Under the pieces are notes generated by a model, which did not search any database, was not told the origin of the DNA, and saw only the letters and a program-made list of their open reading frames with translations. From an uncultured Bacilli bacterium (GTDB lineage Bacteria; Bacillota_I; Bacilli_A; RF39; UBA660): 32,431 nt of DNA. A program made the translations under genes and the position numbers. Location: the NCBI GenBank assembly GCA_947626015.1, contig CANQQK010000003.1:1-32431 (forward strand). The letters run 5' to 3'. Positions 1 through 32,431 of the stretch are shown here, piece by piece. The number at the start of each line of letters is the position of its first letter. Position 1 is the first letter of the stretch.

Positions 1-89
1 AAGTATATATATGATAATCATTTATGTTTAGAGGAATATCTAGAAAACTAATCTTATTAAGTGTATTATATAGCGTAAGGAGATGTATT

Positions 90-1070
90 ATGAAAAAGAT
101 TATGGTATTATTTTTGACAATATTATTATTGAGTGGATGTGGTGCTAGTGAAGAATCTATAACTACTACAACTAATTCTACCATTAATGCTGATGTGGAA
201 ATTAATTCTAAATTTGATATGCAAAGTTATCTTGGAGATGGTGAAATTATTGATGAAGAAGGCAGTTATGATATTTCTAAACTTGGAAAATATTCCCTTA
301 AATTAAAATATCAAGAAAATGGGAAAGAAAAAGATATTATTTTTAATATCAATGTTGTTGATAAACAAAAACCAGTAATTAAATATGAATCCGAATTGAG
401 TACCAAAGTTGGTAAAAAAATTGATCTTTTAAAAGATGTAACAGTTAGTGATAATTCAAAAGAAAAATTGAATGTTAAAGTTGAAGGTGATTATAACTTT
501 AATAAAGTAGGAACTTATAAATTAAAATATGTTGCTATCGATAGTAGTGATAATAAAGCTGAAGAAAATTTTATTTTAAATGTTACGGATGGAAAGACAT
601 CTACTAAGAAAACTACGACAACTTCTAAAAAGACGACGACTACAAAAACAACAACTGAAAGCCCTATTAGTGAAGAGGATAAAAAAGCTGCTAAGGATGC
701 TTTTAAGGAAATTGTTGAAAAGGAAAATGCTCCGTTGAGTGTTAGTTTTGATAGTAGTGGTGCTAGTATAAGTCAGTTAATATTATCTTCTAATTCAGTT
801 AATATGACCTTTACTTATAAGAGCAATAGCAAGAATGAATTTACTATTTTCCATGGAACGGATAACTATTATATTTGTACGGGAGGTGCTAGTACCTTCT
901 CATTATCTAGTATGAGTTGTAAAGATGGTAGTAAGAGTATTAGTTATAATGATTTTTTAAACAAAGAAGGAGATAGTATTAAATATTATAATGAATTTTT
1001 AGGTTATGCTAAAAACATTTATAATGAATTTAAAAAGACTCCATATGATTTTAAATACCTAACCAAGTAA
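90..1070 (+). CDS. Cell-surface lipoprotein with Ig-like repeats
   Basis: A 326-residue predicted lipoprotein of unknown function. A short charged start (MKK), a hydrophobic stretch and a lipobox LLSGC place the lipidated Cys at residue 17, so it should be anchored to the outer face of the membrane. Two Ig-like modules follow (about residues 35-95 and 98-165). They have the alternating pattern and the phrase VGTYKLKYVAIDSSDN typical of bacterial surface Ig-like repeats. A linker of almost only Thr, Ser and Lys (about 168-191) leads to a C-terminal domain with two Cys that could form a disulfide. I chose ATG 90 because AAGGAG lies at 77-82 and the signal peptide starts there; an upstream in-frame start at 24 would add a non-signal extension. 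The C-terminal domain is not recognised. Expression context to the left is cut off by the window. Confidence 0.8.
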   Translation: MKKIMVLFLTILLLSGCGASEESITTTTNSTINADVEINSKFDMQSYLGDGEIIDEEGSYDISKLGKYSLKLKYQENGKEKDIIFNINVVDKQKPVIKYESELSTKVGKKIDLLKDVTVSDNSKEKLNVKVEGDYNFNKVGTYKLKYVAIDSSDNKAEENFILNVTDGKTSTKKTTTTSKKTTTTKTTTESPISEEDKKAAKDAFKEIVEKENAPLSVSFDSSGASISQLILSSNSVNMTFTYKSNSKNEFTIFHGTDNYYICTGGASTFSLSSMSCKDGSKSISYNDFLNKEGDSIKYYNEFLGYAKNIYNEFKKTPYDFKYLTK

Positions 1071-1124
1071 ATATCTAGAAAAAACATCTTAATTATTATA
1101 TAATTTTAATAGAGGTGTAATGCT

Positions 1125-1739
1125 ATGACGACTATCTATTTGATGAGACATTCTAAACCTTTTCAAATGCATCGTGGTATTGAGGATTTTAAAGAAGATC
1201 TATTAACAGCAAGTATTAAGTCACCTTTATCTGTAATAGGTGAAAGATTAGCATCTTCTTCAAGTGCTCATCCAGAATTTACTAATCTCGATGCTGTATG
1301 GTCTAGTAATTATGTTAGAGCAATGTGTACAGCTAAATATTTTGCATATCGTAATAAGATTAAGGTCAATATATCGGATAAGATAGGAGAAAGAGTACAT
1401 GGCATAACTTCATGGGATCAATTACCTGAGGACTATGAGATGCGCCAACTTGCTGATGAGAATTATCGTATTAATGATGGTGAAAATCAAAGAGATGTTC
1501 GTAAGCGTATGTATGAATTTATCATGAGTCTTTTAGATAACTATTATGGTCGAAGAGTACTAGTGGTAAGTCATGCAACAGCGATAACTTTTCTTCTTAC
1601 ATCTTGGTGTGAAGTAAGGGATGGCCATATCTATTATCAAGGTAATGAAATATTTAATGGTAAATGGCATTACTGTGAAACATTTAAGTTAACCTTCTCC
1701 GATAATAATGTTTTATTAAATATTGAACATATCGAATAA
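1125..1739 (+). CDS. Histidine phosphatase family protein
   Basis: A 204-residue member of the phosphoglycerate-mutase-like histidine phosphatase superfamily. The N-terminus reads MTTIYLMRHSKP: R8-H9 match the RH(G) motif whose His is phosphorylated during catalysis, although the usual Gly is Ser. A second Arg sits in SSNYVRAMCTA, and the C-terminal catalytic His lies in VVSHATAITFLL. No signal peptide or membrane segment, so it is probably cytosolic. The substrate cannot be told from sequence; members range from sugar-phosphate phosphatases to cofactor phosphatases. The start is ATG 1125 behind AGAGGTG. A TATAAT-like hexamer lies at 1099-1104, so it may have its own promoter rather than read-through from the lipoprotein gene. 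Confidence 0.85.
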   Translation: MTTIYLMRHSKPFQMHRGIEDFKEDLLTASIKSPLSVIGERLASSSSAHPEFTNLDAVWSSNYVRAMCTAKYFAYRNKIKVNISDKIGERVHGITSWDQLPEDYEMRQLADENYRINDGENQRDVRKRMYEFIMSLLDNYYGRRVLVVSHATAITFLLTSWCEVRDGHIYYQGNEIFNGKWHYCETFKLTFSDNNVLLNIEHIE

Positions 1740-1743
1740 ATTG

Positions 1744-1772
1744 TTGACTTTTTAAATAATAATTAATATAAT
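1744..1772 (+). promoter_or_regulatory. Promoter of the ileS T-box operon
   Basis: TTGACT at 1744-1749 and TATAAT at 1767-1772 are separated by exactly 17 bp, a near-consensus vegetative promoter. Transcription should start near 1779, immediately before the T-box leader. The pheS T-box promoter uses the same -35 hexamer and spacing. Confidence 0.85.
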
Positions 1773-1778
1773 GAACCT

Positions 1779-1991
1779 TGTAAAGCAATTGATGAAGACG
1801 TCAAATATGGGATTTTATAGAGAAACTGTGGTTGGTGGAAACAGGGAAATGAAGATATTTGAAGATCACTTCGGATGCGATTTAGGGATAATCTAAATAC
1901 GTTACTCGCGTTAAGAGAATAAGTGCATGAATAAATCATGAATTAAGGTGGTACCACGGAAATATCCGTCCTTTAATTTATGATTTTTTTT
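1779..1991 (+). promoter_or_regulatory. T-box riboswitch, Ile specific (ileS leader)
   Basis: A tRNA-sensing leader of about 210 nt. The T-box core AAGGTGGTACCACGG is at 1945-1959; its TGGT matches a tRNA ending ACCA. Stem I distal features AGAGA and GGTTGGTG are near 1819-1841. The specifier is read as ATC (Ile) at 1865-1867, within GAA-G-ATC-A; the pheS leader has the same frame, GAA-T-TTC-A, with a Phe codon. The terminator pairs about 1933-1948 with 1970-1986 and ends in a run of T at 1984-1991, and is mutually exclusive with the antiterminator built on the T-box. Uncharged tRNA-Ile is expected to switch ileS on. Confidence 0.93.
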
Positions 1992-2014
1992 ATTTTATTA
2001 GAAAGGATGTTATT

Positions 2015-5000
2015 ATGAAAAATTTTAAAGAATTAGATCGTCGTAGTGTTCATGAAGTTGAAAGTTCGATCTTAGATGAATGGAAGAAGATGAATATCCT
2101 TGATATGACCATTAAAAATCGTGATGGTAAAAAAGATTGGGTATTCTATGATGGACCAATATATGCTAATGCTAAACCAGGAATCCATCATGTTTTAGCT
2201 AAAGCTATTAAGGATTCTTTTTGTAAATATAAAACGATGCAAGGTTATCGTGTTTTAAGAAAGATTGGTCTTGATACTCATGGCCTACCAATTGAAGTTA
2301 ATGTTGAAAAGAAACTAGGCTTTAAGACGAAAGCTGATATCGAAGCTTTCGGTATTGAAAATTTCTGTAAGGAATGTAATAAAGCAACCGCATTAAATAT
2401 CGATGAAATAAATTTAGTTACAGATATGATGGGACAATTTATCGATTGTGATCATCCTTATGTAACTTGTAGTAATGAATTTATTGAATCTGAATGGTGG
2501 ATTTTAAAAGAAATGGATAAAAAGGGAGTCTTATATCATGGTGATAAAGTATTACCTTATTGTCCTCGTTGTGGTACGGAATTATCTGCTAATGAAGTAT
2601 CTCAAGGTTATGAAAATGTTTCTGTAAATACGGTTATTGTTCCTTTTAAGAGAGTTGATAGTGATGAATATTTCTTAGTATGGACAACAACTCCTTGGAC
2701 ATTACTTGCTAATGTAGCAATCTGTGTTAATCCTAATATGACCTATGTTAAAGTAGAATCTATGGGTTATAAATTTATTATTGCTGAATCTTTAGCTAAC
2801 AAAGTATTAGGTGATGAATTTAAAGTCTTAGATACGTTTGTTGGTACGGATTTAGTTGGTATAAAATATGAACAATTATTACCTTTTGTTAAGGTTGAAG
2901 GTAAAGCATTTGAGGTTATAGCTGATGATTATGTTACTGCTGAAGATGGTACGGGTATTGTTCATATTGCTCCAGCATATGGTGTTGATGATAATCGTGT
3001 ATGTGCTGAAAATGGTATTGCTTTTGTTAATCCAGTTGGTAAGGACGGATGTTATACTGAAGGACCTTGGAAGGGTACATTAGTTACCTCTCCGGACTTA
3101 GAGTTAGATATCATCAAATACTTAAAGGAAAATGATAAATTATTTAAGAAGATTAAGATGAACCATGATTACCCACATTGTTGGCGTTGTCATTCTCCAC
3201 TAATCTATTTCACTAAACCTGCTTGGTATATTAGAACAACCCAATATAAGAAAGAGATTATTGAAGCTAATAAGAGTGTTAATTGGTATCCAGAATTCGT
3301 AGGTACTAAAAGATTCAATAACTGGCTTGAAAATATGGTTGACTGGGGTATCAGTCGTAACCGTTATTGGGGTTGCCCAATGCCTATTTGGATCTGTGAT
3401 GATTGTGGTGAAAAACATGTTATTGGTTCAATAAAAGAATTACAAGATATGTTGATCGAAGATGTTGATGTATCAAAGATGGAATTACATCGTCCATATG
3501 TTGATGATCTTCATCTAAAATGTCCACATTGTAATGGTCGTATGACAAGAGTAATCGATGTAATGGATGTATGGTTCGATTCTGGTGCTATGCCATATGC
3601 TTCCTTCCATTATCCATTTGAAAATAAAGAATTGTTTGAAAGTCAATTCCCAGCTGATTTCATTGCTGAAGGAGTCGATCAAACGCGTGGTTGGTTCAAT
3701 GCTTTAATCTGTATATCAACAATTATTTCTGGTAAATCAAGTTTTAAAAATGTTGTTGTAAATGATATGGTCTTGGATGCTAATGGTAAGAAGATGAGTA
3801 AATCAACAGGTAATGTTGTTGATCCAACCGTTGCTTTAACGCAATATGGTGCTGATAATGTTAGATGGTATATGTTCTATGCCTCTCCGGTATGGACACC
3901 ACTTAAATATGATGAAGCTGGTGTTAAAGAAGTTCATTCTAAATTCTTTAACCCATTTAAGAATACTTATTCATTCTTCCAAATGTATGCTAATATCGAT
4001 CATATCGATATCGATGATTGTAAGGTACCTTACGCTAAACGTGAAGAAATCGATAAATGGTTATTGAGTAAGTATCATAAACTACTAAAGAATGTTACGG
4101 ATGCTTATGAAAAATATGATTTAAATGAAGTCGTTAAACTTATAACTTCATTCGTATCTGAAGATTTATCTAATTGGTATATTCGTCGTAATCGTAATCG
4201 TTTCTGGGCTAGTACTTTAGATAATTCTAAGAAGTCTGTTTATATGACAACCTATGAAGTATTAGTTGGTCTATGTAAGATGTGTGCCCCAATTATTCCA
4301 TATACTACCGAAGAGATATATCGTAATTTAACGGGTGAAAAATCAGTTCATCTTGCTGACTTCCCTAAATATGATAAGAAACTTATCAATGAAGAAGTTG
4401 AAGTTCGTATGGACTTAGTAAGAGATTTAATCTCTACAGGTCGTTATGTTCGTGAAGAAACTAAGATTAAAGTTCGTCAACCAATTGCTGAATGTTTAAT
4501 CGATGGTAAATATGAAAGCATTTTAGGTGACTTAGTAAATCTAATCAAAGAGGAATTAAATGTTAAAAAAGTAACCTATGTTGATGATTTATCTAAGTAT
4601 ATGAACTTTACGATTAAACCTAACTTTAAGATTTGTGGTGCTATCTTAGGATCAAAGATGAAGGAATATCAAAATGCTTTATTAGATCTAAGTAATGAAG
4701 ATATTGAATCAATATTAAAAGAAGAAACGATAACGATCGATTTCGATGGAGGAAGATTAGATATAACTCCTGATATGGTTGATGTTCGTATTGAATCTAA
4801 AGAAGGATTTAATGTTGGTATGGAGAATAATAAATTCATTATTCTTAATACCGAATTAACTCGTGATTTAATCCTTGAAGGATTAGCTAGAGAATTTGTA
4901 TCTAAGGTCCAAAATATGCGTAAGACTTCCGGATTTGAAATTGCTGATCGTATTAAACTTTATTATCAAGGTGATGATGAAGTATTAGAAGCTTTAGATA

Positions 5001-5116
5001 GCTTTAAAGACTATGTCAAAGATGAAACCCTTGCTACTACTTATGAAGTTAAAGATGGTGGGGAAGTCGTTGATATCAATGGTCATGAAGTTAAAGTAAG
5101 TATTGAAAAAGAATAG
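2015..5116 (+). CDS. ileS: Isoleucyl-tRNA synthetase, IleRS2 type
   Basis: Charges tRNA-Ile in the cytosol; class I synthetase of 1033 residues, the length of the eukaryote-like IleRS2 branch. The catalytic Rossmann fold starts with DGPIYANAKPGIHH. The usual HIGH/HYGH signature is therefore G56-I57-H58-H59 (bases 2180-2191), with first and third positions changed. KMSKS is intact at residues 593-597. The CP1 editing domain shows TTTPWTLLAN and GTGIVHIAPAYGVDD. Several Cys pairs (CPRC, CWRC, CDDC, CPHC) look zinc-binding. An anticodon-binding domain and a long C-terminal extension follow. The start ATG is behind AGAAAGGATG, just downstream of the T-box. It is the only ileS in the window. The altered motif is known in some IleRS2 enzymes with extreme mupirocin resistance; that phenotype here is inference. 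Confidence 0.97.
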   Translation: MKNFKELDRRSVHEVESSILDEWKKMNILDMTIKNRDGKKDWVFYDGPIYANAKPGIHHVLAKAIKDSFCKYKTMQGYRVLRKIGLDTHGLPIEVNVEKKLGFKTKADIEAFGIENFCKECNKATALNIDEINLVTDMMGQFIDCDHPYVTCSNEFIESEWWILKEMDKKGVLYHGDKVLPYCPRCGTELSANEVSQGYENVSVNTVIVPFKRVDSDEYFLVWTTTPWTLLANVAICVNPNMTYVKVESMGYKFIIAESLANKVLGDEFKVLDTFVGTDLVGIKYEQLLPFVKVEGKAFEVIADDYVTAEDGTGIVHIAPAYGVDDNRVCAENGIAFVNPVGKDGCYTEGPWKGTLVTSPDLELDIIKYLKENDKLFKKIKMNHDYPHCWRCHSPLIYFTKPAWYIRTTQYKKEIIEANKSVNWYPEFVGTKRFNNWLENMVDWGISRNRYWGCPMPIWICDDCGEKHVIGSIKELQDMLIEDVDVSKMELHRPYVDDLHLKCPHCNGRMTRVIDVMDVWFDSGAMPYASFHYPFENKELFESQFPADFIAEGVDQTRGWFNALICISTIISGKSSFKNVVVNDMVLDANGKKMSKSTGNVVDPTVALTQYGADNVRWYMFYASPVWTPLKYDEAGVKEVHSKFFNPFKNTYSFFQMYANIDHIDIDDCKVPYAKREEIDKWLLSKYHKLLKNVTDAYEKYDLNEVVKLITSFVSEDLSNWYIRRNRNRFWASTLDNSKKSVYMTTYEVLVGLCKMCAPIIPYTTEEIYRNLTGEKSVHLADFPKYDKKLINEEVEVRMDLVRDLISTGRYVREETKIKVRQPIAECLIDGKYESILGDLVNLIKEELNVKKVTYVDDLSKYMNFTIKPNFKICGAILGSKMKEYQNALLDLSNEDIESILKEETITIDFDGGRLDITPDMVDVRIESKEGFNVGMENNKFIILNTELTRDLILEGLAREFVSKVQNMRKTSGFEIADRIKLYYQGDDEVLEALDSFKDYVKDETLATTYEVKDGGEVVDINGHEVKVSIEKE

Positions 5117-5118
5117 AT

Positions 5119-5144
5119 AAAAAGGGACGTTTAAGTCTCTTTTT
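5119..5144 (+). terminator. Terminator after ileS
   Basis: AAAAAGGGAC pairs with GTCTCTTTTT (one G-U) around a GTTTAA loop, and the descending arm serves as the T-tract. Confidence 0.85.
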
Positions 5145-5169
5145 GTCTTATAATAAAGGTGGTGATGAT

Positions 5170-5907
5170 ATGGCTTTAGATTCCAAGTTATTTGTAACGA
5201 AGATTTTCTTAGATCGTGATCATATCGAAAGTTTTGAAGAGTATCCTTTTAATATCCCGGTTGTTAAGAATTTTGAAAGTATTACTTTAAAGAGTCCGGT
5301 AACCTTTTTCGTAGGTGAAAATGGAATTGGTAAATCAACATTTATCGAAGCTATTGCAGTATCTTTGGGATTAAACCCTGAAGGAGGATCGCAACACTTT
5401 AATTTTAAAACGAGGGAAACTCATTCTAGTTTATCGGATTTTTTACATGTGCAAACATTTAATAAACCATCAACGAAGTTTTTCTTAAGAGCCGAAAGTT
5501 TTTATAATGTTGCTAGTGAAGTCGTAAGGATTGAAGAGGAAAGTCATAGTGGTCTGTATGATGCTTATGGGGGAAATCCTCATGAATGCTCCCATGGGGA
5601 ATCTTTTATCAAACTTGTCCAAAATCGCTTTTTCCCCAATGGACTTTATATCCTTGATGAACCGGAAGCTGCGTTATCACCGCAAAGACAGATGAGTTTA
5701 TTATGTCTTATCAATGATTTGGTGGAAAAGGGAAGTCAATTTATTATTGCTACACATTCACCAATTTTGATATCATATCGTAAAGGAGTAATCCTTGATT
5801 TAGATAATGATTTTAAAGAGACTGCTTATCAAGATACGGAGATCTATCACCTATATAAAATGTATTTAGATGATCCCGATGGTATGCAAAGTCGTCTTTT
5901 TGATTAA
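5170..5907 (+). CDS. AAA/ABC-type ATPase, stand-alone
   Basis: A 245-residue soluble nucleotide-binding protein of the SMC/RecF-like AAA ATPase kind. Visible motifs are Walker A GENGIGKST (49-57, K55), an ABC signature-like CSHGESF (140-146), Walker B LYILDEPEAALS (Glu164) and a switch His in ATHSPIL (H196). No membrane segments and no second domain, so it is neither a transporter nor a full SMC protein. Its partner or substrate is unknown; relatives are usually annotated only as AAA family ATPase. ATG 5170 is preferred because AAAGGTGG lies about 7 bases upstream. It is followed 20 bases later by folD in the same direction, so the two are probably co-transcribed, although no functional link is known. 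Confidence 0.85.
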   Translation: MALDSKLFVTKIFLDRDHIESFEEYPFNIPVVKNFESITLKSPVTFFVGENGIGKSTFIEAIAVSLGLNPEGGSQHFNFKTRETHSSLSDFLHVQTFNKPSTKFFLRAESFYNVASEVVRIEEESHSGLYDAYGGNPHECSHGESFIKLVQNRFFPNGLYILDEPEAALSPQRQMSLLCLINDLVEKGSQFIIATHSPILISYRKGVILDLDNDFKETAYQDTEIYHLYKMYLDDPDGMQSRLFD

Positions 5908-5927
5908 TAATAGATGGGAGTTTTGTT

Positions 5928-6824
5928 ATGGAAAAGAAAATGAGTTCTAGTGTAGTTACTAAGGTTTTATATGAAAACCTAAGAAACTTTTTAAAGGATA
6001 AGAAAAGAATACCTCATATCGTTGATATTTCTATCGGTGATGATTTTGGTGGTGAGATGTATGCCAAGATGAAGAAGAAACGTATTGAAAGTGAAACGGG
6101 TATTGGTTTTCAAAGTGTGCATTTTTCCGACATTGAATTAGGTTCTTTGATCAATTATATTATCGATTTAAATAAGAATGAAGAAGTTGATGGTATCATG
6201 CTTCAATTACCATTACCGGGTGAGTTACATCAATTTGAAAGGATGATTTTGGATTTTATCGATCCCAGTAAAGATGTCGATGGGCTTACAAGTGCATCTC
6301 TAGGTAATCTTGCGAGCGGGAAGGATGGCTTTGTTGCTTGTACTTCCTTGGGTATTGAAACACTACTTAAGAGCTATGATGTACGCCTTGATGGTAGTTT
6401 GGTCGGAATCATCAATCGTACGAATGTTGTTGGTAAACCCCTAGCAGAGATTTTGCTTCGTGATAATGCGACACCGATTATTATGCATTCCCATACGCGT
6501 CATCTAAGTGATGTGACTAAGAACTGTGACATTTTGGTGGCGGCTTTAAACAGACGTGAAAAGATAACGAGTGAATATGTTAAGGATGGCGCCGTCGTTA
6601 TCGATGTTGGTGTTCATAAGAATGAAGAAGGTAAGACGGTTGGGGACGTGTTATATGATGATGTGTATCCGAAAGCCTCTCTTATTACGCCACCAACTGG
6701 TGCTGTTGGTCCAATGACCATTTGTATGCTTGCTTATAATGCGACGAAGAGTTGTTATGGTAGCCCCGTTAATGAATTACTCGATGAAGGTATCGAAGAA
6801 GCTAAGAAGTTAATTTTAAAGTAG
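5928..6824 (+). CDS. folD: FolD-like methylenetetrahydrofolate dehydrogenase/cyclohydrolase
   Basis: Expected to interconvert 5,10-methylene-, methenyl- and 10-formyl-tetrahydrofolate in cytosolic one-carbon metabolism. At 298 residues it has the usual family length and order: catalytic domain with Y45 and the catalytic Lys K49 four residues on, MLQLPLP (91-97), KDVDG (115-119), then a Rossmann domain. Several loops depart from the consensus. The usual PCTP-G is ACTSLG, the G-x-S-x-x-VGxP nucleotide loop is NRTNVVGKP, VGKP is LNRR, and VPGGVGPMT is PPTGAVGPMT. The fold call is safe, but cofactor preference or activity may differ from the standard NADP enzyme. GGGAG lies ahead of ATG 5928. The NUDIX gene starts 8 bases after its stop. 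Confidence 0.9.
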   Translation: MEKKMSSSVVTKVLYENLRNFLKDKKRIPHIVDISIGDDFGGEMYAKMKKKRIESETGIGFQSVHFSDIELGSLINYIIDLNKNEEVDGIMLQLPLPGELHQFERMILDFIDPSKDVDGLTSASLGNLASGKDGFVACTSLGIETLLKSYDVRLDGSLVGIINRTNVVGKPLAEILLRDNATPIIMHSHTRHLSDVTKNCDILVAALNRREKITSEYVKDGAVVIDVGVHKNEEGKTVGDVLYDDVYPKASLITPPTGAVGPMTICMLAYNATKSCYGSPVNELLDEGIEEAKKLILK

Positions 6825-6832
6825 GTGGAAAT

Positions 6833-7312
6833 ATGCGTGGAACTTTTTTATCAGCAATCTATATGCTAATTCATAATGAAGAAGGAAAAATTCTTTTACA
6901 AAGAAGACAAGGAACGAAGTTATGGCCAGGATTTCTTGCTTTGCCTGCCGGTCATGTGGATCCGGGAGAAAATGCTTACGAAGCTTTGGTTAGGGAAGCT
7001 AAGGAAGAACTAGGAATCGAAGTAGCAGTGGAAGATATATGTGATGTCTTCGTCGTTAATCGTCGTAATAGTAAGATTGAACCATATTATGATGTTTATT
7101 TCGATTTGCGTAGTTATCAAGGTGATATTAAGGTGATGGAACCCGAGAAGTGTTCGGCACTTATATGGTGTGATATCGATAACTTACCCGATGATATGAT
7201 CGACTTTGAAAGAAAAGCCATCGAAGAAAATCAAAAAGGTCATAAATTCAGTGTCATCGATGTCGATGTTGACAAGAGTATGTCTTTAAAGAAAGTACCA
7301 AAGAATGAATAA
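6833..7312 (+). CDS. NUDIX hydrolase
   Basis: A 159-residue NUDIX-fold pyrophosphohydrolase. The complete Nudix box runs from G40 to I62: G-x5-E46-x7-R54-E55-A-K-E58-E59-L-G61-I62, which binds the metal and cleaves nucleoside-diphosphate-linked substrates. The N-terminal phrase LLQRRQGTKLWPGF resembles MutT/8-oxo-dGTPase-like members, but the substrate cannot be assigned from sequence. It is cytosolic, with no signal. It is the last gene of the AAA ATPase-folD-NUDIX unit: only 8 bases separate it from folD, and a terminator hairpin overlaps its stop codon. Confidence 0.9.
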   Translation: MRGTFLSAIYMLIHNEEGKILLQRRQGTKLWPGFLALPAGHVDPGENAYEALVREAKEELGIEVAVEDICDVFVVNRRNSKIEPYYDVYFDLRSYQGDIKVMEPEKCSALIWCDIDNLPDDMIDFERKAIEENQKGHKFSVIDVDVDKSMSLKKVPKNE

Positions 7313-7323
7313 TCATTCTTTTT
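7300..7323 (+). terminator. Terminator overlapping the NUDIX stop codon
   Basis: AAAGAATGA (7300-7308) and TCATTCTTT (7313-7321) pair perfectly around ATAA, followed by T residues. The last codons of the NUDIX gene form the ascending arm. Confidence 0.8.
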
Positions 7324-7338
7324 CTTTAACTTTAAATA

Positions 7339-7347
7339 TGCTAAAAT
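7339..7347 (+). promoter_or_regulatory. Extended -10 promoter of prfB
   Basis: TGCTAAAAT is an extended -10 (TGn before the hexamer). No good -35 is visible. It lies 18 bases before ATG 7365, with GAGGTG between. Confidence 0.55.
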
Positions 7348-7364
7348 TATAGTGAGGTGTTCAT

Positions 7365-8484
7365 ATGAATAATCAAGAATTAATAAGTCATTATGAAAAA
7401 TGCAAAGAACGTCTAGAATCTATTGGGAGGTCACTTTGACATTGCTAGTAAAAGAGAATCTTTAAAAACTCTCGAAGCGGAGTTTAATGACCCCGCATTA
7501 TGGAATAATCCAGAATATGCTAATGAACTAGCAAAGAAGATATCGAATATTAAAAAAGATATATCTAAATATGATACTCTATTATCAAATATCGATATGA
7601 ATATGGATATGTTAAAGATGCCTGATATCGAAGATGAATACCTTAAAGATATCACTTCTTCTTTAGAAAGTATAACCAAAGAGGTTGAAGAGTTAGAAGT
7701 CGAAACCCTTTTAGATGGGGAATTTGATAATCATAATTGCTATTTGGAAATTCATCCCGGAGCTGGTGGTACAGAATCATGTGATTGGTCCGATATGCTT
7801 CTAAGAATGTATACGATGTTTCTTACGAACTTTGGTTATAAGTATCAAGTTATCGACAAGCAGAAGGGTGAAGAAGCTGGTATTAAAAGCGTTATGTTAT
7901 ATGTCGAAGGTGATTATGCTTACGGATATTTAAAGAGTGAGATTGGGGTTCATCGTTTGGTGCGTATTTCTCCATTTGATTCCAATGCTCGTCGTCATAC
8001 TTCCTTTGCTGCGGTCAATGTTACTCCAGAGATAACAGATACTTTAGATATCGTTATCAAGGATGAAGATATTCGTGTCGATGTGTATCGCAGTAGTGGT
8101 AATGGTGGTCAAGGAGTAAATACTACCGATTCGGCAGTAAGAATAACCCACTTACCTAGTGGTATTGTGGTAACCGTTCAAAATGAACGAAGTCAAATAA
8201 AGAATAAAGAGATTGCGTTATCGATCCTTAAGAGTAAACTTAAGAAAATCGAACTCGATAAAAGAAATGCGGAAATCTATTCTTTAAAAGGTAATGATAA
8301 TATTAATTTCGGTAGTCAAATTAGAAATTATGTCTTAGAACCATATAGTTTGGTTAAAGACTTAAGAACTAATTATGAATCCAATATGCCTTTAAAAGTA
8401 TTGGATGGTGATCTCTATCCATTTATTGAAGCATTTTTGAGGTTGAAAGGTGATAAAAATGGCCAAGATAGTAAGAATATTTAA
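7365..8484 (+). CDS. prfB: Peptide chain release factor 2, programmed +1 frameshift
   Basis: Reads UAA/UGA stop codons and triggers peptide release on the ribosome. Frame 1 runs 7365-7436 (24 codons, beginning MNNQELISHYEKC) and meets an in-frame TGA at 7437-7439. Translation continues after skipping T7437, from GAC 7438, to give about 372 residues. The slip site is CTT-TGA-C, with an internal Shine-Dalgarno GGGAGG at 7425-7430, the classical RF2 autoregulation. RF2 identity is supported by SPF in RISPFDSNARRH, the UGA-specific anticodon-like tripeptide. The catalytic GGQ is present, but its surroundings read GNGGQGVN instead of the usual GAGGQHVN. The stop overlaps the start of the YitT gene by 26 bases, implying translational coupling. 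B. subtilis also has a YitT-family gene near prfB. Confidence 0.96.
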
Positions 8485-9289
8485 TTTGCTTGCTGGATGT
8501 TTAATGGTAGCATTAAGTATCAATTTCATCATCGAACCCGCTGGTTTATTAACAACTGGTTTCGATGGTGTTGCTTTAGCATTACATCATTATAATAATG
8601 TTAGTATTGCTCTTAATCTATTTCTTTTAAACATTATCGTTATTGCTTTTGCATCCTTGGTATCTAAAAATCATCGGGATGTTATCAAGACCTATCTTTT
8701 ACCATCCATTTTGATACCATTATTTATCTTTTTAACATCTTTCTTTACTACTAAGTTTACTATTGAATTACCAGAGATCATGCTAACGATTATCGTTGGT
8801 GGTGTTCTATGTGGTTATGGTTATAGTATGATCTGTAAGGAAGGTTATAGTGCCGGAACAATCTTCTTAATCGAAGAGATGATCTGTCATTTTACCCGTC
8901 TTCATACCAAGATCTATACTTGGGTATTTGATATCATTATGTTAATCCTAGCTAGTTCGATATTCGAATATAAGATCATTTTATATTCATTGATGATTAT
9001 TGCGATTACGAAATATATGATCGTTAGAGCTCGTGTTGGTATTAATGATTCGAAGATGTTTTATGTCATTACATCTAAGGAACATGAGGTTAAAAACTAT
9101 ATCATGCATGATTTAAAATATAAACTTACGGTAATGGATGTTAAAGGTGGTTTTTCTAAAAAGAAGAATCATATCTTCTTGACAGTTATATCTTCAAATG
9201 ATTATTATAAATTAAAGGAAGGTATTAAAGTAATCGATCCGAATGCTTTTATTGCAATAACTTCCACATATGATGTTCTTAATAGATAG
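8459..9289 (+). CDS. YitT family membrane protein (DUF161 + DUF2179)
   Basis: A 276-residue integral membrane protein of the YitT family. The N-terminal two thirds contain about five hydrophobic helices, the first near residues 8-28 with the family-like IEPAGLLTTGFDGVA. The last ~80 residues form a soluble DUF2179-like domain (SKMFYVITSKEHEVKNYI ... KGGFSKKKNHIF). The molecular function of the family is not established. ATG 8459 is chosen because AAAGGTG lies about 7 bases upstream; an in-frame GTG at 8450 is the alternative. The gene begins inside the end of prfB and is followed 9 bases later by a small lipoprotein gene, so the three probably form one transcript. Confidence 0.88.
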   Translation: MAKIVRIFNLLAGCLMVALSINFIIEPAGLLTTGFDGVALALHHYNNVSIALNLFLLNIIVIAFASLVSKNHRDVIKTYLLPSILIPLFIFLTSFFTTKFTIELPEIMLTIIVGGVLCGYGYSMICKEGYSAGTIFLIEEMICHFTRLHTKIYTWVFDIIMLILASSIFEYKIILYSLMIIAITKYMIVRARVGINDSKMFYVITSKEHEVKNYIMHDLKYKLTVMDVKGGFSKKKNHIFLTVISSNDYYKLKEGIKVIDPNAFIAITSTYDVLNR

Positions 9290-9298
9290 AGGTGTAAT

Positions 9299-9748
9299 AT
9301 GAAGAGAGTGAGAATATTACTATTAGGTCTCTTATGTGTCCTATTAACAGGATGTGCTGATACTCGTAAAGCTTTAAGTCCTGATGAGTTTAGTGAAACC
9401 TTAAAGGGTTTAGATTATACAGTATTAGATAAGACTGATACCGTTGATTATGCTGATGCTGCTTATTATGTTAATACGGATGATTTTGAATTTGTTTATA
9501 TCAATGGTAAACGTCGTTATGATATCGAAGGTTTATTCGTTGAAGAGTGTAAGAATATGGTAAGTATTATTGGTAGTGAAGAGTATGAAAAAGATCTTCA
9601 TAGTGGTGAAAATTATGCTTATGCTAAGTTTACTACCAAGGATAATTTCTATTATGTATCATGGATTGATGATACCTATATCTATATCAAAGCTTCTATA
9701 AGTGAAAGAGAAGATCTTGAATATATCATTGAAAAGTTAGGATATTAA
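9299..9748 (+). CDS. Small lipoprotein, unknown function
   Basis: A 149-residue predicted lipoprotein. MKRVR is followed by a Leu-rich stretch and lipobox LLTGC with Cys19, so the mature protein should be tethered outside the membrane. The remaining ~130 residues are acidic and Tyr-rich (for example YVNTDDFEFVYINGK, DDTYIYIKASISE) and look like a single small alpha/beta domain; I do not recognise the family. AGAGGTG precedes ATG 9299. The gene lies 9 bases after the YitT gene. A weak GGAT/ATCC hairpin followed by T7 straddles its stop and may end the prfB transcript. Confidence 0.78.
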   Translation: MKRVRILLLGLLCVLLTGCADTRKALSPDEFSETLKGLDYTVLDKTDTVDYADAAYYVNTDDFEFVYINGKRRYDIEGLFVEECKNMVSIIGSEEYEKDLHSGENYAYAKFTTKDNFYYVSWIDDTYIYIKASISEREDLEYIIEKLGY

Positions 9749-9812
9749 ATCCGCTTTTTTTGTATACTTTAATGTAAAGTTATATTTTATTTACATGTCT
9801 AATTACATATCT

Positions 9813-9821
9813 TGGTATAAT
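9813..9821 (+). promoter_or_regulatory. Extended -10 promoter
   Basis: TGGTATAAT gives an extended -10. A TTACAT hexamer at 9791-9796 is a possible but distant (19 bp) -35. AGGAG at 9828-9832 serves the gene starting at 9842. Confidence 0.6.
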
Positions 9822-9841
9822 TACAATAGGAGTTGATATCT

Positions 9842-10279
9842 ATGAAGGAAAAGATAGCTTCTTATGATGCTGAACTTAATAATATCAAGTTAGTAGTTGA
9901 TAAATTAGTAACCAAACAAAATGCTGATGTTTTTGATAAAATCTGTAAGATGTGCAATGATTTATTTACCAAGGTTTGTGATTATGATCCTAAGAGTTTA
10001 AATCTCGATGATATAAAGGGTCTTATTGGTATCTTACAAAGACTTTTAGATATCTGTCATAAGCTTAAAGATTATAAGGATTATCTTGTAGGTGTTGTTA
10101 CGCAAAACATCAATGCTCTTAACCAAAATAAGGATGCTATCGTAGCCCAAGGTGATAAAGAAGCTCCAGCACCACCAAGTGCACCAATAACTGCTGTCGA
10201 AGAGGTTAAGCCTGAAGATGTATCATCTGTAGTAACCTTAAAATTAAATAATGATGAAAATTTTAAAAATGCTGCATAA
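9842..10279 (+). CDS. Hypothetical helical protein with Pro-rich tail
   Basis: A 145-residue cytosolic protein that I do not recognise. Residues 1-100 are predicted to be mostly alpha-helical, with heptad-like spacing of Leu/Ile/Val (KLVTKQNADVFDKICKMCND, GLIGILQRLLDICHKLKDY). A low-complexity Ala/Pro segment (APAPPSAPI) and an acidic C-terminal tail follow. No signal or membrane segment. ATG 9842 is preferred, 9 bases after AGGAG; an in-frame TTG at 9833 directly abuts that site and is unlikely. It appears monocistronic, with an extended -10 upstream and a strong terminator overlapping its stop. The helical bundle plus flexible tail suggests a binding or scaffold role, but this is speculation. 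Confidence 0.7.
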   Translation: MKEKIASYDAELNNIKLVVDKLVTKQNADVFDKICKMCNDLFTKVCDYDPKSLNLDDIKGLIGILQRLLDICHKLKDYKDYLVGVVTQNINALNQNKDAIVAQGDKEAPAPPSAPITAVEEVKPEDVSSVVTLKLNNDENFKNAA

Positions 10280-10291
10280 AGCATTTTTTTT
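10265..10291 (+). terminator. Terminator overlapping the stop of the helical protein gene
   Basis: AAAAATGCT pairs with AGCATTTTT around GCATAA (which contains the stop codon), followed by a T-run to 10291. Confidence 0.85.
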
Positions 10292-10335
10292 CATATTTTA
10301 TTCATAAAAATGATATATATTTTTAAATGTAGATG

Positions 10336-10344
10336 TGATAAAAT
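10336..10344 (+). promoter_or_regulatory. Extended -10 promoter of the Abi_2 gene
   Basis: TGATAAAAT, an extended -10, lies 17 bases before ATG 10362. No clear -35 is visible. Confidence 0.5.
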
Positions 10345-10361
10345 CTATAATAGGTGAGACT

Positions 10362-11297
10362 ATGGGAGTTAAAATATTTAAAACCCTAGACGAGCAAATC
10401 GAAATCCTAAAGAATAAGGGGCTTGTAATTGACGATGTAGATTATGCTAAAAAAATAATCTTAAGAGAGAATTACTTCTTCCTAATGGGATATCGTCACT
10501 TGTTTATGGATAGTGAGAAAAATAATAAATTTTTCTTACAAGGAACAGCATTCAGAGAACTATATGCCTTATTTTATTTCGATCGTCAATTGCGAAATAT
10601 CTTATTTAAAAATATATTGATCATTGAAAATAATACTAAGAGTATTTTCTCATACACCTTATCACAAAAATATGGTTATCGTGAAAATGATTATTTAAAA
10701 CCTAATAACTATAACCAATCTCCAGAAAAGGTACGACAAGTAAATGACTTGTTAAGAAAGATGAAAAGACAGATTAGAATCAATGGTAATCAACATGAAG
10801 CAACCAAGCATTACATCAATAATTATGGTTATATACCTCTATGGGTTGTTGTAAAAGTATTATCATTTGGTATTGTCAGTGAACTATATAATATTATGAA
10901 ATTTAATGATCAAAAAGAGATTGCTAAGGAATATAACATCGATGTCGATTCTCTTTTGACCTTCTTACCTATATTAGCAAATTATCGTAATCTATGTGCT
11001 CATGAGGATATCCTGTTTGAACATAAAACCCAAAAGGTTATACCTGATAATATCTACCATGATGCTCTAAACATACCTAAGGTTAACAATGAATATATAT
11101 ATGGTAAGGGAGATGTCTTCTCCGTTATGTTAATATTCAAATTTATGTTATCTAAGGATGACTTTAGAATGCTAATGAATGAGATATCATATGAAATCGA
11201 TAAATTAGAAGGTCGTTTACAAACGATAAAGATTGATATGGTTCTTAATCGAATGGGATTTCCAGTGAACTACAAGGTTTTATCTGAAATAGATTAG
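10362..11297 (+). CDS. Abi_2 (AbiD/AbiF-type) HEPN family protein
   Basis: A 311-residue member of the Abi_2 family, named for phage abortive-infection proteins such as lactococcal AbiD and AbiF. Family landmarks are ENYFFLMGYRHLF near residue 36, FDRQLRNILFKNILIIE (73-89), YIPLWVVVKVLSFG (157-170) and the C-terminal R209-NLCA-H214. The last is an R-x4-H motif of the HEPN fold, usually an RNase active site. Known biology: such proteins act as dormancy-inducing ribonucleases or their relatives. Role here is inference. ATG 10362 is chosen behind AGGTGAG; a GTG at 10335 overlaps the -10 and is unlikely. It has no visible antitoxin partner. Instead an HtrA protease gene starts 13 bases downstream on the same strand. 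Confidence 0.87.
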   Translation: MGVKIFKTLDEQIEILKNKGLVIDDVDYAKKIILRENYFFLMGYRHLFMDSEKNNKFFLQGTAFRELYALFYFDRQLRNILFKNILIIENNTKSIFSYTLSQKYGYRENDYLKPNNYNQSPEKVRQVNDLLRKMKRQIRINGNQHEATKHYINNYGYIPLWVVVKVLSFGIVSELYNIMKFNDQKEIAKEYNIDVDSLLTFLPILANYRNLCAHEDILFEHKTQKVIPDNIYHDALNIPKVNNEYIYGKGDVFSVMLIFKFMLSKDDFRMLMNEISYEIDKLEGRLQTIKIDMVLNRMGFPVNYKVLSEID

Positions 11298-11310
11298 CAA
11301 GGTGGAATTT

Positions 11311-12444
11311 ATGGAAAAGAAAGAAACTAAAAAAGATAATTTTGGAATTAAATTGATGGTTGGAGCTTTAGTTGTCATCCTCGTTGTTGTTGTCATCATG
11401 GATTTAGTAGATAGCTATGTTCCGCTAAAAGATATTCTTACGAAGACAGTTAATTATACTACCCAAAAAGAGGTTACCGTAACCGATGAAGGTATTGCTG
11501 ATGCCGTTGAAAAACTATACGATGCAACGGTTATCGTAAAGATTACCAATGGTGGTAAAGTTATTGGTTGGGGTAGTGGTGTTGTCTATAATAAGGATCA
11601 AAAATATGGATATATCTTTACCAATCACCATGTCGTTGAAGATGCCCGTGACATCGTTATTGAATATACCGATGGTACGGAGACATCTGGTGAGGTTTTA
11701 GGTAGCGATGAATATGCTGATGTGGCGGTTATTAGAGTTGATGTTAATACCATTAAAGCGGTTGCTGAAATTGGTAAGAGTGAAGGATTACGTCCTGGTG
11801 ATACCGTTTTCGCTGTTGGTACGCCAATCGATCTAGCATATAAATTTACCGTTACAAGAGGTATTCTAAGTGGTAAAGATCGTATGGTTGAGATGACGAA
11901 TAATGATCGTTATAATATGTCAGCTAGTGATTCTTGGTATATGAATCTTTTACAAATCGATGCTTCAATAAACTCTGGTAATAGTGGTGGACCACTTGCC
12001 AATTCTAATGGTGAAGTAATCGGTATTACGAATAGTAAATTATCTAGTACTTATTCATCTACAAGTATTGAAAATATTGGTTTTGCTATTCCAATTGAAG
12101 ATGCTTTAAGTGTTGCTGATAAATTGATCAACAATGATGGTAAGATTGAAAGACCCGTTTTAGGTGTCAGTATGGTAACGATCGAAGCAGCTGATTATTA
12201 TGATATCGATTTAAGCTCTGATGTTACTGAAGGTGCTTTAGTCGCCGATGTTACTAAGGGAAGTGTTGCTGATAAAGCCGGACTTAAAAAAGGTGATGTT
12301 ATCATCAAGATGGAAGATTATAAGATTAAGGATTATATGTATCTAAAATATTATCTATATCGTTATGATATAGGAGATACAATTAAAATAACCTATCTTC
12401 GTGATAATAAAGAAAAAGAAGTATCTATTACTTTAAAGGATTAG
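11311..12444 (+). CDS. HtrA/DegP-like membrane-anchored serine protease
   Basis: A 377-residue envelope quality-control protease. A single N-terminal transmembrane helix (about 14-36, very Val/Ile-rich) anchors it with the protease outside. The trypsin-like domain carries the full triad: H107 in TNHHVV, D137 in EYADVAV and S225 in GNSGGP. One PDZ domain covers about 280-377 (RPVLGVSMV ... KAGLKKGDVI). Known role: degradation or refolding of misfolded exported proteins. AAGGTGG precedes ATG 11311. It follows the Abi_2 gene by 13 bases and ends at its own terminator, so the two probably share a transcript. In B. subtilis an HtrA paralogue sits near walJ and rlmH; here it is about 6 kb upstream of those genes. 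Confidence 0.94.
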   Translation: MEKKETKKDNFGIKLMVGALVVILVVVVIMDLVDSYVPLKDILTKTVNYTTQKEVTVTDEGIADAVEKLYDATVIVKITNGGKVIGWGSGVVYNKDQKYGYIFTNHHVVEDARDIVIEYTDGTETSGEVLGSDEYADVAVIRVDVNTIKAVAEIGKSEGLRPGDTVFAVGTPIDLAYKFTVTRGILSGKDRMVEMTNNDRYNMSASDSWYMNLLQIDASINSGNSGGPLANSNGEVIGITNSKLSSTYSSTSIENIGFAIPIEDALSVADKLINNDGKIERPVLGVSMVTIEAADYYDIDLSSDVTEGALVADVTKGSVADKAGLKKGDVIIKMEDYKIKDYMYLKYYLYRYDIGDTIKITYLRDNKEKEVSITLKD

Positions 12445-12462
12445 TTATCTAGTCCTTTTTTT
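12435..12462 (+). terminator. Terminator overlapping the htrA-like stop
   Basis: AAAGGATTAG pairs with CTAGTCCTTT (one G-U) around TTAT and runs into T residues. The stop codon is in the stem. Confidence 0.85.
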
Positions 12463-12507
12463 ATTGAAACTTTTAGGTTATAATATCTTTTGAAAAGAGG
12501 GATATTT

Positions 12508-13614
12508 ATGTCATTGAAAGCGGGAATTGTTGGTTTACCTAATGTTGGTAAATCGACACTATTTAATGCCATTACGAAAAAGAATATCTTAGCTGCTAAT
12601 TATCCATTTGCAACTATTGATCCCAATATTGGTGTTGTAACGGTACCTGATAAAAGACTTGATTATTTAAATAAGATGTATGAACCTAAGAGTTTAGTAC
12701 CAACTGCTTATGAATTTATTGATATTGCTGGTCTTGTTAAAGGAGCTAGTACGGGTGAAGGATTAGGTAATAAATTTTTAAGCCATATTCGTGAGGTTGA
12801 TGCGATTGTAGAGGTTGTTCGTTGCTTCGATGATAAGGATATCACCCATGTTGAGGGTGGTGTAGATCCCATTAGAGATATCGAGATCATCAATGTTGAA
12901 CTTATCCTAGCGGATTTAGAGGTTTTACAAAATCGTTTAAATAAGATGGGTAAAAAGGTTACGATGACCAAAGATAAACAAGAACTATTAGAGATCAATA
13001 CCTTAAAGAAAAGTATTGAAGCTTTGGAACGCAATATTCCTTTAAGATTAGTTGACTTCGATGATAGTGAAAGAAATATCTTAAAGAACTTCTCTTTGAT
13101 TACCTATAAACCGATCATCTATGCTGCTAATGTTGGTGAAGATGATATCGCTGTTGGTCGTAATGATTATACGGATAAGGTTAGTGAATATGCCAAGAAT
13201 GAAAATGCTCGTGTCATTACGATGTGTGCTAAGATCGAAGCGGAATTATCTGGTATGAGCGATGAAGACCGAGCATTATTCATGGAAGATTTAGGTATCA
13301 AAAATAGTGGCCTTGATAAACTAATCTTTGCAACCTATGATTTACTAGGATTACAAACCTTCTTTACATCAGGAAGCGATGAATGTCGAGCATGGACCTT
13401 TAAAAAGGGTATGAAAGCTCCGGAATGTGCTGGTATTATTCATACCGATTTCGAAAGAGGTTTTATTAAAGCCGAAGTAATCAGTTATGACGATTTGGTT
13501 CAATATGGTTCGGAATTACGTGTTAAAGAAGCTGGTAAAGTCCGTCTTGAAGGTAAGGATTACGAGATGCAAGATGGTGATATTGTTTACTTTAGATTTA
13601 ATGTTACCAAGTAA
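12508..13614 (+). CDS. ychF: YchF/OLA1-family ATPase
   Basis: A 368-residue Obg-related P-loop protein that associates with ribosomes. G1 is GLPNVGKS (9-16) and G3 is [16 protein letters not shown]. The G4 position reads NVGE (N-x-x-E) rather than NKxD, the known reason this family prefers ATP to GTP. A coiled-coil insertion and a C-terminal TGS domain ([19 protein letters not shown]) complete the usual layout. ATG 12508 follows AGAGGG; an in-frame ATG at 12490 lacks a suitable site. A TATAAT at 12479-12484 with a poor -35 may be its promoter. Its position before rpsF-ssb-rpsR is the same as in B. subtilis (yyaF), and a terminator separates them here. Confidence 0.97.
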
Positions 13615-13635
13615 GATAGATTATTCTATCTTTTT
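13614..13635 (+). terminator. Terminator after ychF
   Basis: AGATAGA and TCTATCT pair around TTAT, followed by T residues. The hairpin starts at the last base of the stop codon. Confidence 0.8.
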
Positions 13636-13670
13636 ATTTCGTAAATATATATTTAGAGGAAACTTATTTG

Positions 13671-13699
13671 TTTACAAAGAAAATATTCGGTGTTATAAT
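13671..13699 (+). promoter_or_regulatory. Promoter of rpsF-ssb-rpsR
   Basis: TTTACA (13671-13676), 17 bp, TATAAT (13694-13699), with TG at 13691-13692 giving an extended -10. This is one of the best promoter matches in the window, as expected for ribosomal protein genes. Confidence 0.85.
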
Positions 13700-13705
13700 A
13701 CGCCT

Positions 13706-13750
13706 AGAGCGAAAGCTCCTTGCTTAGATAAATGCTAAGCCGAATAGACC
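13706..13750 (+). promoter_or_regulatory. Probable S6:S18-binding leader of rpsF
   Basis: The 60-nt leader has a GAGC-GAAA-GCTC tetraloop hairpin and a second hairpin, GCTTAG/CTAAGC. The latter is followed at once by CCG (13740-13742). Many bacterial rpsF leaders bind the S6:S18 complex through a CCG next to a helix, mimicking the 16S rRNA site. rpsF and rpsR are in this operon, so feedback is plausible. The fold was not computed. Confidence 0.55.
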
Positions 13751-13766
13751 ATAAGGAGGTGTAGAG

Positions 13767-14057
13767 ATGAACAAATACGAAATGATGTTCATAGTTAAAA
13801 CTACTATTGATGAAGGTGCAATTAAAAGTGTTGCTGAGAACCTAAAAGCAGTTATTACTTCTATGAAGGGTGAAATAACTGAAGAAAAAGAAATCGGTAA
13901 TAAGAAGTTAGCTTATCCTATCAATAAAGAAGTAACTGGTTATTATTATGTTATTGATTTCAATGCTAATAAGGAATTAGTTGCTGAACTAGATCGTAAA
14001 GCTAGAATTGATGAAAATATCATTAGACATATGATTATTTCATTAGATGAGGAATAG
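13767..14057 (+). CDS. rpsF: 30S ribosomal protein S6
   Basis: A 96-residue small-subunit protein that binds 16S rRNA together with S18 in the platform. MNKYEMMFIVKTTIDE, the KLAYPINK segment and the C-terminal DENIIRHMIISLDEE match the family along its full length, without a long C-terminal extension. AAGGAGGTG precedes ATG 13767 with ideal spacing. First gene of rpsF-ssb-rpsR; only two bases separate its stop from the ssb start. Confidence 0.97.
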   Translation: MNKYEMMFIVKTTIDEGAIKSVAENLKAVITSMKGEITEEKEIGNKKLAYPINKEVTGYYYVIDFNANKELVAELDRKARIDENIIRHMIISLDEE

Positions 14058-14059
14058 TT

Positions 14060-14515
14060 ATGAATAATGTTTGTTTAGTTGGAAGATTAACAAGAGATCC
14101 TGAGTTAAGAACTACTGCTACTGGTGTTGCTAATTGCCGTTTTTCTATCGCTGTTGATGGAAGACCGGGTGCTAATGGTGAACCCCATACTGATTTTATT
14201 AATATCGTTGTATGGCGTAACCAAGCCGAAAATGTTAGCAAATATTGTAAGAAAGGTTCAATGGTTGGTATCGTTGGACGTATTCAAACAGGTAGCTATC
14301 AAGCTCAAGATGGAACTACAAGATATACTACGGATGTTGTTGCTGACAATGTTCGCTTCTTAAGTAGTAAGAATGGCGGAGGTTCTGAATATAGTGATCC
14401 AATGCCAGATTATAGTATGGGAGATCAAACAAGCCAACCTACTGATTTAGAAGAAGATCCATTTAAAGATTTGGGTTCTGAAGTAGTTTTGAGTGATGAT
14501 GATTTACCATTTTAG
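14060..14515 (+). CDS. ssb: Single-stranded DNA-binding protein
   Basis: A 151-residue SSB that coats single-stranded DNA in replication and repair. The OB-fold occupies about residues 1-105 (MNNVCLVGRLTRDPELR, DFINIVVWRNQAENV, GSMVGIVGRIQTGSYQ). A disordered linker follows, ending in the acidic tip DDDLPF that recruits partner proteins such as PcrA/UvrD-type helicases, RecO and uracil-DNA glycosylase; relatives of two of these are encoded in this window. It is placed between rpsF and rpsR, as in most Bacillota. Confidence 0.97.
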   Translation: MNNVCLVGRLTRDPELRTTATGVANCRFSIAVDGRPGANGEPHTDFINIVVWRNQAENVSKYCKKGSMVGIVGRIQTGSYQAQDGTTRYTTDVVADNVRFLSSKNGGGSEYSDPMPDYSMGDQTSQPTDLEEDPFKDLGSEVVLSDDDLPF

Positions 14516-14529
14516 AAAGGATGAATAAA

Positions 14530-14745
14530 ATGGCTGAATTTTATAGAAAGAAAAAGAAAATTTGTCAAATGTGCGCTGGTAAAAGCGTTGATTATAAAGA
14601 TGTAGCTATTGTTTCTAAATACATTAATGAAAAGGGTAAAATAATGCCTAGACGTATGACCGGAGCATGTGCTAAACATCAAAGACATATTGCTCAACAA
14701 GTTAAGAGAGCACGTTTTATGGCTTTAATACCATTTGTTAAATAA
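14530..14745 (+). CDS. rpsR: 30S ribosomal protein S18
   Basis: A 71-residue S18. It carries CQMC near the N-terminus and CAKH later, the Cys/His set of the zinc-binding (C+) form of S18, and ends with the conserved QQVKRARFMALIPFV. ATG 14530 is chosen because AGAAAGG ends right before an ATG at 14521, which is too close for initiation. It partners S6 on the ribosome and closes the operon, followed by a terminator. Confidence 0.95.
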   Translation: MAEFYRKKKKICQMCAGKSVDYKDVAIVSKYINEKGKIMPRRMTGACAKHQRHIAQQVKRARFMALIPFVK

Positions 14746-14747
14746 TG

Positions 14748-14768
14748 ACACCTTCATGGTGTTTTTTT
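14748..14768 (+). terminator. Terminator after rpsR
   Basis: ACACC/GGTGT hairpin with a TTCAT loop, then seven T. Confidence 0.85.
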
Positions 14769-14803
14769 ATTGCTTCATTTTTAATGCATTGTAGGTTATA
14801 ATT

Positions 14804-14812
14804 TGATATAAT
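14804..14812 (+). promoter_or_regulatory. Extended -10 promoter of rplI-dnaB
   Basis: TGATATAAT, an extended -10. A second TATAAT lies just upstream at 14797-14802. Neither has a convincing -35 at 17 bp. Confidence 0.55.
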
Positions 14813-14837
14813 ATTTTTTAGAAAGCGAGTGAAAACG

Positions 14838-15275
14838 ATGAAAGTAATTTTGCTTACGGATGTTAAAAAACAAGGTAAAAAGGATCAGATAATTGATGTA
14901 TCTGATGGCTATGCTACTAACTTTTTAATCAATAAAGGTTTAGCAGTACCTTATAATGATACTAATAAAAAGAAATTAGAAAGAGATTTAAATAATCGTG
15001 CTTTAGCAGAAGAGAATTTAATTAAAGAATGTGAAGCATTAAAGAAAAAGTTAGAAAATGTGGTAGTTAAATTTAAAGTAAAAACGGGTAAAGATGGAAG
15101 AATGTTTGGTACGATATCTAGTAAACAAATAGCCGATGAATTAAAAAAGATGGGTTATGATATCGATAAGAAAAAGATTACGTGTGATCATTCCCTTGAT
15201 TCCTTGGGAACACATATCGTAAAGGTAAACTTACATAAAAAGGTTGTGTGTGATTTAAAAGTTATAGCTGAATAG
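14838..15275 (+). CDS. rplI: 50S ribosomal protein L9
   Basis: A 145-residue L9: an N-terminal RNA-binding lobe (MKVILLTDVKKQGKKDQIIDVSDGYATNFLI), a long connecting helix and a C-terminal domain (GKDGRMFGTISSKQIADEL). L9 binds near the L1 stalk and helps hold the reading frame. ATG 14838 gives the family start MKVILL; a GTG at 14829 would add three residues. The dnaB gene begins 11 bases after its stop. The rplI-dnaB pairing also occurs in B. subtilis. Confidence 0.96.
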   Translation: MKVILLTDVKKQGKKDQIIDVSDGYATNFLINKGLAVPYNDTNKKKLERDLNNRALAEENLIKECEALKKKLENVVVKFKVKTGKDGRMFGTISSKQIADELKKMGYDIDKKKITCDHSLDSLGTHIVKVNLHKKVVCDLKVIAE

Positions 15276-15286
15276 AGGAGTAAGTT

Positions 15287-16648
15287 ATGAATGACAGTAG
15301 AAATAATGATCCTAAAAATTTAGAAGCTGAGATGGCTGTCTTAGGATGTGCTTTTTTATCCAAAGATGCTTTAGAAAAGATCAGTGAAGAACTTAGTGCT
15401 GATATGTTTTATGATAAGAAGAATGCAACGATCTTTAATGCCATGAAGGAATTGCAAGGAAGACATGAAACGATTGATGCCACAATCTTAAAAAATGAAA
15501 TTGAAAAGGTAACACCAATCAATGCAGTTGGTGGTGTAGAATATTTAACGGATGTTATCGATTCAGTGGTATCAGCATCAAATGTGGAATCATATATCGA
15601 TATCGTTCGCGAAAAAGCTTTAAGAAGAAAATTGATCAATGTCTGTGAAGGTATTGAAAATACCGCTCGTGATGAGGGTAAGGACACCTTTAATATTATC
15701 GAAAAAGCCGAAAAGGATATCTTCGAAGTTACGAAGACGAGAAAGACTGGAGACTTTAAGACTAGTGCGCAAGTTGTGGCTTCCGCTAATGATCAATTGG
15801 TGGCTTTATCCAAAAGAGGTAGTGATATTACTGGTATTGCGACGGGATTTGTTGATTTCGATCATATGACCAGCGGTTTGCATCCTAATGAGCTGATCAT
15901 TATTGCCGCAAGACCAGCTATGGGTAAAACAGCTTTCGCTTTAAATGTTGCGGTTAATGCTGCTTTATCATCTGGTAAAGGAGTTGCTATCTTCAATCTT
16001 GAGATGGGTGCCGAACAATTGATGTTTCGTATGATTTCTGCTGTTGGTGGTGTTGATGGTAATGTTTTGAAGACTGGTAAACTTACCAATGATGACTGGA
16101 GTCGGGTTAAAGAAGCTATGAGTGAACTAAAGGATGCTCCCCTATACTTCGAAGATACCCCAGGTATTACGATTGGCGAGATTCGTAGCAAATGTCGTAA
16201 ACTTCAAAGTCAAAGTCATAATGGACTAGGGCTAATCGTTATCGACTACCTACAACTTATCAGTGGGGGACCAGGTTATGGCAATAATCGTCAACAAGAG
16301 GTATCCGATATTTCGCGTAGTTTAAAGACGATGGCGATGGAATTAGAGGTTCCTGTTGTCGCTCTAGCACAATTATCACGTAGCGTTGAAGGAAGGGAAA
16401 ACAAACGACCAATCATGTCCGATCTTCGTGAATCTGGTTCTATTGAACAAGATGCCGATATCGTTGCTTTCCTTTATCGTGATGATTACTATAATAAACC
16501 AGCTGGTCAAACCGAAGAGAATCCTATTTCCCTTTCCGAATTGATCATTGCTAAACATCGTAATGGTTCTAACGGAACCGTGGAATTAGTATTCCAAAAG
16601 AATATCAGTAATTTTTCTAATTATGTTAAAAATGTTAAAGAGAATTAG
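15287..16648 (+). CDS. dnaB: Replicative DNA helicase
   Basis: A 453-residue hexameric 5'-3' helicase (called DnaC in B. subtilis) that unwinds DNA at the replication fork. The N-terminal primase-interacting domain (about 1-120) starts with DPKNLEAEMAVLGC. The RecA-like motor has Walker A ARPAMGKTAF (K214), Walker B VIDYLQLI, the LAQLSRSVEGRENKRP segment and SDLRESGSIEQDAD. No intein or insertion. GAGGAG precedes ATG 15287. It sits between rplI and the M23 peptidase gene, which starts 8 bases after its stop, so all belong to one transcription unit. Confidence 0.97.
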   Translation: MNDSRNNDPKNLEAEMAVLGCAFLSKDALEKISEELSADMFYDKKNATIFNAMKELQGRHETIDATILKNEIEKVTPINAVGGVEYLTDVIDSVVSASNVESYIDIVREKALRRKLINVCEGIENTARDEGKDTFNIIEKAEKDIFEVTKTRKTGDFKTSAQVVASANDQLVALSKRGSDITGIATGFVDFDHMTSGLHPNELIIIAARPAMGKTAFALNVAVNAALSSGKGVAIFNLEMGAEQLMFRMISAVGGVDGNVLKTGKLTNDDWSRVKEAMSELKDAPLYFEDTPGITIGEIRSKCRKLQSQSHNGLGLIVIDYLQLISGGPGYGNNRQQEVSDISRSLKTMAMELEVPVVALAQLSRSVEGRENKRPIMSDLRESGSIEQDADIVAFLYRDDYYNKPAGQTEENPISLSELIIAKHRNGSNGTVELVFQKNISNFSNYVKNVKEN

Positions 16649-16656
16649 GTGATTTA

Positions 16657-18171
16657 ATGAAAGATAAAATATGGGGGTTATTAATATTAGTTATCGTATC
16701 CTTTGTACTCTTCTTTGTTGGTATGGATACGCGTGTACTAGGGGACCCCATTGAAGCTTATCAAGTATACCTTGATGGTGAAAAGATTGGTTTAATATCC
16801 TCTAAAGATGAACTCTTAAGCATGATCGATACCGAACAACAAGAGTTAAAGGAAAAATATCATGCATCTAAGGTTTATCCACCAAATGGACTCGATATTA
16901 GAAAGGTCTATACCTATGACAATGATATCGTAACTGCTAGTTCGATATATGAAGGTATTAAAGATGAAGAACCTTTTACTATTGATGGTTATACGGTAAC
17001 GATTAAATATCGTGATGATGTTTTAAACGAAGATGGTACGAAACGTAATCCCGAAGGGGAAAGAAAGATTTATCTTTTAGATAAATCATTGATAAAAGAT
17101 GCCTTATATAATGTTGCGGTAGCTTTTATTGGTGAAGAAGATGTTGATAATTATAATAAGGGTACCCAAAGTGAAATCGTGGAAACGGGTGAAATTATTA
17201 ATTCCATCTATTTCGATGATACCATTACCGTTAAAAAGGATTTGATCTCTACCGAAGAATATATCTTTAGTGATGTTAGTACTTTATCTAAATATTTATT
17301 ATATGGTACCTTAGATGATCAAAAGACCTATACGACCAAATTAGGTGAAGACTTGCAATCGATTGCAACTGCAAATCACTTAAATATCGAAGAGTTATTG
17401 ATTGCTAATCCACAATATAAGTCTGCAGATGTCTTACTTACCGAAGGTGAAGTTATCAATATTGGTCTAATTAATCCCTTAGTAAATGTCGTTTATCGTA
17501 AGACCGATGTTCGCAATGTTAATATTGCTTATACAACGGAATATGTATCCGATAAAACCAAATTAAAAAACTATAAGGTTGTTACGACGAAAGGACAAAA
17601 TGGTACAAGCCGTATAACCCAAGAGATTCGTTATGTTAATGGGGTTATTCAATCCTTACAGATAACGGAAAACAATGTTATTACACCTGTTATCAATGAG
17701 GTTGTTACGGTTGGTACACGTACTGGCGAAGGTAATACGCATTATGATGTTACCTTAGGTAATGATGAATACTTCTGGCCGACTCTAGTACCATTTATGA
17801 TGTCAACACGTTTTGAATGGCGTTGGGGAAAACATCACGATGGTATCGATATCTTTGGTACCGGTTTTGGTTCACCAATATTTGCGGTTCATGATGGTAT
17901 CGTTTATCGTACGAATTATAATGCCAATACCTCAACTGGTGTGGCTGTCTATATGGACCATGAAAATGGTTACTATACAATCTACATGCATCTATCAAAG
18001 ATCTTGGTTAAAGAAGGTCAAAGAGTTAAGAAAGGTGAACAGATCGCTAAGATGGGTAATACAGGTAATTCTGAAGGTACCCACTTACACTTAGGTGTCT
18101 TCGTTGGTGATCGTCCATACAGTATGAAGTCACAAGCTGTCGATCCTTGTTCAACAATCTTCAAATGTTAG
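16657..18171 (+). CDS. Membrane-anchored M23 peptidoglycan endopeptidase
   Basis: A 504-residue LytM/M23 zinc endopeptidase, predicted to cut peptide cross-links in peptidoglycan. A membrane helix (about 4-22) orients the rest outside. A LysM-like segment lies at about 224-270 (LGEDLQSIATANHLNIEELLIANP ending in EGEVINIG), then a G5-like beta domain (about 275-355), then the catalytic domain. Its metal-site residues are all present: H394-x3-D398, H445 and H476-L-H478. The order helix-LysM-G5-M23 is common in Bacillota cell-wall hydrolases. ATG 16657 is 8 bases after dnaB. The stop overlaps the start of walJ by 7 bases, tying a wall hydrolase to a gene linked to cell-wall and division coordination. 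Confidence 0.92.
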   Translation: MKDKIWGLLILVIVSFVLFFVGMDTRVLGDPIEAYQVYLDGEKIGLISSKDELLSMIDTEQQELKEKYHASKVYPPNGLDIRKVYTYDNDIVTASSIYEGIKDEEPFTIDGYTVTIKYRDDVLNEDGTKRNPEGERKIYLLDKSLIKDALYNVAVAFIGEEDVDNYNKGTQSEIVETGEIINSIYFDDTITVKKDLISTEEYIFSDVSTLSKYLLYGTLDDQKTYTTKLGEDLQSIATANHLNIEELLIANPQYKSADVLLTEGEVINIGLINPLVNVVYRKTDVRNVNIAYTTEYVSDKTKLKNYKVVTTKGQNGTSRITQEIRYVNGVIQSLQITENNVITPVINEVVTVGTRTGEGNTHYDVTLGNDEYFWPTLVPFMMSTRFEWRWGKHHDGIDIFGTGFGSPIFAVHDGIVYRTNYNANTSTGVAVYMDHENGYYTIYMHLSKILVKEGQRVKKGEQIAKMGNTGNSEGTHLHLGVFVGDRPYSMKSQAVDPCSTIFKC

Positions 18172-18929
18172 TTTCGGTCTTAGCAAGTGGATCCGAAGGT
18201 AATTCCACTTTGATTCAAACCAAACATAAAAAGATCTTGATCGATTTAGGAATGAACAATAAATACATTACCGAGAAACTTGCGGAATTAAATGTTAAAC
18301 CAAGTGAAATCGATTATGTTTTAGTAACGCATACCCATAGTGATCATACAGGTGCTATGAAGACTTTCCTTAAAAATAATCATCCCTATATCTTCTTAGA
18401 TGAAAAGATGATGGTCGATCTAAGTTTCTTAAATGATTATGACAAACTATGTTTTGATGGTGATAAGATGTGCTTTGATGATGTAACGATCGAACCCTTT
18501 AAGACCAGTCATGATGCTCCTGGTAGTAGGGGGTATATCATCGAAGAGGGTTCTTCATCATTCGTCTATATCACGGACACTGGTTATATCAACTATAAGT
18601 TATTCGATAAGTTAAGCAATCGTTCATTATATGTCTTTGAGAGCAATCATGATCCCGAGATGTTGATGCATAGTCGTTATCCAGCATGGCTTCGTAGTCG
18701 TATTGCTAGTGATATGGGACACTTATCCAATGACCAAGCAGGATTTTATCTAAGTAAACTCATTGGACCTAATACCAAAGAGGTTGTCTTAGCTCATCTA
18801 TCTAAGGAAAATAATAATCCTGATCTGGCCTTAAATCGTGTCAGTGAGTGTTTGAAGGAAAACAATGTTGAATTTAAATCCATAATCGTTGCTAAACAAA
18901 AAGAAAGAGTAGATTGTATAGAAGTATGA
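18165..18929 (+). CDS. walJ: WalJ/YycJ-type MBL-fold hydrolase
   Basis: A 254-residue metallo-beta-lactamase-fold protein. It begins MLVSVLASGSEGNST, the family-typical opening, and carries HTHSDH (H-x-H-x-D-H) plus the downstream His/Asp ligands (TSHDAPG, YITDTGY). WalJ/YycJ of B. subtilis, downstream of the WalRK cell-wall regulators, is implicated in coordinating division with replication; biochemically a 5'-3' exonuclease has been proposed for the family. No walR or walK lies in this window. No Shine-Dalgarno is seen before ATG 18165; the 7-base overlap with the M23 gene suggests reinitiation. An upstream in-frame TTG at 18147 is less likely. Confidence 0.88.
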   Translation: MLVSVLASGSEGNSTLIQTKHKKILIDLGMNNKYITEKLAELNVKPSEIDYVLVTHTHSDHTGAMKTFLKNNHPYIFLDEKMMVDLSFLNDYDKLCFDGDKMCFDDVTIEPFKTSHDAPGSRGYIIEEGSSSFVYITDTGYINYKLFDKLSNRSLYVFESNHDPEMLMHSRYPAWLRSRIASDMGHLSNDQAGFYLSKLIGPNTKEVVLAHLSKENNNPDLALNRVSECLKENNVEFKSIIVAKQKERVDCIEV

Positions 18930-19360
18930 TAAAGCTTATATGTGTGGGAAAAATAAAAGAAGAATATTTATCTTTATTGATAAATGATTATTATAAAAGA
19001 ATAAATAAATATCATAAATTAGAAATAATTGAACTAAAGGATAGCAATATTACCGAAGAAGGTAACTTGATCTTAAAGGCTTTAAAACCTAATGATTACA
19101 TTGTTACTTTAGAGATTGGTGGTAATAACTTATCATCTTTAGAACTTTCTCAAAAGATTGATACTTGGTTAGCAAACTATGCTAATATTACTTTCATTAT
19201 TGGTGGTAGCAATGGTATCGATGAAAGAGTTTTAAAACTTGCTAAGTACCGTCTTTCCTTTGGTAAGAATACCTTCCCTCATGGTTTATTTAGAGGGATT
19301 CTTTTAGAGCAAATATATCGTTCATTTAAAATATTGAACAATGAAACATATCATAAATGA
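18926..19360 (+). CDS. rlmH: 23S rRNA pseudouridine-1915 N3-methyltransferase
   Basis: A 144-residue SPOUT methyltransferase that methylates pseudouridine 1915 of 23S rRNA (E. coli numbering) using S-adenosylmethionine. The knotted SAM-binding region shows FIIGGSNGIDERVL, and the C-terminus has FPHGLFRGILLEQIYRSFKI and the strictly conserved end ETYHK. It starts MIKLICVGKIKEEYL at ATG 18926, overlapping the walJ stop by four bases (ATGA), so it is translationally coupled. walJ and rlmH are also close to each other in B. subtilis. Confidence 0.95.
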   Translation: MIKLICVGKIKEEYLSLLINDYYKRINKYHKLEIIELKDSNITEEGNLILKALKPNDYIVTLEIGGNNLSSLELSQKIDTWLANYANITFIIGGSNGIDERVLKLAKYRLSFGKNTFPHGLFRGILLEQIYRSFKILNNETYHK

Positions 19361-19369
19361 GGTGAGATC

Positions 19370-20035
19370 GTGATTGGTAATGATTGGGATGAAAAACTTT
19401 CCGTTATTTGGAAGAGCGAAGGATTTAAGAAATTTATGGATATCGTCGATCATGAATATGCAACCAAGACGATCTATCCTTTAAGAGAAAATCTCTTTAA
19501 TGCCTTAAAGTTAACCCCTTATAAAGATGTTAAAGTTGTAATCGTTGGTCAGGATCCTTACCATGGTGAGGGTGAAGCTCATGGGCTTTCCTTCTCCGTG
19601 CAAGAGGGAATAAAGATTCCTCCAAGTCTTAAAAATATCTATAAGGAAATCGCCGATGATTTAGGTATTATTGAACCCAACTCTGGCGATTTAACCAAGT
19701 GGGCCAAAAGAGGAGTACTACTTTTAAATAGTTCTTTAACGGTTGTTAAGGATAGTCCTAATTCCCATAAGGATTTGGGATGGTATCGTTTTACGGATTA
19801 TGTGATTAAGGTTTTAAATGCTAAGGATGAACCCGTTGTCTTTATCCTTTGGGGAAATTTTGCTAAGAGTAAAGCCGTGTTTATTACGAATCCTAAGCAT
19901 TTGGTGATTACCTCACCACATCCTTCACCATTCAGTGCTAATAGTGGTTTCTTTGGTAGTAAACCATTCTCTAAGACCAATGAATTTTTAAAAAAGAATC
20001 ATCTTGAACCTATTGAATGGGATTTAAATAAATAA
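19370..20035 (+). CDS. ung: Uracil-DNA glycosylase
   Basis: A 221-residue family-1 UDG that removes uracil from DNA at the start of base-excision repair. The catalytic water-activating motif GQDPYHG and the C-terminal HPSPFSA (usually HPSPLSA) are intact, as are LLLNSSLTV and VFILWGNFA. The start is GTG 19370 with GAGGTGA just upstream, overlapping the rlmH stop. It is the last gene of the rplI-to-ung run and faces lemA tail-to-tail. Confidence 0.96.
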   Translation: MIGNDWDEKLSVIWKSEGFKKFMDIVDHEYATKTIYPLRENLFNALKLTPYKDVKVVIVGQDPYHGEGEAHGLSFSVQEGIKIPPSLKNIYKEIADDLGIIEPNSGDLTKWAKRGVLLLNSSLTVVKDSPNSHKDLGWYRFTDYVIKVLNAKDEPVVFILWGNFAKSKAVFITNPKHLVITSPHPSPFSANSGFFGSKPFSKTNEFLKKNHLEPIEWDLNK

Positions 20036-20085
20036 TGATGATGGCATAAAAAAAGACCCTAAGGGTCAAATCTTTATACCATCAT
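20035..20085. terminator. Bidirectional terminator between ung and lemA
   Basis: GACCC-TAA-GGGTC (20055-20067) forms the tip of a longer imperfect hairpin whose outer arms are GATGATGG and CCATCATC. On the minus strand the tip is followed by seven T (20054-20048), an excellent lemA terminator. On the plus strand the tail is weaker (AAATCTTT). Confidence 0.8.
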
Positions 20086-20614
20086 CTTTTTCATTGAAGA
20101 TTTCTTTAGCTTCGTAAAATGGTTGAGCATAGATACCATGAATGGAAGCAATGATATTACAAGGAAAACTCTTGATCATGGTTACTAAACGGGAATTATA
20201 TTTATTATAAAATGATTTTGCGGCATCGATTTTTGTTTGGGATTCATCAATCTTACGCATGGTTTCCTTAAAATCTTTTTTCTCTTCGATTTTCGGATAA
20301 TCGTTACGAATAACTTCAATTGTTGCTAAGGTAGCCGTAATCTTTTTATCAAAATCATATGAAAGTCCTTTACCTTTTTTAAAACGTTCTAGTTCGGTAA
20401 ACATTGATATGTCCATCTTGGTATTTTTTTCAATAGTTTTCTTACAACTTTGAATCAAATTATAACAGTTATGTAACTCTTCGATGATGATTTTTTCGGC
20501 TTCATCGATTCTTATTTTCGAAAATTGGATTTTGTTATATAATGATATGTAGATAGTAGCAAGAACTGTTACAATGATTATAATTGTTAATAATACGATT
20601 ATGATTGTTTGCAT
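20066..20614 (-). CDS. LemA family protein
   Basis: A 182-residue LemA-like protein. One strongly hydrophobic N-terminal helix (about 3-25) is followed by a long helical domain. The family hallmark near the C-terminus is partly kept: FYNKYNSRLVTMIKSFPCNIIASIHG, the LemA pattern of YN ... SFP-N--A. The usual IDEA/N-terminal pair is seen as RIDEAEKII. LemA proteins are membrane-tethered helical bundles whose function is poorly defined. AGGTGAT precedes the ATG at 20614. The stop codon lies in the terminator hairpin. It is one of only two genes on the minus strand in this window. Confidence 0.85.
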   Translation of the reverse strand: MQTIIIVLLTIIIIVTVLATIYISLYNKIQFSKIRIDEAEKIIIEELHNCYNLIQSCKKTIEKNTKMDISMFTELERFKKGKGLSYDFDKKITATLATIEVIRNDYPKIEEKKDFKETMRKIDESQTKIDAAKSFYNKYNSRLVTMIKSFPCNIIASIHGIYAQPFYEAKEIFNEKDDGIKI

Positions 20615-20629
20615 ATTATCACCTAATTC

Positions 20630-20638
20630 ATTATATCA
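20630..20638 (-). promoter_or_regulatory. Extended -10 promoter of lemA
   Basis: Read on the minus strand, TGATATAAT lies 16 bases before the lemA start. TTGATT at 20661-20656 (minus) is 20 bases or more away, so the -35 is uncertain. Confidence 0.45.
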
Positions 20639-20701
20639 CGTATTATATTGATTAGTAAATCAATGAAGTAAGATATTTATTAAAAGAAAAGGAGTGTTTT
20701 T

Positions 20702-21238
20702 GTGAACATTAAAACGATCGTTGTTGGTGATTTAAAAACCAATTGTTATCTTTTAACTAAAGGTAATTATGCCCTTGTTATTGATCCCGGAGCTGAAGGT
20801 AAAAAGATCTTAGATAATATCGATAGTAGTATTAAGGTTGTGGGAATTATTATTACGCATTCCCATGATGATCATACAGGTGCGATGATGGATGTCTTTA
20901 ATAAATATAATTGTCCGATATATACGGGTAATAATATGGTTGATGGTAAATATAATATCGAAAACTTTACCTTTAACGTTATTCATACTCCAGGACATAT
21001 GGATGATTCGATAACAATCTACTTTAAAGAGGAAAAAATTATGTTCGTGGGAGACTTTATCTTTAAAGGTGGTATTGGTAGAACCGATATGACTGGAGCT
21101 AGTCCCTATGATATGAAAGAAAGCATTAAAAAGATCTTAACCTATCCTTTAGATATCACTTTATATCCTGGACATTTTCATTCCACTACTTTAGGTAGTG
21201 AAGTTAATAATCTTAATTATTTTCTTAATATAATTTAA
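20702..21238 (+). CDS. YqgX-like MBL-fold hydrolase (glyoxalase II family)
   Basis: A 178-residue metallo-beta-lactamase-fold hydrolase of the short glyoxalase-II-like YqgX/YcbL kind. Metal ligands are HSHDDH (H-x-H-x-D-H), HTPGH, GD in FVGDFIFKGGIGRTD and the final YPGH. The GRTD phrase is typical of this branch. Known relatives hydrolyse thioesters such as S-lactoylglutathione; the substrate here is not predictable, since Bacillota of this kind often lack glutathione. The start is GTG 20702 with AAAGGAGTG upstream. Its 3' end overlaps the gerQ 3' end by 14 bases. Confidence 0.9.
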   Translation: MNIKTIVVGDLKTNCYLLTKGNYALVIDPGAEGKKILDNIDSSIKVVGIIITHSHDDHTGAMMDVFNKYNCPIYTGNNMVDGKYNIENFTFNVIHTPGHMDDSITIYFKEEKIMFVGDFIFKGGIGRTDMTGASPYDMKESIKKILTYPLDITLYPGHFHSTTLGSEVNNLNYFLNII

Positions 21239-21557
21239 CGTAATTTATTTTCTCTTCAAATTCTACCCAATTAACGTATATTAAAGGTATTAAATACCAA
21301 TCATTGGTGGATGGGCTCATCATGATTAAGTGATCTTTACCAGCTTCTTCGATGATACCATCATAGATACGATCACGCCAATCATTGCTATCAGGATAAG
21401 CTGCAAAAACCTTAACCTTTTTACCTTTATTAAGTCTTAAGATATTTTCAATATAACTTTGTTCCATGGGCATTACACTATTCGTTTCATTGGATGAATC
21501 TGGATATGATCCCATATTGGTTGGAAATGTTGGATTTGGATAATATGATCCGTTCAA
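21225..21557 (-). CDS. gerQ: GerQ-like spore coat protein
   Basis: A 110-residue protein matching GerQ (YwdL): a Pro/Asn/Ser-rich, poorly structured N-terminus, then QSYIENILRLNKGKKVKVF and the C-terminal core IIEEAGKDHLIMMSP-TNDWYLIP. In B. subtilis GerQ is a spore coat protein cross-linked by transglutaminase and needed to place the germination hydrolase CwlJ. I prefer the TTG start at 21557 because GAGGTG sits about 6 bases upstream; a GTG at 21566 overlaps that site. gerQ (ywdL) also lies close to ung in B. subtilis. Its presence suggests a sporulating lineage or a sporulating ancestor. It is antisense to its neighbours and overlaps the preceding metallo-hydrolase gene tail-to-tail. Confidence 0.85.
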   Translation of the reverse strand: MNGSYYPNPTFPTNMGSYPDSSNETNSVMPMEQSYIENILRLNKGKKVKVFAAYPDSNDWRDRIYDGIIEEAGKDHLIMMSPSTNDWYLIPLIYVNWVEFEEKINYVKLY

Positions 21558-21591
21558 AATAATCACCTCAATTAATATTATGAAAAACCTA

Positions 21592-21619
21592 TTGATTTAT
21601 TCTTAAAGTGTGTTAAGAT
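21592..21619 (+). promoter_or_regulatory. Promoter of the 265-residue hypothetical gene
   Basis: TTGATT (21592-21597), 16 bp, TAAGAT (21614-21619), with TG at 21611-21612 as an extended -10. Confidence 0.6.
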
Positions 21620-21643
21620 AAAACTTCAGAAATTGGTGGTTTT

Positions 21644-22441
21644 ATGGCTGATATTAATATTAAACGTATTCAAAGAGAAAGTTATGAAGAAATAAAGTGG
21701 TATTTAGATGCCATTATGCCTTATGTAAATTTTTTAAATGATCTATGTTTTGTGGATTATGAAGGTGTTCGTTATATGATTACCCAAAATGGTTTGGATT
21801 TCATCATCGTTGCTAGTGCAAATGGTGAATTAAATCCTTATCGTCTTCGTATGAATGAAGAGGGTAAAGTAATCGGTTTTTCTACAGAATTATTCGAATA
21901 TGATCTATCATTAGAATTTGATGAAGGTGTCTTTGGTGTAAGAAAGGATTGTCCATTAACTGGTATAACGGAACAATTGGTATATTTTCCTAATGATGGG
22001 GAACTCGATGCAACGAGTATCGATTTCTACCAAATTCATCAACCTAGTCAAACAGGGGTGATTGCATCATATGAATTACCAGGTAAAAATACGGAACTTA
22101 ATTATGGTTTAAATTATAGTTATTATCATCAACCTACTAAATTGGTACTTCTAAAATTAAAGAAAATCCTAGGACTTATTGAACATATGGGTTCGGATAT
22201 TTTCTTTAAGACCGAAGGTAATGATCTATATCGTAAGAATCTCTTATTAGTTCATAATATTTTAATACCAAAACCTTTTGTAGGTTATAAACCAGATATC
22301 TTACTTGAACAAATTAAGAAGAGTGGTTATAAGGTGGAAATTCCTAATGATTTAAAGGGTATGATAAGAGGCGATCATCCTCAAGTTAAAACCTTAGAAT
22401 ATGTATCTAAAACATATGCTGATTATACTAAAGGGCATTAG
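21644..22441 (+). CDS. Hypothetical protein, 265 residues
   Basis: I do not recognise this protein. It is soluble, without signal or membrane helices. The first ~200 residues look like a mixed alpha/beta fold with many aromatic residues (CFVDYEGVRYMITQNGLDF, NYGLNYSYYHQPTKLVLLK). The C-terminal ~60 residues look helical (YKPDILLEQIKKSGYKVEIP, KTLEYVSKTYADYTK). Only three Cys and no obvious catalytic motif. ATG 21644 is served by GGTGG, with a good promoter upstream, and a terminator overlaps its end, so it is monocistronic. Codon use looks like its neighbours, so recent transfer is not indicated. Confidence 0.8.
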   Translation: MADINIKRIQRESYEEIKWYLDAIMPYVNFLNDLCFVDYEGVRYMITQNGLDFIIVASANGELNPYRLRMNEEGKVIGFSTELFEYDLSLEFDEGVFGVRKDCPLTGITEQLVYFPNDGELDATSIDFYQIHQPSQTGVIASYELPGKNTELNYGLNYSYYHQPTKLVLLKLKKILGLIEHMGSDIFFKTEGNDLYRKNLLLVHNILIPKPFVGYKPDILLEQIKKSGYKVEIPNDLKGMIRGDHPQVKTLEYVSKTYADYTKGH

Positions 22442-22454
22442 AAATGTCCTTTTT
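22430..22454 (+). terminator. Terminator overlapping the stop of the 265-residue gene
   Basis: AAAGGGCAT pairs with ATGTCCTTT (one G-U) around TAGAA, which contains the stop codon, followed by T residues. Confidence 0.85.
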
Positions 22455-22469
22455 GTTTGCAAAAAAATC

Positions 22470-22496
22470 TTTACATTTTGATAAATATGATATAAT
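22470..22496 (+). promoter_or_regulatory. Promoter of the permease gene
   Basis: TTTACA at 22470-22475 and TATAAT at 22491-22496 (15-bp spacer, short), with TG at 22488-22489 making an extended -10. Confidence 0.6.
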
Positions 22497-22513
22497 TATT
22501 TTAGGAGGTTAAT

Positions 22514-23947
22514 ATGAAGACAAAGAAAAAAAATAAATTCTTCGACAAACATCAAGTTTTTAAAGTAGTAGGAATATTTATGATTGTTGCTGCTTTACTT
22601 ACTTGGGTGATGGAAATTGGTCTTTACCAAGGTGGTGAATTTGTTAATGATGAGATGTATCGTGTAGGTTTATCTGATTTCTTAACATATTCAATGTTTG
22701 GTAATTATTATTTTCCAACCCACTTTATAATATTAGTCGTTACTGCTGGATTCTATATGTTCTTAGGATCATTACCAGCATATCAAAAGTTAACGGATAA
22801 TATTGCTAGAAAGTTTAGCAATCATCCAGCTATCTTTGCTATCATAACGATGGTTTTATTAGCTGCCTTTGCTGGTGTAGCAACTGATTATTTTGCTGCT
22901 ATTGCTTTGATACCTTTCTTCATTACTGTTTTGAGTAAGTTAAAGGTTGATAAAGTAGTAGGTGTTGCATCAACATTTGGTGCTACCTTGATTGGTATTC
23001 TAGGAGCTTCATATTCTGGTAAGGTCGTTGGTGAACTTGCTAAGACCACGACAGAATATGGTTTAGGTATCAAATATGGATATCTACCATGGCCAATATT
23101 TATTATATTTGCTGTTAGTTTATTGCTACTAGGATACTTCATCTTTAGAAGATGTCGTAAGGGTTGCGATGAAAAGGATGTCCTTAATGATCTATTTGCT
23201 AAGGAAGCTGTTGAAGGTAGACCTAAGAAAAATGCCAAGAAAGTTAGTACACTTCCACTTGCTATTGTTTTAGGATTACTTGCTTTAAATATCGTTTTAG
23301 GTGTTATTGCTTGGGAAAGCGTATTCAATATTACGGTATTTAAAGATCTATTCACAAATATTACAACCGCTACCTTATTTGGTGAACCAATCTTCCAATA
23401 TATCATTGGTAATGTTATGACGGAATTTGGTACATGGGATCTATTGACGATATCTCTAGTAATGATGATAACGATGTTAATTATTAAGATCGTATACTCT
23501 GTACCATTCGATAAATTAATCGATGAGTTTGTTGAAGGATTCAAGAGAATTGTTCCAACTGTAGGGATCTTATTGATGATCTTTGCTATCATTCTTTATT
23601 CCGGTGCTTACCCAACTATTGGTAATTTCATTCATAGTATTTTATCAATGGGAACGGAAAAACTATATGTCTTTGTTTGTGGAATCGTTAATGGCGTATT
23701 CTCACCAGACTTTAGTTATTCATTACGTTATACGGGTTCAGCATTTACTTCAATGAGTAATCTTGATAATGTAGCATTAGCATTACAAACTGGTAATGGA
23801 TTTGCATCTTTGATTGCTCCTTCTAGTATGATGTTAATGGTTGGACTTTCAATGTTGAAAGTTAAATATACGGAATGGTTCAAATTTATTTGGAAATTCC
23901 TAATACTAGTAGCAGTATTATTAATTGCTGTCTTATTGGTAATATAG
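22514..23947 (+). CDS. DcuC/YfcC-type permease
   Basis: A 477-residue polytopic membrane protein with roughly 11-12 hydrophobic helices and a charged central loop (about 215-245, RRCRKGCDEKD ... RPKKNAKK). The C-terminal region IAPSSMMLMVGLSMLKVKYTEWFKFIWK follows the pattern of the DcuC/YfcC/ArcD-related transporter superfamily (PTS-x-gL--V-Y--W-KF). Families in this group carry C4-dicarboxylates, basic amino acids or peptides in exchange or symport; the substrate cannot be chosen from sequence. AGGAGG precedes ATG 22514. It has its own promoter and terminator, so it is monocistronic. Confidence 0.8.
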   Translation: MKTKKKNKFFDKHQVFKVVGIFMIVAALLTWVMEIGLYQGGEFVNDEMYRVGLSDFLTYSMFGNYYFPTHFIILVVTAGFYMFLGSLPAYQKLTDNIARKFSNHPAIFAIITMVLLAAFAGVATDYFAAIALIPFFITVLSKLKVDKVVGVASTFGATLIGILGASYSGKVVGELAKTTTEYGLGIKYGYLPWPIFIIFAVSLLLLGYFIFRRCRKGCDEKDVLNDLFAKEAVEGRPKKNAKKVSTLPLAIVLGLLALNIVLGVIAWESVFNITVFKDLFTNITTATLFGEPIFQYIIGNVMTEFGTWDLLTISLVMMITMLIIKIVYSVPFDKLIDEFVEGFKRIVPTVGILLMIFAIILYSGAYPTIGNFIHSILSMGTEKLYVFVCGIVNGVFSPDFSYSLRYTGSAFTSMSNLDNVALALQTGNGFASLIAPSSMMLMVGLSMLKVKYTEWFKFIWKFLILVAVLLIAVLLVI

Positions 23948-23971
23948 AAAACTTGCTTAGCAAGTTTTTTT
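23948..23971 (+). terminator. Terminator after the permease gene
   Basis: AAAACTTGC and GCAAGTTTT pair perfectly around TTA and continue into T residues. Confidence 0.9.
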
Positions 23972-23972
23972 G

Positions 23973-24001
23973 TTGACTAAAGAAATATTTCGTTATAAAA
24001 T
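23973..24001 (+). promoter_or_regulatory. Promoter of the pheST T-box operon
   Basis: TTGACT (23973-23978), 17 bp, TAAAAT (23996-24001). The -35 is identical to that of the ileS T-box promoter. Confidence 0.75.
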
Positions 24002-24007
24002 ATGTTC

Positions 24008-24217
24008 AGTGATACGGAGATAATGTACTTAGTAAAGATATGATGTATCTATTAGAGAAGGAATATCAAAGGCTGAAAGTATTCCAGATTAAATCATATT
24101 TTGAATTTCATACATAGGAGTATCAATCGTGTAATCGCGTTAAGATAATAAGTGCATGTAAGTCATGAACTAAGGTGGTACCACGGGAATACCCGTCCTT
24201 AGATTCATGGCTTTTTT
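24008..24217 (+). promoter_or_regulatory. T-box riboswitch, Phe specific (pheST leader)
   Basis: T-box core AAGGTGGTACCACGG at 24172-24186, identical to that of the ileS leader. The specifier is TTC (Phe) at 24107-24109 in GAA-T-TTC-A. The Stem I tip has AGAGA and the GGAATA/TATTCC helix (about 24060-24085). The terminator pairs about 24162-24175 with 24197-24210 and ends in six T. Uncharged tRNA-Phe should stabilise the antiterminator and allow pheS-pheT expression. Confidence 0.93.
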
Positions 24218-24237
24218 ATGTTAGAAAGAGGGATATT

Positions 24238-25287
24238 ATGCAAGAATTAGCGGATACAATAAAGACGGATTTATTAAAAGAGATTAAAGATATCGATAAA
24301 GAACAAGATTTAGTAGAATTAAAAGCTAAATATATTGGTAAATCAGGTAGAATTACTGAATTAACGAAGAATATGCGTGATCTTTCGGTTGATGAAAGAA
24401 AAGAGGTTGGTTTAATCTCTAATAAGTTAAAGGAAGAAGCTACGAAGATCATTGAAGATAAGGAAAAAGAGATTCATGATCGTATTCTTAATGAGAAGTT
24501 AAGTAAGGAAGTTATCGATATCAGTTTACCTGCTACTAAGGTTTGTAATGGTGCTCCTAATATCTTAGAGAAGGTTATTGAAGAGGTTGAAGAAACATTT
24601 ATGTCTATGGGATATGATGTTGTTGATGGACCAGAAATTGAAGAGGATAAGTATAACTTTGAGTTATTAAATATTCCTAAGGGACATGCAGCTAGAGATG
24701 CTCAAGATACCTTCTATATTGAAGGCGATGAGATCTTGCTTCGCAGTCAAACATCACCAGTTCAAGTTCGTACGATGCTTAAATATCAAGGTAAGGAACC
24801 AATTCGTATGATATGTCCTGGTAAGACCTATCGTCGTGATGATGATGATGCTACTCACTCACATCAATTCATGCAAATCGAAGGGTTGCTTGTCGATAAG
24901 GATATCTCCTTATGTGATCTAAAGGGAACCTTTGATACGATTGCTAAGAAGTTGTTTGGTCCAGATTGTGTAACACGTTTCCGTCCATCTTATTATCAAT
25001 TTACAGAACCAAGTGTTGAAACCGATATCTCATGTTTTGCTTGTCATGGTAAGGGTTGTGCCCTTTGTAAAAATACCGGATGGATTACCATTAGTGGTGC
25101 CGGTATGGTACATCCAAATGTTTTAAAAAATTGTGGTTATGATCCTAAAGAGTGGAGTGGTTTTGCTTTCGGTTTTGGTGCTGAAAGATGTGCGATGCTT
25201 AAATATGGTATCGATGATATCAGAACATTCTATAATACGGATTTAAGAGAATTAGGGGCTTTTGATCGAAAGGATGGTGAGCAATAA
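24238..25287 (+). CDS. pheS: Phenylalanyl-tRNA synthetase alpha subunit
   Basis: A 349-residue class II catalytic subunit of the alpha2-beta2 enzyme that charges tRNA-Phe. The N-terminal coiled coil (about 1-90) is followed by motif 1, motif 2 (TYRRDDDDATHSHQFMQIEGLL) and motif 3 (GFGAERCAMLKYGIDDIR). A CFACHGKGCALCKNTGW segment contributes a Cys-rich loop seen in many Gram-positive PheS. ATG 24238 behind AAAGAGGG is chosen; upstream in-frame codons lie within the T-box terminator. The stop and the pheT start share one base (TAATG). Confidence 0.97.
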   Translation: MQELADTIKTDLLKEIKDIDKEQDLVELKAKYIGKSGRITELTKNMRDLSVDERKEVGLISNKLKEEATKIIEDKEKEIHDRILNEKLSKEVIDISLPATKVCNGAPNILEKVIEEVEETFMSMGYDVVDGPEIEEDKYNFELLNIPKGHAARDAQDTFYIEGDEILLRSQTSPVQVRTMLKYQGKEPIRMICPGKTYRRDDDDATHSHQFMQIEGLLVDKDISLCDLKGTFDTIAKKLFGPDCVTRFRPSYYQFTEPSVETDISCFACHGKGCALCKNTGWITISGAGMVHPNVLKNCGYDPKEWSGFAFGFGAERCAMLKYGIDDIRTFYNTDLRELGAFDRKDGEQ

Positions 25288-27653
25288 TGATAAGTTTAAA
25301 TTGGGTTAAAGATTATGTCGATCTTGAAGGTGAAGATTTAAAAGAACTTGCGGTTAAAGTAACCAAGGGTGGTTTAAATGTTGAAGGCGTTATTACGAAC
25401 CATATCGATAATTTGGTCATTGGTAAGATCGTAGAATGTTATCCACATCCGGATAGTGATCACTTAAATATCTGTAAGGTTGATGATGGTAAAGGTATTC
25501 GTCAAATCGTTTGTGGTGCAAGCAATGTTCGTGAAGGTTTAAAGGTTATTGTTGCTTTGCCAGGAGCTATTTTACCAGGCAATGTTGAGATTAAGGCCGG
25601 TAAGATTCGTAATCAAGAATCTAATGGTATGATCTGTGCAATGTTTGAATTAGGTTTGGAAGAGAAGACTGAAGAAACCTATGCTAAAGGTATTACGGAA
25701 CTTGATGATGATGCTCCAATTGGTCAAGACCCACTTGCATATTTAGGTCTTGATGATACGATCTATGATTTAGATAATCATAAACGTCGTAATAATGATG
25801 TTTATTATCATATTGGTTTTGCTTATGAAGTTGCAACGGTTTTAAATAAAAAGGTTAAATTACCAGAAGCTAACTATAAGGAGATTAAAGATAATATTAA
25901 AGATCATTTTAAATTAGATGTTAAAACTCCTAAATGTCCATTCTATATGGCGAAGATGGTTAAAAATGTTAAGGTTGGACCATCTCCAGAATTCATGCAA
26001 AAACGTCTTAAGAGTGCCGGCATGCGTTCAATTAATAATGTTGTTGATATCTCTAACTATGTAATGTTGGAATATGGTCAACCAATGCATTTCTTCGATT
26101 ATGATTCCCTAGGTGGACATGTCTTAGTAAGGGATGCTTTAGAAAATGAAGAGATTATCACTCTTGATGGTAAGACACGTACTTTAACAAGCAATGATAT
26201 CGTTATTACTGATGGTAAGAAACCAGTATGTATCGCTGGGGTTATGGGTGGTGAAAATACCGAAGTAGAAGATACTACAACAACCATCCTTATCGAATCC
26301 GCTATCTTTGATTCTGTATCGATTCGTAATACCGCTAATCGCTTAGATCTAAAGAGTGAAGCATCTATTCGTTATGGTAAAGGTTTAAACTATGAATATA
26401 CGATTGCGGCTATGAATCGTGCTTGCTATCTTCTTGAAAAATATGCTGGTGGTGAAGTATTATCAGGAGAAGTCTTACATGATAAGGTTGATAAGACCTC
26501 TAAGGAACTTGACTTTGTTGGTGATGAAATCAATAAGTTACTAGGAATCAAGATCAGTGATGATGATATTAAAGTAGAACTTGAAAGATTAGATTTCCCT
26601 TATACATATAATAAGGGAACTTTCCATGTTATAATTCCTAATCGTCGTTTAGATGTCGAACCTAATATCAATGATATTGCGGAAGAGATTGGACGTTTCT
26701 ATGGTTATGAGAATTTGGTTTCAACCATTCCTCGTGTACCAATTAGAAGAGGTGAGTATGCACCTGATGTTAAGATTAGAAAAGAGATTTCTAAAAGACT
26801 TCGTACTTTAGGTTTAAATGAAGTTAAAACCTATACTTTAACTAGTCCAGAGATGGCATCAACATTCAAATATGATAATATGGAAAGTATCGTTTTACCA
26901 AAACCAATGAGTGTTGATAAATCCGTTATTAGAACATCAATCTTACCTTCACTACTTAATACATATAACTATAATAAAGCACGTAAGGTTAATGATGTAA
27001 TGATCTACGAGATTGCTAAAACCTATGATAAGGATTATAGTGAAACGATGAAATGTGCTATCTTGATGAAAGGTAATTATATAACGACTAGTTGGTCAAA
27101 TAATACACTTAAATGTGATTTCTATTTGATTAAAGGAATCATTGAAAATGTCTTTGATTTCTTAGGATTTAAAAATCGTTATGAATTCGTTGTTGAAAAA
27201 GATGTTAAGGAATTACATCCAGGTATTGCTGCACGTATCTTATTGGATCGTGAACCAATTGGTATTATTGGTCATCTTCATCCATCCCTATTAAAGGATG
27301 ATATCTATGTTGCTGAATTTGCTATCAATCCATTGATGGCTAAGGTTAAACCAATTAAGTTTAAAGATGCTAATAAATATCCAGAGATGGAAAAAGATGT
27401 TGCTTTCATCGTTGATAATGAAGTAACGAATAAAGAATTAGAAGCTGCTATTAAGAAGAGTGGTGGAAGATTACTTGCTAATATTGAAATCTTTGATATC
27501 TATCGTGATATCGAAGAAGGTAAGAAATCAATGGCTTATAAATTAACATTTAAAGATGATTCTAGAACCCTTTCTGATGAAGAGGTTATGAATGTCTTCA
27601 ATAAGATTATCGATGAAGTATGTCAAAAGATGAATGCTAAGTTAAGAGGATAA
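25287..27653 (+). CDS. pheT: Phenylalanyl-tRNA synthetase beta subunit
   Basis: A 788-residue partner of PheS. Domain order is standard: N-terminal tRNA-binding EMAP-like domain (about 40-150, GKIVECYPHPDSDHLNICKVD), B3/B4 editing region (about 210-385, with KRLKSAGMRSINNVVDISNYVMLEYGQPMHFFD), the B5 domain, the catalytic-like core, and the C-terminal FDX-ACB anticodon-binding domain (about 695-788, KYPEMEKDVAFIVDNEV). Full length, no break. Its start overlaps the pheS stop by one base, giving tight coupling and 1:1 synthesis under the Phe T-box. Confidence 0.97.
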   Translation: MISLNWVKDYVDLEGEDLKELAVKVTKGGLNVEGVITNHIDNLVIGKIVECYPHPDSDHLNICKVDDGKGIRQIVCGASNVREGLKVIVALPGAILPGNVEIKAGKIRNQESNGMICAMFELGLEEKTEETYAKGITELDDDAPIGQDPLAYLGLDDTIYDLDNHKRRNNDVYYHIGFAYEVATVLNKKVKLPEANYKEIKDNIKDHFKLDVKTPKCPFYMAKMVKNVKVGPSPEFMQKRLKSAGMRSINNVVDISNYVMLEYGQPMHFFDYDSLGGHVLVRDALENEEIITLDGKTRTLTSNDIVITDGKKPVCIAGVMGGENTEVEDTTTTILIESAIFDSVSIRNTANRLDLKSEASIRYGKGLNYEYTIAAMNRACYLLEKYAGGEVLSGEVLHDKVDKTSKELDFVGDEINKLLGIKISDDDIKVELERLDFPYTYNKGTFHVIIPNRRLDVEPNINDIAEEIGRFYGYENLVSTIPRVPIRRGEYAPDVKIRKEISKRLRTLGLNEVKTYTLTSPEMASTFKYDNMESIVLPKPMSVDKSVIRTSILPSLLNTYNYNKARKVNDVMIYEIAKTYDKDYSETMKCAILMKGNYITTSWSNNTLKCDFYLIKGIIENVFDFLGFKNRYEFVVEKDVKELHPGIAARILLDREPIGIIGHLHPSLLKDDIYVAEFAINPLMAKVKPIKFKDANKYPEMEKDVAFIVDNEVTNKELEAAIKKSGGRLLANIEIFDIYRDIEEGKKSMAYKLTFKDDSRTLSDEEVMNVFNKIIDEVCQKMNAKLRG

Positions 27654-27671
27654 ATACATATCCTCTTTTTC
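27644..27671 (+). terminator. Terminator after pheT
   Basis: AAGAGGATA and TATCCTCTT pair perfectly around AATACA, followed by T residues. The stem includes the stop codon. Confidence 0.88.
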
Positions 27672-27678
27672 TTTATTG

Positions 27679-27687
27679 TGTTATAAT
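27679..27687 (+). promoter_or_regulatory. Extended -10 promoter of the HEVGH gene
   Basis: TGTTATAAT, an extended -10, lies 29 bases before ATG 27716. No clear -35 is visible. Confidence 0.55.
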
Positions 27688-27715
27688 TGAATTAATCGAC
27701 AGAAGGGATTTTTTT

Positions 27716-29266
27716 ATGGCAAGTATAGATAGACAATTAGTTGATGTAGCAATCGAAGAAATCCAAAGGGTATACGATTTACCTCAAGGTCTTTGTGATG
27801 CCTTAAAGAAAAATATTTTAAAGAGAGTTTTATTATATGAAGGTGTTGATTTACCTGATACTAAAGAGACCAAAGTCATAAAAAATATTGATTCCCTAGT
27901 TTTATTTTTTTTGAATCGTTTATTAAATAATATTCGTGATTATGATATTGAAAAAGATGTTAATGTTAGAGGTAATAAAGGAAGCTATACGAGTTTTTAT
28001 CAACGTTTAGATTTAAAGAGTAAGGAATCCATTGCTAGAATGGTCACTTCAAAGTTACGTGAGAAGGTCGGAACAGTTGATAAATCTTTAGTATTGAATG
28101 CTACTGATAAGGTCTTTGATCATGAAGTAGGTCATGCCTTACAAACCTATTTTACAGGTGCCGTTGGGACCAATGATTTAAAGTTTAAAACTCTTTTAGA
28201 TAATCTTAATCATGAATACCCAAGATATTTTTATAATTATAATGAATTGGGTATGGATTCTCTAACTAAATATCATACGGGATTAAAGGTTATGCGTCGT
28301 AATGATGAAGAATATCAAGCGCGTTCTTTTTATGCTCCAAGTGCTTATACAACCCATTTAGATGAGATCTTCAATGAAGATGAAGCTTTAGAAGTAACAG
28401 GTATTAATACACCCCAATTAAATTATAAATTTGGCCATGTCTTTGATAAAAAGATCTATAACTATGATTCTAGTAATTATCGTATTACTTCTTATGCTAG
28501 AATGATGAAGTTAATCATCGGTAAGGATCAAACCTTTGAAGTTATGTACGTTGATCCGATATCTTTGTATATCACATTTGATAATTTTGAAGAGGAAGCT
28601 CATGATGTTTTTGATATCAATGAAACGAGCAATTTAACCCCAATGATGCGTGTCTTATTAAGACTTGATACAGTAAGAAATAGTAAGATTGATTCTAATG
28701 TTATACCCCAAGCTTATGAATTAGATCTTTTCTTTACTAAATGTTTTAGTCGTACCATTAAAGATCGTCTTAATAATGTTTCATCGATCGATGAATTAGA
28801 TCAATTAGAGGGTGGCGTTAAAGAGTTTAAGGGATGTCTTATGACGTCAGACCATCAAAATCTTTTAACGCATCGTCTATGTGAAAATATGTTAAATGCC
28901 ATTGCTATTCGCAAGAATGCTTTTGTTAATCCGGAATACAAAAGTGATAATGGTGAAGCATATCAAGAATTCGTGCAAATTGGTGATGATATCTGTATGG
29001 CACTCGAAGAAGAGGATGAAGAACGTTATAAAGAATTATGGGAAAAACTTGATACTTGTGAACAACAAATCAGTAAAGTACCAATCAGTGCTTTTAAGAA
29101 ATCTCAAACGGATATGAGTTATGATGAAAAGGTCCAATTTATTCTTGCCAATATGAAGAAAGCTTTAAATAATCGTCGTGGTGATGCTTATCATTATTAT
29201 CGTAGTAATCTAATGCAAATCATGAGTGGTAAAATAATTGACGTTACAACAACACCAAAGTTTTAA
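27716..29266 (+). CDS. Uncharacterised HEVGH putative zinc metalloprotein
   Basis: A 516-residue protein that I do not recognise as a named family. H136-E-V-G-H140 is a canonical HExxH zinc-binding/catalytic motif in a helix-like context (DKVFDHEVGHALQTYF). A Glu/Asp-rich stretch LDEIFNEDEALEVTG (215-229) offers a plausible third ligand, as in gluzincin-type peptidases. No signal peptide or membrane helix is seen, so it appears cytosolic. The N-terminal ~110 and C-terminal ~200 residues look helical (EEEDEERYKELWEKLDTCEQQ). AGAAGGGA precedes ATG 27716. It is monocistronic between pheT and pcrA. Peptidase activity and substrate are inference from the motif alone. Codon use matches its neighbours. 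Confidence 0.75.
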   Translation: MASIDRQLVDVAIEEIQRVYDLPQGLCDALKKNILKRVLLYEGVDLPDTKETKVIKNIDSLVLFFLNRLLNNIRDYDIEKDVNVRGNKGSYTSFYQRLDLKSKESIARMVTSKLREKVGTVDKSLVLNATDKVFDHEVGHALQTYFTGAVGTNDLKFKTLLDNLNHEYPRYFYNYNELGMDSLTKYHTGLKVMRRNDEEYQARSFYAPSAYTTHLDEIFNEDEALEVTGINTPQLNYKFGHVFDKKIYNYDSSNYRITSYARMMKLIIGKDQTFEVMYVDPISLYITFDNFEEEAHDVFDINETSNLTPMMRVLLRLDTVRNSKIDSNVIPQAYELDLFFTKCFSRTIKDRLNNVSSIDELDQLEGGVKEFKGCLMTSDHQNLLTHRLCENMLNAIAIRKNAFVNPEYKSDNGEAYQEFVQIGDDICMALEEEDEERYKELWEKLDTCEQQISKVPISAFKKSQTDMSYDEKVQFILANMKKALNNRRGDAYHYYRSNLMQIMSGKIIDVTTTPKF

Positions 29267-29271
29267 AAAGA

Positions 29272-29299
29272 TATAACACATACAATTGTATGTGTTATA
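29272..29299. repeat. Perfect 28-bp palindrome upstream of pcrA
   Basis: The half-site TATAACACATACAA is followed immediately by its exact reverse complement, with no mismatch. The centre contains TACAATTGTA. The right arm overlaps the extended -10 of the pcrA promoter. It could be an operator for a dimeric repressor, or an RNA hairpin ending the upstream transcript, but no T-tract follows. Confidence 0.85.
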
Positions 29300-29301
29300 A
29301 T
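29293..29301 (+). promoter_or_regulatory. Extended -10 promoter of pcrA
   Basis: TGTTATAAT lies within and just past the palindrome, 21 bases before ATG 29323. The -35 is poor. Confidence 0.5.
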
Positions 29302-29322
29302 TAGGTAGTAAGGATTGATAAT

Positions 29323-31401
29323 ATGAATTATAAAAATGAATTAAATGAACAACAATTGCAAGCCGTAAATCATATCGATGGTCCTTGTTTAGTAATGGCC
29401 GGAGCTGGTAGTGGTAAGACCAAAGTCTTGACCAATCGCATTTGCCACTTGATCGAAAATGGGGTTAGTGATTACCATATCTTAGCTATAACATTTACGA
29501 ATAAAGCTGCTAATGAGATGAAGGAACGTGTTAATAAGATCGTTGATGGTGTAGCATCCTTCATTGGGACCTTCCATTCTTTTGGTTTAAAAATCATTCG
29601 TGAAAATTATCGTGAATGTGGTATGGAAAGAAACTTCACTATTATCGATGGTGAAGATTCCCTAGCTATCATTAAAAAAATTTTAAAAAATAATAATATC
29701 GATCCCAAAAAATTCAGTCCCTATGCTATTCGTAATAAGATATCTTTTATAAAAAATGAGATGTTAAGTGATGCCGAAATGGATCGAGTATTCAATACGG
29801 AATTTGATCGTATGTGTGTTGATATCTATCATAAATATCAAAATATTTTAAAGGATTCTAATGTCTTAGATTTTGATGATTTACTTTGTAAACCAGTTAA
29901 TCTTTTTAGAGAAAGAGAAGATATCTTAGAAAAGTATCAAGAACATTATCAATATATTTTAATCGATGAATATCAAGATACTAACCCCGTACAATATAAG
30001 TTATCTAAATTATTAGCTTCAAAATATCGTAATATCTTTGTCGTTGGTGATATGAATCAAAGTATCTATGCTTTTAGACAAGCTGATTATAAAAATATTA
30101 TTAATTTTGAAAATGATTATCCCGAATGTGAAGTCATTAAATTAGAGGAAAACTATCGTAGTACCAATAATATTTTAAATGCTGCTAATTGTGTTATTAA
30201 AAATAATAAACAAAGAAAAGATTTGCGCCTTTGGAGTCAAAAGGGTGATGGATCGAAGATTAAATACATGCGTAGTTATGATGAAAAGCATGAGGTATCT
30301 TTGGTCTTAAGTGAGATCGATAAACTCTTAGATATGGGATATCAAAGAAAAGATATTGCCATTCTTTATCGAACCAATGGCCAAAGTCGTGTCTTTGAAG
30401 AAGGACTTTTAAATAAAGGTATTCCTTGTAAGGTTGTTGGTGGTTATTACTTCTATAATCGTAAAGAGATTAAGGATTTAATTGCTTATTTAAGACTTAT
30501 CTATAATCCTGATGATGTCCTTAGTTTAACAAGAATTATCAATGTTCCTAAAAGAGGTATTGGGGAAAGTGCTATTAGAAATTTAGAGAGCTTAGTAAAC
30601 ATCAATGGTGGAAGTATGTTTGCTAATTTAAGTACGAAAAAGGAATTAGAATTTAAACATTTAATCGAAGAACTTCGAAGTGATGCCGATAGCATGAGTT
30701 TAACAGAATTAATCGATGCCATCTTGGATAAGAGTGGTATGCGTCAAGAGTTAGAGGGCATGCCATCTTTGGAGAATGAACTACGTTTAGATAACCTTGA
30801 AGAATTTAAATCTATTACGAGTAATTTCGAAGAAAGAGAAGGTAGTGTTGATCTAGGTGACTTCCTAGAGGAGATTAGTTTGATAAGTGATATTGCTATG
30901 CATCATGAGGATGGTAATGAGATTACTTTGATGACCATTCACTCAGCTAAGGGTTTGGAATTTACGGTTGTGTTCCTAGTTGGTATGGAAGAAGGCATCT
31001 TCCCTCATGTTAATTCTATGATGGAAACTGATGGTTTGGAAGAGGAAAGACGTCTATGCTATGTTGGTATTACTAGAGCTAAAGAGATTCTTTATCTTAC
31101 CAATGCTAAAAGAAGAATGCTTTATGGTAAAGATACCATGAATCCACCATCACGTTTTATCGAAGAGATCGATAAGACTTTGATCGAAAGAATCGATACC
31201 ATGAATGATGATAATGTTATCGTTAAAGAAAATATGTATGTTGAAGGTGCTAATGAAGATATCAATAAAGGTGATACTATTCAACATGAAACATATGGTA
31301 TCGGTATTGTTATTCGTTTAGATGGTAATTTTATCGATGTGGCTTTCAAGAGTGGAGTTAAGAAATTGATGAAAAATCATAAGGCAATTAAAAAGCTTTA
31401 A
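29323..31401 (+). CDS. pcrA: ATP-dependent DNA helicase PcrA (UvrD/Rep family)
   Basis: A 692-residue superfamily-1A 3'-5' helicase in DNA repair and removal of proteins or R-loops from DNA. Motifs in order: Q motif NEQQLQAVN, Walker A GAGSGKT (K32), LAITFTNKAANEMKERV, IDEYQDTN, VVGDMNQSIYAFRQADYKN, LEENYRST, TIHSAKGLEF and YVGITRAKEILYLTNA. The last ~50 residues (KGDTIQHETYGIGIVIRL ... VKKLMKNHKAIKKL) match the Tudor-like C-terminal domain that binds RNA polymerase. This argues for PcrA rather than Rep. pcrA next to ligA is the B. subtilis arrangement as well. ATG 29323 is preceded by AAGGA. Confidence 0.96.
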   Translation: MNYKNELNEQQLQAVNHIDGPCLVMAGAGSGKTKVLTNRICHLIENGVSDYHILAITFTNKAANEMKERVNKIVDGVASFIGTFHSFGLKIIRENYRECGMERNFTIIDGEDSLAIIKKILKNNNIDPKKFSPYAIRNKISFIKNEMLSDAEMDRVFNTEFDRMCVDIYHKYQNILKDSNVLDFDDLLCKPVNLFREREDILEKYQEHYQYILIDEYQDTNPVQYKLSKLLASKYRNIFVVGDMNQSIYAFRQADYKNIINFENDYPECEVIKLEENYRSTNNILNAANCVIKNNKQRKDLRLWSQKGDGSKIKYMRSYDEKHEVSLVLSEIDKLLDMGYQRKDIAILYRTNGQSRVFEEGLLNKGIPCKVVGGYYFYNRKEIKDLIAYLRLIYNPDDVLSLTRIINVPKRGIGESAIRNLESLVNINGGSMFANLSTKKELEFKHLIEELRSDADSMSLTELIDAILDKSGMRQELEGMPSLENELRLDNLEEFKSITSNFEEREGSVDLGDFLEEISLISDIAMHHEDGNEITLMTIHSAKGLEFTVVFLVGMEEGIFPHVNSMMETDGLEEERRLCYVGITRAKEILYLTNAKRRMLYGKDTMNPPSRFIEEIDKTLIERIDTMNDDNVIVKENMYVEGANEDINKGDTIQHETYGIGIVIRLDGNFIDVAFKSGVKKLMKNHKAIKKL

Positions 31402-31425
31402 GAGATAAGAAATTATCTCTTTTTT
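31401..31425 (+). terminator. Terminator after pcrA
   Basis: AGAGATAA and TTATCTCT pair perfectly around a GAAA loop, followed by five T. It starts at the last base of the stop codon. Confidence 0.9.
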
Positions 31426-31446
31426 GATGAGTTAAGATGGCTTTTT

Positions 31447-31455
31447 TGGTATAAT
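31447..31455 (+). promoter_or_regulatory. Extended -10 promoter of ligA
   Basis: TGGTATAAT, an extended -10, 17 bases before ATG 31473. TTGATG at 31424-31429 is a possible but distant (20 bp) -35. Confidence 0.6.
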
Positions 31456-31463
31456 AAATATAG

Positions 31464-32431
<968 letters not shown>

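Follow-up and report, generated by a model that had tools for sequence, protein, structure and literature searches.

The ileS locus and its encoded synthetase

The window, a stretch of 32,431 nucleotides from contig CANQQK010000003.1 of an uncultured Bacilli bacterium (assembly GCA_947626015.1), contains an ileS gene that is preceded by a T-box leader and a predicted promoter (Table 1). The gene is full length, scoring 928 bits on TIGR00392 against a cut-off of 621, and its product ends in DUF5915 (PF19302), which spans residues 842-1032. The sequence HYPFE, named as a motif of type 2 isoleucyl-tRNA synthetases (IleRS2) (PMC4861432), is present at residues 532-536. A profile search for zf-FPG_IleRS gave no match on the gene, the genome's single match being Fpg/MutM, and the scores against two NCBIfam exception models fall below their cut-offs (MupA, 920 of 1900 bits; MupB, 885 of 1900 bits). 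By clade and domain content, which decide membership, the protein is classed as an IleRS2.

The codons GGA ATC CAT CAT at 2180-2191 translate to G56-I57-H58-H59 and follow Pro55 (CCA, 2177-2179). MAFFT and HMMER alignments both place this GIHH at the HIGH position of IleRS, where E. coli has H-I-G-H and P. megaterium IleRS2 has H-V-G-H. As translated, with Gly first and His third, the motif is that of the G/AxHH enzymes. Alignment of the leader to the RF00230 model reads the T-box specifier as GAAG-AUC-A, an Ile codon. The first-pass annotation, made from the letters alone, had proposed the altered HIGH signature, an intact KMSKS loop in a full-length gene, and T-box control of ileS; the translation, the alignments and the Rfam match bear out each of these.

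Table 1. Coordinates of the features at the ileS locus, numbered from the first letter of the window.
Feature	Position	Strand	Evidence
Sigma-70-like predicted promoter, TTGACT-17-TATAAT, before T-box	1744..1772	+	Consensus scan, 11/12
T-box and ileS cassette common to same-genus genome G001, neighbours not shared	1765..5109	+	blastn, L001 1251-4595 vs L010
T-box leader, specifier AUC (Ile)	1780..1976	+	Rfam RF00230, 116 bits; specifier from alignment
ileS, type 2 isoleucyl-tRNA synthetase, 1033 aa	2015..5116	+	TIGR00392, 928 bits; tree; PDB matches
Tyr50, at E. coli IleRS1 Tyr59 position	2162..2164	+	Alignment
GIHH replacing HIGH (G56-H59)	2180..2191	+	Translation, alignment
Asp326, editing-domain motif HIAPAYGVDD, intact	2990..2992	+	Alignment
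Met585, adenine-stacking position (PmIleRS2 His582, PmIleRS1 Phe586)	3767..3769	+	Alignment
KMSKS loop motif, intact, aa 593-597	3791..3805	+	Translation
DUF5915, IleRS2-type C-terminal tRNA-binding part	4538..5110	+	PF19302, 191 bits; 196 bits on DNA

Directly downstream of ileS lies a gene for a small AAA_15/AAA_21-type ATPase (5143-5907), which is present in three of the 13 genomes searched (its own included) without a common neighbourhood. An AbiD/Abi_2 abortive-infection-type protein (10335-11297; PADLOC 5.8e-58; PF07751) is encoded among housekeeping genes of the window. Another ORF sits between the T-box and ileS in two relatives. It is CYTH-like at locus L013 (genome G007, about 960-1530), where codon 6 of ileS also reads TAA (MKNFK*LDKR) and the remainder is open; at locus L070 (G202, about 790-1500), an uncharacterised ORF separates a T-box-like leader from the gene.

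Clade membership and distribution of the motif

A tree of 185 IleRS sequences, in which the split between IleRS1 and IleRS2 has support of 99-100, places the window enzyme in the IleRS2 clade and away from IleRS1, as the first-pass annotation had supposed. It lies deep within a clade of 144 full-length IleRS2 genes from its family. GxHH is present in all 144, and the GIHH of the window is thus not a product of chance. The nearest relative outside the family is the IleRS2 of Acetoanaerobium noterae, which is sister to the family clade and 52% identical to the window enzyme; it likewise has GIHH and a T-box, but GPPTANG precedes its motif, with Thr instead of Tyr. Elsewhere among IleRS2, GxHH is found in Bacteroidota and Rhodococcus, and HxGH in MupA, Sutcliffiella and the families f20 and f24. 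All 24 full-length IleRS1 sequences have HxGH. IleRS2 is uncommon elsewhere in the class.

The simplest reading is that GxHH arrived with the ancestor of the clade and was not invented by this bacterium. The motif had initially been described as a trait of this one organism; the trait is there, but the single-bacterium framing gives way to one that is common to most of the family. The finding falls within the known G/AxHH kind of Brkic et al. 2023, which limits the surprise, since the motif and its meaning were already known. What is new is the family-wide GxHH, its combination with Tyr50, the exchange of ileS and the changes in the second signature motif.

The named relatives are metagenome assemblies of uncultured Bacilli, Tenericutes or Erysipelotrichaceae, many of them recovered from rabbits or from rumen or caecal samples of goats, sheep and deer. 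In some genomes of the class, TGA within ileS encodes an amino acid, as it does in mollicutes; the ileS of the window is open under the standard code. A gut-associated relative of Mollicutes is a fair description of the host, in agreement with the earlier guess. One relative (G002, contig C14, locus L233) contains a second, extremely divergent rpoB beside a normal rpoB (L261), which may stem from a contaminant or from a mobile element.

Tyr50 and the active-site pocket

Tyr50 aligns with Tyr59 of the E. coli enzyme, a position at which IleRS2 and the eukaryotic enzymes are reported to have Phe or Thr (PMC4861432). The window enzyme departs from this rule, which is a reported pattern over 334 sequences and not a structural requirement. 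Among the 144 family genes and Acetoanaerobium, the residue is Tyr in 48, Phe in 21 and Thr in 76, with three changes on the tree, so Tyr50 appears to be a derived trait of the subclade that includes the window enzyme. In the same 48 Tyr-bearing genes the second Pro of GPP is replaced by Ile (Ile49 in the window), and the adenine-stacking position holds Met in 44, the window included, and Leu in 4. No description of GxHH combined with this Tyr was found in the accessible literature. A rule by which the adenine-stacking aromatic is always lost together with GxHH was rejected: the GTHH enzyme of Rhodococcus retains His, and two sequences with Leu or Met at this position (L205 and L222) have HxGH.

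The second signature motif varies within the family as well. KMHKS replaces KMSKS in 45 GxHH genes (among them L013-L016, L018, L021, L033, L095 and L144), for which the tree implies four to six changes, and it occurs only in GxHH IleRS2 of the family. A literature search found no synthetase paper that mentions KMHKS. Genus g60 (L100-L102) has a divergent, full-length IleRS2 with K-I-H-H and KFSKT; the 2023 paper gives only Gly or Ala at the first motif position (PMC10485003). The neighbouring genus g116 (L103) has HVGH. An IleRS2 fragment at a contig end (L106, G234) reads GLNH, with Asn in the third position, which is either a real variant or an assembly error.

A single isoleucyl-tRNA synthetase

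Protein and family searches of the window's own assembly (1.15 Mb in 112 contigs, 87% complete) found no second IleRS; the other hits are ValRS, LeuRS and MetRS. A second ileS could be missing because the assembly is only 87% complete, and it is here that the relatives are informative. One IleRS is found in 57 of the 60 fully scored relatives and two in none of them. Among 193 genomes sampled from the order, 186 have one IleRS, which by score is an IleRS1 in about 18, a divergent IleRS2 in 4 and of the GxHH type in the remainder; in one genome of this sample the gene is split over two contigs. Given these single copies in relatives and order, this bacterium very probably depends on the GIHH enzyme as its sole housekeeping IleRS, a status that had earlier been put forward as a possibility.

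For the GIHH enzyme to be secondary, a canonical ileS would have to be hidden in the 13% of the genome that the assembly lacks. The incompleteness of the assembly leaves room for such a gene, yet the fully scored relatives never carry two, the GIHH gene owns the Ile T-box, and its product keeps all catalytic and editing motifs. We consider this alternative extremely improbable. Because the enzyme is the only IleRS found and its motifs are conserved, it is likely to be catalytically active, which accords with the functional enzyme predicted at first reading.

Exchange of ileS within the family

The rpoB tree groups the genera as expected, and the ileS tree conflicts with it. Within genus g1, rpoB sequences are 89-96% identical and ileS sequences 65-88%. 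Genera g28 and g53 have IleRS2 in one member and IleRS1 in another (29% identity), with rpoB at 89-93%. Between g1 and g96, rpoB is about 70% identical and ileS up to 82%. These genera were picked for their differing ileS, and the comparisons with rpoB do not give unbiased rates. Trees of ileS constrained to keep a genus together are rejected for g1, g61, g96 and g103 (p <1e-7) and for g14 (p 0.017). Of the 28 genera represented by at least two members, 16 contain ileS alleles below 72% identity. In most of the genome pairs compared for a moved gene, the similar DNA comprises the T-box and ileS, ending there, or ileS alone; the window has such a cassette in common with a same-genus genome (Table 1). 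Between the window and the close relative G004, DNA similarity extends through the neighbouring genes. The exchange is not unique to ileS, since a change of ValRS type is also seen in g61 and g96. Two ValRS sequences (L290 in G215 and L291 in G221) are only about 29-30% identical to ValRS of the same genus.

The conflict between the ileS and rpoB trees could instead stem from contig misbinning or from the differential loss of old paralogs. Most of the genomes are fragmented metagenome assemblies, and the evidence for the transfers themselves is indirect. Misbinning would yield genomes with zero or two ileS genes, however, and almost every genome has exactly one; it is ruled out for the g103 pair, each genome of which has ileS and rpoB on a single contig. 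Old paralogy is incompatible with ileS being more alike between genera (82%) than rpoB (70%). Both were rejected as main explanations on these grounds, and we judge them very unlikely. Read from these trees and alignments, ileS is exchanged within the family; we infer the direction of individual transfers.

Comparison with known systems and expected mupirocin resistance

The closest known counterparts are the G/AxHH IleRS2 enzymes of S. griseus (GxHH) and D. radiodurans (ALHH), which likewise have the third His, Gly or Ala in the first position and an intact KMSKS (PMC10485003); a housekeeping role is expected there and in the window enzyme. The pocket of the window enzyme differs from these characterised proteins at three places, with Tyr50 at the Tyr59 position, Ile49 for the second Pro of GPP, and Met585 as the adenine-stacking residue. 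The nearest solved structures are those of P. megaterium IleRS2 (42-43% identity), and the best PDB sequence match is the hyper-resistant GVHH mutant (8c8w), which has the motif pattern of the window and ranks above the wild type (8c8v). Unlike the window enzyme, P. megaterium IleRS2 naturally has HVGH and coexists with an IleRS1. P. megaterium IleRS2 is also the nearest by fold, the AlphaFold model matching it with a TM of 0.81. It adds nothing on active-site geometry, because the active-site loops are of low confidence (pLDDT <50 at the KMSKS loop). MupA, the staphylococcal plasmid IleRS2 linked to mupirocin resistance, is 41% identical, but it has HxGH (HTGH in L225) and falls outside the GxHH clade. 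It is an additional gene carried on a plasmid, whereas the ileS of the window stands alone among housekeeping genes.

In GxHH enzymes, the third His does the catalytic work of the first and at the same time blocks mupirocin (PMC10485003). The D. radiodurans enzyme has a mupirocin Ki of 6.6 mM, which drops 823-fold after a change to HVGH (PMC10485003), and the S. griseus enzyme has a Ki of 10 mM (PMC4861432). By analogy with the P. megaterium GVHH mutant, His58 would take the catalytic role of the absent first His, and its bulk, where Gly is usual, would sterically exclude mupirocin. Resistance at the target is expected from this exclusion, and the enzyme is presumably strongly resistant, which would make the bacterium intrinsically and strongly resistant; the hyper-resistance put forward in the first-pass annotation is a prediction of the same kind. 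How large the effect is varies with the enzyme background, as engineered GVHH enzymes reached Ki values of only 35-460 uM (PMC10485003). That spread, together with residues 49, 50 and 585, which are unlike those of the characterised enzymes, would fit an enzyme that is active but moderately resistant, with a Ki in the ordinary IleRS2 range, which for HxGH enzymes is about 1 uM or less, or slightly above it. Both of the natural G/AxHH enzymes that have been measured are in the millimolar range, and we regard the lower value as unlikely.

We therefore favor, with a probability of about 0.82, a reading in which the window encodes the sole housekeeping IleRS of the bacterium, a functional, T-box-controlled and mupirocin-resistant G/AxHH IleRS2 with an ancestral motif, on a cassette that is mobile among the family. 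Uncharged tRNA-Ile would act through the T-box to control the gene, the motif would be inherited from the ancestor of the IleRS2 clade on which most of the family relies, and the T-box-ileS cassette would carry genes of this clade between family members.

Inheritance or selection

Why the family has this motif and exchanges the gene is a separate matter. The enzyme may be a normal housekeeping GxHH IleRS2 whose motif is merely inherited, with resistance as a side effect of descent and routine ileS exchange, and with no mupirocin-like selection in the gut. GxHH is uniform in the family clade and common to a non-gut clostridium, the motif is unchanged in every IleRS1 of the family, and ValRS is exchanged as well. 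Set against this are the repeated KMHKS and KIHH changes at drug-contacting motifs and the frequent replacement of the gene, which hint at some selection. On balance, we give inheritance without selection a slightly better than even chance. The other view is that a housekeeping ileS acts like an accessory resistance gene, its cassette swapped and its drug-contacting motifs changing, with natural IleRS inhibitors of the gut as the cause. It builds on motif changes of differing breadth, as GxHH is found in nearly all of the genes, Tyr50 in the window's clade, KMHKS several times and KIHH in one genus, and we hold it to be doubtful. Inheritance and gene exchange explain the pattern equally as well as mupirocin-like compounds do.

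Implications

For most of a gut-bacterial family that is known here almost only from metagenome assemblies, intrinsic target-level resistance to mupirocin is predicted. Media with mupirocin are used for the selective culture of bifidobacteria, and the predicted resistance could guide selective culture of this family. The family also offers a natural series of enzymes, with HxGH, with GxHH after Thr, Phe or Tyr, with KMHKS and with KIHH. With this series one could test how the two class I signature motifs tolerate rebuilding while function is kept, and whether a Tyr at the Tyr59 position, which is linked to pre-transfer editing, is compatible with GxHH. Finally, the within-genus swapping of an essential gene offers a clear example in which the displacement of housekeeping enzymes could be studied.
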